Positions 1 to 44,899 of a DNA stretch of 44,899 bases are shown here, one piece after another; the stretch's first letter is position 1; the number at the start of each line of letters is the position of its first letter. The position numbers and the translations under genes were made by a program. Origin of the DNA: Spirochaetota bacterium (GTDB lineage: Bacteria > Spirochaetota > UBA12135 > COTS27 > JAFLEE01); the NCBI GenBank assembly GCA_017302015.1, contig JAFLEE010000039.1, positions 1 to 44,899 on the forward strand. The letters are read 5' to 3'. The notes beneath the pieces are model-generated. The model was not told the DNA's origin, did no database searches, and was given only the letters and a program-made list of their open reading frames with translations.

Positions 1-311
1 GCGGGGGCGGGTTTCGGGGCGGGGGCTTCGGCCTTGGCGGGGGCCTTGGGCGCGCTCTTCGCGGGGGGCGCGCCCTCCGCGGCTTCGAGGAGGAGGACGA
101 CGGTCCCCTCGCTCACCTTATCGCCGACTTTGATCTTCACCTCTTTCACGACGCCGGCATGGGTCGCGGGGACGTCCATGCTGGCCTTGTCGGTCTCAAT
201 GGTCAGGAGCGTCTGGTCGACGCGCAGGGTATCGCCGGCCTTCACGGCGAGGTCGATGACCTTCACGTCGTGGGCGTCGCCCAGGTCGGGGACCTTGATT
301 TCGATCTGCAT
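1..311 (-). CDS. aceF: Dihydrolipoamide acetyltransferase (PDH E2), N-terminal part, cut by window edge
   Basis: This is the N-terminal 103 residues of the E2 subunit of the pyruvate dehydrogenase complex, which carries acetyl groups from E1 to CoA on a swinging lipoyl arm. The lipoyl domain spans about residues 2-77 and has the lipoylation motif ETDKASMDVP, with the lipoyl lysine at K42. An Ala/Pro/Lys-rich flexible linker follows and runs off the left edge of the window, so the subunit-binding and catalytic domains are not visible. The ATG at 311 lies 2 nt beyond the aceE stop codon, so the two genes are almost certainly one operon. The domain is clear; the aceF name rests on the position after aceE. 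Confidence 0.9.
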   Translation of the reverse strand, partial: MQIEIKVPDLGDAHDVKVIDLAVKAGDTLRVDQTLLTIETDKASMDVPATHAGVVKEVKIKVGDKVSEGTVVLLLEAAEGAPPAKSAPKAPAKAEAPAPKPAP

Positions 312-313
312 GC

Positions 314-2965
314 TCACACCGTCCACGGGGCGGGCTTGGCGGCGCTGATGCCGTAGCGCTCCATGGCCTCATGAAGTTTCTTCTTCTCGAACTTGCCCTC
401 GTCGACGAGGGTCTTGAGGGCGGCCACGGCGATCCAATGGCGGTCGACCTCGAAGAAGCGCCGTAATTGCTCGCGGGTGTCGGAGCGGCCGAAGCCGTCG
501 GTGCCGAGCACGAGGAAGCGCCGCGGCACCCAGGCGCGGATCTGGTCGGCGAACACGCGCATGTAATCGGTGGCGGCGATGATGGGGCCCTGGGTCGCCT
601 CGAGGCAGGTCGTGACATGGGGCACGCGGGGCGCCTCGTCGGGGTGCAGCAGGTTGTGGCGCTCGCAGGCGTGGCCTTCCCGGGCGAGTTCGGTGAAACT
701 GGGGCAGCTCCACAGGTCGCTCTCGACGCCCCAGTCCTCCTTCAGAAGGGCCGCGGCGTGGAGCATCTCGTTGAAGATGGCGCCCGAACCCAGCAGTTGT
801 ACCCTCAGGTTGGCCACCGCGCCTTTCCGGAAGAGGTACATCCCCTTGAGGATATCTTTCTCCGCCCCCGCCGGCATGGCGGGGTGGGCGTAATTCTCGT
901 TCATCAGGGTGATGTAGTAGTAGACGTCCTCCTGCTCGGCGTACATCCGCCGCAGGCCGTCCTGGATGATGACGGCGACCTCGTAGCCGAAGGTGGGGTC
1001 GTAGCTGACGCAATTGGGGATGGTCGCCGACATGAGGTGGGAGTGGCCGTCCTCGTGCTGCAGGCCCTCGCCGTTGAGGGTCGTGCGCCCCGCGGTGGCG
1101 CCCAGCATGAAACCCCGGGTGCGCATGTCGGCGGCGGCCCAGGCCAGGTCGCCGATGCGCTGGAAGCCGAACATCGAGTAGTAGATGAAGAACGGGATCA
1201 TGGGCACCCCGTGGGTGCTGTAGCTCGTGCCCGCGGCGATCCAGTCGCTCATGGCGCCGGCCTCGTTGATGCCCTCCTGGATGATCTGGCCGTCGGTGGA
1301 CTCCTTGTAGTACATGAGCTGGTCGGCGTCCTGCGGCACGTACTTCTGGCCGACCTGGCTCCAGATGCCGTACTGGCGGAACATGCCCTCCATGCCGAAG
1401 GTGCGCGACTCGTCGGGCACGATGGGCACGATGTGCTTGCCGATCTTCTTGTCCTTCAGCATCGTCTGGAGCATGCGCACGAAGGCCATGGTGGTGGAGT
1501 ATTCGCGTCCCTCGCCGGAGGCGCCGAGGAGGCCCTCGAACGCGGAGAGGGGCGGAACCTCGAGGGCGGCAGCGGAGCGTCGGCGCGCGGGGAGGGGGCC
1601 GCCGAGGGCCGCCCGGCGGGCCTTCAGGTACTCGAGTTCCTTCGATCCCTCGGGGAATTGGATGAAGGGCACCTCCTCGAGGCGGTCGTCGGCGACGGGG
1701 ATGCGGAAGCGGTCGCGGAATCTTTTGATGGAATCGAGGTCGAGCTTCTTCTGCTGGTGGGCGATGTTCATGGCCTCGCCCGATTCGCCCATGCCGTAGC
1801 CCTTCACGGTCTTGGCGAGGATGACGGTGGGCTGGCCCTTGTGCTCCTGGGCCGCCTTGAACGCCGCGAAGATCTTGGCCGGGTCGTGGCCGCCGCGGCG
1901 CAGGTGCCACAGGTCGCGGTCGGACATGTCCTTCACCAGCTCCTTGAGTTCGGGGGTGTTGAAGAACTGCTCGCGCACGAAGGCGCCGTCCTTCGATTTG
2001 ATGGTCTGGTACTCGCCGTCGACGGCCTCCATCATGCGCCGCAGGAGGTGCCCGCCCTTGTCGCGGGCCAGGAGGGCGTCCCAGCCCCGGCCCCAGGCGA
2101 GCTTGATGACGTTCCACCCGGCGCCCCGGAAGACGCTCTCGAGTTCCTGGATGATCTTGCCGTTGCCGCGCACGGGCCCGTCGAGGCGCTGGAGATTGCA
2201 ATTGATGACGAAGATGAGGTTGTCGAGCTTCTCGCGGCCGGCCATGCCGATGGCGCCGGTGCTCTCCGGTTCGTCCATCTCGCCGTCGCCGCAGAAGGCC
2301 CAGACCTTGCGGTCTTCGGTATTGAGGATGTCCCGGTACTGCAGGTAGCGCATGAAGCGCGCCTGGTAGATGGCCATGAGGGGCCCGAGGCCCATGGAGA
2401 CCGTGGGGAACTGCCAGAAATCGGGCATCAGCCAGGGATGCGGGTAGGAGGAGAGGCCCTTCCCCCCGACCTCCTGGCGGAAATGCTCGAGTTGCTCGCG
2501 GGTGATGCGCCCCTCGAGGAAGGCGCGGGCGTAGATGCCCGGGGCCGAGTGCCCCTGGGTGAAGAGCAGGTCGCCGCCGTGCGCCTCGCCGGGGGCGCGC
2601 CAGAAATGGTTGAAGCCGATGTCGTACATCGTGGCCGCCGAAGCGAAGGACGAGATGTGCCCGCCCACGTTCGTGTTCTTGTTGGCGCGCACCACCATGG
2701 CCATGGCGTTCCAACGGGTATAGGAGCGGATGGTGAACTCGAGGGAAGAGTCGCCGGGAAACGGCGGCTCCTTCTCGATGGGGATGGTATTGATGTATTG
2801 GGTCGTGGCGCTGAAGGGGATATTGGCCCCTTTCAAGCGCGAGGCATTGATGATTTCTTCGATCAGGAAATGGGCGCGTTCGCCCCCTTGGTGCTCGATG
2901 ACAGCGTCCAGGGCATCCAGCCACTCGCGGGTTTCCTGGGGGTCGGTGTCGGGGGTTTCGGCCAT
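314..2965 (-). CDS. aceE: Pyruvate dehydrogenase E1 component, homodimeric type
   Basis: This 883-residue protein decarboxylates pyruvate with thiamine diphosphate and acetylates the lipoyl group of E2, feeding acetyl-CoA to the TCA cycle. Its length matches E. coli AceE (about 887). The thiamine-diphosphate motif GDGEMDEPES...N lies near residues 228-260, and the N-terminal stretch TRWNAMAMVVRANK and 'HEDGHSH' near residue 640 are typical of the homodimeric class. The ATG at 2965 is preceded by AAAGGA about 8 nt upstream. The gene is followed after 2 nt by aceF. A possible promoter lies at 3074-3102, giving a leader of roughly 100 nt. Nothing suggests damage. Confidence 0.97.
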   Translation of the reverse strand: MAETPDTDPQETREWLDALDAVIEHQGGERAHFLIEEIINASRLKGANIPFSATTQYINTIPIEKEPPFPGDSSLEFTIRSYTRWNAMAMVVRANKNTNVGGHISSFASAATMYDIGFNHFWRAPGEAHGGDLLFTQGHSAPGIYARAFLEGRITREQLEHFRQEVGGKGLSSYPHPWLMPDFWQFPTVSMGLGPLMAIYQARFMRYLQYRDILNTEDRKVWAFCGDGEMDEPESTGAIGMAGREKLDNLIFVINCNLQRLDGPVRGNGKIIQELESVFRGAGWNVIKLAWGRGWDALLARDKGGHLLRRMMEAVDGEYQTIKSKDGAFVREQFFNTPELKELVKDMSDRDLWHLRRGGHDPAKIFAAFKAAQEHKGQPTVILAKTVKGYGMGESGEAMNIAHQQKKLDLDSIKRFRDRFRIPVADDRLEEVPFIQFPEGSKELEYLKARRAALGGPLPARRRSAAALEVPPLSAFEGLLGASGEGREYSTTMAFVRMLQTMLKDKKIGKHIVPIVPDESRTFGMEGMFRQYGIWSQVGQKYVPQDADQLMYYKESTDGQIIQEGINEAGAMSDWIAAGTSYSTHGVPMIPFFIYYSMFGFQRIGDLAWAAADMRTRGFMLGATAGRTTLNGEGLQHEDGHSHLMSATIPNCVSYDPTFGYEVAVIIQDGLRRMYAEQEDVYYYITLMNENYAHPAMPAGAEKDILKGMYLFRKGAVANLRVQLLGSGAIFNEMLHAAALLKEDWGVESDLWSCPSFTELAREGHACERHNLLHPDEAPRVPHVTTCLEATQGPIIAATDYMRVFADQIRAWVPRRFLVLGTDGFGRSDTREQLRRFFEVDRHWIAVAALKTLVDEGKFEKKKLHEAMERYGISAAKPAPWTV

Positions 2966-3073
2966 GGCGTTTCGTCCTTTCGGGAGGTTGATCGGCTTGG
3001 CTCCCCATGCCCGCGGGCTTCTCTTTGGGAGTCGCGCACGCGGGGAATTCCTGGGAAGCGTTCGGATTGTCTT

Positions 3074-3102
3074 ATTCTACCAATTAAATGGAAGAATTTT
3101 AA
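3074..3102 (-). promoter_or_regulatory. Candidate sigma70-type promoter for aceE-aceF
   Basis: On the minus strand, TTAAAA (3102-3097), a 17-nt spacer and TAGAAT (3079-3074) form a plausible -35/-10 pair in a locally AT-rich patch about 100 nt upstream of the aceE start. The overlapping TTGACC at 3110-3105 is an alternative -35. This is pattern evidence only. Confidence 0.4.
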
Positions 3103-3258
3103 CCGGTCAAGTGCGGCGGGGGGATGGAAACGGGCTCAATTCGGATATCTCGGGTGAACAAGGGCGTGGTTTATGGAGCGCCAGTCTTTTGAGCAGCGCG
3201 CTGGGCCCATTCCATGCGACCTCTTCTCTGAACGACTCCGTGAAGGCACCAAGGTCGT
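3103..3258. other. Intergenic stretch between the aceE promoter and the barrel-like gene
   Basis: I see no gene here. A perfect 6-bp hairpin (GGTCGT/ACGACC, 3253-3267) straddles the stop codon of the barrel-like gene (3259-3261). It could end that transcript, but no U-tract follows it. Confidence 0.4.
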
Positions 3259-3789
3259 TTAACGACCGAATAAAAGTTCCACCCGTGCGATGAGCCCGAG
3301 ATTTCGGTACGGCCCCACCGTGGCGTCGTATTCCGGGCTCCATTCGAACCGGGGACCGAAGCGGAGGCCAAGGGACCGGCCGGGGCGCAGGGTCCAGAGG
3401 GCGCGGGCGGTGATTTCTCCGGCGAGGAGGAAATAGGGCGATGGCCGGTTGAGCAGCATGCCGGGGAGCACCGTGGCGAAGCCGTCCAGGCGAAAGCGCG
3501 GCGTCTCGATGAGGCCCACGCCCGCCCCGAGGGGCACGAGGACCTGCCAGCCGTAGGCGCTCCAACCCAGTTCAAGGCCGCCTTCGAGGCGAAGGCGTTC
3601 GGCCTTGCGCGCCAGTTTGAAATCCATGAGGCCCGCGGCGAAGCCGGGATCCCAGCGCCCGTTCCACAGCAGGTCGAATGAAGTGCCGGCGCCGAGGGAG
3701 CTTTCCCAAGGGCTGGAGGGCGTTTCGGAGCGAGCCCATGGAGAGAGGGCGCAGAGCAGGAGAAGCGCCCGAAAGGACGGCCGCTTCAT
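3259..3789 (-). CDS. Small secreted protein, likely outer-membrane beta-barrel or lipocalin-like
   Basis: I do not recognise the family of this 176-residue protein. It starts with a Sec signal peptide (MKRPSF, a Leu/Ala core, then a cut near WARS-E). The mature part is built of short alternating strands rich in Gly, Arg and aromatics (for example LEGGLELGWSAYGW and LGLRFGPRFEWSPEYD) and ends in an aromatic-rich strand, VELLFGR. This looks like a small outer-membrane barrel. The ATG at 3789 overlaps the TGA of the upstream hydrolase in an ATGA junction, so translation is coupled and the two products probably act together in the envelope. A longer reading of this frame would run through the hydrolase gene and is rejected. 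Confidence 0.75.
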   Translation of the reverse strand: MKRPSFRALLLLCALSPWARSETPSSPWESSLGAGTSFDLLWNGRWDPGFAAGLMDFKLARKAERLRLEGGLELGWSAYGWQVLVPLGAGVGLIETPRFRLDGFATVLPGMLLNRPSPYFLLAGEITARALWTLRPGRSLGLRFGPRFEWSPEYDATVGPYRNLGLIARVELLFGR

Positions 3790-4559
3790 CGGCGCCACCC
3801 GTTCTCGGCGAAGAATTGGCCCATGGCGGCGAGGACCTGGTCGTGGAAGGCGCTTTGGGAGATGGTCGCCACGGCGTCTCCGTCCTGCGGCCCGTAACTC
3901 CCGAAATAGGAATGGCGGCCGCCCTCGATGAGGTAGAGCACGGTGAAATTGGAATGGAGGGCGGGGTAGGGGGCCGCCACCGGGGCGATCCAGGTCGCCG
4001 GCGGGAGGAGGGAGAGGGTCTTCTCTTGGCGGGCGACGTCGTTGGTTTTTTCCCGGGAGGAGTAGAGCGACAAGACCGCCCCGCTCCACGATTTGAGGCT
4101 ATCGCCATCGGGCGGGTAGGCATCCATGAGGATGAGGCCCTTCCAAATCCCCGGCATCGCGCTCACGGCGCTGGCGGCCATGGAGCCCCCGAGGGAATGG
4201 CCGGCGATCACCCACGAAGCCACCCCGGGAAAGCGGCCCTGGAGTCTCCGGCCCGCCTCGAGGTCGAAGAAGGCGAAATGGCCGGGCATCTTGGCCACCG
4301 CCACGAAGGTGCCCTGGGCCGCGAACCGGGAAAGCAGTCGGTCATAGACATGGGTGTCGACCAGGCCTCCCGGGTAGAAGACGAGGCCGGTGGCCGCCGC
4401 CGGCGCGGAAGGCTGGAAGAGGATGGCATCCCGAGTTTCCTGGATGGTGACGCCGGGGGGCAGGGGGTCGGTCCCGAGGATGGGGCGATAACTGCAGGCG
4501 CTGACGGCGCCCGCCAGGAAGAGGGCGATGCCCACCCGGATGGAATACGTGTGATTCAT
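3786..4559 (-). CDS. Alpha/beta-hydrolase lipoprotein
   Basis: This 257-residue protein has a lipoprotein signal peptide with lipobox VSAC (lipidated Cys22), so it is membrane-anchored outside the cytoplasm. The rest is an alpha/beta-hydrolase: a conserved FYPGG strand-loop near residue 61, the nucleophile elbow GHSLGG (Ser122), and a late EGGRHSYFGSYGPQDGD segment carrying the probable catalytic His. That last segment is characteristic of the Abhydrolase_5-type families (PF12695). The substrate is unknown. There is no Shine-Dalgarno site. A TTGACC-N18-TATATT promoter ends only 10 nt before the ATG, so the leader would be about 3-4 nt. The stop overlaps the start of the barrel-like gene. Confidence 0.88.
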   Translation of the reverse strand: MNHTYSIRVGIALFLAGAVSACSYRPILGTDPLPPGVTIQETRDAILFQPSAPAAATGLVFYPGGLVDTHVYDRLLSRFAAQGTFVAVAKMPGHFAFFDLEAGRRLQGRFPGVASWVIAGHSLGGSMAASAVSAMPGIWKGLILMDAYPPDGDSLKSWSGAVLSLYSSREKTNDVARQEKTLSLLPPATWIAPVAAPYPALHSNFTVLYLIEGGRHSYFGSYGPQDGDAVATISQSAFHDQVLAAMGQFFAENGWRR

Positions 4560-4569
4560 AGAATTGAAG

Positions 4570-4599
4570 AATATACTCCCCGGGGAAACGGGGGGTCAA
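4570..4599 (-). promoter_or_regulatory. Promoter of the hydrolase lipoprotein gene, near-leaderless
   Basis: TTGACC (4599-4594), an 18-nt spacer and TATATT (4575-4570) on the minus strand end 10 nt before the ATG at 4559. Initiation 6-7 nt after the -10 would leave a leader of 3-4 nt. This matches the absence of a ribosome binding site. Confidence 0.55.
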
Positions 4600-4619
4600 C
4601 TCGGCCGACCGACGCCGTC

Positions 4620-5477
4620 TCAGGGTGGGATCGGCTTCTGGTTCCTCGACTTGCGGTAGCGCACGGGAGGCACGCCGGCATACTTGCAGAAGACCTTGCT
4701 GAATCGGAAGCGGTCGCAGAAGCCGAGGGATTCCGCGAGTTCGTCGAGGTCCATATTGGTGGCGCGAAGCAGGAAGGCGGCGCGCTCCACCTTGAGGCGC
4801 TGGAAATACACGAGGGGCGTGAAACCGGTGGCCTTCTTGAACCGGCGCACCAGGTAGGAGCGTTCCCAACCCACCGCGGCGGAGAGCCGATCGAGGGAGA
4901 ACGGGCGATCGAGTTGGGATTCCATGAGGCGCTGGGCATGGCGCACCGGAGACGGCGCCCGCGAGGCGGAGAGCCCCCGGGGGGCGGAGAGGGAATAGAG
5001 GAACGCGTGGAGGAGATGGGCGGAGGCCTTCAGCAGGGCGGGCGAGCCGGTATGGTATTTATAGAGGATTTCCTCGAACGCGAAACTATGGTGGGGCTCC
5101 AAAACGACGCCGCCCTGGCCGAAACCCTGGCGGTGGAGCGCTTGCAACAGCGCTTCCTCGCCCTCCTCGATGCGGAATCTGGCGTAATAGAACCCGAGTC
5201 GTTTTTGCCGCCTTGAGCCGGCCGCGGCGGCGACCCCCGGTGCACCGCGCTGGGGGAGGGAAATGGGCGGCCCCGGGAGGATATCGTGGGCCTCGGCGGG
5301 CGCGGAGAGGAAACAGGATCCCTCTGAAATGGGTTGGTCCACGCCCCGTTGGCGGAAAGCGCCGGTCCCGTGCATGAAATAGTGGAGTTCCCAGATGGGA
5401 TGGCCATGCACATGGGGGCCCGCGAGTTCGGCGGCGCCGGCATGCACATGGAGCCGGGCCATGGCCAAAATCTGCAT
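4620..5477 (-). CDS. AraC-family transcriptional regulator (first of four)
   Basis: This 285-residue protein has an N-terminal cupin-like sensor domain (HVHGHPIWELHYF near residues 22-34, typical of AraC-type sugar sensors) and a C-terminal double helix-turn-helix DNA-binding domain (about 185-280), ending in the classic second HTH around 'LAESLGFCDRFRFSKVFCKYAGVPPVRYR'-like residues. It is divergent from the large hydrolase at 5637, its most likely target. The ATG at 5477 is only 5 nt after a TACCAT -10 element paired with TTGACA at 17 nt, so the mRNA is probably leaderless. An inverted repeat over the -35 suggests autoregulation. Confidence 0.93.
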   Translation of the reverse strand: MQILAMARLHVHAGAAELAGPHVHGHPIWELHYFMHGTGAFRQRGVDQPISEGSCFLSAPAEAHDILPGPPISLPQRGAPGVAAAAGSRRQKRLGFYYARFRIEEGEEALLQALHRQGFGQGGVVLEPHHSFAFEEILYKYHTGSPALLKASAHLLHAFLYSLSAPRGLSASRAPSPVRHAQRLMESQLDRPFSLDRLSAAVGWERSYLVRRFKKATGFTPLVYFQRLKVERAAFLLRATNMDLDELAESLGFCDRFRFSKVFCKYAGVPPVRYRKSRNQKPIPP

Positions 5478-5482
5478 GGGGC

Positions 5483-5511
5483 ATGGTACGGCGGAGGGCT
5501 GCCGATGTCAA
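5483..5511 (-). promoter_or_regulatory. Leaderless promoter of the first AraC gene
   Basis: A consensus TTGACA (5511-5506), 17-nt spacer and TACCAT (5488-5483) lie on the minus strand. Five nucleotides separate the -10 from the ATG at 5477, so transcription should start at or next to the A of the start codon. Confidence 0.62.
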
Positions 5512-5521
5512 TATCCGACAT
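5505..5521. promoter_or_regulatory. Candidate operator, inverted repeat ATGTC-N7-GACAT
   Basis: The perfect 5-bp inverted repeat ATGTC (5505-5509) / GACAT (5517-5521) with a 7-nt spacer covers the -35 of the AraC promoter. It lies in the divergent AraC/hydrolase region, so a protein bound here could repress the AraC gene. Short repeats can occur by chance. Confidence 0.33.
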
Positions 5522-5561
5522 AAAACCAATCCGGGCCATGGAAGGCCTCCCCGGGAGCCCC

Positions 5562-5567
5562 TATAAT
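5562..5567 (+). promoter_or_regulatory. Candidate -10 (TATAAT) for the large hydrolase
   Basis: A perfect TATAAT lies 69 nt before the GTG start at 5637 with no good -35 at the proper distance. A weak -35 is what one expects at an AraC-activated promoter. Confidence 0.37.
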
Positions 5568-5636
5568 GGAGCACGAACCCCGGGGAGCCAATCCGCGGGC
5601 GTCCAGGGCCGCTCCGGCTCGAGAAAGGAATATTCC

Positions 5637-8600
5637 GTGAAGATAAAAACCATCCACCGCGTGATTTCCGCTCTCCTATTGGCATCCTTCGGCCTGTGCG
5701 CAAACGCACCCCAAGCGCCATCGCTCCTGGGCCTGCTGCGGTTCGATCCGAAGGGGGCCTTTCGCCTGGATGGCCTCTCCTTCGCGGTGGTTCAAATGAG
5801 CGGCGGGGGAAAATGGGTCGAGCAGGCCCGCGCCTTCCTCCCCGCGGGCGAGCCCATCCTGGGCGATGAAGGGCGCGAGCAGGCCATCGTCTGGGACAAT
5901 GCGCCGGCCCGATTCCGCATGAGGCAATGGGCGCAGGCCGCCCCGGAAGGCGTGGCCCTGCGCTATGAAGTGGAGGCGGAATTATCCGGCGCCCCCATCC
6001 GGGAATTGAGCCTGGCGGTCACGCTCCCCATCGCCCCATTGGCGGGCCGCGAGTTCCGCCTCGATGATGAACCCGTCCGCCTTCCGGCCCGTTGGGAGAA
6101 GACGCTCCTCGCCTCGCGCTCCGGGGTGCGGAGGCTCGAACTCCCCACGGAAGCGGGGACCCTCGCGTTGGAAGGGAACTTCGACGTGCGGGTCCAAGAC
6201 AACCGGGAATGGAATATCGGGGAGTACTCGGTGCGCCTGCGCTTCAGCCCCGGAAGCGGCGAGTTTACCCGCAGCGGCTTCCAGGCCCTGCTTCGCCGCG
6301 AAGCCCAATCGGGGGCCGGGGAGCAGGTCGCCATCGACCTGTCGAAGGCCGCCAATATGGATTTCGCCGATGAGGTCGAGGGGGACCGCAAGGGCGGCTG
6401 GACCGACCAGGGCCGAGAGAACGATCTGCGCGCCATGAAGCCAGGCGATATGGCCATCGGCGCCTTCCGCTTCCGGATCCTCGATGCCGCGAAGAACGGG
6501 GGCCGCGCGTGCCTCGTCTTCGCGGGGCCCCAACGCGATTATTTCCCCAAGGACGCGCGCCTTCCCCTCGCGGGGGAACGATTCGGCTATCTCAACCTCC
6601 TCCACACCACCGCCTGGACGCCGAAGGAAGGGCCCGTCGGGAGCCTCGTCGTCGCCTACCAGGATGGCGACCAAAGCGAGCATCCCGTGCTCGCCGGCGT
6701 CGACGTGGGCAATTGGTGGGGAGCGACGAGCCTCCCCAACGGGCATGTGGGCTGGACGATGGAGAACCGCCAGGCCTACGTGGGCCTCTATGTCAGCCGC
6801 TTCCGCATCAAGGACAAGCCGATTCGGGAATTGCGCCTCGTGCCCACGGGCCGGGCGGTGTGGGCCGTGGTCGCCCTCAGCGGTTCGGAGGGCGCGGCGC
6901 CGTTCCCCGCCACCGCCCCGGAGTACATCATCGCCGATGCCCGGTGGAAGCCCGTGAAGCACGAGACCTTCGCGGTGAAGCCCGGGAGCATCCTCGACCT
7001 CTCGGCGCACGTCGAAGAGGGGCCCGCCGGAAAATGGGGCCGGGTTCTCGCGGGAAAAGAGGGGCATTTCGAGTTCGAGAAGCGCCCGGGCGAGGCCGTG
7101 CGCTTCCTCGGGCCCAACCTCACCTTCAGCGCCAATTTCATCGAGAAGCCGGAGGATGCCGCGGCCCTTGCCCAGACCCTCCGCCGCTACGGCTATAATT
7201 GCGTGCGTTTCCACCATTACGACGGAGGCCTCGCCTGCGAGTCGATCTTCGGGGACGATAAGCCTCTTTCACCCGGCCAGTTCCGCCCGGAGCGCCTCGC
7301 CAAGTTCGACCAGACCTTCGCGGCGCTCAAGGCCGCCGGCCTCTACGCGACGATCGACCTCTACACGATGCGCCCCTGGAAGGCCGCGGAGATCCCGGAG
7401 TACGGCAAGGACGGCAGCCAGGAGATCAAGGGGCTCATCCCGCTCTTCGACGGCGCCTTCGAGAATTGGCGCCGCTTCGCCGAGGCCCTGCTCACCCACG
7501 TCAACCCGCATACCGGGCTGGCCTATAAGGACGACCCGGCGCTCTTCGCCATCTGCCTCGTCAACGAAGATACCCTCTTCGCCAATTGGAACAAGACCCC
7601 GGCCTCCAAGGCCGCCTACGAGAAGCGCTTCGCCGAATGGGTGAAGGGCCGCCCCTCGGACGAGACGGCCAACCGGGACGCCGCCTTCAGCCTGTTCCTC
7701 GCCGACCAGCAGATCGCGGCCAACGAGCGCATGATGGCCGCCCTGCGCAAGCTCGGCGTGAAGGCCCTCTTCTCCGGGGCCAATTACCATAACCCCATGC
7801 TCGCCGCCCGCATCCGGGCGAAATACGACTACGTGGACAACCACACCTATTGGGACCACCCCACCTTCTCCGAGGGCGATTGGAAGCCCCCGGTGGGCGT
7901 CGCCCAGCGCGGCGCGCTCACCGCGCTGGCGGGCACGCCGCGGGACATCATGGCCACCCGGGTGTTCGGCAAGCCCTTCGCGGCCACCGAGTATTGCTTC
8001 TGCTACCCCAACCATACCCGCGCCGAGGGGGGGCCGCTCATGGGCGCCTACGCCGCGCTCCAGGGCTGGGATCTCCTCAACCGCTTCGATATCGCCCTCT
8101 ACGGAGACCGCCCCCACGACGTCTCCAAGCCGACGGGCTCGTTCACCCTAAGCCGCGATCCCATCGGGCTTCTCACCGAACGCATCATCTCGCTCCTCTA
8201 CCTGCGCGGCGACGTGAAGACCGCATCCTCCAGCGCCGCCTTCGTCCTGACCCCCGAGCTGGCCCGCCGTTCCACGGCGATGAACACGTTCCCCGCGGAG
8301 TTCCAATATTTGGGCCTCGTCGCCCGCATCGGAAGCGTCGATGCGAGTTTGGGCCCCTGGTCGGCCCCCGCCGACGCGCTCCTATGCACCCTGGACGATG
8401 GCTTCACCCCGCCCACGGGCGGGCGGCGCTTGGCGCGCCTTGACGGGGCCACCCCGCCGCTCGTGTCGCCCCGGGGCAGCGTCGACCCGGTCTCCGGGAA
8501 GGCGCAGAGCGAGACCGGGGAGATCTTCCTGGACGGGTCCGCCCGGACCCTGCGGGTGCTCACCCCGCGCAGCGAGGCCTTCATCCGCTACGACAAGGGC

Positions 8601-8990
8601 TCGCTGGCGGGGAAGGCCGCGACGGTGGAGGTGTTGGACGACGGATTCGCCACCGTGTTCATCGCCTCGATGGACGGGCTGGAACTCGCGAAATCGCGGC
8701 GCCTCGCGGTCTACCACCTCACCGATACCCAGAACAGCAAGGTCAAGTTCCGCGACCCGAACCACATGATCCTGGAGAGTTGGGGGGAACTCCCCATCCT
8801 CGTGCGCGCGGGGCGGGCGCGCATCGGCCTCGAACTCGGCGGCCGGCCCGCGAAGGTCTTCGCCGTGGACCTCACCGGGGCGCGCCTTACGGAGTTGCCG
8901 ACGGAAACCAGCGCGGGCCGGCTGATGTTCACCGCCTCGACGCACCAGGCTCCGGGCGCGTGCCTGGCCTACGAGGTCGCCTTCGAATGA
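5637..8990 (+). CDS. Large secreted multidomain glycoside-hydrolase-like protein (GH-A fold)
   Basis: This 1117-residue exported protein has a signal peptide (MKIKTIHR..., cut near LCANA). Residues about 25-235 look like a beta-sandwich. Residues about 241-419 form a module starting with 'DEVEGDRKGGWTDQG' that is homologous to part of the protein at 40529-43135. Residues about 495-870 form a (beta/alpha)8-type catalytic region with VRFHHYDGG, a probable acid/base Glu644 in CLVNED and a probable nucleophile Glu785 in AATEYCF. A beta-rich tail follows. The layout fits clan GH-A (GH5/GH42-like), but no specific substrate can be named. The GTG start is preferred because AAAGGA lies 7 nt upstream and a signal peptide follows directly. 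The 3' end overlaps the convergent transglutaminase gene by 22 bp. Confidence 0.87.
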   Translation: MKIKTIHRVISALLLASFGLCANAPQAPSLLGLLRFDPKGAFRLDGLSFAVVQMSGGGKWVEQARAFLPAGEPILGDEGREQAIVWDNAPARFRMRQWAQAAPEGVALRYEVEAELSGAPIRELSLAVTLPIAPLAGREFRLDDEPVRLPARWEKTLLASRSGVRRLELPTEAGTLALEGNFDVRVQDNREWNIGEYSVRLRFSPGSGEFTRSGFQALLRREAQSGAGEQVAIDLSKAANMDFADEVEGDRKGGWTDQGRENDLRAMKPGDMAIGAFRFRILDAAKNGGRACLVFAGPQRDYFPKDARLPLAGERFGYLNLLHTTAWTPKEGPVGSLVVAYQDGDQSEHPVLAGVDVGNWWGATSLPNGHVGWTMENRQAYVGLYVSRFRIKDKPIRELRLVPTGRAVWAVVALSGSEGAAPFPATAPEYIIADARWKPVKHETFAVKPGSILDLSAHVEEGPAGKWGRVLAGKEGHFEFEKRPGEAVRFLGPNLTFSANFIEKPEDAAALAQTLRRYGYNCVRFHHYDGGLACESIFGDDKPLSPGQFRPERLAKFDQTFAALKAAGLYATIDLYTMRPWKAAEIPEYGKDGSQEIKGLIPLFDGAFENWRRFAEALLTHVNPHTGLAYKDDPALFAICLVNEDTLFANWNKTPASKAAYEKRFAEWVKGRPSDETANRDAAFSLFLADQQIAANERMMAALRKLGVKALFSGANYHNPMLAARIRAKYDYVDNHTYWDHPTFSEGDWKPPVGVAQRGALTALAGTPRDIMATRVFGKPFAATEYCFCYPNHTRAEGGPLMGAYAALQGWDLLNRFDIALYGDRPHDVSKPTGSFTLSRDPIGLLTERIISLLYLRGDVKTASSSAAFVLTPELARRSTAMNTFPAEFQYLGLVARIGSVDASLGPWSAPADALLCTLDDGFTPPTGGRRLARLDGATPPLVSPRGSVDPVSGKAQSETGEIFLDGSARTLRVLTPRSEAFIRYDKGSLAGKAATVEVLDDGFATVFIASMDGLELAKSRRLAVYHLTDTQNSKVKFRDPNHMILESWGELPILVRAGRARIGLELGGRPAKVFAVDLTGARLTELPTETSAGRLMFTASTHQAPGACLAYEVAFE

Positions 8991-9880
8991 GCGGTTCCCG
9001 CGGGAAAGCCCTGCGGCGGAACATCTCCCTGCGCTTCGAGGGATTCGACGCGCACCTCGACGGTGAGTTTGCGGTCCCCCGTGCCCCGATAGGTGCCTTT
9101 CACCGGGGGGACGTCCGCATAATCGCGCCCGTGGGCGACCTTGATATGGCGGCCGACGACGACCTGGTCGTTGGTGGGATCGAGCCCCGCCCAGCCGATC
9201 CCCGGCAGGAAGACTTCCACCCAAGCGTGGCTCGCCTGGGCCCCCTTGAGCGTTTCACGGGGGCCGTTATAGAGATAACCGCTGACATAGCGCGCCGAGA
9301 GGTCGAGGCTGCGCAGGAGCCCGAGGAGCACGTGGGCGAAGTCTTGGCAGACCCCCCGGCGCGAGGCGAGCACCTCGCGCATATGGGTATGCACATGGGT
9401 GCTCTCCGGAAGGTAGGCGAGGCTTCGGTGGACATGGTGCATGAGGGCTTGCGCCGCTTGCCAGGCATCGCGCTGGGTTCCCGCGGCCCCACGGGCTTCC
9501 GATCGCACCTCGGGGTCGAGGGAGACGAAGGTGCTGGGCCCGAGGAAATCGAAATAACCGTCGGGGGCGGGGTAGGCCGCCCGGGTGCCCAGGGGGACGC
9601 TCGGCGCGCCGGGGTAGAGGAGCGGCTGGCCGGGGGTCTCCACCCGCGACGTCGAGCAGACCTCCAGGACGGCGTGGGGAGTGAACACCTGGAATTGGTG
9701 GAAGATATTGCCATAGATATCGGTGTAGGCGAAGGTGGAGGCTTGGGGATCCACTGCCAACAGGAAGGATTCGCAGCGCTGGCCCAGGTCCGAATAGGGC
9801 ATGAGCCGCACCTCGTTGAAATTATCGCGGACCGCGGACCCGTAGCGGTAGCAGGTGCGGTGGAGGATCTGGAGCCTCAC
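8969..9880 (-). CDS. Transglutaminase-like protein of the ATP-grasp/alpha-E operon
   Basis: This 303-residue protein begins with the bacterial transglutaminase N-terminal domain (residues 2-80, 'LQILHRTCYRYG') and contains a papain-like transglutaminase core with the triad Cys178 (GVCQDFAH), His218 (ASHAWVEV) and Asp234 (LDPTND). Such proteins act as cysteine proteases, amidases or isopeptide-forming enzymes. The GTG start at 9880 overlaps the TGA of the alpha-E gene (GTGA), so the last two genes of the operon are translationally coupled. Its partners, a circularly permuted ATP-grasp protein and an alpha-E protein, recur with it in many bacteria and are proposed to make or process a peptide. 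The 3' end overlaps the convergent hydrolase gene by 22 bp. Confidence 0.93.
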   Translation of the reverse strand: MRLQILHRTCYRYGSAVRDNFNEVRLMPYSDLGQRCESFLLAVDPQASTFAYTDIYGNIFHQFQVFTPHAVLEVCSTSRVETPGQPLLYPGAPSVPLGTRAAYPAPDGYFDFLGPSTFVSLDPEVRSEARGAAGTQRDAWQAAQALMHHVHRSLAYLPESTHVHTHMREVLASRRGVCQDFAHVLLGLLRSLDLSARYVSGYLYNGPRETLKGAQASHAWVEVFLPGIGWAGLDPTNDQVVVGRHIKVAHGRDYADVPPVKGTYRGTGDRKLTVEVRVESLEAQGDVPPQGFPAGTAHSKATS

Positions 9881-10914
9881 GGAAGGTCCCGGACCGGGGA
9901 ATCCTGTTGCTGCTGTTCCTCCTGCTGGCGCAGTTCGAAGTCGCCCGGCAGGCGGAACGACTGGTCGATGTAGGTGCCAAAGACCGCCTCGCCGATGGCG
10001 TTGAGCTTCGCCTGGAGCGAATCGATGCCCGCGTGGAGCCCCTGGGCGCAGAGGTCCTCCACCGTGCTGAAGGTGAGTTCGGCCACGAGCCGGCCCGCGA
10101 GTTTTTCCGCCTCGTTGGTGAAGCGGTCCCGCGGCGCGCCCGAGATGCTGCGCAGGGCCTCGTTCACCTCGCGCGCGCAGAAGCGCACCGAGCGGGGGAA
10201 ATCGTCGGAGAGCATGAGGATCTGGATGACGCGCTCGGGGGAGACCTCGGTGCCGTAGAGCGACTGGTAGGCCTCCCAAGCGCTGGCGGAGCGCAGGACC
10301 GCGGCCCATCCCAGGAGATCTTCCTGGCTCTCGGGCGCCGGAACGCCCGCCGGGGGCCAGGTGGCGTGGCGCACGTCCAGGAGGCGCGAGGTCTTATCGG
10401 CCCGCTCCAGGTTCCGCCCGACGCGCATGAAGAGCCAACCTTCGTTGCGCACCAGCGTGGCGTCCATGAGCCCCTGGAAGAGGAGCGCGCCGTTTTTCAC
10501 CTGCTGGAAGAGTTCGTAGGGCGCGTCGCGCAGGAGCGCCCGGGCCTGGGGAGAACGGATGAAGAGGTAGAGCCGGTTGATCTCCTCCCAGAGTTCGGAA
10601 CTGACCTGGTCGCGCACCATGCGCGCGTTCTCCCGCGCTTGGGTGAGCGACGAGAGGATGGAGTTCGGATTCTCCTCCTGGAAGACCAGGAACTCGGTGA
10701 CCGTGAGGCCGCTGACCTCGGCGTGGAGGGTGCGGAACAGGGCCTCCTCGCCGCTGCTCTCCACGAGCGACAGCCAGCGGTCGCCCCGGGCGCCCGCGGT
10801 GGGCCGCAGATCGAGGTAGAGTTGGAGGGCCACGTCGATGAGGCGCGCCGTGTTCTCGGCCCGGTCCACATAGCGGGTGAGCCAATAGAGGGAATGGGCG
10901 ACGCGGCTTAGCAT
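9877..10914 (-). CDS. Alpha-E domain protein (DUF403)
   Basis: This 345-residue, mostly alpha-helical protein opens with the family signature MLSRVAHSLYWLTRYVDRAEN, whose motif of tandem Arg/Glu residues is diagnostic of the alpha-E (PF04168) family. It has no known enzymatic activity. It is the middle gene of the operon: 7 nt downstream of the ATP-grasp gene and overlapping the transglutaminase start by 4 nt. Comparative studies (Iyer, Aravind and colleagues on amidoligases) treat it as the obligate partner of the permuted ATP-grasp enzyme, perhaps as a scaffold. Its tail is a Gln-rich stretch (EEQQQQ) that is probably disordered. Confidence 0.95.
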   Translation of the reverse strand: MLSRVAHSLYWLTRYVDRAENTARLIDVALQLYLDLRPTAGARGDRWLSLVESSGEEALFRTLHAEVSGLTVTEFLVFQEENPNSILSSLTQARENARMVRDQVSSELWEEINRLYLFIRSPQARALLRDAPYELFQQVKNGALLFQGLMDATLVRNEGWLFMRVGRNLERADKTSRLLDVRHATWPPAGVPAPESQEDLLGWAAVLRSASAWEAYQSLYGTEVSPERVIQILMLSDDFPRSVRFCAREVNEALRSISGAPRDRFTNEAEKLAGRLVAELTFSTVEDLCAQGLHAGIDSLQAKLNAIGEAVFGTYIDQSFRLPGDFELRQQEEQQQQDSPVRDLP

Positions 10915-10921
10915 CGGGCCC

Positions 10922-12466
10922 TCACGCGCGTTTTTCCTCGCCCAACGCGGACTCCTCGGCGGGGGCCCGGGGTTCGTCGTCGACGGGTTGCCCGCCGGCC
11001 TTGGCCTCTTGGGCGTCGCCGTAGAGCACCCAGGTCTCTTTGCTCCCCCCGCCCTGGGAACTATTCACCACGCGCGAGCCCGGCCTCAGGGCCACGCGCG
11101 TGAGGCCGCCGGGGATGATCACGGGTTTTTCCCCGAAAAGGACGAACGGCCTCAGGTCGATGTGCCGCCCCGCGAACGCGCCCGGTTCGACGAAGGTGGG
11201 ATGGCGGGAGAGGGCGATCATGGGCTGGGCCACGTAATTGCGCGGGTCCGCCTGGATGCGCGCGCGGAAATCCTCCCGTTCGGCGGCGCTCGCCATGGGG
11301 CCCATGAGCATGCCGTAGCCCCCGGCTTCGTTGGCCGCCTTCACGACGAGCGTATCCAGGTGGTCGAGGATAAAGGGAAGGTCTTTCGGCTCCCCCGCGA
11401 GGTAGGTCGGCACGCTGGCGAGGAGGGGCTCCTCCCCGAGGTAATAGCGGATCATGCGCGGCACGTAGTAGTACATCACCTTGTCATCGGCGACCCCCGT
11501 GCCGATGGAATTGGCCAGCGCCACGTTGCCCGCGCGGTAGGCGCTCACCAGGCCGGGCACGCCCAGAGCCGAATCGCGGCGGAAGACCGTCGGGTCGAGG
11601 AAATCGTCGTCGATGCGCCGGTAGATGACGTGCACCGGTTCCTGCCCCTTCGTCGTGCGCATGAACACACGGTGGTCCTTCACCAGCAGGTCGCGGCCTT
11701 CCACGATCTCGATGCCCATCTGGCGGGCCAGGTAGCTGTGCTCGAAATAGGCGGCATTATAGGGGCCGGGGGTGAGGAGCACCACGCGCGGGTCGTCGAC
11801 CGGGGCGATGTGGCGGAGCATCGCGAGCAGCTCGGCGGGGTACTGCTCCACAGGCCTCACCCCGCAGCGCTCGTAGAGGTCGGGGAAGGTGCGCTTGAGC
11901 GCGCGTCGGTTCTCCAGCACATAGCTCACCCCCGAGGGGCAGCGGCCGTTGTCCTCCAGCACCAGGTACTCCCCGCGCTCGTCGCGGATGATGTCGGTGC
12001 CGCAGATGTGGATGTAGATATCCTTAGGCACTTTGAAGTTCACGAACTCGCGCCGGTAATGCTTGGCGGTGAGCACGACCTCCGCGGGGATCGTCCCGTC
12101 GCGCAAGATGCTCTGGTTGCCGTAGATGTCCTTGAGGAAGAGGTTGAGCGCGGTGATGCGCTGGACGAGGCCGCGTTCCAGGCGCTCCCATTCGTCGGCG
12201 GGGATGATGCGCGGCACCAGATCGAAGGGGAAGACGCGCTCCGTGCCCTGGGAATCGCCGTAGACGTTGAAGGTGATGCCCTGGCGCAGGAAGGCCTGGT
12301 CGACGGCCCGGCGTTTTTCCTCGAAGGTCCCCTCGGGCATCCCCCGGAATCCATCGGCGAACGACCGGTAGTGCGGCCGCACGGCGCCCTGGGGATCCAT
12401 CATCTCGTCGAAGAAGCCCCCCGTCTCGTAGCTGCGGAAGGCGGTGTCCAATCGATTCTCGGCCAT
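10922..12466 (-). CDS. Circularly permuted ATP-grasp protein (DUF404/DUF407 type)
   Basis: This 514-residue protein belongs to the type-2 circularly permuted ATP-grasp family (CP_ATPgrasp), predicted to ligate an amine to a carboxylate using ATP, probably forming peptide bonds. Conserved pieces are the N-terminal [14 protein letters not shown] segment, the [17 protein letters not shown] metal/nucleotide-site segment near residue 150, [12 protein letters not shown], and the C-terminal [15 protein letters not shown] loop. The ATG at 12466 is chosen over one 13 codons upstream because GGAGAGG stands about 6 nt before it. It heads the three-gene operon with alpha-E and transglutaminase. The C-terminal 30 residues are charged and low-complexity. 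Confidence 0.95.
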
Positions 12467-12771
12467 GGGATCCTCTCCCTTAGGGACGAGCAAAAGTCGG
12501 GCCAACCGCGCGTTTCCGTCATCGCCGCGAGGGGTTCTCGGGGAGCCCGAAACCGCAGAAATGGCCGGGGAATCAAGTCAGCCGGGGTGGCTTGGCGCCT
12601 TGTTCCGTTTCGACACAAGGAGCGCGGTATGTCCAGGATTTAGGCGATAAAAACGAAATGCCAAAAATACAGTCAAAGTGATATAAATATTGGATTATTG
12701 ATTTTATGGCCAAAAAGCGTCCACGGGTTGACCGCGTGGGGGCTCCCCCCCGCTGGGCGCCCAGAGATGAT
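12467..12771. other. AT-rich intergenic region upstream of the ATP-grasp operon
   Basis: No gene is apparent. The part around 12640-12715 is strikingly AT-rich for this genome and probably holds the operon promoter. TTGACT (minus strand, 12676-12671) is a possible -35, but no convincing -10 is seen at the right distance. This would give a leader of more than 150 nt. The distal end carries the terminator of the CE4 gene. Confidence 0.4.
12712..12739 (-). terminator. Rho-independent terminator after the CE4 deacetylase gene
   Basis: Reading the minus strand downstream of the stop at 12772, CCACG (12739-12735) pairs with CGTGG (12725-12721). An inner GG/CC pair closes a TCAA tetraloop around one bulged C. 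ACGC and a run of five T (12716-12712) follow. Confidence 0.52.
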
Positions 12772-13443
12772 TTAGGATGCGGCCGGGAGGAAGAGTTCCT
12801 CGAGATTCCCCCACTGGGCCATCGCATCGGCGCTGATGCGACGGATCTTCTCCTCGAAGGCCGCCCACATGCCCGAATCGATCATCTCGTAGGAGTGGCC
12901 CCAGAAATAAAAGTACCCGCCGGCGCGGGCCGCCTCGTAGCGCTCCCAGAAAGCCGGCGACAAGAAATGGCAATGGGGATGGAAGGCCATGGGGTTCGGG
13001 GGCGGGAAGGGGGCGTCGTCGTTCTTCGTGGTGCGGGCGTAGACGTGGCCGGCCTCGCGCACGAGGGCTTCGACCTGGTCATTATAGGTGCCGAAGGGGT
13101 AGGCGAAGCCACGCACCGGCTGGCCGAAAAAATCCTGGAGGCGCTTGCGGCCCTCCACGATTTCCCGCCGCGCCTCGTCGACCGGGATCGCCTCGAGGTG
13201 GGGATGGGAGAGGGAGTGGCCGGCGATCGTGAAGCCGCGGTAGAGTTCCTTCATCTCGTTCCAGCCGAGGCGGGCGACATCCGTCCCCTTGTAGACCCAG
13301 CCTTTCGAGCGCTCGGCCGTGTGGAGCCCGGGATTCAAGTTGAAGGAAGCGCTCGCCCCGTGGCGGCGCAGGATCTCGATCAGGGGGGCGTCGGTGGTGA
13401 CCCCGTCGTCCCAGCATTGAACGACGGTCATTTTTTGGGGCAT
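12772..13443 (-). CDS. Polysaccharide deacetylase family protein (CE4, NodB-like)
   Basis: This 223-residue protein has the NodB homology fold: motif 1 as CWDDG (Asp12/Asp13), motif 2 as HSLSHP (the metal-binding His pair near residues 74-78) and motif 3 as RGFAYPFG. Members remove N-acetyl or O-acetyl groups from sugars with a divalent metal. There is no signal peptide, so it probably acts inside the cell or on a small substrate. The ATG at 13443 has GAGGAA 5 nt upstream. A promoter (13464-13493) overlaps the stop of the preceding phosphotransferase gene, so it can be transcribed separately although all three genes point the same way. Confidence 0.9.
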   Translation of the reverse strand: MPQKMTVVQCWDDGVTTDAPLIEILRRHGASASFNLNPGLHTAERSKGWVYKGTDVARLGWNEMKELYRGFTIAGHSLSHPHLEAIPVDEARREIVEGRKRLQDFFGQPVRGFAYPFGTYNDQVEALVREAGHVYARTTKNDDAPFPPPNPMAFHPHCHFLSPAFWERYEAARAGGYFYFWGHSYEMIDSGMWAAFEEKIRRISADAMAQWGNLEELFLPAAS

Positions 13444-13463
13444 GGCATTCCTCGTGGGCCCCA

Positions 13464-13493
13464 TTTGTACCTTGCGACGACGCCGGCTGTCTA
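13464..13493 (-). promoter_or_regulatory. Candidate promoter of the CE4 gene
   Basis: TAGACA (13493-13488), an 18-nt spacer and TACAAA (13469-13464) on the minus strand would start transcription about 14 nt upstream of a GAGGAA ribosome binding site. The -35 overlaps the stop codon of the upstream phosphotransferase gene. Confidence 0.42.
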
Positions 13494-14372
13494 ATCGTAG
13501 CCTTGGGGATTCTCCCTCCCCTCCATCAGGGCGCGGAAATCTTCCAGGCGTTCGGTGAAGGATTCGAGTTTGAAGACATCGAAGCTCCCTTCCCGGGGCA
13601 GGAGGATCGCGAGGCTGTGCAGGGCCATGCGCGCTTTGAACGCGGCATGCGTCGGGCAGCCGGAGCGCTCCAGGAACCGGTCGCGGTGCGATGGGGGGAG
13701 ATACCACCACAGCGTCGCGCCGAGGTCGAGGGCCGGATCATCCAGGCCCATGGAGTCGAGGTCGAGGAGGTAGAGGCGTTCGGGCGTTAGGAGCCAATTG
13801 GCGTTACATGGGTCTCGGTGGCACGGGACGAGGCCTTCCCCACGGAAGGCGTCTATATCCCCCGCGAGGCGATCCAGGCTGCGGTCCACGAAATCGGCGT
13901 GGCGCCGGGCGGCGGAACGGAACGCCTCCCATCGGCGCCGCAGTCTTCCCAAGGCCTCGGATCCCGCCGATCGGAAGTCGTCGAAGGCCGGAGCCGGGAG
14001 GATGGCGTGGAGCGGCGCGCAGGAATGGGTCGCGTGAAGGATGCCCGCGAAGTCTTCAAGGCGCGCGAGATAATCGGCGCGGGTGGGCGCACGCCCTTCC
14101 AAGCGGGGTTGGACGAGGATGGAAGTTCCATCGGGAAGCGCGCCCTCGGCAAGCATCGGCGGCGTCAGGCCGAGGCCGGCCAAAAGTCGGATGCGCTGCG
14201 GGTCGGAACCCAATTTGACGAACAAATCACCGCCCGTCCCCCGGGCGAAATAGGTCTCATGGCCCGTACCCTTTGGCGCGGTGAACGACCAGGCCGCGGA
14301 AGGAAAGCGGTCCCTCAGGAAAGCCTCGACCTCCCCCCGATGGGCGAACCGGTCTCTGCTTGGGGGAGGCAT
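13491..14372 (-). CDS. APH/choline-kinase-like phosphotransferase
   Basis: This 293-residue protein has the aminoglycoside-phosphotransferase fold: a catalytic loop LVPCHRDPCNANW (HxDxxxxN pattern, Asp as base) and the metal-binding LLDLDSMGLDDPALDLG, with an N-terminal ATP-binding lobe including TYFARGTGGDLFVKLG. Family members phosphorylate the hydroxyl of small molecules such as choline, sugars or aminoglycosides; the substrate here is unknown. The ATG at 14372 gives the natural N-terminus (MPPPSRDRF). It lies 25 nt downstream of an AraC gene in the same direction, so the two are probably cotranscribed. Antibiotic resistance should not be assumed. Confidence 0.85.
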   Translation of the reverse strand: MPPPSRDRFAHRGEVEAFLRDRFPSAAWSFTAPKGTGHETYFARGTGGDLFVKLGSDPQRIRLLAGLGLTPPMLAEGALPDGTSILVQPRLEGRAPTRADYLARLEDFAGILHATHSCAPLHAILPAPAFDDFRSAGSEALGRLRRRWEAFRSAARRHADFVDRSLDRLAGDIDAFRGEGLVPCHRDPCNANWLLTPERLYLLDLDSMGLDDPALDLGATLWWYLPPSHRDRFLERSGCPTHAAFKARMALHSLAILLPREGSFDVFKLESFTERLEDFRALMEGRENPQGYD

Positions 14373-14397
14373 GGATTCCACGGTTCTCCGCCGCCCA

Positions 14398-15192
14398 TCA
14401 AGCCGGGATCGCCTTCCGCTTCGCGGGCTTTCCCTTGCCGTCGACTTTGCGAAGGTCGCTGGGGGAGCGGCCCGTGAAGCGCTTGAAGGTCCGGCTGAAA
14501 TGGAAGGGATCGCTGAACCCAAGATCCCGGGCGATGGTATGGATCGGGAGTTCGCTTTCGCTCAAGAGCGGCTGGGCGGTCTCGATCTTGAGGCGCAGGA
14601 AATACCGCAGCGGCGGCACCCCGAGGTGGGATTTGAAGAGGCGGATGAAATAGGAAGGATCGAGGCCCGCGTTCGAGGCGAGGGCCCGCACGTCGAGCAC
14701 CGGCTCGGCGAGGCGCCCCTGGATCTCCCGCAGGGCGCCTTCGACGGCCGCGGTCTCCTGGGCGAGTTCGGGGTGGGGGGTATTGATCTCGTAGATGAGG
14801 GACACCAGGCTATGGAACGCCGCGCGGCGCGCGTAGGGGTGGTCGGAGGCCAGGCGGGCCTTCACCGTCTCGAAGAACCAGCGCCGCTTCAGCCCGATGA
14901 AGACCTTGGGGATGCGCGCGGCGAGGAGTTTATCGATATCGGGCATGCCGCAGGGATGGAGCACGGTCTGGTAGCCGCGCAGCGAGTTCTGCTTCGTCTT
15001 CACCTTGAAGGCCAGCGCGGAGGGGAGGATGGCGAGTTCGCCGGGGCCCACCGGCACCGAGAGGCCCTCGGCGCAGAGTTTCCCGCTGCCGTCGACGAAA
15101 TACAGGAGCGTGAAGCCCTTGGGGGCCGAACCGGCCACCCCCGAGACCCCGTCGGGGCGGTACTCGCAGAAGCGCATGGGGGAGATTTCCAT
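14398..15192 (-). CDS. AraC-family transcriptional regulator (second of four)
   Basis: This 264-residue regulator has an N-terminal cupin-like half (residues 1-85) and a strong C-terminal AraC DNA-binding domain (about 160-255: VRALASNAGLDPSYFIRLFK and HTIARDLGFSDPFHFSRTFKRFTG). A Lys/Arg-rich tail follows. It is divergent from the aldo/keto reductase at 15324 and heads a minus-strand run with the phosphotransferase and CE4 genes. No Shine-Dalgarno site precedes the ATG. Instead a TTGACA-N17-TACACT promoter ends 5 nt before it, so the message is predicted to be leaderless. Confidence 0.94.
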   Translation of the reverse strand: MEISPMRFCEYRPDGVSGVAGSAPKGFTLLYFVDGSGKLCAEGLSVPVGPGELAILPSALAFKVKTKQNSLRGYQTVLHPCGMPDIDKLLAARIPKVFIGLKRRWFFETVKARLASDHPYARRAAFHSLVSLIYEINTPHPELAQETAAVEGALREIQGRLAEPVLDVRALASNAGLDPSYFIRLFKSHLGVPPLRYFLRLKIETAQPLLSESELPIHTIARDLGFSDPFHFSRTFKRFTGRSPSDLRKVDGKGKPAKRKAIPA

Positions 15193-15197
15193 GGCCC

Positions 15198-15226
15198 AGT
15201 GTAGGGCCTTCCGCTTCGAATGTCAA
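15198..15226 (-). promoter_or_regulatory. Leaderless promoter of the second AraC gene
   Basis: Consensus TTGACA (15226-15221), exactly 17 nt, then TACACT (15203-15198), then 5 nt to the ATG. The layout is the same as at the first AraC gene. An inverted repeat GAATG-N7-CATTC (15218-15234) overlaps the -35 and is a candidate operator. Confidence 0.65.
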
Positions 15227-15255
15227 TTTCATTCATGTCCGGCCGGGAGGCGGCC

Positions 15256-15285
15256 ATGGCATCGCCGCCCGCCATGGGTTATGAT
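15256..15285 (+). promoter_or_regulatory. Candidate promoter of the aldo/keto reductase
   Basis: ATGGCA (15256-15261), an 18-nt spacer and TATGAT (15280-15285) lie about 39 nt before the start at 15324. A GGGAG ribosome binding site stands between them and the gene. Confidence 0.4.
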
Positions 15286-15323
15286 CGTAGGCGTCGGGCC
15301 CGGGGGTCCGACGGGAGCACCCG

Positions 15324-16310
15324 ATGGCCTACCAAGCCGCTGAAAACCGATATCAAGAGATGAAATACAACCGCTGCGGGAAGAGCGGCCTGCGCCTTTC
15401 CGCCCTGTCCCTGGGCCTTTGGCACAATTTCGGGTCGAAAGACTCGGCCGCCGCCTCGACGGCCACCGTCCACCGCGCCTTCGACTTGGGCATCACCCAC
15501 TTCGACCTGGCCAATAATTATGGCCCACCCCCGGGCAGCGCGGAAGAGCGCTTCGGCAAGATCCTCCGGGGGATGGGCCGCTACCGCGACGAGATGATCG
15601 TCTCCACCAAGGCCGGCTACTACATGTGGAAGGGGCCCTACGGAGACCTGGGTTCGCGCAAGTACCTCTTGTCGAGCCTCGACCAGAGCCTCTCGCGGAT
15701 GAAGATCCCCTACGTCGATATCTTCTACCACCACCGCCCCGACCCCGACACCCCGCTCGAAGAAACGATGGGCGCCCTGGCCACCGCGGTGCGCCAGGGG
15801 AAGGCCCTCTACGCCGGCATCTCCAATTACAAGCCCGAAGAGGCCGGCCGGGCCATCCGCATCCTGCGCGACCTCGGGACGCCCTGCGTCATCCACCAGC
15901 CCTCCTACAGCATGTACAATCGCTGGATCGAGGACGGCCTCCTCGACGTGCTCGGGAACGAAGGCGTGGGCTGCATCGTCTTCTCGCCCCTCGCCCAGGG
16001 CATGCTCACCGACCGCTACTTCAAGGGCATCCCCGCCGGTTCCCGGGCGACGAAGAGCCAGTTCCTCACCAAGGATAAGGTCGACGAGGCACGCCTAGAC
16101 AAGTCGCGGAAACTCAACGAGCTCGCCCTGGCCCGAGGACAAACGCTGGCGCAGCTGGCCCTGGCCTGGGTGCTGCGCGATTCCCGCGTGACCACGGCGC
16201 TCATCGGCGCCTCCTCCCCTCGCCAAGTGGAGGAGAACGTGGGGGCCTTGAAGCGCGCGGATTTCCCGGCGGAAGATCTCGCGCGCATCGAAGCGATCCT
16301 CAAGGGGTAG
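15324..16310 (+). CDS. Aldo/keto reductase, YghZ/Kv-beta-like
   Basis: This 328-residue NADPH-dependent oxidoreductase resembles E. coli YghZ (L-glyceraldehyde-3-phosphate reductase) and voltage-gated potassium-channel beta subunits. Visible tetrad residues are Asp61 and Tyr66 in HFDLANNYG, Lys96 in VSTKAG and His137 in FYHHRPD. The cofactor-binding end reads ALIGASSPRQVEEN. It reduces carbonyl compounds in the cytoplasm. The ATG at 15324 has GGGAG 8 nt upstream; the KYNRCGKSGL start of the fold lies at residue 14, so a start at Met13 is also possible. It is head-to-head with an AraC gene, so it is probably sugar- or aldehyde-regulated. Confidence 0.92.
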   Translation: MAYQAAENRYQEMKYNRCGKSGLRLSALSLGLWHNFGSKDSAAASTATVHRAFDLGITHFDLANNYGPPPGSAEERFGKILRGMGRYRDEMIVSTKAGYYMWKGPYGDLGSRKYLLSSLDQSLSRMKIPYVDIFYHHRPDPDTPLEETMGALATAVRQGKALYAGISNYKPEEAGRAIRILRDLGTPCVIHQPSYSMYNRWIEDGLLDVLGNEGVGCIVFSPLAQGMLTDRYFKGIPAGSRATKSQFLTKDKVDEARLDKSRKLNELALARGQTLAQLALAWVLRDSRVTTALIGASSPRQVEENVGALKRADFPAEDLARIEAILKG

Positions 16311-16335
16311 GGCGCGCGGACGTTTCGGATGGCGG

Positions 16336-16353
16336 GCCTCCCCTGCGGGAGGC
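16336..16353. terminator. GC-rich hairpin between convergent genes
   Basis: GCCTCCC-CTGC-GGGAGGC is a perfect 7-bp stem with a tetraloop between the 3' ends of the reductase (16310) and cyclophilin (16358) genes. It could end both transcripts, although no U-tract follows on either strand. Confidence 0.42.
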
Positions 16354-16357
16354 TCCG

Positions 16358-16870
16358 TCAGAGGGTCTTGACGGTGTAGGCGTGGTCCCGCTTGGAGACC
16401 ACGTCTACCGTGACGATCCGAAGGTCTTCCACCGGCTTGTCGCCGGGGCGGGTCTTGGCGCTGCCCAAAGAATCGACCACTGCGAAGCCGTCGGTGACCT
16501 TGCCGAAGACCGTGTGCTTGCCCGTCAGCCAATCGCAACCGTCGGTCTTGGTGACGATGAAGAATTGGGAGCCGTTGGTATTGGGCCCCGCGTTGGCCAT
16601 GCAGAGCGTGTAGCGGTCGACCGCGTTGGGGTTGCCCTTGAACTCGTCGGCGAAGCGGTAGCCCGGCCCGCCGGTTCCCGTGCCCAGGGGGCAGCCGCCC
16701 TGGATCATGAAGTCGGCGATGATGCGGTGGAAGGCCTTGCCGTCGTAGAATTTCTTCTCCGCCAGGGAGATGAAATTGCCCACCGTATTGGGCGCCGCAT
16801 CCTCGAAGAGTTCGAAGCGGATATCGCCTTTGGTGGTCTTCATGCAGACGACGGGATTGGCTTCAGCCAT
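16358..16870 (-). CDS. ppiB: Peptidyl-prolyl cis-trans isomerase, cyclophilin type
   Basis: This 170-residue cytoplasmic cyclophilin catalyses proline isomerisation during folding. It has the family core AFHRIIADFMIQGG (catalytic Arg49) and the GTGTGGPGYRFADEF, MANAGPNTNGSQFFI and HTVFGKV segments. The length is normal for a single-domain bacterial enzyme and there is no signal peptide. The ATG at 16870 follows AAGGAG by about 6 nt. It is separated from its upstream neighbour, an AraC gene, by 138 nt. Confidence 0.96.
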   Translation of the reverse strand: MAEANPVVCMKTTKGDIRFELFEDAAPNTVGNFISLAEKKFYDGKAFHRIIADFMIQGGCPLGTGTGGPGYRFADEFKGNPNAVDRYTLCMANAGPNTNGSQFFIVTKTDGCDWLTGKHTVFGKVTDGFAVVDSLGSAKTRPGDKPVEDLRIVTVDVVSKRDHAYTVKTL

Positions 16871-17008
16871 GGGGTTCTCCTTCGGGGGCGTGGCCGCACG
16901 GGCGGGGGCCCCATCGTCGCCTGGGGGGCCAGAATATTCAATGGCGCGCGGGGGTATCTCAGCGAGACGGCGGGGCTTCGGAATCGCGGGCCGGGCCGCC
17001 GCGCGGTC

Positions 17009-17965
17009 TTACCGCTCCAGGGCGCGCTGCGCCTTTTCGCGGAACGCCGCCGGCGTCAGCCCATGCCTGCGGCGGAACGCGCGGTAGAAATGGGTGAGGC
17101 TCACGAACCCGTTCTCCGCCGCGATTTCCCCGATGGGCTCGGTTCCTTCGATGAGCGCCCGCGCCGCGCCGGAGAGGCGGAGTTCCAGAAGGTAGCGCTC
17201 GAAGGGGGCCTGGGTCCGCCGGGAAAACCAACGGCTGAAGGCCGCGGGCTTTCGCCCCACGGATGCGGCGACCTCCTTCTGGGTGAGCGCTTCGCCGCGG
17301 CGCTCATGGAGGGAGAGGAGGAGGCGGTCGAAGGAGGGATCCTCTCCGGCCGTGTCGCCCGTCGGGCCCGAGGAGAGGGGTTCGAGGCGCCGCCCGTCCC
17401 CCAACGCCAGGGCGCATTCGACGAGGAACGACAAGAGGCCGGACACGCGCCTCCCATCCCCGGGCCGCCAATGGGAGGCGGCGGCGAGGAAGTCGCTGGC
17501 CGCGTCCCGGGCCGGGCCCTTGAGCCGGAGGCCCGGCCTCGCCGCCCCCAAGAGCGCGCGGACGCCGGAGAGTTCATGGTGGGTGGGGATCAAATCGCCC
17601 AACGCGCCCGGGCGGAATTGGAGCACGCGGGTGCGCGCCTTTTCCCCGGTGCGCCTCGCCCAGCCATGGGGCAAGTCGCCGCCGAGGAGGTAGACGTCGC
17701 CGGGGGCGAAGGGCGCGACCGAGTCGCCGATGAAGCGATGGCCGTGGCCGCCGAGGAACTGGATGAGTTCGATTTCGGGATGCTGGTGCCAATGCAGGCC
17801 GGGCACCTCGATGAGGAAATCGCGCAGCAGGTAGGAACCCGCGGCGAGCTGCGGCGCGGCGGCCCGCCAATAATCGACCTGTTGGCGCTCGGGGAGGCGG
17901 CGGTTTTTCATGGGGTAAACCAGGGATAATCGCCCCGGGCTCGCGGGCATTTCGCCCCGGCGCAA
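17009..17965 (-). CDS. AraC-family transcriptional regulator (third of four)
   Basis: This regulator has an N-terminal cupin (HWHQHPEIELIQFLGG) and a C-terminal double-HTH domain ending in ENGFVSLTHFYRAFRRRHGLTPAAFR. The start is not certain. The TTG at 17965 (318 residues) stands exactly 5 nt after a TATAGT -10 element, the spacing seen at the other AraC genes here. ATGs at 17950 and 17911 have no clear ribosome binding site; the latter (MKNRRLPERQ) would give a conventional cupin N-terminus. I favour 17965 only because of the promoter spacing. The gene is divergent from the DUF4832 protein at 18049, and the two promoters share bases. Confidence 0.88.
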   Translation of the reverse strand: MRRGEMPASPGRLSLVYPMKNRRLPERQQVDYWRAAAPQLAAGSYLLRDFLIEVPGLHWHQHPEIELIQFLGGHGHRFIGDSVAPFAPGDVYLLGGDLPHGWARRTGEKARTRVLQFRPGALGDLIPTHHELSGVRALLGAARPGLRLKGPARDAASDFLAAASHWRPGDGRRVSGLLSFLVECALALGDGRRLEPLSSGPTGDTAGEDPSFDRLLLSLHERRGEALTQKEVAASVGRKPAAFSRWFSRRTQAPFERYLLELRLSGAARALIEGTEPIGEIAAENGFVSLTHFYRAFRRRHGLTPAAFREKAQRALER

Positions 17966-17970
17966 AGCCT

Positions 17971-17978
17971 ACTATACT
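17971..17978. promoter_or_regulatory. Overlapping divergent -10 elements
   Basis: TATAGT on the minus strand (17976-17971) serves the AraC gene, and TATACT on the plus strand (17973-17978) serves the DUF4832 gene. The two hexamers overlap, so polymerase cannot occupy both at once. Neither has a good -35, which suggests activator dependence. Confidence 0.42.
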
Positions 17979-18048
17979 ATCGACACCCCCGAGGCCCCCG
18001 GTCCCGGCAGGGGATGCCCCAAAAACAGGCCCATCCCCAGGAGCCCCC

Positions 18049-19923
18049 ATGCGCAGACCTCTCAGGCTCACCTTCCTCGCCGCTTGTGTGACCGTGGCCC
18101 TCTCCGCCGCCGATTGGAAGGCGAACGCGTTCCCCCCCTCCGACCGCATCGTGAAGAACCCCCATTGCGGCTTCGTGTTCATGCCCATGCTCGAGACGGT
18201 GGACAAGTATCCCGATTGGGTCCTCGACCTCGTCACCACCGCCTATTTCCGCATCCCGTGGGACGAGACGGTGAACGAGAAGGGCGAGTACGATTTCGAC
18301 CGCCTCGATACCCAGTTCTTCTCCGGGTTCACCAAGCGGGGCCTCCGCCTGGCCCTGCGCATCATGCCCCTCAACCGGTATTCGGCCAAGCCGTGCATCT
18401 TCCCGCGGGAGGCCAGGGGAAAGGGCATCCCCTTCATCAAACTCACCCTGACCCCCGGCAAGGTGCACGAATCGCCCGTCTACTGGAGCGAAGCCTATCT
18501 GAAGGAGCACGGCCGGCTCATGGAAGCTCTGGGGGCCTGGGCCCGCAAGCACCCCGAACTCGACCACGTCGACTTGGGCGGTATGGGCGAGTTCGGCGAG
18601 AACCATTTCGACCGCTGGACCGAGGCCCAGAAGGCCGAGGCGGGATACTCGGAGGCGGTCTGGCTCGAGGCGATGGTGCGCCTCATGGAGCAGGCGGAGG
18701 AGGCGCTGCCCCGCGTGGCCCGGGCGATCTGCGTCTCCCCCTTCTCGGGGCCCACCGAGCCCATGTTCCGCCTCATCACCGAGCGCGCCGTGCGCCGCGG
18801 GTGGTGGCTGCGCACCGATAGTTTCACCGAACGGGGCCCGGCCGTGGTGACCGCGCCGTTCTTCGAGCGCTTCCATTGGCGCACCCCGTGGATCCTCGAG
18901 GCCTCCGGGGGGATCAACCGCGGCTATTTCGGCGAGCCCATCCCCCTGCCCAAATATTTCGAGGCCGTGCAGAAATTCCAGCCCCACGTGGTCAATCTCA
19001 TGGGCATGTGGGACCTTCGAAAATTGGTCCCCGAAGAGCGGGCGTTCCTGGGCGAGCAGGGGAAGCGAATCGGCTACCGCCTGCAGATCGCGAAGGCGGT
19101 GCTGCCCGCCCGGGTGCTCGTCCGCTCCGGCGAAGCCCCCGCCCTGCCGTTCTCCGTCACCCTCGCCCAAAACGGAGCGGTGCCCTTCATGGGCGAGGCG
19201 GTCTACCGCCTGCGCTTCACGCAAGAAGACAAGATCCTCTACGAAACCACCTGGGTGCCGGAGGAACCTCTCTCCACCCTGCTCCCCGGGCAGAAGCGGA
19301 GCGAAAGGGCCTACGTCGCGCTTCCCGCCGGATTCCCGGCGAAGCCCACGCGCCTTTCCCTGGCCCTGCGCGATCTGAGCCAAGGCGGCCTCCTTCCCGA
19401 CAATGCGGCGGTGGAGGCGGGCGGCTTCGTCTCTTTGGGGACTTTCGGTTTCGAGGCCGCGGCGAAGGGGTCGGGCGGCGGGGAAATCCTCTCCCAATTC
19501 GCCGAAGCAGCGCTTCCCGAGGGGATGGAACGGGTCAAGAGCGCCGACGGTTGGATCCTTCGGGGACGGGAAGATAAGGCATGGAGTTACGCGTCGTTCC
19601 CGGGGCCCGACCTCGCGCCCGGGGCGGCGTATGTGATGAAGGTGAGCGTGCGCGCCTGGAAGAGCGAGATCGCCGATAGTTCGCTGAAGTTCAAGATCGG
19701 CGTGAAGAAGCCGGGGGAAGACCGGGTGCGCAATTACAATACCGAACTCTACGATTTCACCCGGGCGGGCGAGTGGCAGGAACTCACGCTCACCTACCAA
19801 CCGAAGGAGGCCGAGAAGATCGGGCTCTTCGCGGTGGAGAAGAGCCGCACGGCTCCCTCCACGCTCCACGCCGAACTCCGTTCCTGGACCCTGGAAGCGA
19901 GGCCCCTGGCTCCGCTGGAATAA
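18049..19923 (+). CDS. Secreted DUF4832-type putative glycan-active protein
   Basis: This 624-residue exported protein (signal peptide cut near LSAADW) starts its mature part with NPHCGF and has a (beta/alpha)8-like region with FRIPWDETVNEKGEYDFDRLD and the VDLGGMGEFGENHFD segment. These resemble GH42/GH-A catalytic barrels. A DUF4832-like beta-sandwich (about 345-450, beginning RIGYRLQIAKAVLP) and a C-terminal jelly-roll of the carbohydrate-binding type (about 480-615) follow. The enzymatic role is inferred. The ATG has AGGAG 5 nt upstream. It is divergent from an AraC gene with overlapping -10 elements. Confidence 0.82.
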   Translation: MRRPLRLTFLAACVTVALSAADWKANAFPPSDRIVKNPHCGFVFMPMLETVDKYPDWVLDLVTTAYFRIPWDETVNEKGEYDFDRLDTQFFSGFTKRGLRLALRIMPLNRYSAKPCIFPREARGKGIPFIKLTLTPGKVHESPVYWSEAYLKEHGRLMEALGAWARKHPELDHVDLGGMGEFGENHFDRWTEAQKAEAGYSEAVWLEAMVRLMEQAEEALPRVARAICVSPFSGPTEPMFRLITERAVRRGWWLRTDSFTERGPAVVTAPFFERFHWRTPWILEASGGINRGYFGEPIPLPKYFEAVQKFQPHVVNLMGMWDLRKLVPEERAFLGEQGKRIGYRLQIAKAVLPARVLVRSGEAPALPFSVTLAQNGAVPFMGEAVYRLRFTQEDKILYETTWVPEEPLSTLLPGQKRSERAYVALPAGFPAKPTRLSLALRDLSQGGLLPDNAAVEAGGFVSLGTFGFEAAAKGSGGGEILSQFAEAALPEGMERVKSADGWILRGREDKAWSYASFPGPDLAPGAAYVMKVSVRAWKSEIADSSLKFKIGVKKPGEDRVRNYNTELYDFTRAGEWQELTLTYQPKEAEKIGLFAVEKSRTAPSTLHAELRSWTLEARPLAPLE

Positions 19924-19927
19924 GGGG

Positions 19928-19950
19928 GGCCGAAGTTCGGAGATTCGGCC
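19928..19950 (+). terminator. Hairpin after the DUF4832 gene
   Basis: GGCCGAA (19928-19934) and TTCGGCC (19944-19950) form a perfect 7-bp stem with a 9-nt loop beginning 4 nt after the stop codon. No U-tract follows. Confidence 0.42.
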
Positions 19951-20071
19951 GGGCCCTGGCGGAGAAAAGTCCAAGCGGAGCCGGCGGCCTTGCGTGGACG
20001 GGAGGGCCCGGGAAGCCTATCCTTTTGGGGAGAACCTGGGGTGGAAGCCCCGTAGAGTGGAGCCCCGTACC

Positions 20072-22054
20072 ATGGCGAATCCAGTCCTCCCAGAAAGCCG
20101 GGGCGTCCTCGGCGACCGTTTCGAACTCGGGTGCAATTATTGGGCCTCCCACGCGGGGGTCCATATGTGGAGCCAATGGGATGAAGCGGTGGTCCGCCGC
20201 GACCTAGACCATTTGGCGGGGCTCGGGGTGAGCCTCCTGCGCGTCTTTCCGCTCTGGCCCGATTTTCAGCCCCTGGAACTCCACCGAACCTACCAGGGCG
20301 CGGCCCGGGAACTCCAGATCGACGGCCATCCGCTCACCGCCGCGGAGATCGAAGGCGGCGCGATCTCGCCCCGAGCCTTGGAACATTTCAAAACCTTGGC
20401 CGATCTCGCCCATCGCCACGGCATCCGCCTCGGGGTGGGTCTCATCACCGGGTGGATGAGCGGCGAGATCTTCGCCCCGCCCGCGTTCGCCGATCGAAAC
20501 CTGCTCACCGACCCCTTGGCCGTGAAATGGCAGATCCGCTTCGCCCGGGCCTTCGTGCGCGCCTTGCGCGGCCATCCGGCCATCGCCTATTGGGAACCGG
20601 GGAACGAATGCAATGGCATGGCCACGGTGGAGAATCGGGAACAGGCCTGGCATTGGGTGAACTCCCTCGCTGCGGCGATCCGCGCGGAGGATCCATCGAG
20701 GCCGGTGGCCTCCGGCATGCACGGCATTTGGCCCGGGTCGGACCGCGAGTTCGATCCCTATCGCAAGAATTTCTGGACCATCCAGGACCAGGGGGAACTG
20801 GTCGACCTCATGACGTCCCATCCCTATCCCCACTCGCCCTCCAAGAAGCCGGCCCGGGTGGACCCCATCGGGGGGATCCGAAGCCATTTCCAAGCCGTGG
20901 TGGAATCCCGGATGTATGCCGACCTGTCCGGCAAACCCTGCCTCGTGGAGGAACTCGGGGTCTTCGGCCCCATGTTCGCCGACGAAGCGTCGAAGGCGGC
21001 CTTCTTGCGCATGGCGCTTTGGAATACCTGGGCCCATGGCGCCAGCGGCCTGCTCTGGTGGTGCGGCTTCGAGCAATCGGCCCTCACGCGCAGCCCCTAC
21101 GATTGGATCGCTTGGGAGCGCGAACTCGGCCTCTTCAAGGCGGACCACGCGACGCCCAAGCCGGTCGCCGCATCCCTCGCCGCCTTCGGGAAATTCCTGG
21201 CGCCGCTCCCCTCGCCCGCGCTCACGCCCTTCACGCGGCAGGCCGTCTGCCTCCTCGGGCGCAGCATGGAAGCGAGCGAAAGTTTGGAGAACGCGTGGAG
21301 CGCCTTCCTCCTCGCCAAGCAGGCGGGTTTCGACCTGTCGTTCTCCTTCGTGGGCGATCCGTTGCCGGAGGGCGAACTCTATCTCCTCCCGGGCCTCAAG
21401 GAGGCCGACGGGATTAGCCGCGGCGAGTTCGCCAGGATCCTCGAGCGGGTGGAAGGGGGGGGCACGCTCTATCTTTCCATCGACAACGCGTCGCTCTCCC
21501 CGTTTACCGAGGTCTTCGGCCTCGAGGTGCGGGGCCGTGAAGAGCGCGAAGGGCCCCTCGCGTTCCTTTTTGGCGGCCACCGTTTCGAGACGCGCTCCGC
21601 GCTCCGACTTTCCCTGGCGCCTTGCGGCGCTGAGGTGCTCGCCGCGGAGGCGGATGGGAACCCGGTCTTCACGAAGCACGCCTACGGGAAGGGCGAGGTC
21701 TACCTCCTCGTCGCGCCCGTGGAGAAGGTCTTGGGGGGAAAACCCAGGGCCTTCGATGGAGAAGGGGCCGACCCGTTCTATACAATGTATGAAGCGTTCG
21801 CTAAAGGGGCGCTTGCGAAACGGTTCCTGCGCACCGGAAATCCGGAAGTGACCGCGACGGAGCATCCCGTATCCAACACTCGGGTGGACGCGGTCCTCCT
21901 CAATCACGGCGCGGGGGAATGTGCGTTGGATCCGGTGCTTCGCCCGGGGTGGCGTATCGCCTCGACCCATCCGCCCCAGGAGATCCGCGGCGGTCGCATC
22001 AAAATCGCGGCTCGTGACGGCGTCGTGGTCCATTTGGAAGGTCCCCCGACCTGA
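20072..22054 (+). CDS. Cytoplasmic GH5-like glycoside hydrolase
   Basis: This 660-residue protein has a clan GH-A barrel (about 15-395) with GCNYW at its start, the probable acid/base Glu179 in YWEPGNECNG and the probable nucleophile Glu294 in LVEELGVFG. It looks like GH5 mannanases or related exo-acting enzymes. Residues about 400-590 look like a glutamine-amidotransferase-like beta-galactosidase trimerisation domain (GELYLLPGLKEADG, AYGKGEVYLLVAP), and a short beta domain ends it. There is no signal peptide, so it probably acts on imported oligosaccharides. The ATG at 20072 (MANPVLPES) is preferred over a longer form; GGAG lies 9 nt upstream. Confidence 0.86.
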   Translation: MANPVLPESRGVLGDRFELGCNYWASHAGVHMWSQWDEAVVRRDLDHLAGLGVSLLRVFPLWPDFQPLELHRTYQGAARELQIDGHPLTAAEIEGGAISPRALEHFKTLADLAHRHGIRLGVGLITGWMSGEIFAPPAFADRNLLTDPLAVKWQIRFARAFVRALRGHPAIAYWEPGNECNGMATVENREQAWHWVNSLAAAIRAEDPSRPVASGMHGIWPGSDREFDPYRKNFWTIQDQGELVDLMTSHPYPHSPSKKPARVDPIGGIRSHFQAVVESRMYADLSGKPCLVEELGVFGPMFADEASKAAFLRMALWNTWAHGASGLLWWCGFEQSALTRSPYDWIAWERELGLFKADHATPKPVAASLAAFGKFLAPLPSPALTPFTRQAVCLLGRSMEASESLENAWSAFLLAKQAGFDLSFSFVGDPLPEGELYLLPGLKEADGISRGEFARILERVEGGGTLYLSIDNASLSPFTEVFGLEVRGREEREGPLAFLFGGHRFETRSALRLSLAPCGAEVLAAEADGNPVFTKHAYGKGEVYLLVAPVEKVLGGKPRAFDGEGADPFYTMYEAFAKGALAKRFLRTGNPEVTATEHPVSNTRVDAVLLNHGAGECALDPVLRPGWRIASTHPPQEIRGGRIKIAARDGVVVHLEGPPT

Positions 22055-22133
22055 GGTGGGCTGCGTTCCTACCCATTACCAGTCTTAGCGGTATGCATCG
22101 TCCTTGACTCCGTATGGGGCCGAAAATGGGAAA

Positions 22134-22160
22134 TGTCATTTTGGATGCATCAAAATGACA
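22134..22160. promoter_or_regulatory. Perfect 10-bp inverted repeat, likely operator
   Basis: TGTCATTTTG (22134-22143) and CAAAATGACA (22151-22160) are perfect inverted arms around a 7-nt spacer, and the middle contains ATGCAT. The element is AT-rich against a GC-rich background and lies 76 nt before the FAD oxidoreductase start. No T-run follows, so it is unlikely to be a terminator for the hydrolase upstream. A dimeric regulator is the simplest reader. Confidence 0.52.
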
Positions 22161-22236
22161 ATGCCCCGCATCGATCGGACCTTGCCAGACCCCCGCTTTC
22201 TCCCGAAAATGAGAGGACAAGTTCGGGGAGGATGGG

Positions 22237-23496
22237 ATGGAACAAAAAGTGGATGTGCTGGTGGTCGGCGGAGGCCCCGCGGGTATTTGCGCCGCGGTAC
22301 AGGCGGCCCGCTGCGGCGCGAAAACGGCCCTGATCGAATCCCAGAGCGCCTTGGGCGGGGCCACGACCCTGGCCGGGGTCTCGTTTCCCGGGCTCTTCCA
22401 CGCCTGGGGCCGCCAGGTCATCGCGGGCATCGGATGGGAACTCGTGCGCCAAGCCGCCGCCCTCGACGAGACGCCGCTCCCCGATTTCACCCGGCCCACC
22501 GAACGCCATTGGGAGCACCAGGTGAAACTCAACCCGTACGTCTACGCCTGCCTGGCGGACGAGGCCTGCGTGGCGGCGGGGGTGGATCTGCGCTTCCACC
22601 AGCAAATCCTCTCCGTCGAAAAGGGCGCCGCCTGGCGCGTGCGCTTCGCGGGCAAGGCCGGAGAACTCGCGGCGTTCGCCGCGAATGAACTCATCGACTG
22701 CACGGGCGACGCCGACGTCGTTCGCCTCGCGGGTTTCCCCTGCGCGCGGGGGGAGCGCGTGCAACCCGCCACCTTGATGCTCCGGTTCTCCGGCTATGAC
22801 GTGGACGAGGGACATCGGGATTTCATCGACGCTGAATACCGAAAGGCGCTCGAAGACGGCCGCCTCGAACCCGGCGATTTCGCCCATTCGAAGACCCACT
22901 TCACGGCGTTCCTGAAGGGGGGCGGGGGGAACCAAGTCCACCTGTTCGATGTCGACGGCGGGAGCGCCGAAGGGAAGACGCGGGCCGAACTCCGCGGCCG
23001 CGCGGCGGCCCTGCGGCTCCTTCGCTTCATCCGCGGCCTTCCGGGCTGCTCCCACGCGGTCCTCGCGGAGATGGCGTGGACCACGGGCATCCGCGAAACC
23101 TGGCGCATCCTCGGCGAAGAGACCATCACCCACGACGATTACACCTCGGGGCGCCCTTGGCCCGACGCGGTGTGCCATTCCTTCTATCCGATCGACCTCC
23201 ACGACGAAAATGGGGTCGTGCCCAAGCCGCTCTCGCCGGGGGTGGTGCCCTCGGTGCCCCTGGGCGCCCTCATCCCCAAGGGGAGCCTCCACCTCATGGC
23301 CGCCGGGCGCTGCGTCTCCAGCGACCGGCTGGCGAATTCGGCCCTGCGCATCCAAGCGACCTGCATGGCGATGGGGCAAGCCGCGGGCGCGGCCGCGGCC
23401 CTGAGCGCGAGGGGTGGCGGCAGCCCGAACGGAGTGGATCTCGCCGCACTACGGAAAACCTTGGCGGCCAGCGGCGCGATCGTCCCGGGGGGATAG
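22237..23496 (+). CDS. FAD-dependent oxidoreductase (FAD_oxidored family)
   Basis: This 419-residue flavoprotein starts with a Rossmann motif, VVGGGPAG (residues 9-16), with the ribose-binding acidic residue Glu34, and continues with SALGGATTLAG as in the PF12831 family. The late motifs LIDCTGDADV (about residue 150) and SDRLANSALRIQATCMAMGQAAG (about 365-385) are characteristic of that family. The reaction is unknown; relatives are often found next to glycan-degradation genes. It follows AGGATGGG at the ATG and sits downstream of a strong inverted-repeat operator. Confidence 0.92.
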   Translation: MEQKVDVLVVGGGPAGICAAVQAARCGAKTALIESQSALGGATTLAGVSFPGLFHAWGRQVIAGIGWELVRQAAALDETPLPDFTRPTERHWEHQVKLNPYVYACLADEACVAAGVDLRFHQQILSVEKGAAWRVRFAGKAGELAAFAANELIDCTGDADVVRLAGFPCARGERVQPATLMLRFSGYDVDEGHRDFIDAEYRKALEDGRLEPGDFAHSKTHFTAFLKGGGGNQVHLFDVDGGSAEGKTRAELRGRAAALRLLRFIRGLPGCSHAVLAEMAWTTGIRETWRILGEETITHDDYTSGRPWPDAVCHSFYPIDLHDENGVVPKPLSPGVVPSVPLGALIPKGSLHLMAAGRCVSSDRLANSALRIQATCMAMGQAAGAAAALSARGGGSPNGVDLAALRKTLAASGAIVPGG

Positions 23497-23503
23497 GCTC
23501 GAA

Positions 23504-23592
23504 GCGATCCGTTGGATCTTTCGGGCGCGCCTTACGGATCGCCCTCCTTGTCGACTCGAGGATTTTGATCGAGGAATCGGGGTGAATCCCCG
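23504..23592. repeat. Cluster of inverted repeats after the FAD oxidoreductase gene
   Basis: GCGATCCGT (23504-23512) pairs with ACGGATCGC (23534-23542) over a 21-nt loop. A second hairpin, CGGGG-TGAAT-CCCCG, occupies 23578-23592. They may end the FAD oxidoreductase transcript or be part of the leader of the CDGSH gene. Confidence 0.35.
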
Positions 23593-23614
23593 CGCCTTCA
23601 AAAATCCTATTTTC

Positions 23615-23626
23615 TACGATATCGTA
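23615..23626. promoter_or_regulatory. 12-bp perfect palindrome upstream of the CDGSH gene
   Basis: TACGATATCGTA is a perfect palindrome in a short AT-rich stretch 61 nt before the start at 23688. It is a candidate operator. Confidence 0.35.
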
Positions 23627-23687
23627 CGGTTTACGGGATGGGCGCGAGCGGGGAGCTCCCGGGAAGGTCCACCTAGAAGGAACGCCC

Positions 23688-23888
23688 ATGCCCAACATCA
23701 TCCGCATCGAGAAAAACGGCCACATCGCCCACCTGGTCACCCCCGAAGTCGGTGAGAAATTGATGCTATGCCGATGCTATAAATCTTCTAAATTCCCCCT
23801 CTGCGATCTGGCCCACGCCAAACTTGAGGGCGAGGTCGGCCCGCTGATCGTCGAAGGGCCGAAGGCTGCGGCGGAATCGAAGCCTTAA
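23688..23888 (+). CDS. CDGSH-type iron-sulfur protein
   Basis: This 66-residue protein carries one CDGSH domain, which holds a redox-active and often labile [2Fe-2S] cluster through three Cys and one His. The pattern CRCYKSSKFPLCDLAH gives ligands Cys28, Cys30, Cys39 and His43. The usual 'CDGxH' is CDLAH here, so the conserved Gly is replaced by Leu. No membrane segment is present, unlike mitoNEET, so it is a soluble small electron carrier or sensor. The ATG is preceded by AAGGA at 6 nt. The neighbouring FAD oxidoreductase may be a redox partner, but this is inference from position. Confidence 0.88.
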   Translation: MPNIIRIEKNGHIAHLVTPEVGEKLMLCRCYKSSKFPLCDLAHAKLEGEVGPLIVEGPKAAAESKP

Positions 23889-24003
23889 CGGGTTCCCACC
23901 TACAGAGACTTTTCCCGCGCCAGCCTCGGGTCTTCACCATGGAATAATCCGTGGACCCGTCCTTCCGGGCGACCCAATCCCATTCCGCGTTACGGAGCCC
24001 CGC

Positions 24004-25830
24004 ATGAAAGTTTTCCCCACCCTGACCCTGGCCCTACTCCTCGCCGGATTCTCCTCCGCCGCCGAGGCGCCGGGATCGTTCTTCCAGCCCGGGGACCGCT
24101 GGGCCGCCATCGGCGATAGCATCACCCACGGCCGCCGCTACCATTCCTTCGTCTACCTGTTCCACGCGACCCGCTACCCCGATCGTCCCTTGCGGATCTT
24201 CAATTGCGGGGTCTCGGGAGATTCCGCCGCGGGCGCCGTGGGGCGCTTCGATTGGGATATCGCCCCCCACAAGCCCACGGTGGCCACGATCATGCTGGGG
24301 ATGAACGACGTCTCGCGCAACCTCTACGCCCCGGGGCAAACGGGCGAAGCGGTGGAAGGGAGGCGCCAAGACGCCCTGAAGAACCATTTCGCGGCCATGG
24401 AGCAGCTCGCCACGCGCCTCCAGGCGATGAATTGCCGCCTGATCTTCTTCACCCCGTCGATCTACGACCAGACGGGCAACCAGGCCACCGAGAATTGCGT
24501 CGGGGTCAACGATGCCTTGGGACTCTGCGGGGAGGGGGCCAAGAAACTCGCGGCCAAGTTCGGGGGCAAGGTGCTCGAACTCCACGCCCCGATGACGGCC
24601 CTCAATGCCAAGATCCAGAAGATCGACGCGAACGCGACCCTCGTGGGCCCCGACCGCGTGCACCCCGGCGACCCCGGCCAATTGGTGATGGCCTATTACC
24701 TGCTTAAGGGCATGGGCGCAACGGGAACCGTCGCCGAGGCGGCCATCGACGGGGCCTCCGGGAAGGCCGCGGCCCAAGTCCATTGCCGCCTCTCAGAAAT
24801 CCAGGTACAAGGGGGCAAGCTCTCGTTTACCTACGCCGCCGCCGCGCTGCCCTACCCCGTGCTGCCCGCCGCCGAAGAGGCGCTGAAGTGGGTTCCTTTT
24901 ACCCAAGACTTAAACCGAGAGACGCTCAAAGTGAGCGGCCTGGCCGACGGTTCCTACGCCGTGCGCATCGACGGCGAACTCGTCCAGGTGGCCACGGCCA
25001 AGGAGCTCGCCGAGGGGATCAACCTCGCGACCAACGCCCGCAGCCCCATGCTGAAGCAAGCCCTCAAAGTGATGGACATCGAAGAAAAGCGCCACGGGGT
25101 GGCCGCGCGCCTGCGCACGCTGGCGGCCCAGCGCCATTTCATCGGCCGCGCCAACCCCAATCTCGACACCGAGAACTTCGAAGACATGAAGGCGGCGCTC
25201 ATGGCCGACCTCGAGAAGAAGAAGAACGCCGGGAACTTCGCCTATTTCAAGGGCCAGGTCGACGCCTACCTCTCCCTCAAGCCGAAGGAGGCCGAGTTCC
25301 GCAAGGAGCTGGAGGACCAGACCGCGGCGCTGTGGAAAGCGAACACGCCCACGGCCCACCGCATCGAGATCCAGCCGGCCTCCGGCGCGGACAAACCCGC
25401 GGCCCCTTCCAAGGATCTCGACAACGGCGAGGACGCGAAGGCCTGGACAAAGGTCTCGTGGACGGACTGCGAACCGACCCTCACCGTGGAGGGTGGCGTC
25501 CTGACCGTCAGCGCCCCGCGCACGCCGGGCAAGCGCGACATGCTCGGCCTCATCAAATCGGTCCAGGGCGACCTCGCGGGGGTCAAAGCCCTGCGCATCC
25601 GCTACAAGGCCGACGCCGGCGCGCCCTTCGGCGTCGAAGTGGTGATCGACGGCAAACTCACGCGCCTTCGGAGTTACGAGAAGGCGACGGGCGCTTGGGA
25701 AGACCTGACGCTCCCCATTTCCGGGGCCCGCCTCACCAGCATTTCGCTCCTGCTTTTAAAGAGCGGCAAAGACGATGTGTGGGCCGCCCCTCGGGTCAAT
25801 TACTCCTTCGACCGCATTTGGTTGGAGTAG
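24004..25830 (+). CDS. Secreted SGNH/GDSL hydrolase with C-terminal beta domain
   Basis: This 608-residue exported esterase-like protein has a signal peptide (cut near SSAAEA) and an SGNH domain at about 28-240. The blocks are GDSITHG (nucleophile Ser39), NCGVSGDSAAG, GMNDVS and DRVHPGD (Asp217/His220). Such enzymes deacylate carbohydrates or lipids. A helical middle (about 340-445) and a C-terminal jelly-roll of carbohydrate-binding appearance (about 470-605) suggest that it works on polysaccharide esters. GGAG lies 6 nt before the ATG. The sigma factor gene begins 20 nt after its stop and may be cotranscribed. Confidence 0.91.
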   Translation: MKVFPTLTLALLLAGFSSAAEAPGSFFQPGDRWAAIGDSITHGRRYHSFVYLFHATRYPDRPLRIFNCGVSGDSAAGAVGRFDWDIAPHKPTVATIMLGMNDVSRNLYAPGQTGEAVEGRRQDALKNHFAAMEQLATRLQAMNCRLIFFTPSIYDQTGNQATENCVGVNDALGLCGEGAKKLAAKFGGKVLELHAPMTALNAKIQKIDANATLVGPDRVHPGDPGQLVMAYYLLKGMGATGTVAEAAIDGASGKAAAQVHCRLSEIQVQGGKLSFTYAAAALPYPVLPAAEEALKWVPFTQDLNRETLKVSGLADGSYAVRIDGELVQVATAKELAEGINLATNARSPMLKQALKVMDIEEKRHGVAARLRTLAAQRHFIGRANPNLDTENFEDMKAALMADLEKKKNAGNFAYFKGQVDAYLSLKPKEAEFRKELEDQTAALWKANTPTAHRIEIQPASGADKPAAPSKDLDNGEDAKAWTKVSWTDCEPTLTVEGGVLTVSAPRTPGKRDMLGLIKSVQGDLAGVKALRIRYKADAGAPFGVEVVIDGKLTRLRSYEKATGAWEDLTLPISGARLTSISLLLLKSGKDDVWAAPRVNYSFDRIWLE

Positions 25831-25850
25831 GCCCCGACGTTCGGTTGGCG

Positions 25851-26600
25851 ATGGGGGAGAAGGGTTCTTTCGCGGCTCCCGCCGGGGCGGCCGTGCCCGA
25901 GTCTGGTATTTCCCCCGGGCGGAAAGATCCCGAGGGGCTCGTGCGCGATTACGGGCCCATGGTTTCGGCCCTGGCTCGGCGGATGCTGCGTGACCCGCAA
26001 CGCGCGCGGGATGCCGCCCAGGAAACCTGGCTCCAAGTTCTCAAGGGTCTGCCGCGATTTAGGGGCGAAAGCGCGGTGTCCACCTGGATCTACGCGATCG
26101 CCCGGCGCGTGATCCTCCGGCAGGCGGCGCGTGACAGGATCTACCGCTTCCGGGAACTCTCGGATTATTTCCACGGGGAAGAGCGCCTCGCCGCCGAGGC
26201 CGGCGATCGGGAGCAGGGCGTCTGGGTGCGCGAACAATGCGATCGGTGCCTGACGGGCATGCTCCATTGCCTTTCCCCCGAGGAGCGCCTGACCTATATC
26301 CTCCGGGAAATGGTGGAACTGCCCTATCCGAGCGTCGCGCGCATCATGGGGAAGGAGGAAACGGCCATCCGCAAAACGGTTTCCCGTTGCCGTGCCCGTT
26401 TGGCCAGGTTTCTTCGGCGGGAATGCGCGCTCGCGAACCCGGCCAGCCCCTGCCGTTGCCGGATGGCCAATCGTCTGGAGGAGACGGACTTGCCCAGGGC
26501 TTGGACGCGCCTCGGGGGGCTCGTCAGGCGCGGTCGGATTTGGGCCATGGCGGAAGCGATCCTTCCCCGTCGAAACGAGTGGGAAAAATTTCTCCCCTGA
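25851..26600 (+). CDS. ECF-like sigma-70 family factor with Cys-rich C-terminal extension
   Basis: This 249-residue factor has sigma region 2 at about 27-95 (RARDAAQETWLQV and FRGESAVSTWIYAIARR) and region 4 at about 132-188 (LSPEERLTYILREMVELPYPSVARIMG). An extension of about 60 residues holds an NPxxPCRC motif (Cys201 and Cys203) plus Cys192; the domains also contain Cys130, Cys133, Cys140 and Cys180. A similar NPxxPCRC tail occurs in other sigma factors of this type, to my knowledge. The Cys clusters could bind a metal or sense redox state. There is no obvious anti-sigma gene. The ATG lacks a clear Shine-Dalgarno site, but the protein start fits. Confidence 0.85.
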   Translation: MGEKGSFAAPAGAAVPESGISPGRKDPEGLVRDYGPMVSALARRMLRDPQRARDAAQETWLQVLKGLPRFRGESAVSTWIYAIARRVILRQAARDRIYRFRELSDYFHGEERLAAEAGDREQGVWVREQCDRCLTGMLHCLSPEERLTYILREMVELPYPSVARIMGKEETAIRKTVSRCRARLARFLRRECALANPASPCRCRMANRLEETDLPRAWTRLGGLVRRGRIWAMAEAILPRRNEWEKFLP

Positions 26601-26670
26601 TCGGTCACAAAGGGAGCCCCGGCGGCACTCATCCCCCTAGAGGCCCGCAGCAAGCGGCCGGGAGGATGGG

Positions 26671-27138
26671 ATGGATGAGAAGGCGAGGCTGGCGTTTCTG
26701 CAGGATGCCTACGCGGGCGTCCTCGTCGATAGCGTTCGGCATTTGGGGTTGGCGGGGGTGCTGGAAAGCGTCACCGCCCGGAAAAGGGCGGAACAAGGGG
26801 CGGGCGGGAAGCGCATGGCCGACCGCCTCGGGTGCGCGACGCCGGCGGAGGTTTTCAGGAAAGTCTCCGATGTATTCGCCTGCGCCGTATGGGATCTCGA
26901 ACCCGACGGGAACGGGTTTCGGGCCACGGCCAAAACCTGCAAACTCTGCGCCTTGGCGCGGCGGTTCAACACGGAGAAACCCTGCGAGATCTATTGCCTC
27001 AATCCCCTCGAGGGGATGATCCGGGGCGTGGACCCGGGCTCGGATTTCCGGGTGGAATCGACGCTTTGGGAAGGGGCGGAATGCCGGGTTCGGGTGGGAA
27101 GGATTGGGACGGAAACCGCCGGGGACCGCTGCGGTTGA
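26671..27138 (+). CDS. Cys-rich ATC-hydrolase/V4R-like protein
   Basis: This 155-residue soluble protein has a helical N-terminal half (LQDAYAGVLVDSVRHLG) and a C-terminal beta/Cys half with CKLCALA (Cys90, Cys93), PCEIYCLNPLEGMI (Cys105, Cys109) and STLWEGAECRVRV (Cys138). The order resembles the L-2-amino-thiazoline-4-carboxylic acid hydrolase family (PF14196) and V4R-like domains; I assign it only at family level. GGGAGGATGGG precedes the ATG. It is 70 nt downstream of the Cys-rich sigma factor, a pairing that suggests a sensor/regulator role or joint metal handling. Confidence 0.72.
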   Translation: MDEKARLAFLQDAYAGVLVDSVRHLGLAGVLESVTARKRAEQGAGGKRMADRLGCATPAEVFRKVSDVFACAVWDLEPDGNGFRATAKTCKLCALARRFNTEKPCEIYCLNPLEGMIRGVDPGSDFRVESTLWEGAECRVRVGRIGTETAGDRCG

Positions 27139-27573
27139 TGTTGATCCCGAGCCGTGGATGAGCGCGCACGAAGCGACGATGGCTTCGCCTGTTCGGCGGC
27201 TGCCGTATGTCCCAACGAAGGCGAGTCAATTTTCGGGACGGGTTTTCGGCGCGGAATCGGACCGGAATCCGCCTTGGCGCCGGATTCCCTGTTGATTTGC
27301 AAAGCCAAAAGGCCCGAAGTATGATTCGGTCGTTCCCCCTCGGAAAAACAAGGATCTCGGCGCATTGATAACCACCATGGGAGGCGCGTTTCGTTCCATT
27401 GGGCAAACCGTCCATTTCGATGGGATGAGCCGGGCCCGTTCGGCGGCATATCTCTTTGAGGCCCGGGTTCGCCTCCACCCCGAGCGGCGGGCTCCCGACG
27501 GTTTCACCCGGCCGACCGGCCCCCGCGGATCCTCGGCCGTCCCGAGGGCGACGGTCCTACGGGGCGCCCCTTG
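27139..27573. other. Non-coding interval before the mannosyltransferase
   Basis: I find no convincing gene in these 435 bases; the reading frames have Arg/Pro-rich, family-less translations. A hairpin GGAATCCG/CGGATTCC (27264-27271 with 27281-27288) followed by CTGTTGATTT could be a weak terminator for the sigma-factor unit. The remaining sequence is the upstream region of the gene at 27574. Confidence 0.45.
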
Positions 27574-29097
27574 ATGCCGGACGCGGAGCTCGCCTGGCGT
27601 CGCTGGGTCGTTCGGTGGGCCCTCGTCTCCCTCGCGCTCATCGTGTTGGCGTGCGTGGTGAGCGGGGGCTTCCTCCACCCCGACGAGTATTTCCAGACGA
27701 TCGAGTTCGCGGCCCTCAAGCTTGGCCGCACGGACCCCAGCGCGCTCCCCTGGGAATACGCGGCGCGCATACGGCCCTGGCTCCAACCCGCCCTTTATGT
27801 CGCCCTCGCCAAGGGCGCCATGGCCGCGGGCATCGTCAATCCCTTCCACCAAGTCCTCCTCTTCCGGCTCTTCGGCGGCCTCTGCCTTTGGTTGGCCATC
27901 CTCGCGCTCATGCGTTCGGCGAAACCCCTGGAGGCTTCGGTGCGGCGGTGGATGGTGGCCTCCCTGGCGTGCCTTTGGTACCTCCCCTACCTGGCGGCCC
28001 GGACTTCCTCGGAAACGCTGTCCGCTTCGTTCCTGGCCCTGGGCCTTTGCTGCCTGCTCCCCACGACCGGGAAGGTGGACGGGGGAGCCCCGGAGCTCCC
28101 TCCGGCGCGCTTTCTCCTCGCGGGCGCCCTGCTCGGGGTCTCGTTCTCTTTCCGCTACCAGGCCGCGTTCGCCGCGCTGGGTGTCGGCCTATGGGTCCTC
28201 TTCACGGCGCGCGCGACGCCGCTTACGGCCCTCGCGCGCGCGACGCTCCTCGTGGCCGGGTTCGCCGGGCCCTTGGCGCTCTCGCTGCCCATCGACCATT
28301 GGGGCTACGGCTCCTGGAGTTTCCCCCCCTGGAATTATTTCTACGAGAATATCGTCGCCCACCGCGCCGCGGCGTTCGGGACGAAGCCGTTCTGGTACTA
28401 TTTCATCCTGCTGAACCGGAGCGCCGCCGCGCCGCTCACCGTGCTCCTCACCGCGGCGTTCGCGATCTTCGCGGTCCGGTTCCCGCGGCACCCCTTTACC
28501 TGGGCGAGCGTCGCCCTGTTCCTTTGCCACAGCGCCGTGGGGCATAAAGAACTCCGCTTCCTCTTCCCCCTCATGCTCCCCGCCGCCTTCTTCATCCCCA
28601 TGGCCTTCGGGCAGCCCGGGCCGAGGGGAGCGGCCGTGTTCGCGAAAATCTGGGCCCAGCGGGGGCGCTGGCCGGGCCGCATCCTGGTGGCGGTCAATGG
28701 GGCCGCGCTCCTGGCGCTCCTCCTCACGGCGCCCGTGCGCCAACTCACCGCCCAGAGGTACCTGCGCCACGATCTTCCCGGGGGCGGCGTGGTCCATTGC
28801 AGCGCCGACCCCTTCCTGTTCGGTCCGCTACGCATGGGCTTTCATCGCCATCCCGATGACCAGGTGCGGGTGGTGGATGGCCCGGGGCTCGCCGCGACCG
28901 TGGCGGCTTCTCGCGCACCCGTCTATTATCTCCACGACGGACTGACGCTCCCCGAGGGCGTGGGGGGGAAGGCCACCCGTCTCCATGGCAGCGCCCCCGC
29001 TTGGATCTCACGCTTTAATTTCGGGGGATGGGTGGATCGCCTCCGCCTCGTGACGGCCTGGCGGATCGAACCACCCTCCGGCGCCCGTGAGAAGTGA
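27574..29097 (+). CDS. GT22-type mannosyltransferase-like membrane protein
   Basis: This 507-residue polytopic protein has about ten hydrophobic segments. A HPDEYFQTIEF motif follows the first membrane helix. This HPDE signature is typical of the Alg9/PIG-B glycosyltransferase family (GT22, PF03901), which transfers mannose from a polyprenyl-phosphate donor. KELRFLFPLMLPAAFF (about residue 325) is the second family hallmark (HKExRF). It probably adds mannose to a lipid-linked or cell-surface glycan outside the cytoplasmic membrane. The ATG at 27574 has no clear ribosome binding site; a TTG one codon upstream is possible. Confidence 0.85.
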   Translation: MPDAELAWRRWVVRWALVSLALIVLACVVSGGFLHPDEYFQTIEFAALKLGRTDPSALPWEYAARIRPWLQPALYVALAKGAMAAGIVNPFHQVLLFRLFGGLCLWLAILALMRSAKPLEASVRRWMVASLACLWYLPYLAARTSSETLSASFLALGLCCLLPTTGKVDGGAPELPPARFLLAGALLGVSFSFRYQAAFAALGVGLWVLFTARATPLTALARATLLVAGFAGPLALSLPIDHWGYGSWSFPPWNYFYENIVAHRAAAFGTKPFWYYFILLNRSAAAPLTVLLTAAFAIFAVRFPRHPFTWASVALFLCHSAVGHKELRFLFPLMLPAAFFIPMAFGQPGPRGAAVFAKIWAQRGRWPGRILVAVNGAALLALLLTAPVRQLTAQRYLRHDLPGGGVVHCSADPFLFGPLRMGFHRHPDDQVRVVDGPGLAATVAASRAPVYYLHDGLTLPEGVGGKATRLHGSAPAWISRFNFGGWVDRLRLVTAWRIEPPSGAREK

Positions 29098-29124
29098 CCG
29101 GGCGGTGCCGGCCCCCGCGCCGCT

Positions 29125-29673
29125 TCAGCGGAAGCGGACTTCTTTCCCCTGGATGAAGAGGCGCTTGATCGCGCTTTCGCCGGACGCCGAGACGCGGAGT
29201 TCCACGGTGACCTCGCGGTCGCGGATGGAGCGTTCGATGGCGAGCCCCTCGTTCTGGGGCACGAAATACTCTTCGGCGCCGTAGCGCACGGAGAGCGGCC
29301 AGCCCGATTGCACTTCGCCCTTCAAGAAGACGGGCGAACGGCGTCGGGCGGCGGGGGCGTCCGCGGAGACGCCCACGGCCCGCCAGAGGCCGGCGTTCGT
29401 CCCCTTTTCCACGGAGACGAAGATCGGCTCATGGGCGTTCCACTCGCGGTTGGTGAGCCGGGAGAGTTCGGAGCGTTCGCCGAGGCTCGAAAGGCTCAGG
29501 CGCAGGCGCACGTAATCCCCCGAGAAGAGGCTGCGGGGGTCCACCGGTTCGCAGGGGAGAAGCACGGGCGTGCCGTGCTCGAGGAGCCACCAGCGCTTCC
29601 CGGCCATGGCCGCCAGGACGGCGACCTGGAGGGCCACCGCGAGGAGGAAGAGTGTGCGTTGGGTGCCGCGCAT
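29125..29673 (-). CDS. GDYXXLXY-type membrane-anchored protein
   Basis: This 182-residue protein has one N-terminal membrane helix (LFLLAVALQVAVLAAMAG) and an extracytoplasmic domain with DPRSLFSGDYVRLRL, the motif that names the GDYXXLXY family (PF14345), and a later RYGAEEYFVPQNEG segment. Its function is unknown. The ATG shares one base with the upstream gene's stop (TGATG), so the pair is translationally coupled. GDYXXLXY genes commonly follow DUF2157/DUF4401 membrane genes, as here. Confidence 0.9.
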   Translation of the reverse strand: MRGTQRTLFLLAVALQVAVLAAMAGKRWWLLEHGTPVLLPCEPVDPRSLFSGDYVRLRLSLSSLGERSELSRLTNREWNAHEPIFVSVEKGTNAGLWRAVGVSADAPAARRRSPVFLKGEVQSGWPLSVRYGAEEYFVPQNEGLAIERSIRDREVTVELRVSASGESAIKRLFIQGKEVRFR

Positions 29674-31541
29674 CAGGGTTTCTCCACGGGGGGCGCGGAA
29701 AAGAGCCGCCGCCGCTGGCGTTCGAGGAGCACCCCGATGGCGAGGATCAGGGCGCCGGTGGCCAGGAACAGGGCGGAACCGGAGAGGAGATCCCAGACCA
29801 GGTCGAAATAGCGGGTGACGAGGTGGATGGTGAAGAAGCCGATGCCCAGGATCTGGAGGCTTCGGGAGCCGCGGCGGGCGCCCAGGGCGATGACGGCGCC
29901 CTCCAGGAGGAAGAGCAGCAGGTTGAAGCAGATGGCGTAGACCTTCCAGTCGAGGTCGGGGCGGGCGAGGAACATGAGGGCGACCGAAGCCGCGAAGATC
30001 GCGGCGGCGAGCCCCGTCACCCATTTGTCGGAGGCCAGGCGCGCCAGCCACGCGAAGAGCGAGAGGGCGATGCCCAGCAGGACGAAGAAGAGAGTGAGCA
30101 CCATGGGCCCGGTGGAGAAGATGGATTTCTGGTTCTTCACCTCGAAGGAGAGGGCGTAGAGCGATCCGAAGATAAAGATCGTCGCCACGAGGGTCAGGAT
30201 CCATTCCGGCACGCCGCGTTTTTTCTTCTCCAGGAGGAACTTCACCACCTGGCCGATGAGCACGACGACGATGGCGAAGACGATGAAGCCGACGAGGTAG
30301 CAGACGAAATAGCCGTGGCGATCGAGGCCGAGGCCCAGGAACCCGATGAACTTGGCGAAGAGCAGGAAGCACGGGAACACGATGGCCAAGACCCTCCGAC
30401 CGCGGCGGCCGTCCTCCCCCCCGAACGAGAAATAGAGCATGCCGAAAAAGAAGGCGAGCATGCCGAGGTGGGTGGCGACCATCAGGACCGTCTTCGATCC
30501 CAGGGGGAGGAAGAACATCGCCAGCGCGAAGACGAGGATCCAGGCGAAATAGGGGTTCCATCGGCGCAGATCCGCGCTGCGCCTCCAGGGGAGGACCAAT
30601 AGGGTGGCGAGGACGACGCCCTCCACCAGCACGCCCCGGCCCGCGGTGGTATCGAGGAGGGCGAGGAAGAGGGGCTTCTCCCCGGAACTCGGGAAGGGCC
30701 ACGAGAGGAGGGCGAAGGGCAGGAGCACGAGGATCCAACCGAGGATTTCGGCGACCTTCAGGGCCGCGGCGGGGAAGTCGCGCTTCTCGCCCAGGGCCCT
30801 CGCCTGGATGAAGAGCAGGCCGTAGAAAAAGAAGAGAAGCACGCTGCCGATGGCGACGGCCGCGTTCTCGTGGTGAATCCCCAATAGAATGTGGGCCTGG
30901 ACCAAATAATAGAGGAAGAACCCCAGGCCCGCGATGAGCGCGAGGGCGCTCTTCTCCCGCCACGCGAGGAACCCGTAGGCGAGAAGGATGGGCGCCATCA
31001 AGTGGTTGGGGTTCCCGTAGACGCCCGCTTCCCAGGCGTTCCAGATGAAGAGGAGAATGCCCCCGAGGTAGAGCCCCCAAGTTTCCCGGCAGATGGCCGA
31101 CATGACCAGCACCGCGAGGAGCCAGGTTAATAAACCGTTCGTCGGGTGGGCGCTGATATGGAAGATTTGGGCCACGAGCGAGATGCCGACCCCGAAAGAG
31201 ACCATCCCCAAAACGATGAGGACCCTCGCCAGGGGGTGGGAGGCGCCCTTTCGGACCCCCACGGCGAACCCAGCACCGTAGAACCCGATGAGGAGGAGGA
31301 AGACCTGGGCGAGTTTGAACGCGGGGGCCATGGCCCGCCAATTGGCCGCGTAGAACATGAAAAGGCCCAGCGCGATGAGCACCGAAGCCAGGACCATGGC
31401 GAGGAGGGGAAGGGGGATGCTCTTGCGGGTTCGGGACGCTCGGGTCTGGAAATCGAGGATCTTGCCCGATTGTTCTGGGCTGAGGAGCCCGTTTTCTACC
31501 CAAATGGGCAGGGCGCGTTTGAGGTCGACCTTGAGTTTCAT
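29673..31541 (-). CDS. DUF2157/DUF4401-type polytopic membrane protein
   Basis: This 622-residue protein starts with a short soluble DUF2157 segment (ALPIWVENGLLSPEQSGKILDF, residues 9-30) and then has roughly 18-20 membrane helices. The C-terminal part (GSRSLQILGIGFFTIHLVTRYFDL) matches the DUF4401-type end. Function is unknown. The ATG at 31541 is chosen because the DUF2157 start follows immediately and a GGCGGA site lies 7 nt upstream. A TATAAT (31574-31569) is 27 nt upstream. It overlaps the GDYXXLXY gene by one base. Confidence 0.9.
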   Translation of the reverse strand: MKLKVDLKRALPIWVENGLLSPEQSGKILDFQTRASRTRKSIPLPLLAMVLASVLIALGLFMFYAANWRAMAPAFKLAQVFLLLIGFYGAGFAVGVRKGASHPLARVLIVLGMVSFGVGISLVAQIFHISAHPTNGLLTWLLAVLVMSAICRETWGLYLGGILLFIWNAWEAGVYGNPNHLMAPILLAYGFLAWREKSALALIAGLGFFLYYLVQAHILLGIHHENAAVAIGSVLLFFFYGLLFIQARALGEKRDFPAAALKVAEILGWILVLLPFALLSWPFPSSGEKPLFLALLDTTAGRGVLVEGVVLATLLVLPWRRSADLRRWNPYFAWILVFALAMFFLPLGSKTVLMVATHLGMLAFFFGMLYFSFGGEDGRRGRRVLAIVFPCFLLFAKFIGFLGLGLDRHGYFVCYLVGFIVFAIVVVLIGQVVKFLLEKKKRGVPEWILTLVATIFIFGSLYALSFEVKNQKSIFSTGPMVLTLFFVLLGIALSLFAWLARLASDKWVTGLAAAIFAASVALMFLARPDLDWKVYAICFNLLLFLLEGAVIALGARRGSRSLQILGIGFFTIHLVTRYFDLVWDLLSGSALFLATGALILAIGVLLERQRRRLFSAPPVEKP

Positions 31542-31568
31542 TTCGTATCCGCCGGACGACGACCCTGG

Positions 31569-31574
31569 ATTATA
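31569..31574 (-). promoter_or_regulatory. Candidate -10 (TATAAT) of the DUF2157 operon
   Basis: A perfect TATAAT on the minus strand lies 27 nt before the start at 31541, with a poor -35. It sits in the divergent region shared with the TonB-type receptor gene. Confidence 0.35.
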
Positions 31575-31644
31575 CATTAAACAGAGTGACGTTTTCCGCC
31601 CTGGCCGGTGTTCCATGGGTATCCCCCTCTTTTTCAAGGTTTTT

Positions 31645-34215
31645 ATGCAACGAGGCGATCGTCCCCTGGTGACTTGGGTCACCCTCTTTTCTCTATTGGC
31701 GCTTGTCGTTGTTCAATCGGTTTTCCCGGAAGGATCCACCCGCCTCCACAGCCTGTCCCTCAAAGGTCCGGGTTCCCTCGCCGGATATACCGTGAGCATC
31801 CAAGGAACCGACCTCATCTTCATCTCGGATGAATCCGGGCAGCTGACCCCCGCGGGGAGCCAGACGGCGGAGTTCCCTCTGGCCGATGGCGAATGGAAAG
31901 TGGAGATCCTCCGCGGAAACGCGCGTTTGACGCAGGTACTTCGCGTGGATGCAAACAAGGCGCTGGTCGTGGATCTCACGGCGATGGGGTCCGGGCGCGA
32001 GGCGGGCGCGAAAAAGATGGAGCGCCTCTCGGTGAGCGGCGGCGAGGCGCGCAAAGATCAGGGGCGTCAGGTGATTACGGCGAGCGAACTTCGCACCATG
32101 CCGGGAGCGGGCGGGGATCTCTTGCGCGGGGTGGAGAACCTGCCGGGGGTCCTCAAGGCGTCGTTCAACGAGTCGGGTATGTATATCCGGGGCTCCGGGC
32201 GGGATGACATGGCCTACCGCCTCGGCCTCATGCGCATCGGGGATCCTTTCCACCTCGTGCTCCTCTCCCAGTATTCCGTCTTCCCGGGCTCCATGCTCGA
32301 CCGGGTGGAGTTCTTTCCCGGCGGCTATCCCTCCTACCTGGGCGGAGTGCAGGGCGGGATCCTCCAAGTATTCCCCAAGACTGAGTGGGCGGACCGGGCC
32401 GTGCACGGAGAGGTCGACGTGAACCTCGTCACCGCGAGCGCCTACCTCACGGTGCCCATCGGACCGCTGCGGCTCACCGCCAGCGCGCGGCGCACCTATT
32501 TCGAGGCCTATATGGGCGTGCTGCGACTCATCCCCGCCCTGCCGGATTACCTCAAGTACGCCTTCTCCCAAGTGCCCACCGCGGGGGATTATTACGCGGA
32601 GGCCGCGTTCACGCCCGATGCGCACCATCGGCTCTCGGTGAAGGCCCTGGGTTCCCTGGACAATCTCGAGATCAAGACCGACCAATTCCCCGTCACCGAC
32701 GGGAACGGCGAGACCAATTTCGTCGAGATGGGCAACGGCAACCGCGTGGTCTGGGATGCTCAGGGCCTCGAGTGGAGCTTCCAACGCGATGGACTCCGCC
32801 TCGAAGCCGTGGGCTCGCACCTGAAGAGCTCCTTCTTCGCTTCGACCTTCGGCTCGGTCTACATGGCCATCACCAACGAAACGCTCCAGGGAACTCTCCA
32901 CGCGGTCTTGCCCCTGGGGCCGCGCATGCGCCTGGATGCGGGGGTGGAATGCGTGGGAGAGCGGTTCTGGGGGACGCTCCGCGATCCGGAACCCGGTTCC
33001 GAGACAAATCTGAACCCAGCCAATTTTCCTAACGAGCTCGCCTCCGCCCAGGCCGCCCGTTTCTTCTTCACCAACGCGCCGGTGCGGTCGATGAATCCCG
33101 GCCGAACGACCCTCACGCCCTGGCTCGAGTGGCAGGCCGATCTCGGCCCCGTCAGTTTCTCCGTGGGCACCCGCTTCACGTGGAATCCGGCGCTTTCCGT
33201 CGTGGATTGGGAACCGCGCCTCGAAGTCGGCGTTCCCCTGTGGAAAGACTTCTCGTTCTTCGCCCGGGCCGGGCGCTATAGCCAATATCCGCCATTCCTG
33301 ACCTGGGACCGATTCGGCCTCATCCACGAGCAGGCGCCGACAGATTTACTCCCCTATACCCTCCAGGCATCGGGCGGGTTGGAGGGGAAGGTCTCGGGAG
33401 TGCAGGTGAAAATGGAGGGCTATTACAAGCGCTTCGTCGATCAACCCCTCCCGAATCCGACCTTCGATCCCCTCTACCGCACGAATGCCCAGGAGGATCC
33501 GACCTCGGTCCTGGTGGGCACCGGCCGAGCCTTGGGCCTCGAAATCCTCCTACGGAAATCCTTGGGGAAATACTTCACGGGCTGGCTCACTTACGCCCTC
33601 GCCGTGAGCACCCACGAGGTCTTCCCCGAGACGAATAACCTCTACGTGCTCTCGGACGCCTCCAATAACGGCATGGATTGGCGGAAGATCCCCCTGGCTA
33701 CCGAACCCATGCCCCAAGACACCACCCACGTGGTGCGGGCCCTCGTGAGTTTCAAGCCGTCCCCCCGATTCCAGATCGGGACGCGGCTCTCCGTGAAGAG
33801 CGGCGCGCCTTACACGAAGAAGCTCGTCCAGTGGTTCGACGGCAGCACGACGAACTCCCTCCCCAACGGTGTCGTCAACGTCGGGGAACTCCGCTATGTG
33901 GACGATACCAATCGCTACACCGAGCGCTATCCGTTCGCGTTCTATTGGGATGTGCGCCTGGACTGGAACATCCCCGTCGGTAAGCGCGGCGGCGAGTTCC
34001 ACATCTACCTCGATCTGTGGAACATCCAAGTGCTCTTCGGGGGCAATCAAACCAGTTACGCCTACGACCAGCGTGCCCTGCGCGACCTCACCCTCGCGGA
34101 TTGGAAGGCGTTCAAGAATACCGGGGATCGCGTGGCCGTTCCCGCCTCCGGGATCCTCGGGAGCGACCCGGTGGCCTTGCCGATTCCGATGCTCGGGGTG
34201 TCGTATACGTTTTAG
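31645..34215 (+). CDS. TonB-dependent receptor-like outer-membrane protein
   Basis: This 856-residue exported protein has a signal peptide (TWVTLFSLLALVVVQSVF), an N-terminal beta domain (about 30-115), and a plug domain with 'GVENLPGVLKASFNESGMYIRG' and VEFFPGGYPSYLGGVQGGILQV. A barrel of about 650 residues follows, ending in the aromatic-terminated strand PMLGVSYTF. It should import a ligand across the outer membrane using TonB energy; the ligand is unknown. The start at 31645 has AAGG 5 nt upstream; an ATG at 31615 is the alternative. No SusD, ExbB/D or TonB gene is nearby. Confidence 0.9.
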   Translation: MQRGDRPLVTWVTLFSLLALVVVQSVFPEGSTRLHSLSLKGPGSLAGYTVSIQGTDLIFISDESGQLTPAGSQTAEFPLADGEWKVEILRGNARLTQVLRVDANKALVVDLTAMGSGREAGAKKMERLSVSGGEARKDQGRQVITASELRTMPGAGGDLLRGVENLPGVLKASFNESGMYIRGSGRDDMAYRLGLMRIGDPFHLVLLSQYSVFPGSMLDRVEFFPGGYPSYLGGVQGGILQVFPKTEWADRAVHGEVDVNLVTASAYLTVPIGPLRLTASARRTYFEAYMGVLRLIPALPDYLKYAFSQVPTAGDYYAEAAFTPDAHHRLSVKALGSLDNLEIKTDQFPVTDGNGETNFVEMGNGNRVVWDAQGLEWSFQRDGLRLEAVGSHLKSSFFASTFGSVYMAITNETLQGTLHAVLPLGPRMRLDAGVECVGERFWGTLRDPEPGSETNLNPANFPNELASAQAARFFFTNAPVRSMNPGRTTLTPWLEWQADLGPVSFSVGTRFTWNPALSVVDWEPRLEVGVPLWKDFSFFARAGRYSQYPPFLTWDRFGLIHEQAPTDLLPYTLQASGGLEGKVSGVQVKMEGYYKRFVDQPLPNPTFDPLYRTNAQEDPTSVLVGTGRALGLEILLRKSLGKYFTGWLTYALAVSTHEVFPETNNLYVLSDASNNGMDWRKIPLATEPMPQDTTHVVRALVSFKPSPRFQIGTRLSVKSGAPYTKKLVQWFDGSTTNSLPNGVVNVGELRYVDDTNRYTERYPFAFYWDVRLDWNIPVGKRGGEFHIYLDLWNIQVLFGGNQTSYAYDQRALRDLTLADWKAFKNTGDRVAVPASGILGSDPVALPIPMLGVSYTF

Positions 34216-34420
34216 CCCGATAACGGGAACAGGGTCCAATGACTTCGAATCAGAGGATGCCATGGGGTGCTTCTGGATTCCCGTGGCAATTCATAAGGCG
34301 TCTAGAGAAATTGGAAGCTATTTTCGAGGGCTGAGTCGATGGAACCTGGCGATTTCCAGTGGGATGGAGAACGGCTATACTTGCTAGGCGAGGGAGCCGC
34401 TTCGCGAGCAAACGGTGCCG
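34216..34420. other. Intergenic stretch at the start of the AT-richer islet
   Basis: I see no gene or clear terminator between the convergent receptor and toxin genes. Base composition falls noticeably here and stays lower until about 35640. Confidence 0.4.
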
Positions 34421-34702
34421 CTATTCGTAGGCATTTTTTCGATTCGAAATGGAGATTAAACTGACGATCTTTTTTTCCTCGTCCACTTCGTAGAATAGCC
34501 TGTAATGAGCGATTCGGTACCTCCAGGTTTCTGGGGTGTATCCGCGGAGTTTTTTGATGTTGAGCCCGTATTGCGGCGCCGAAATCAATTGGGGCAGCAC
34601 ATATTCGTTGATCTTTTTTCTCAGGGACTCGCGAATGGATCCATCTAAAGCGGCGAGGCCTTTGCTGAACTCCGCCGTCGCGAAGACCTTATAATTGCTC
34701 AA
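34421..34702 (-). CDS. RelE/ParE-family toxin
   Basis: This 93-residue protein has the RelE-type fold: KVFATAEFSKGLAAL at the N-terminus, then LNIKKLRGYTPETWRYRIAHYRLFYEVDEE and a final strand ISISNRKNAYE. RelE-like members cleave mRNA at the ribosome; ParE-like members act on gyrase. The sequence alone does not decide which. It overlaps the antitoxin gene by 14 bp and is translated after it, the standard order. Confidence 0.9.
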   Translation of the reverse strand: MSNYKVFATAEFSKGLAALDGSIRESLRKKINEYVLPQLISAPQYGLNIKKLRGYTPETWRYRIAHYRLFYEVDEEKKIVSLISISNRKNAYE

Positions 34703-34937
34703 CGAATTTGCCCCTTCCTGATTTGGCGTCTTTGGAACCGCGCTTCAAGGACGAAAGGAGCGGTTTGTCCTTGGAGATATCCTCCATCTCGAAGTCTGAC
34801 ACGTACTCCACGCTTTGCTCGATATAGCGCAAGGTGGCCGTTTCGATGAAATTGGAGATGGCCCGGTGGTCCCTGTCAGCGATTGTCTTGAATTTGCGGT
34901 AGACCTCTTCGGGGAGCCTGAGGGTGACAGTTTTCAT
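34689..34937 (-). CDS. Ribbon-helix-helix antitoxin
   Basis: This 82-residue protein begins with an RHH DNA-binding segment (KTVTLRLPEEVYRKFKTIADRDHRAISNFIE) and ends with a charged toxin-binding tail. The ATG at 34937 is chosen because the RHH strand starts immediately after it and an AAAGG site lies 8 nt upstream; an upstream TTG ten codons earlier would lie on the promoter and is rejected. It neutralises the downstream RelE-like toxin and should autorepress the operon through the repeats at 34948-34979. Confidence 0.92.
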   Translation of the reverse strand: MKTVTLRLPEEVYRKFKTIADRDHRAISNFIETATLRYIEQSVEYVSDFEMEDISKDKPLLSSLKRGSKDAKSGRGKFVEQL

Positions 34938-34947
34938 GGGGAATGCC

Positions 34948-34979
34948 TTTGAATAAATTGTATTCAATCGTATTCAAAA
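34948..34979. promoter_or_regulatory. RHH-type operator of the toxin-antitoxin operon
   Basis: TTTGAATA (34948-34955), TATTCAA (34961-34967) and TATTCAAA (34971-34978) form one inverted and one direct repeat. The last two are spaced 10 bp apart, one helical turn. This is what cooperative ribbon-helix-helix dimers need, and the repeats cover the promoter. Confidence 0.57.
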
Positions 34980-34985
34980 AGTCAA
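34957..34985 (-). promoter_or_regulatory. Promoter of the toxin-antitoxin operon
   Basis: TTGACT (34985-34980), a 17-nt spacer and TACAAT (34962-34957) on the minus strand make a near-consensus promoter about 20 nt before the antitoxin ATG. It is interleaved with the operator repeats. Confidence 0.62.
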
Positions 34986-35042
34986 TTTCAAGTTTGGGCG
35001 ACTTTGTTTTAAAGCCCGGGGTCCCCCCTCGTTCTGTGCGAT

Positions 35043-35168
35043 TCACCAAGGTTTGAAGAAGTTGAGATAAAGTCCCCAGAACGAGCCCGCCAAGCCCGCG
35101 ACCGTTAAAACCCAAGCGAATGCGAATCTCTTCGGGGTGCTGCCCATAGCCGTTTTGATTTGACTCAC
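35043..35168 (-). CDS. Possible 41-residue single-span membrane protein
   Basis: A GTG-initiated frame encodes 41 residues: a basic N-terminus (GSTPKRFAF), one hydrophobic helix (AWVLTVAGLAGSFWGLYL) and the short tail NFFKPW. This positive-inside single-span shape is typical of real small membrane proteins. There is no strong ribosome binding site; an ATG at the eighth codon is also possible. It lies 45 nt after the stop of the membrane protein at 35214 in the same direction. I cannot name a family. Confidence 0.42.
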   Translation of the reverse strand: MSQIKTAMGSTPKRFAFAWVLTVAGLAGSFWGLYLNFFKPW

Positions 35169-35213
35169 AAGGACGCGTTTCCGGGGTTCGTCCCATGCCC
35201 CCTTGAAACGCAA

Positions 35214-35639
35214 TTAGAATGAATTAGTCATTGGGTGAGAGCGGTATTTGAGGGAAACATCTCCCAGGAGCCCTCGATTAAGGTGCGTTTCGGGATCGAT
35301 AGAAGATTGGGGGTGTTCCATTAAATCCGTAAAAGTTTTTTCAAAGCCCCTTGGCTCGATATTCAGGATCGCGTAGCCATTCGTGAACATCCAAATGAAA
35401 ACAATGCAGGCCACGGCGATAATCGCCCAGGCGAATTCCCAGAGTCCGAATGAGGAGGCATGGCGCAAGCCCATCGCCTGGATCGACAAAAAAAGCGTAC
35501 CGAGCCATGCGAATTGGCTGTGTCGTCCGAGTAGTATCGGACGGTTTTTTGCCATGAGATATCCTCCGGAAAGAATTAAGATTAGAAAGGGAAGGACTCG
35601 AAGTAGGATCAAGAGAAAACTCACGGAGTTGGGTTCCAT
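35214..35639 (-). CDS. Hypothetical membrane protein
   Basis: This 141-residue protein has three predicted membrane segments (VSFLLILLRVLPFLILILSGGYLM; FAWLGTLFLSIQAMGL; FAWAIIAVACIVFIWMF) and a soluble C-terminal tail of about 45 residues. I do not recognise the family. Its codon usage is less GC-rich than its neighbours. It starts 11 nt after the aldehyde dehydrogenase stop, with AGGGA 8 nt before its ATG, so it may be cotranscribed from the propeller/dehydrogenase unit. Confidence 0.72.
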   Translation of the reverse strand: MEPNSVSFLLILLRVLPFLILILSGGYLMAKNRPILLGRHSQFAWLGTLFLSIQAMGLRHASSFGLWEFAWAIIAVACIVFIWMFTNGYAILNIEPRGFEKTFTDLMEHPQSSIDPETHLNRGLLGDVSLKYRSHPMTNSF

Positions 35640-35650
35640 TGGTTATTTCC

Positions 35651-37042
35651 CTACCGCAACATCCACGGCATCAACCTCTTGAACACCCCAAGCCCCAACC
35701 GCATCGGCGGATTCTGCACGGTGATGTCGGGGATTAGCCCGCGGCGGATGACAGGTCGCGTGACCGAGAACGCCGAAGCGTTGGCGTCCCCCCGGTAGCG
35801 GCCGAAACCGCTGCCGCCGACGCCGCCGAAGGGGAGTTCGGGGGAGAGGATCTGGGAGAAGACGCCGTTTTGGACGGCGGCCCCAGAGGGGACAGAGGCG
35901 GCGAGGCGTTCGAAGAAGGCGCGGTTTCGGGTGAAAACGTAGAGGCCCAGGGGAGCGGGGCGGGAACGCAGCGAGCGGGCGAGGCGGTCGGGGTCTTCCC
36001 AGGTGAGGACCGGGAGGATTGGGCCGAAGTTTTCTTCGGCGAGGGCCGGGTTCGCCTCGGCGGGGCAATCGAGGAGCGTGACTTCCATCTTCCGAGACGC
36101 GGCGTCGCTTCGGCCGCCATGGACGATGCGCGCGCCGGCGGCGATGCCCGCATCCAACATCGACTTCACCTTCCCGAAATGGCGGTCGTTTATTAGGCGC
36201 CCGAACTCGGGGTTCATAAATGGATTGGCCCCGTAGAAATCCCCCAGTACCGAGGCGGCGCACTCCAGGAATCGATCCTTGATCGATGCATGCACCCAGA
36301 GATGGTCGGGAGCCAGGCAGGTTTGCCCGGCGTTGAAGCCCTTTCCCCAGAGGATGCGCCGCGCGGAAACCATGGGGTCGGCATCGGCGGCGATGACGGT
36401 GGGGTTTTGCCCGCCGAGTTCCAAGAGCACGGGGGAAAGCGTGGAGGCCGCTTGGGCCATGACGGCCTTTCCGGTGGAAGTGCCCCCGGTAAAGACGATG
36501 AGGCCCCAGGGCTCGGCGAGGAGCTCCTTGGCGACGGAGGCGTCGCCCGTGGCGACGGCGAAGAGTTCGGGGGGGAAATAGCGGGGGAGGGCGGTGGCGA
36601 GGAGGCGCTCGGTGGCCGGGGCCGACTCCGAGGGTTTGAGCATCACGGTATTCCCGCAGGCGAGGGCGCCGACGGCGGGGGCGAGGGAGAGAAAGAGGGG
36701 GTAATTCCAGGGGCTCAGGATGAGCACGTTCCCACGCGGTTCTCGGCGGATCTCAGTGCGGGCGGGCCAGGAGGCCCATGGGGTAGGGGCGCTCTCGCTC
36801 GCCATCCAACGTCCCGCGTTTTCCAAGGCGTAGTCGATCTCGCCGAGCACCATGCCGATCTCCGCGGCGAAGGCCTCGATGGCGGGCTTCCCGAGATCAT
36901 CGTGGAGCGCCTGGAGGATGGCCTCCTCTTCTTTGGTGAGGAAACGCCTCAGGTTTTTAAGCGCAGCCAGGCGCGCGGCAAGGGGGCGGGTCTTCCCCGA
37001 GTGGAGGACTTCGCGTTGGAGGGGGAGGGCGGAGGGAAGCAT
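35651..37042 (-). CDS. Aldehyde dehydrogenase family protein (class 3 / CoA-independent type)
   Basis: This 463-residue protein oxidises aldehydes to carboxylates with NAD(P)+. Visible catalytic residues are Asn113 in SPWNYP, Lys136 in MLKPSES, Glu208 in LLELGGQNP and the nucleophile Cys242 in NAGQTCLAPDH; the cofactor loop is FTGGTSTG. The overall shape, with the early catalytic Cys and a C-terminal FKRLMPWMLR, matches class-3 fatty-aldehyde or coniferyl-aldehyde-type enzymes. AGGAG stands 5 nt before the ATG. It is 17 nt downstream of the beta-propeller gene, so they form an operon. Confidence 0.93.
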   Translation of the reverse strand: MLPSALPLQREVLHSGKTRPLAARLAALKNLRRFLTKEEEAILQALHDDLGKPAIEAFAAEIGMVLGEIDYALENAGRWMASESAPTPWASWPARTEIRREPRGNVLILSPWNYPLFLSLAPAVGALACGNTVMLKPSESAPATERLLATALPRYFPPELFAVATGDASVAKELLAEPWGLIVFTGGTSTGKAVMAQAASTLSPVLLELGGQNPTVIAADADPMVSARRILWGKGFNAGQTCLAPDHLWVHASIKDRFLECAASVLGDFYGANPFMNPEFGRLINDRHFGKVKSMLDAGIAAGARIVHGGRSDAASRKMEVTLLDCPAEANPALAEENFGPILPVLTWEDPDRLARSLRSRPAPLGLYVFTRNRAFFERLAASVPSGAAVQNGVFSQILSPELPFGGVGGSGFGRYRGDANASAFSVTRPVIRRGLIPDITVQNPPMRLGLGVFKRLMPWMLR

Positions 37043-37059
37043 GGGGGCTCCTGTTAGAA

Positions 37060-38424
37060 TCAGAGGGAACGGGATTGGGGCGCGCGGAGTTCATAGCAGA
37101 GGAGCCGCTGGCGGTATCGCAAGTAGACGAGCCCGTCTGACACCACCGGCTTCGTCCACGTCATCTCTTTCGCCCCCGCCATGGCGCCGGGGAAACTCGT
37201 TACCAGGCGCAAGCCGGCGGGATCGGGGCGCACGAGGAAAAGGTTCCCCTTATGGTCCTGGCAGAGCAGGTGCCCGTCGACGCGCACGCTCGTGCCGCAA
37301 CCGATGGCGTTGGTCTTCCACGCGGTGCGGCCCGTGGCCAATTCGAGGCAGACGAAGTCGCCTCCGTTTTGCTTGCTGAAGCCGGTGTAGCCGTAGAGGT
37401 ATCCGCCGAGGATATGGGGATCGGAGTGGTGGGCCTGGAGCGCCATCGTCTTCCACTTCACCGCGGCCCCCGCGGGGCCCGCCTGGATGGCGAGGGCGCC
37501 CCGGGAAGCCGCGGCGCTGACGACGATCAGGTCGCCCTCGACGATGGGGGTGGTGATATTGCCCGCATTGGCGGTCTTCCACGGGATATCCCAAAGGCGC
37601 TGTCCCGCAGCCGGTTCGAACGCCGCGAGGGCATCGGCGTGGAGGATGAGGAGGGTTTCCTTTCCTGCGAGGTGCGCGAGGACCGGCGAGGCGTAGGATG
37701 CGGGGCCGCCCGGGCGCTTCCAGAGGAGTTCACCGCTTGATTTTCGAAGGGCCAGGGCCGTCGCATCGCCGCCGGCTTGCATGTAGAGATATTCCCCAGC
37801 GATGAGGGGCGAAGAGGCGTGGCCCCACTCGGGGGAATCGGCGCCATCGGCCTTCAGGTCGCGCCTCCAGACGAGGGCCCCGTCGGAGAGGTTCCACGCG
37901 CAGAGTTGGCCGCCGCGGCCCAGGGTGTAGACCCGATCGCCGTCGATGGCGGGGGTGGACCGGGGGCCGGTGCCGTAATTATCCGGATTGGTGGCGGCGT
38001 ATCCCGAGACCCAGCGCAGCGCGCCGGTCTTGGCGTCGAGGCAGAAGACGAGGTCGCGGTCTTTCTCCCGCCCGGTGACCACCAGATGGCGGCCTTGGAT
38101 GGCCGGCGCTCCCCAGGAGGCGCTATCGGAACCTTGGCAGAGGTAGGCGATTTCCCAGGTTTTTTTGAGGCCGCCGCGCCAATCGGTGCGGATCCCCGTG
38201 GTGAGGCTGGCGTTGTCATGGCGGGCGCCGCGCCAGGAGGGCCAATCGTCGGGTCCGCGCGCGATGGGAGAGCCGACCCCGGTGGGGGATGGGATGGCGG
38301 TGGTTTTCGCGGCGGTATCGCTTAATCCGTGGAGAAAATACCTTTCGAGCCCCCAAAGGATGGCGATGGCGGCCAGGGCAACCGCAGCGACAGTCAGGAG
38401 AATCTTTCGGATTTTCTTGCTCAT
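37060..38424 (-). CDS. Membrane-anchored PQQ-like beta-propeller protein
   Basis: This 454-residue protein has an N-terminal membrane anchor or uncleaved signal (ILLTVAAVALAAIAILWGL) followed by DDWPSWRGARHDN and about eight PQQ-like repeats (for example LVFCLDAKTGALRWVSG, LCAWNLSDGALVWRRD and YLYGYTGFSKQNGGDFVCLELATGRTAW). Such propellers act as scaffolds or as quinoprotein-like domains; no quinone-binding or catalytic Asp is evident, so enzymatic activity is doubtful. A TACAAT ends 5 nt before the ATG with no ribosome binding site, as in the AraC genes. It is a paralogue of the protein at 39272. Confidence 0.88.
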   Translation of the reverse strand: MSKKIRKILLTVAAVALAAIAILWGLERYFLHGLSDTAAKTTAIPSPTGVGSPIARGPDDWPSWRGARHDNASLTTGIRTDWRGGLKKTWEIAYLCQGSDSASWGAPAIQGRHLVVTGREKDRDLVFCLDAKTGALRWVSGYAATNPDNYGTGPRSTPAIDGDRVYTLGRGGQLCAWNLSDGALVWRRDLKADGADSPEWGHASSPLIAGEYLYMQAGGDATALALRKSSGELLWKRPGGPASYASPVLAHLAGKETLLILHADALAAFEPAAGQRLWDIPWKTANAGNITTPIVEGDLIVVSAAASRGALAIQAGPAGAAVKWKTMALQAHHSDPHILGGYLYGYTGFSKQNGGDFVCLELATGRTAWKTNAIGCGTSVRVDGHLLCQDHKGNLFLVRPDPAGLRLVTSFPGAMAGAKEMTWTKPVVSDGLVYLRYRQRLLCYELRAPQSRSL

Positions 38425-38429
38425 GGCCT

Positions 38430-38435
38430 ATTGTA
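38430..38435 (-). promoter_or_regulatory. Candidate -10 (TACAAT), leaderless spacing
   Basis: TACAAT on the minus strand is separated from the ATG at 38424 by exactly 5 nt. No -35 match is seen, so the support comes from the shared spacing. Confidence 0.42.
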
Positions 38436-38695
38436 ATACGGGGACAAACACCGGGGAGGCCCTGGAAATCCCCTTTCGGGCGGTCAACGGAGCCGGAAAA
38501 ATCAGGCACCAAGAGAGGTGAAATGAGCGGCCGACTAGGAGTTCAATTAATTCGGGGAATCCCATGGAATTGAATCTTGGTGGAAAGGGGTTTAAAGTTA
38601 GCGTTGATGCCGGGAAAATGTCTCGAATCGGTTTTACCCGCATTGCCGCGACTGAAATCCAACCGAAAGAATCGCTACAAAAGTTAGGAGTCCCC

Positions 38696-39265
38696 ATGAA
38701 AAAAAGCGGTATGCGCGATCAGGCGCCCCTGCTCCTTTCCGCCCTCGTCCTTGGAATCCTCCTCGGGACGGCCGTCGCCAAGGCGCCCAAATCCACGAGC
38801 AACCCGGCTTCCGATGAGAACACCCCTCCGCCTCCCCCGGCTAACGAACAGCCCGCCTCCGAGAAGAAATCGAAGGGCGCCGGAAAATCCGCCAAGGATT
38901 CCAAGGACGGCGAAGCCGCCAAGAAAAAGGAAGACGCGGAGGCCCTCACCCTCGAAGGGAAGATCGCCGAACTCAACGGAAAGGAACTCACGCTCAAGAT
39001 CTCCTCCCGCACGCTCGTCGTCTCGGGCACCTGCGCCATCAGCAAGGGCGAGGTGAAGGACGAGGCGAAGTTCGTCGACCTGAAGGTCGGAGACCGGGTG
39101 ACGGTGACCTACGCGCCCCTCGACGGGAAGGACGTCGCCACGAAGATCGTGGTCAAGGCCGGCAAGCCCGGGGAATCGGCGGAAGCGCCGAAAGACGAAA
39201 GTTCCGCCTCGAAGGAAAAAAAGAAGAAGAAATCCAAGCCGGCGGAAGCGGGCTCGGACCATTAG
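38696..39265 (+). CDS. Secreted DUF5666-like small protein with charged linkers
   Basis: This 189-residue exported protein has a signal peptide (LLLSALVLGILLGTAVA), then a Pro/Ser/Lys-rich disordered region (about 30-85), a small beta domain (about 88-160: LEGKIAELNGKELTLKISSRTL and LKVGDRVTVTYAPLDGK) and a Lys-rich tail. The beta domain has the repeated strand-turn pattern of DUF5666/OB-like domains, which are thought to bind ligands or metals. The ATG is set by AGGAG 5 nt upstream. It sits between the two propeller genes on the opposite strand, and its stop TAG is one half of a palindrome shared with the convergent gene. Confidence 0.8.
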   Translation: MKKSGMRDQAPLLLSALVLGILLGTAVAKAPKSTSNPASDENTPPPPPANEQPASEKKSKGAGKSAKDSKDGEAAKKKEDAEALTLEGKIAELNGKELTLKISSRTLVVSGTCAISKGEVKDEAKFVDLKVGDRVTVTYAPLDGKDVATKIVVKAGKPGESAEAPKDESSASKEKKKKKSKPAEAGSDH

Positions 39266-39274
39266 GCGCGCCTA
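39263..39274. repeat. Palindrome spanning both convergent stop codons
   Basis: TAGGCGCGCCTA is a perfect 12-bp palindrome whose two ends are the TAG stops of the plus-strand gene (39263-39265) and the minus-strand gene (39274-39272). A GC-rich hairpin across the 3' ends may slow or end both transcripts; otherwise it is coincidence. Confidence 0.4.
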
Positions 39275-40477
39275 GCGCGGGCGGACATCCACGCAGGCGA
39301 CGTCGCCCCGGGCGCTGCGCAAGAAGAGCCGGCCGTCCGAGAGGGTGGGGACGGTCCACGACCGGTTGGTGAAGACCTCGCCCCGGGCCACGAGCTTGAA
39401 CCCCGCGGGGTCGGCTTCGGCCACGAGGAGGCCGCCCTTCTCGAGTTGGGCGACGAGTTTCCCGTCGGCCAGGGTGAGCGCGCCGAAATCCAGGTCGTCG
39501 GATTTCCATCGCGCCTCGCCGCTGGCCTCGTCGAGGCAGGCGAGTTTTCGGATGTCGAAGGCGTAGAGCGAGCCCTTCCACCGCACGGCCGTGGCGTACT
39601 CGGTGCGCAGGTTCTTATTGCGCCAGAGTTCCTTCGGTTCGCCGCCCGAGAGGTCGAGGAGGGCGCAGCCCATGCCGTGCCCGCTGGAGACGAAGAGTTT
39701 TTCGCCCACGGGCACCACGTCGGAGGCGTTCATGTCCCAGGTGGTCCGCCACGGGAGGCGCCATAGGGGCGCGCCGCCGGCGGCCTTCGCCGCCACCACC
39801 TCGTGGCCCGAGACGAACGAGATGATTTGTTCGCCGCGGCTCATGAACGGCACCGGGGTGGAGTAGCCGGGGCGCCCCTCGCCATTGTCCCAAAGAAGTT
39901 TGCCCGAATCCCGATCCAGGGCCGCGGCGAAGGTCCCCACGGGGTAGATGACCTGGCGGTCCAGCACGAGGGGCGAGCCGGCGAAGCCCCACCACGCGCG
40001 GTAATCATTGGAATTGGTGGCGGGGGGCGCGAAACGGTGGGTCCAAAGCACCTTGCCGTCGGCCGCGTCCAGGCAATAGGCCTGGCCGAACTTGCCGAGG
40101 GTATAGACCTTCCCGGCGGAGACCGCCGGCGTGGCGCTCGGGCCGCCCTCGTAGGAGAGGGGGAAGAGCGCGCAGGGATAGCGGAAGGTCCAGCGCGTTT
40201 CCCCGCTCTCGGCGTCGAGGCAGCGCACCACGTCTTCTTCGTTCTCGTTGCCCAGGGTGTAGGCGCGCTTCTTCACCACGGCGAAGGCCGAGGAGCCCCG
40301 GCCGACCTGGGCGCGCCAGAGGATGCGGGGCGTCCCGACGCCGCCGACCCAATCGAGGCCGGTTTCGGGGGATTGGCCGTCGTGGTTCGCCCCGCGCCAG
40401 CAGGGCCAATCGGCGGCCGTCAAAGGGCCGGCGAGCAGGCAGAGGAGGAGGGCGCGGGGAAGGCGGGTTCGGGGCAT
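39272..40477 (-). CDS. Secreted PQQ-like beta-propeller protein
   Basis: This 401-residue protein has a cleavable signal peptide (PRALLLCLLAGPLTAADW) and starts its mature part with DWPCWRGANHDGQS, like the protein at 37060. PQQ-like repeats follow (VVRCLDAESGETRWTFRY, AYCLDAADGKVLWTHRF, AALDRDSGKLLWDNGEG). It is predicted to fold as an eight-bladed propeller in the periplasm. No catalytic residues of quinoprotein dehydrogenases are evident. The ATG at 40477 has GGAG 5 nt upstream. The gene is 51 nt downstream of the DUF4832 protein gene and on the same strand, so it may share that transcript. Confidence 0.9.
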   Translation of the reverse strand: MPRTRLPRALLLCLLAGPLTAADWPCWRGANHDGQSPETGLDWVGGVGTPRILWRAQVGRGSSAFAVVKKRAYTLGNENEEDVVRCLDAESGETRWTFRYPCALFPLSYEGGPSATPAVSAGKVYTLGKFGQAYCLDAADGKVLWTHRFAPPATNSNDYRAWWGFAGSPLVLDRQVIYPVGTFAAALDRDSGKLLWDNGEGRPGYSTPVPFMSRGEQIISFVSGHEVVAAKAAGGAPLWRLPWRTTWDMNASDVVPVGEKLFVSSGHGMGCALLDLSGGEPKELWRNKNLRTEYATAVRWKGSLYAFDIRKLACLDEASGEARWKSDDLDFGALTLADGKLVAQLEKGGLLVAEADPAGFKLVARGEVFTNRSWTVPTLSDGRLFLRSARGDVACVDVRPR

Positions 40478-40528
40478 GGCGACTCCAAAAGGCGTCGCAA
40501 AGCTTCCCATGAACCGTCCCCGCGGCGC

Positions 40529-43135
40529 CTACTTGATCTGGATGGGCCCCAAGACCTGCCATCCCCCGATATTCTTGGACTCGATGGCGATGCGCACGGT
40601 GGGTTCGGCGAAGCCGGGACGCACGAGACCGACGGCGAGGGAATAGGTTCCGGGCTTGGCGCCGGGGAAGGCCAGCCGGTCTTCCCGGTCCACCATGAGG
40701 GCGGGCTTCAAATCGGCGGTTTTCGTGGCCGTGGCGGCGCAATGGGCGACGACGCGGCCGGAACCGTCGATCAGGGCGTACTGGACGGCGGCGGGGAGGA
40801 ACATGGGCGCGACACCGAGGTTCTCCCACTTCACCTTGACGGGGATGGCGGTGCCGGGGGCGGAGGCCGGGTAGCGCGCTTCGCGGAGGACCAGATGGTA
40901 GCCGAGGCGATTGGCGAGTTCCGCCACGAGCACCGGTTCTTCCTTGAGCAGTTTGAGGCCGCCATTGCCCCCGCGGCTCAGGTCGCACCAGGTGGCCTGG
41001 CCGATCTCGACGCAATCGGCGAGGCGGTAGCCGTTGCCGTTGCCGTCCTTCTTGCCGTCCCACCAGCCGCGGGCCTTCATGAAGTCGTAGGAGCCGTAGA
41101 ACTCGAACACCGCGGGCAGCACGCCGGCGCAGGGCAGCACGTCGCTGCCGTCGCTATTGCCGCAGACCCCGTCGCGGCGCATGCCGATGCCGTTGGAGAC
41201 GCACCAGGGGTAGATGTCGGCGTAGATATCGCGGCCGCAGCACACCGAGAGCATGGACTTCTTGAAGGCCTTGCGGTGGAGGGCCAGGTGCTCGCGGTAC
41301 TTCTCCGCGCTGATGTCGGGGCCGTCGAGGCCGCCCATATGGCTCTCGCCCCAATTGCCGTAGGAGCGGATATCGATGAAGGCGAGATTGGGGTGGCCAT
41401 CGTAGCGCGCGGCCAGGGCCACGAGGAAGCGGCCGAGTTTCTCCAGGAAGATCGGGTCATCGAAAGCCGGGGCGAGCTTGGGCCCCGGGATGCCGCTGGT
41501 CTCGATCTGGTTCGGCCCGAGTTCCACGGTGCGGTACTTGGCCCCCGCGTCGAAGACCCATTTCGGGGAGGCCCAGAACGCCTTCGAGTGGGTGCTGGCG
41601 TTCATCACCCCGAAGGAATATTGCTTCCCCGCGTTGGACCAACTCTCGAGGTCGGCGTCGATGCGGCTCCAATCGTATTTTCCCTCCGCCGGTTCGAGGT
41701 CGCCCCACTGGTAGCGGGAGTAGCCCAGGGAAGCGAGGGCGAGGACCTCGGGGGGCTGCTTGGAAGCGTTCCCGTAGGCGACCCAACCCTTCCCCGGATT
41801 GACCACCGGCGCGGTGCTCGGGGCGGGCGACGCCACGGCCTCTCCGCCCTCGATGCGGAAGGCGGGCGGGGGATTGACGGGGGGCAGGTTGATGGGGCGG
41901 TGGGGTTTGATCACGAGGGGCCTCTTGAATCCGGTCTCGACGGCGCCGAGGTCGCGGCTGGAGATCGTGGCGCCGGCCACCAGCCAGATCGACGCATTGG
42001 CGGTCTTGAGCGTCACCCGTTCCACCTCGAGGGGGACTTCGGAAAAGCGGAAGCGGGAGAGGAAGAGGGCCGAGTGATAGCCGGCCGGATAGCGCTTGGC
42101 GGCGACGACGGCCCCGTTCTCCATGCTTTTTCCGCCGGCCCAATCGCCCACGTCGCGAACGCATTGGATGTCGAAGGTCTTCTTCCCGCCGCCCTTCAGG
42201 GTGACCGTCGCGCTGCCCGCGCTCTCGCCCGAGGGTCCGCACCAGGCGGTGGCGTGGAGGAGATAGAGGATGCTCCCCTTCGCCCCGGGGGTGGGGAGCG
42301 CGGCCTCGGAGAGGGTGATGGCGGGATTCAAGTGGGAACTTTTGAAGACGAGGATGGCTTTCCCGTTATGCTTCGCCGGATCGATGATTCGGAAACTCAT
42401 CCCCCCGAAATCGGTCTGCGCCGGGTCGAAGAGGGACAGGTCGCGGTTCGCTCCCTGGTCGCTCCAGCCGCCCTTGCCGTCGCCGGCGACCTCGTCCTTG
42501 AAGCCCATGTTCGCGAAGGGCGCCAGGGAGACGGGCGCGTCGGCGACCGCGCCGCTGAGCGCCTGGGCGAGTTCGTTGGCCGCGTCCTCCCCGTTCCCGA
42601 AATCGAAAAGCGCGATGCCGCCGACATCCAATTCCTGGCGCCAATCGCCGAGGATGAAGGCGAGCTTGCAATCGCCGGCGGCGTAATCGGCGGGGGCGGT
42701 GAAGGGGATGGCGAAGCGCTTCCAGGTCGCGTCGGCCTTGAGGTTCTGGGCCTTGGCGTCGGTCCAGGGCGGCGAGGCTTTCTGCGCCCGCGCGTTGAAG
42801 CTCGCCTTCCCGTCGGGCGCTTCGGAGGCGAGGCTTCGGGCGTAGAAGACGAAGAGCATGGCGTCGCCCTTCTTGAACTCTTTGGCGGTGAGTTGGATTA
42901 GGGAGACATCCCAACTTCTCGGTTTTTTTTCGGGGCACTCGGCGTGGATCGCTTCAGTGAACGGTTGTCCCGCGACCTGGATGACGGAGACCTTCCCGCC
43001 CCCGCTGATTTGGGCGGATGCGGGAGAGACGCCCTCCATCAGGTTGACGGGCGCGGCGACGGCGATCACGCCGAAGAAGGCCGCTGCGGCAAACGTTTTC
43101 AGGATGAATCGGGCACGATCAAACTTCAGGGACAT
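40529..43135 (-). CDS. Secreted multidomain DUF4832 protein with shared glycan module
   Basis: This 868-residue exported protein (signal peptide through PASAQ, or an earlier site) contains, in order: a jelly-roll domain (about 45-185); the module at about 210-395 (starting with 'DEVAGDGKGGWSDQG') that is homologous to the large hydrolase at 5637; a (beta/alpha)8-type region beginning NPGKGWVAYG and containing LEPAEGKYDWSRID and DIRSYGNWGESHMGG; and a C-terminal DUF4832 beta-sandwich (ELANRLGYHLVLREARYP). DUF4832 proteins are usually found in polysaccharide-degrading bacteria; the enzyme class is not established here. GGAGG precedes the ATG. It is divergent from an AraC gene. Confidence 0.85.
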   Translation of the reverse strand: MSLKFDRARFILKTFAAAAFFGVIAVAAPVNLMEGVSPASAQISGGGKVSVIQVAGQPFTEAIHAECPEKKPRSWDVSLIQLTAKEFKKGDAMLFVFYARSLASEAPDGKASFNARAQKASPPWTDAKAQNLKADATWKRFAIPFTAPADYAAGDCKLAFILGDWRQELDVGGIALFDFGNGEDAANELAQALSGAVADAPVSLAPFANMGFKDEVAGDGKGGWSDQGANRDLSLFDPAQTDFGGMSFRIIDPAKHNGKAILVFKSSHLNPAITLSEAALPTPGAKGSILYLLHATAWCGPSGESAGSATVTLKGGGKKTFDIQCVRDVGDWAGGKSMENGAVVAAKRYPAGYHSALFLSRFRFSEVPLEVERVTLKTANASIWLVAGATISSRDLGAVETGFKRPLVIKPHRPINLPPVNPPPAFRIEGGEAVASPAPSTAPVVNPGKGWVAYGNASKQPPEVLALASLGYSRYQWGDLEPAEGKYDWSRIDADLESWSNAGKQYSFGVMNASTHSKAFWASPKWVFDAGAKYRTVELGPNQIETSGIPGPKLAPAFDDPIFLEKLGRFLVALAARYDGHPNLAFIDIRSYGNWGESHMGGLDGPDISAEKYREHLALHRKAFKKSMLSVCCGRDIYADIYPWCVSNGIGMRRDGVCGNSDGSDVLPCAGVLPAVFEFYGSYDFMKARGWWDGKKDGNGNGYRLADCVEIGQATWCDLSRGGNGGLKLLKEEPVLVAELANRLGYHLVLREARYPASAPGTAIPVKVKWENLGVAPMFLPAAVQYALIDGSGRVVAHCAATATKTADLKPALMVDREDRLAFPGAKPGTYSLAVGLVRPGFAEPTVRIAIESKNIGGWQVLGPIQIK

Positions 43136-43153
43136 GGCGCCTCCGTTTACAGG

Positions 43154-43159
43154 ATTATA
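43154..43159 (-). promoter_or_regulatory. Candidate -10 (TATAAT) of the DUF4832 multidomain gene
   Basis: TATAAT on the minus strand is 18 nt upstream of the ATG and just before a GGAGG ribosome binding site. No good -35 is seen, consistent with control by the divergent AraC regulator. Confidence 0.42.
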
Positions 43160-43274
43160 GCCGCTCCCAAGGAGCCGTGGAATGGATAAAGTTCCTGGAA
43201 GGATGGGTAAAAATAGGGAAGGGGAGGCGAGCCGAACCGGAAAACCGGCCCACTGCCCCGCCGCGGCCGAACGT

Positions 43275-43280
43275 TATAAT
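43275..43280 (+). promoter_or_regulatory. -10 (TATAAT) of the fourth AraC gene, leaderless spacing
   Basis: TATAAT is followed by six bases and then the GTG at 43287, the usual -10 to transcript start distance. It therefore supports a leaderless mRNA. The -35 is weak. Confidence 0.5.
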
Positions 43281-43286
43281 GGAAGG

Positions 43287-44042
43287 GTGCTGACCCTCAC
43301 ATCGGCCAACCGCCACGAGACGCCGGGATTCGGCAATGCCATGCACGCCCACCGATTCTGGGAAGTCGTGCTCTATACCCGCGGCACGGGCAAAATCCTC
43401 CTGAAAGACGGGGAGCGCGCCTTCCAACCCGGGCGCATCTGCCTCTTCCCGCCCAATCTGGAGCACGCCGACCGTTCGACCTCCGGCTACGAGAGCCTCT
43501 GGATCTGGTTCACGGGCTTCTCCAGCGCCCGGCGCAGCCCGCTCGTGGTGGACGACCCGTCCCACCATCCCTGCCGGCTTCTGGCCGAACTCCTCTACCA
43601 CGAGCACCGCTTGGCCCCGGGGTCGGTGCTCTGCCGCGAGACCCTCCAATTGCTCCTCGGCTACCTGCTGCGCCACGGCTCCCAAGACCCCGACGATAGC
43701 CGGGTCGAGGCCATCAAGCACCTCCTCATCGCCAATGTGGCCAATCCCGATTTTCGGCTCCACGAGGGCCTCGCCCGCCTGGGGAGTTCCGCCGCCGTCC
43801 TCCACGAACTCTTTAAAAAACACACCGGCATCTCGCCCCTCCAGTACCTCATCGACCTGCGCCTGCGCGATAGCCGCGTGCTGCTGCGTACCCCCGGCCT
43901 GACCCTGGCCGCCCTCGCGCCCAAGGTGGGGTTCCGCGACCCCTACCATTTCTCCCGCGTGTTCAAGCAGAAGGTGGGCCTCTCCCCCTCCGAGTTCCGG
44001 GCGGGGAAGAAGAAGCGCAGGGCAAAACGGTCGCGGCCATGA
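43287..44042 (+). CDS. AraC-family transcriptional regulator (fourth of four)
   Basis: Counted from the GTG at 43287 this regulator has 251 residues: a cupin domain (AHRFWEVVLYTRGTGKIL) with FPPNLEHAD, and a C-terminal AraC domain (LARLGSSAAVLHELFKKHTG and LAALAPKVGFRDPYHFSRVFKQKVGLSPSEFR) with a basic tail. The GTG is preferred to an ATG 35 codons upstream because TATAAT overlaps that upstream stretch and the upstream residues have no family resemblance. It is divergent from the DUF4832 multidomain gene. Its stop overlaps the next gene's ATG. Confidence 0.92.
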   Translation: MLTLTSANRHETPGFGNAMHAHRFWEVVLYTRGTGKILLKDGERAFQPGRICLFPPNLEHADRSTSGYESLWIWFTGFSSARRSPLVVDDPSHHPCRLLAELLYHEHRLAPGSVLCRETLQLLLGYLLRHGSQDPDDSRVEAIKHLLIANVANPDFRLHEGLARLGSSAAVLHELFKKHTGISPLQYLIDLRLRDSRVLLRTPGLTLAALAPKVGFRDPYHFSRVFKQKVGLSPSEFRAGKKKRRAKRSRP

Positions 44043-44740
44043 GCGATCAAGATCCCCGGCCGCTCCTCGATTGGCCCGCCTTCCTTCGGGATCCCCAATT
44101 CTGGAGCCTCGCGGGCTTCAATCTGCTCGCCGTCGCCCTGACCGTTTTTTCAGGGGCCGGGGCCTGGCCCCTCCTGCTGGCGTACTGGGCCGATAGCGTG
44201 GCCCTCGGCGCGTTCAATGTGGTGCGCATGCTGGCCATCCCCCTCGACCGCGGGGCGTCCGAGCCTCCCCCCAAGGTGGTGCGCCAATGGCGGATCGTGC
44301 GCCTCGGGCTCGCCGGCTTTTTCATGGTCCATTACGGCGGGTTCCAGGCCGTCTATTTCTCCATCATCAACGGGAGCGTGCGTGATTGGTTCGGCGAGCG
44401 TACGCCCATCGACGGGCGCGCCCTGGGCCTAACGATCGCCGCTCTCTTCGCCCACCGGCTCTTCGGCTTCATCCAGGAGCATCGAAAACCCCCGCTCGTG
44501 GAGATGTCCGGCTGCCTGCGCCTTCCCCTCTACATGTTCCTCCCCTACGCGCGGGTCGTGCCCGTGCATCTCCTCATCCTCGGCGGGTCGGTGCTGGCCC
44601 TCGTCGCCGGTGTGAAGATGATGGGGATCCTGGTGGGGATCTACCTGTTCGCGCTGCGCTTCGCGGGGGAGTTCATCGCCTATGTGTTCCGCCGCGGCGT
44701 GGAGCGGGGGAAAGTCGCCCTGCCCGCTCCGCGCTCATAG
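44039..44740 (+). CDS. DUF6498-type polytopic membrane protein
   Basis: This 233-residue membrane protein has about five membrane segments. The first two contain WSLAGFNLLAVALTVF and LLLAYWADSVALGAFNVVRML; the latter is the conserved 'YWxxSVxLGxFNV' region of DUF6498. Function is unknown. It begins inside the AraC gene's stop codon (ATGA), so the pair is cotranscribed and coupled. Its 3' end overlaps the convergent DUF3820 gene by 6 bp. Confidence 0.86.
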   Translation: MSDQDPRPLLDWPAFLRDPQFWSLAGFNLLAVALTVFSGAGAWPLLLAYWADSVALGAFNVVRMLAIPLDRGASEPPPKVVRQWRIVRLGLAGFFMVHYGGFQAVYFSIINGSVRDWFGERTPIDGRALGLTIAALFAHRLFGFIQEHRKPPLVEMSGCLRLPLYMFLPYARVVPVHLLILGGSVLALVAGVKMMGILVGIYLFALRFAGEFIAYVFRRGVERGKVALPAPRS

Positions 44741-44899
44741 CCGATCGACGAGGCCCTCGAGCCCGTTGAGTTTGAGTTCGTAGATGAGGGCCAGCTGGGC
44801 GCCGAGTTTCCCCTTGGGGAACCCCTTGCCGTGGAACCAGACCAGGTAGGATTCGGGGAGTTCCAATAAGCGCCGCCCCTGGTATTTTCCGAACGGCAT
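44735..44899 (-). CDS. DUF3820 family protein, reaching the right edge
   Basis: The 54 visible residues start MPFGKYQGRRLLELPESYLVWF, which is the diagnostic core of DUF3820 (small basic proteins once linked to quorum-sensing-regulated virulence). The window's last three bases are its ATG codon, although family members often have a few residues before this point, so the true start may lie outside. The 3' end overlaps the DUF6498 gene. Confidence 0.85.
   Translation of the reverse strand: MPFGKYQGRRLLELPESYLVWFHGKGFPKGKLGAQLALIYELKLNGLEGLVDRL

What the first reader, a model, noticed from the sequence alone, without database searches (positions are those of the whole stretch)
5475..5511. All four AraC regulators appear to have leaderless mRNAs
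Seen directly: the AraC genes at 5477, 15192, 17965 and 43287 each have a -10-like hexamer (TACCAT, TACACT, TATAGT, TATAAT) exactly 5, 5, 5 and 6 nt before their start codons (ATG, ATG, TTG, GTG). Two of the four also have perfect TTGACA at 17 nt. None has a Shine-Dalgarno site. The propeller gene at 38424 has the same TACAAT-N5-ATG layout and the lipoprotein gene at 4559 a 10-nt version. Most of their neighbours have good Shine-Dalgarno sites. Known: leaderless genes with such a -10-to-start spacing are abundant in Actinobacteria and Deinococcus. Inference: this lineage translates a class of regulator mRNAs without a leader.
Basis: partly seen in the sequence, partly recalled or inferred. Interest (0 to 1): 0.78.

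Follow-up and report, generated by a model that had tools for sequence, protein, structure and literature searches.

The report
Leaderless, Shine-Dalgarno-free AraC regulator genes
In this uncultured spirochaete the large AraC family of gene regulators has dropped the usual ribosome-docking signal, and many of these genes have their promoter touching the start codon so that the mRNA should begin at the first codon, while the genes they sit back-to-back with use ordinary leaders.

Summary
Three of the four AraC genes in the window (starts 5477, 15192, 43287), the propeller gene (38424) and the lipoprotein gene (4559) carry a -10 element 5-10 nt before the start codon and no Shine-Dalgarno (SD) site. 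The fourth AraC start (TTG at 17965) is doubtful. I tested 1,342 genes over 1.96 Mb of the same genome. A -10 signal peaks 5-6 nt before starts, displaced spacings do not show it, and a TTGACA-like element not used in the model appears 17 nt further up. So a leaderless class exists, about 6-15% of genes. AraC genes are over-represented in it: 34% against 11% with an untrained promoter matrix, about 24% against 6% net of decoys. The sharper fact is that the AraC family has no SD signal above background (7/118; decoys 7/118), against 456/1224 in other genes. In 87 divergent AraC/partner pairs, only the partner has an SD in 47 and only the AraC gene in 3. A class relative with 40% G+C repeats the SD loss (1/31 against 38/79); a small Bacillota set does not (8/15). 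Leaderless genes and their bias to transcription genes are known; family-wide SD loss in AraC regulators I did not find described. No transcript ends were measured.

The parts
5475..5477 (-). ATG start codon of AraC gene 1 (CDS 4620-5477), predicted mRNA 5' end
   Evidence: Pfam HTH_18 and AraC_binding
5483..5488 (-). -10 element TACCAT, 5 nt before the start codon
5506..5511 (-). -35 element TTGACA, 17-nt spacer
5562..5567 (+). TATAAT, likely -10 of the divergent partner gene, about 70 nt before its GTG
   Evidence: inference
5626..5639 (+). AGGA Shine-Dalgarno core, 7 nt, then a likely GTG start codon of the divergent partner (CDS to 8990)
   Evidence: gene in SD class 0.87; coding-only start is 5679
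15190..15192 (-). ATG start codon of AraC gene 2 (CDS 14398-15192)
15198..15203 (-). -10 element TACACT, 5 nt before the start codon
15221..15226 (-). -35 element TTGACA, 17-nt spacer
17971..17976 (-). TATAGT, 5 nt before a TTG codon (17965) of AraC gene 3 (HTH domain 17036-17269); start uncertain, no -35
   Evidence: undecided
43275..43280 (+). -10 element TATAAT, 6 nt before GTG 43287 of AraC gene 4 (CDS 43287-44042); no clear -35
   Evidence: leaderless 0.97
38430..38435 (-). -10 element TACAAT, 5 nt before ATG 38424 of a PQQ/BamB-type propeller gene
   Evidence: leaderless 0.97
4570..4599 (-).
   Evidence: 0.75

Best explanation
A sigma-70-type promoter (TTGACA, 17 nt, TATAAT, often with an extended TGn) is placed so that +1 falls on or within a few bases of the start codon. 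The mRNA then has no leader and no SD, and translation must start by the 5'-terminal start codon route (70S or IF2-assisted). The genome otherwise uses SD initiation with an intact anti-SD. AraC-family regulators as a group have given up SD initiation, and the leaderless layout is the best-supported replacement for at least a quarter, and perhaps half, of them; the rest probably have short SD-free leaders or weaker, activator-dependent -10 elements. Their divergent neighbours keep leaders with SD sites. The likely effect is low, separately controlled translation of the regulator, and a compact operator region of about 150 bp. Shown by sequence statistics: promoter position, SD absence, asymmetry between the two sides. 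Inferred: transcript 5' ends, 70S route, functional reason.
For: Spacing peak with signal-free starts. Mixture model: TAtAAT at spacings 5-9 learned, decoy spacings do not keep TATAAT. TTGACA (4 or more of 6) at exactly 17 nt in 20% of leaderless calls against about 2% elsewhere and in SD genes, plus TGn extended -10, neither used in the model. Untrained matrix, one prior: AraC 40/118 above 0.5 (27 above 0.9) against 3-19 (0-7) at displaced spacings; others 129/1224 against 47-76. AraC SD 7/118, equal to decoys, others 456/1224, p 3e-14. Paired divergent genes: SD only at partner 47, only at AraC 3, p 4e-11; leaderless only at AraC 33, only at partner 4, p 1e-6. 16S 3' end GGATCACCTCC intact. 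AraC paralogues are far apart (best-paralogue identity median 32%, maximum 47%), and a leaderless gene's nearest paralogue is leaderless no more often than chance (33 of 60, base rate 60/110), so this is not one recent duplication. Class relative G003: AraC SD 1/31 against 38/79.
Against: No transcript 5' ends. Gene starts are my own predictions, without proteomics. About a third of AraC genes show neither signal. Displaced spacings of 9-15 nt also show some AraC promoter excess, so part of the family may have short leaders. In G003 the leaderless part of the signal is weak (7/34 against 6/106, p 0.016; AraC decoys 0.06-0.19).
Confidence: 0.8

Rival explanations
1. AraC genes are SD-free but mostly have ordinary short leaders; translation starts on unstructured 5' UTRs without SD, and leaderless cases are a minority tail.
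For: A third of AraC genes have no -10 at the leaderless spacing; excess at displaced spacings 9-15; in G003 most AraC genes fall into the 'none' class, 19 of 34.
Against: The largest peak is at 5-8 nt in G000, three to four times the mean of displaced spacings, with a -35 at 17 nt.
Confidence: 0.35
2. Artefact: AraC starts are mispredicted, so their SD sites are missed and chance TANNNT words are picked up.
For: Codon bias is weaker near N termini and no proteomics is available; AraC 3 of the window is such a doubtful case.
Against: Testing every plausible start gives no SD excess either (21/118 against decoys 18 and 22; others 427/773 against 127 and 134); -35 elements at 17 nt and flat decoys cannot come from misplaced starts.
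Confidence: 0.06
3. General property of AraC genes in all bacteria (for example an ancestral compact regulator-target module), not of this lineage.
For: AraC genes of other Spirochaetota families are also SD-poor: 11/45 against 30/56, p 0.004; -10 at 5-8 nt 6/45 against 0/56. VirF21 of Shigella, an AraC-like protein, has a leaderless mRNA (PMC5101355).
Against: In the small Bacillota set AraC genes have SD sites as often as neighbours or more often (8/15 against 9/27).
Confidence: 0.15
4. It reflects only gene position: leaderless promoters are common at divergent, first-in-unit genes and AraC genes are mostly such genes.
For: Leaderless calls are 85% first-in-unit; 91 of 118 AraC genes are divergent.
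Against: Difference holds among first-in-unit genes (SD 18/108 against 537/746, p 2e-28), among divergent genes with signal-free starts (7/91 against 145/385), and against the partner in the same intergenic region.
Confidence: 0.05

Closest known systems
Leaderless genes with TA-like signal upstream of the start (Zheng et al. 2011, PMC3160421)
   Same: Same layout; also reports that transcription genes (COG K) are more often leaderless
   Different: Spirochaetes there have only 3.9% on average in 6 of 18 genomes; no family-level statement on AraC in the passages read
-10 region adjacent to ORFs in Deinococcus-Thermus (Zhong et al. 2025, PMC12340547)
   Same: The same idea: -10 next to the ORF yields leaderless mRNA
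   Different: Different phylum, general expression mode; only abstract and outline read
Leptospira interrogans TSS map (PMC5243855)
   Same: Spirochaete with about 440 leaderless mRNAs (leader under 10 nt)
   Different: Over-represented classes there are R, H, E, F and G, not transcription; no AraC effect reported in the passages read
Mycobacterium tuberculosis leaderless transcriptome (PMC3898074)
   Same: Leaderless and SD genes divide by function; a single class (toxin-antitoxin pairs) is strongly leaderless
   Different: Class is toxin-antitoxin rather than AraC
Shigella VirF21 leaderless mRNA (PMC5101355)
   Same: AraC-like regulator translated from a leaderless mRNA
   Different: A single gene-internal promoter making a short isoform, not a family-wide layout

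Membership tests
Leaderless (lmRNA) genes | -10 element at a spacing that puts +1 at the start codon, enriched over displaced controls | tested here: met
Leaderless (lmRNA) genes | Independent -35 element at 17 nt from that -10 | tested here: met
   20% against about 2%
Leaderless (lmRNA) genes | No SD site before the start | tested here: met
   AraC 7/118, equal to decoys
Leaderless (lmRNA) genes | Transcript 5' end within 0-5 nt of the start codon | not testable with these tools
   needs dRNA-seq or 5' RACE
AraC/XylS family regulators | C-terminal HTH_18 domain, with or without AraC_binding N-terminal domain | tested here: met
   four window proteins; 150 scored places in the genome
SD-led initiation system of the host genome | Anti-SD CCUCC at the 16S 3' end and SD enrichment before other genes | tested here: met

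The most novel reading that the evidence does not exclude
In this class of Spirochaetota the whole AraC regulator family is kept off SD-dependent initiation, so that regulators and their divergent target genes answer to two different initiation routes of the same ribosome pool; any condition that favours 5'-terminal start codons would then raise all AraC regulators together over their targets.
Probability: 0.2. Interest if true: 0.8.

Novelty: new variant of a known kind. Interest (0 to 1): 0.58.

Why it matters
Leaderless genes are usually described as a scattered fraction of a genome. Here one regulator family of well over a hundred members is set apart as a block, with an internal control: the partner gene across the same 150-bp intergenic region is SD-led. 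That gives a testable case of translation mode being allotted by gene function, and it affects start-codon annotation of AraC genes in such genomes.

Tried and rejected
Class-specific priors exaggerate the contrast, so shared-prior and signal-free tests were added. Gene-position, start-misprediction and recent-duplication explanations were tested and not supported. A regulator-general explanation was tested with LacI-type sensors and response regulators and is weak, though the non-AraC leaderless list does contain more one-component regulators than its SD control (7 Peripla_BP_3, 3 LacI, 2 GntR, 2 TetR_C_33, 2 HTH_IclR matches against none of these among the 25 families listed for the control). 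Phylum-wide pattern TTGA-N18-20-TATAAT-N5-7-ATG is in excess over N14-16 (781 against 504; 42 genomes up, 10 down), which is only suggestive because many genomes are AT-rich. A first Bacillota/Spirochaetota comparison read AraC genes on one strand only and was replaced. The literature search for AraC with leaderless mRNA gave VirF-type papers and little else.

Full report
What was checked. The four genes are AraC-family by Pfam: HTH_18 in all, AraC_binding in three. The 38424 gene is a PQQ/BamB-type propeller, and the 4559 gene an alpha/beta hydrolase.

Setting. The window is contig 99 of a 5.43-Mb genome, 93% complete; the sampled stretches have 65% G+C. RpoB places the genome as sister of COTS27 in the Spirochaetota with full support, 60% identity. 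COTS27 is described as a marine spirochaete of its own order (PMC7444263). HTH_18 gives 225 candidate places, of which 150 were scored, all over the cut-off. The 16S 3' end carries the anti-SD (GGATCACCTCC).

Genome-wide test. I read 1.96 Mb, called 1,342 genes from coding statistics only and labelled 118 AraC genes by the Pfam places plus an HMM built from them. With starts chosen without any upstream signal, TANNNT peaks at 5-6 nt before the start: AraC 7.3% and 4.5%, others 2.6% and 2.6%, most other spacings near 1%. A mixture model learned SD (AGGAG at 4-8 nt) and a second class (TAtAAT at 5-9 nt, 16% of genes); when the second class was displaced to 16-24 or 30-38 nt it did not keep TATAAT. 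In the second class, a TTGACA-like hexamer that had played no part in the model occurs at a 17-nt spacer in 20% of genes (about 2% at other spacers and in SD genes), and a TGn extended -10 appears. This is good evidence that these are sigma-70 promoters whose +1 lies at the start codon.

Size of the class. Three estimates differ, and the lowest is the safest. Untrained consensus matrix with one prior: 40/118 AraC (34%) and 129/1224 others (11%) above 0.5, against means near 12 and 60 at displaced spacings; net about 24% and 6%. Trained model with shared prior: 48/110 and 174/1232. Trained model with group priors and -35: 49% and 14%, decoys 8-25% and 5-7%.

SD absence. With signal-free starts, an SD 4-mer at 4-10 nt is found in 7/118 AraC genes, exactly the number at each of two decoy windows, and in 456/1224 others (decoys 71 and 75), p 3e-14. 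Allowing any plausible start gives 21/118 (decoys 18 and 22) against 427/773 for first-in-unit others (decoys 127 and 134). So the family-wide fact is the lack of SD; leaderless promoters are the part of it that can be recognised.

Paired control. In 87 divergent AraC/partner pairs (median gap 154 bp) SD is at the partner only in 47 and at the AraC gene only in 3 (p 4e-11), rates 59% and 8%. Leaderless calls are at AraC only in 33 and at the partner only in 4 (p 1e-6) with one prior for all. The window's own example is the 5477 gene (TTGACA-17-TACCAT-5-ATG) against its partner (TATAAT at 5562, AGGA at 5626, GTG at 5637).

Not ancestry, not position, not all regulators. AraC paralogues are distant (best-paralogue identity median 32%, maximum 47%), and a leaderless gene's nearest paralogue is leaderless at the base rate (33 of 60; 60/110 overall). 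The contrast holds among first-in-unit genes. LacI-type sensor genes are 8/32 leaderless and 19/32 SD, and response regulators 8/10 SD. The non-AraC leaderless set is mixed but contains several one-component regulators that do not appear among the families listed for the SD control.

Relatives. G003, same class, 40% G+C and 119 HTH_18 matches, repeats the SD loss: 1/31 AraC against 38/79 others, p 2e-6; its leaderless signal is weaker (7/34 against 6/106, p 0.016). AraC genes of other Spirochaetota: SD 11/45 against 30/56 (p 0.004), -10 at 5-8 nt 6/45 against 0/56. L218 and L301, two loci with similar upstream regions, carry TTGACA-17-TAGCAT-6-ATG (sequences, spacing read by eye). In a small Bacillota set AraC genes do have SD sites (8/15). 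The samples outside G000 are small.

Literature. Leaderless genes and their bias to COG K are known (PMC3160421), as is a large leaderless set in Leptospira (PMC5243855), the -10-next-to-ORF mode in Deinococcus-Thermus (PMC12340547), and one AraC-like leaderless mRNA, VirF21 (PMC5101355). In M. tuberculosis a different single class, toxin-antitoxin pairs, is strongly leaderless, and proteins from leaderless mRNAs are less abundant in exponential growth (PMC3898074). That supports, but does not show, a low-expression role here. I found no report of a family-wide SD loss in AraC regulators in the library searched.

Verdict. Everything on mRNA ends and on the mode of initiation is inference until 5' ends are mapped.

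Noticed in passing
whole genome G000: HTH_18 gives 225 candidates, with 150 scored and all over the cut-off, in a 5.4-Mb genome; the class relative G003 has 119, while most other Spirochaetota sampled have 0-27. An AraC expansion particular to this class, with paralogues under 48% identity.
   Followed up: partly
non-AraC leaderless set, alignment A1: Seven Peripla_BP_3 proteins, plus LacI, GntR, TetR and IclR types, appear among 117 non-AraC leaderless genes and none among the families listed for 117 SD controls: other one-component regulators may lean the same way.
   Followed up: partly
window 5475-5640: Compact divergent module: leaderless AraC on one side, TATAAT plus a leader of about 60-65 nt with AGGA on the other side; a good pair for a two-reporter test.
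   Followed up: no
genome G034: An AT-rich member of the phylum has many near-identical TTGACAAATAAAATTATTCTGTTATAATATTnTTATG sequences, as if a promoter-start unit had been copied around the genome; 59 matches to the pattern against 15 at the control spacing.
   Followed up: no
L218, L301: AraC genes in other Spirochaetota with TTGACA-17-TAGCAT-6-ATG, the same leaderless layout; the two upstream regions are alike, so count them as one case.
   Followed up: partly
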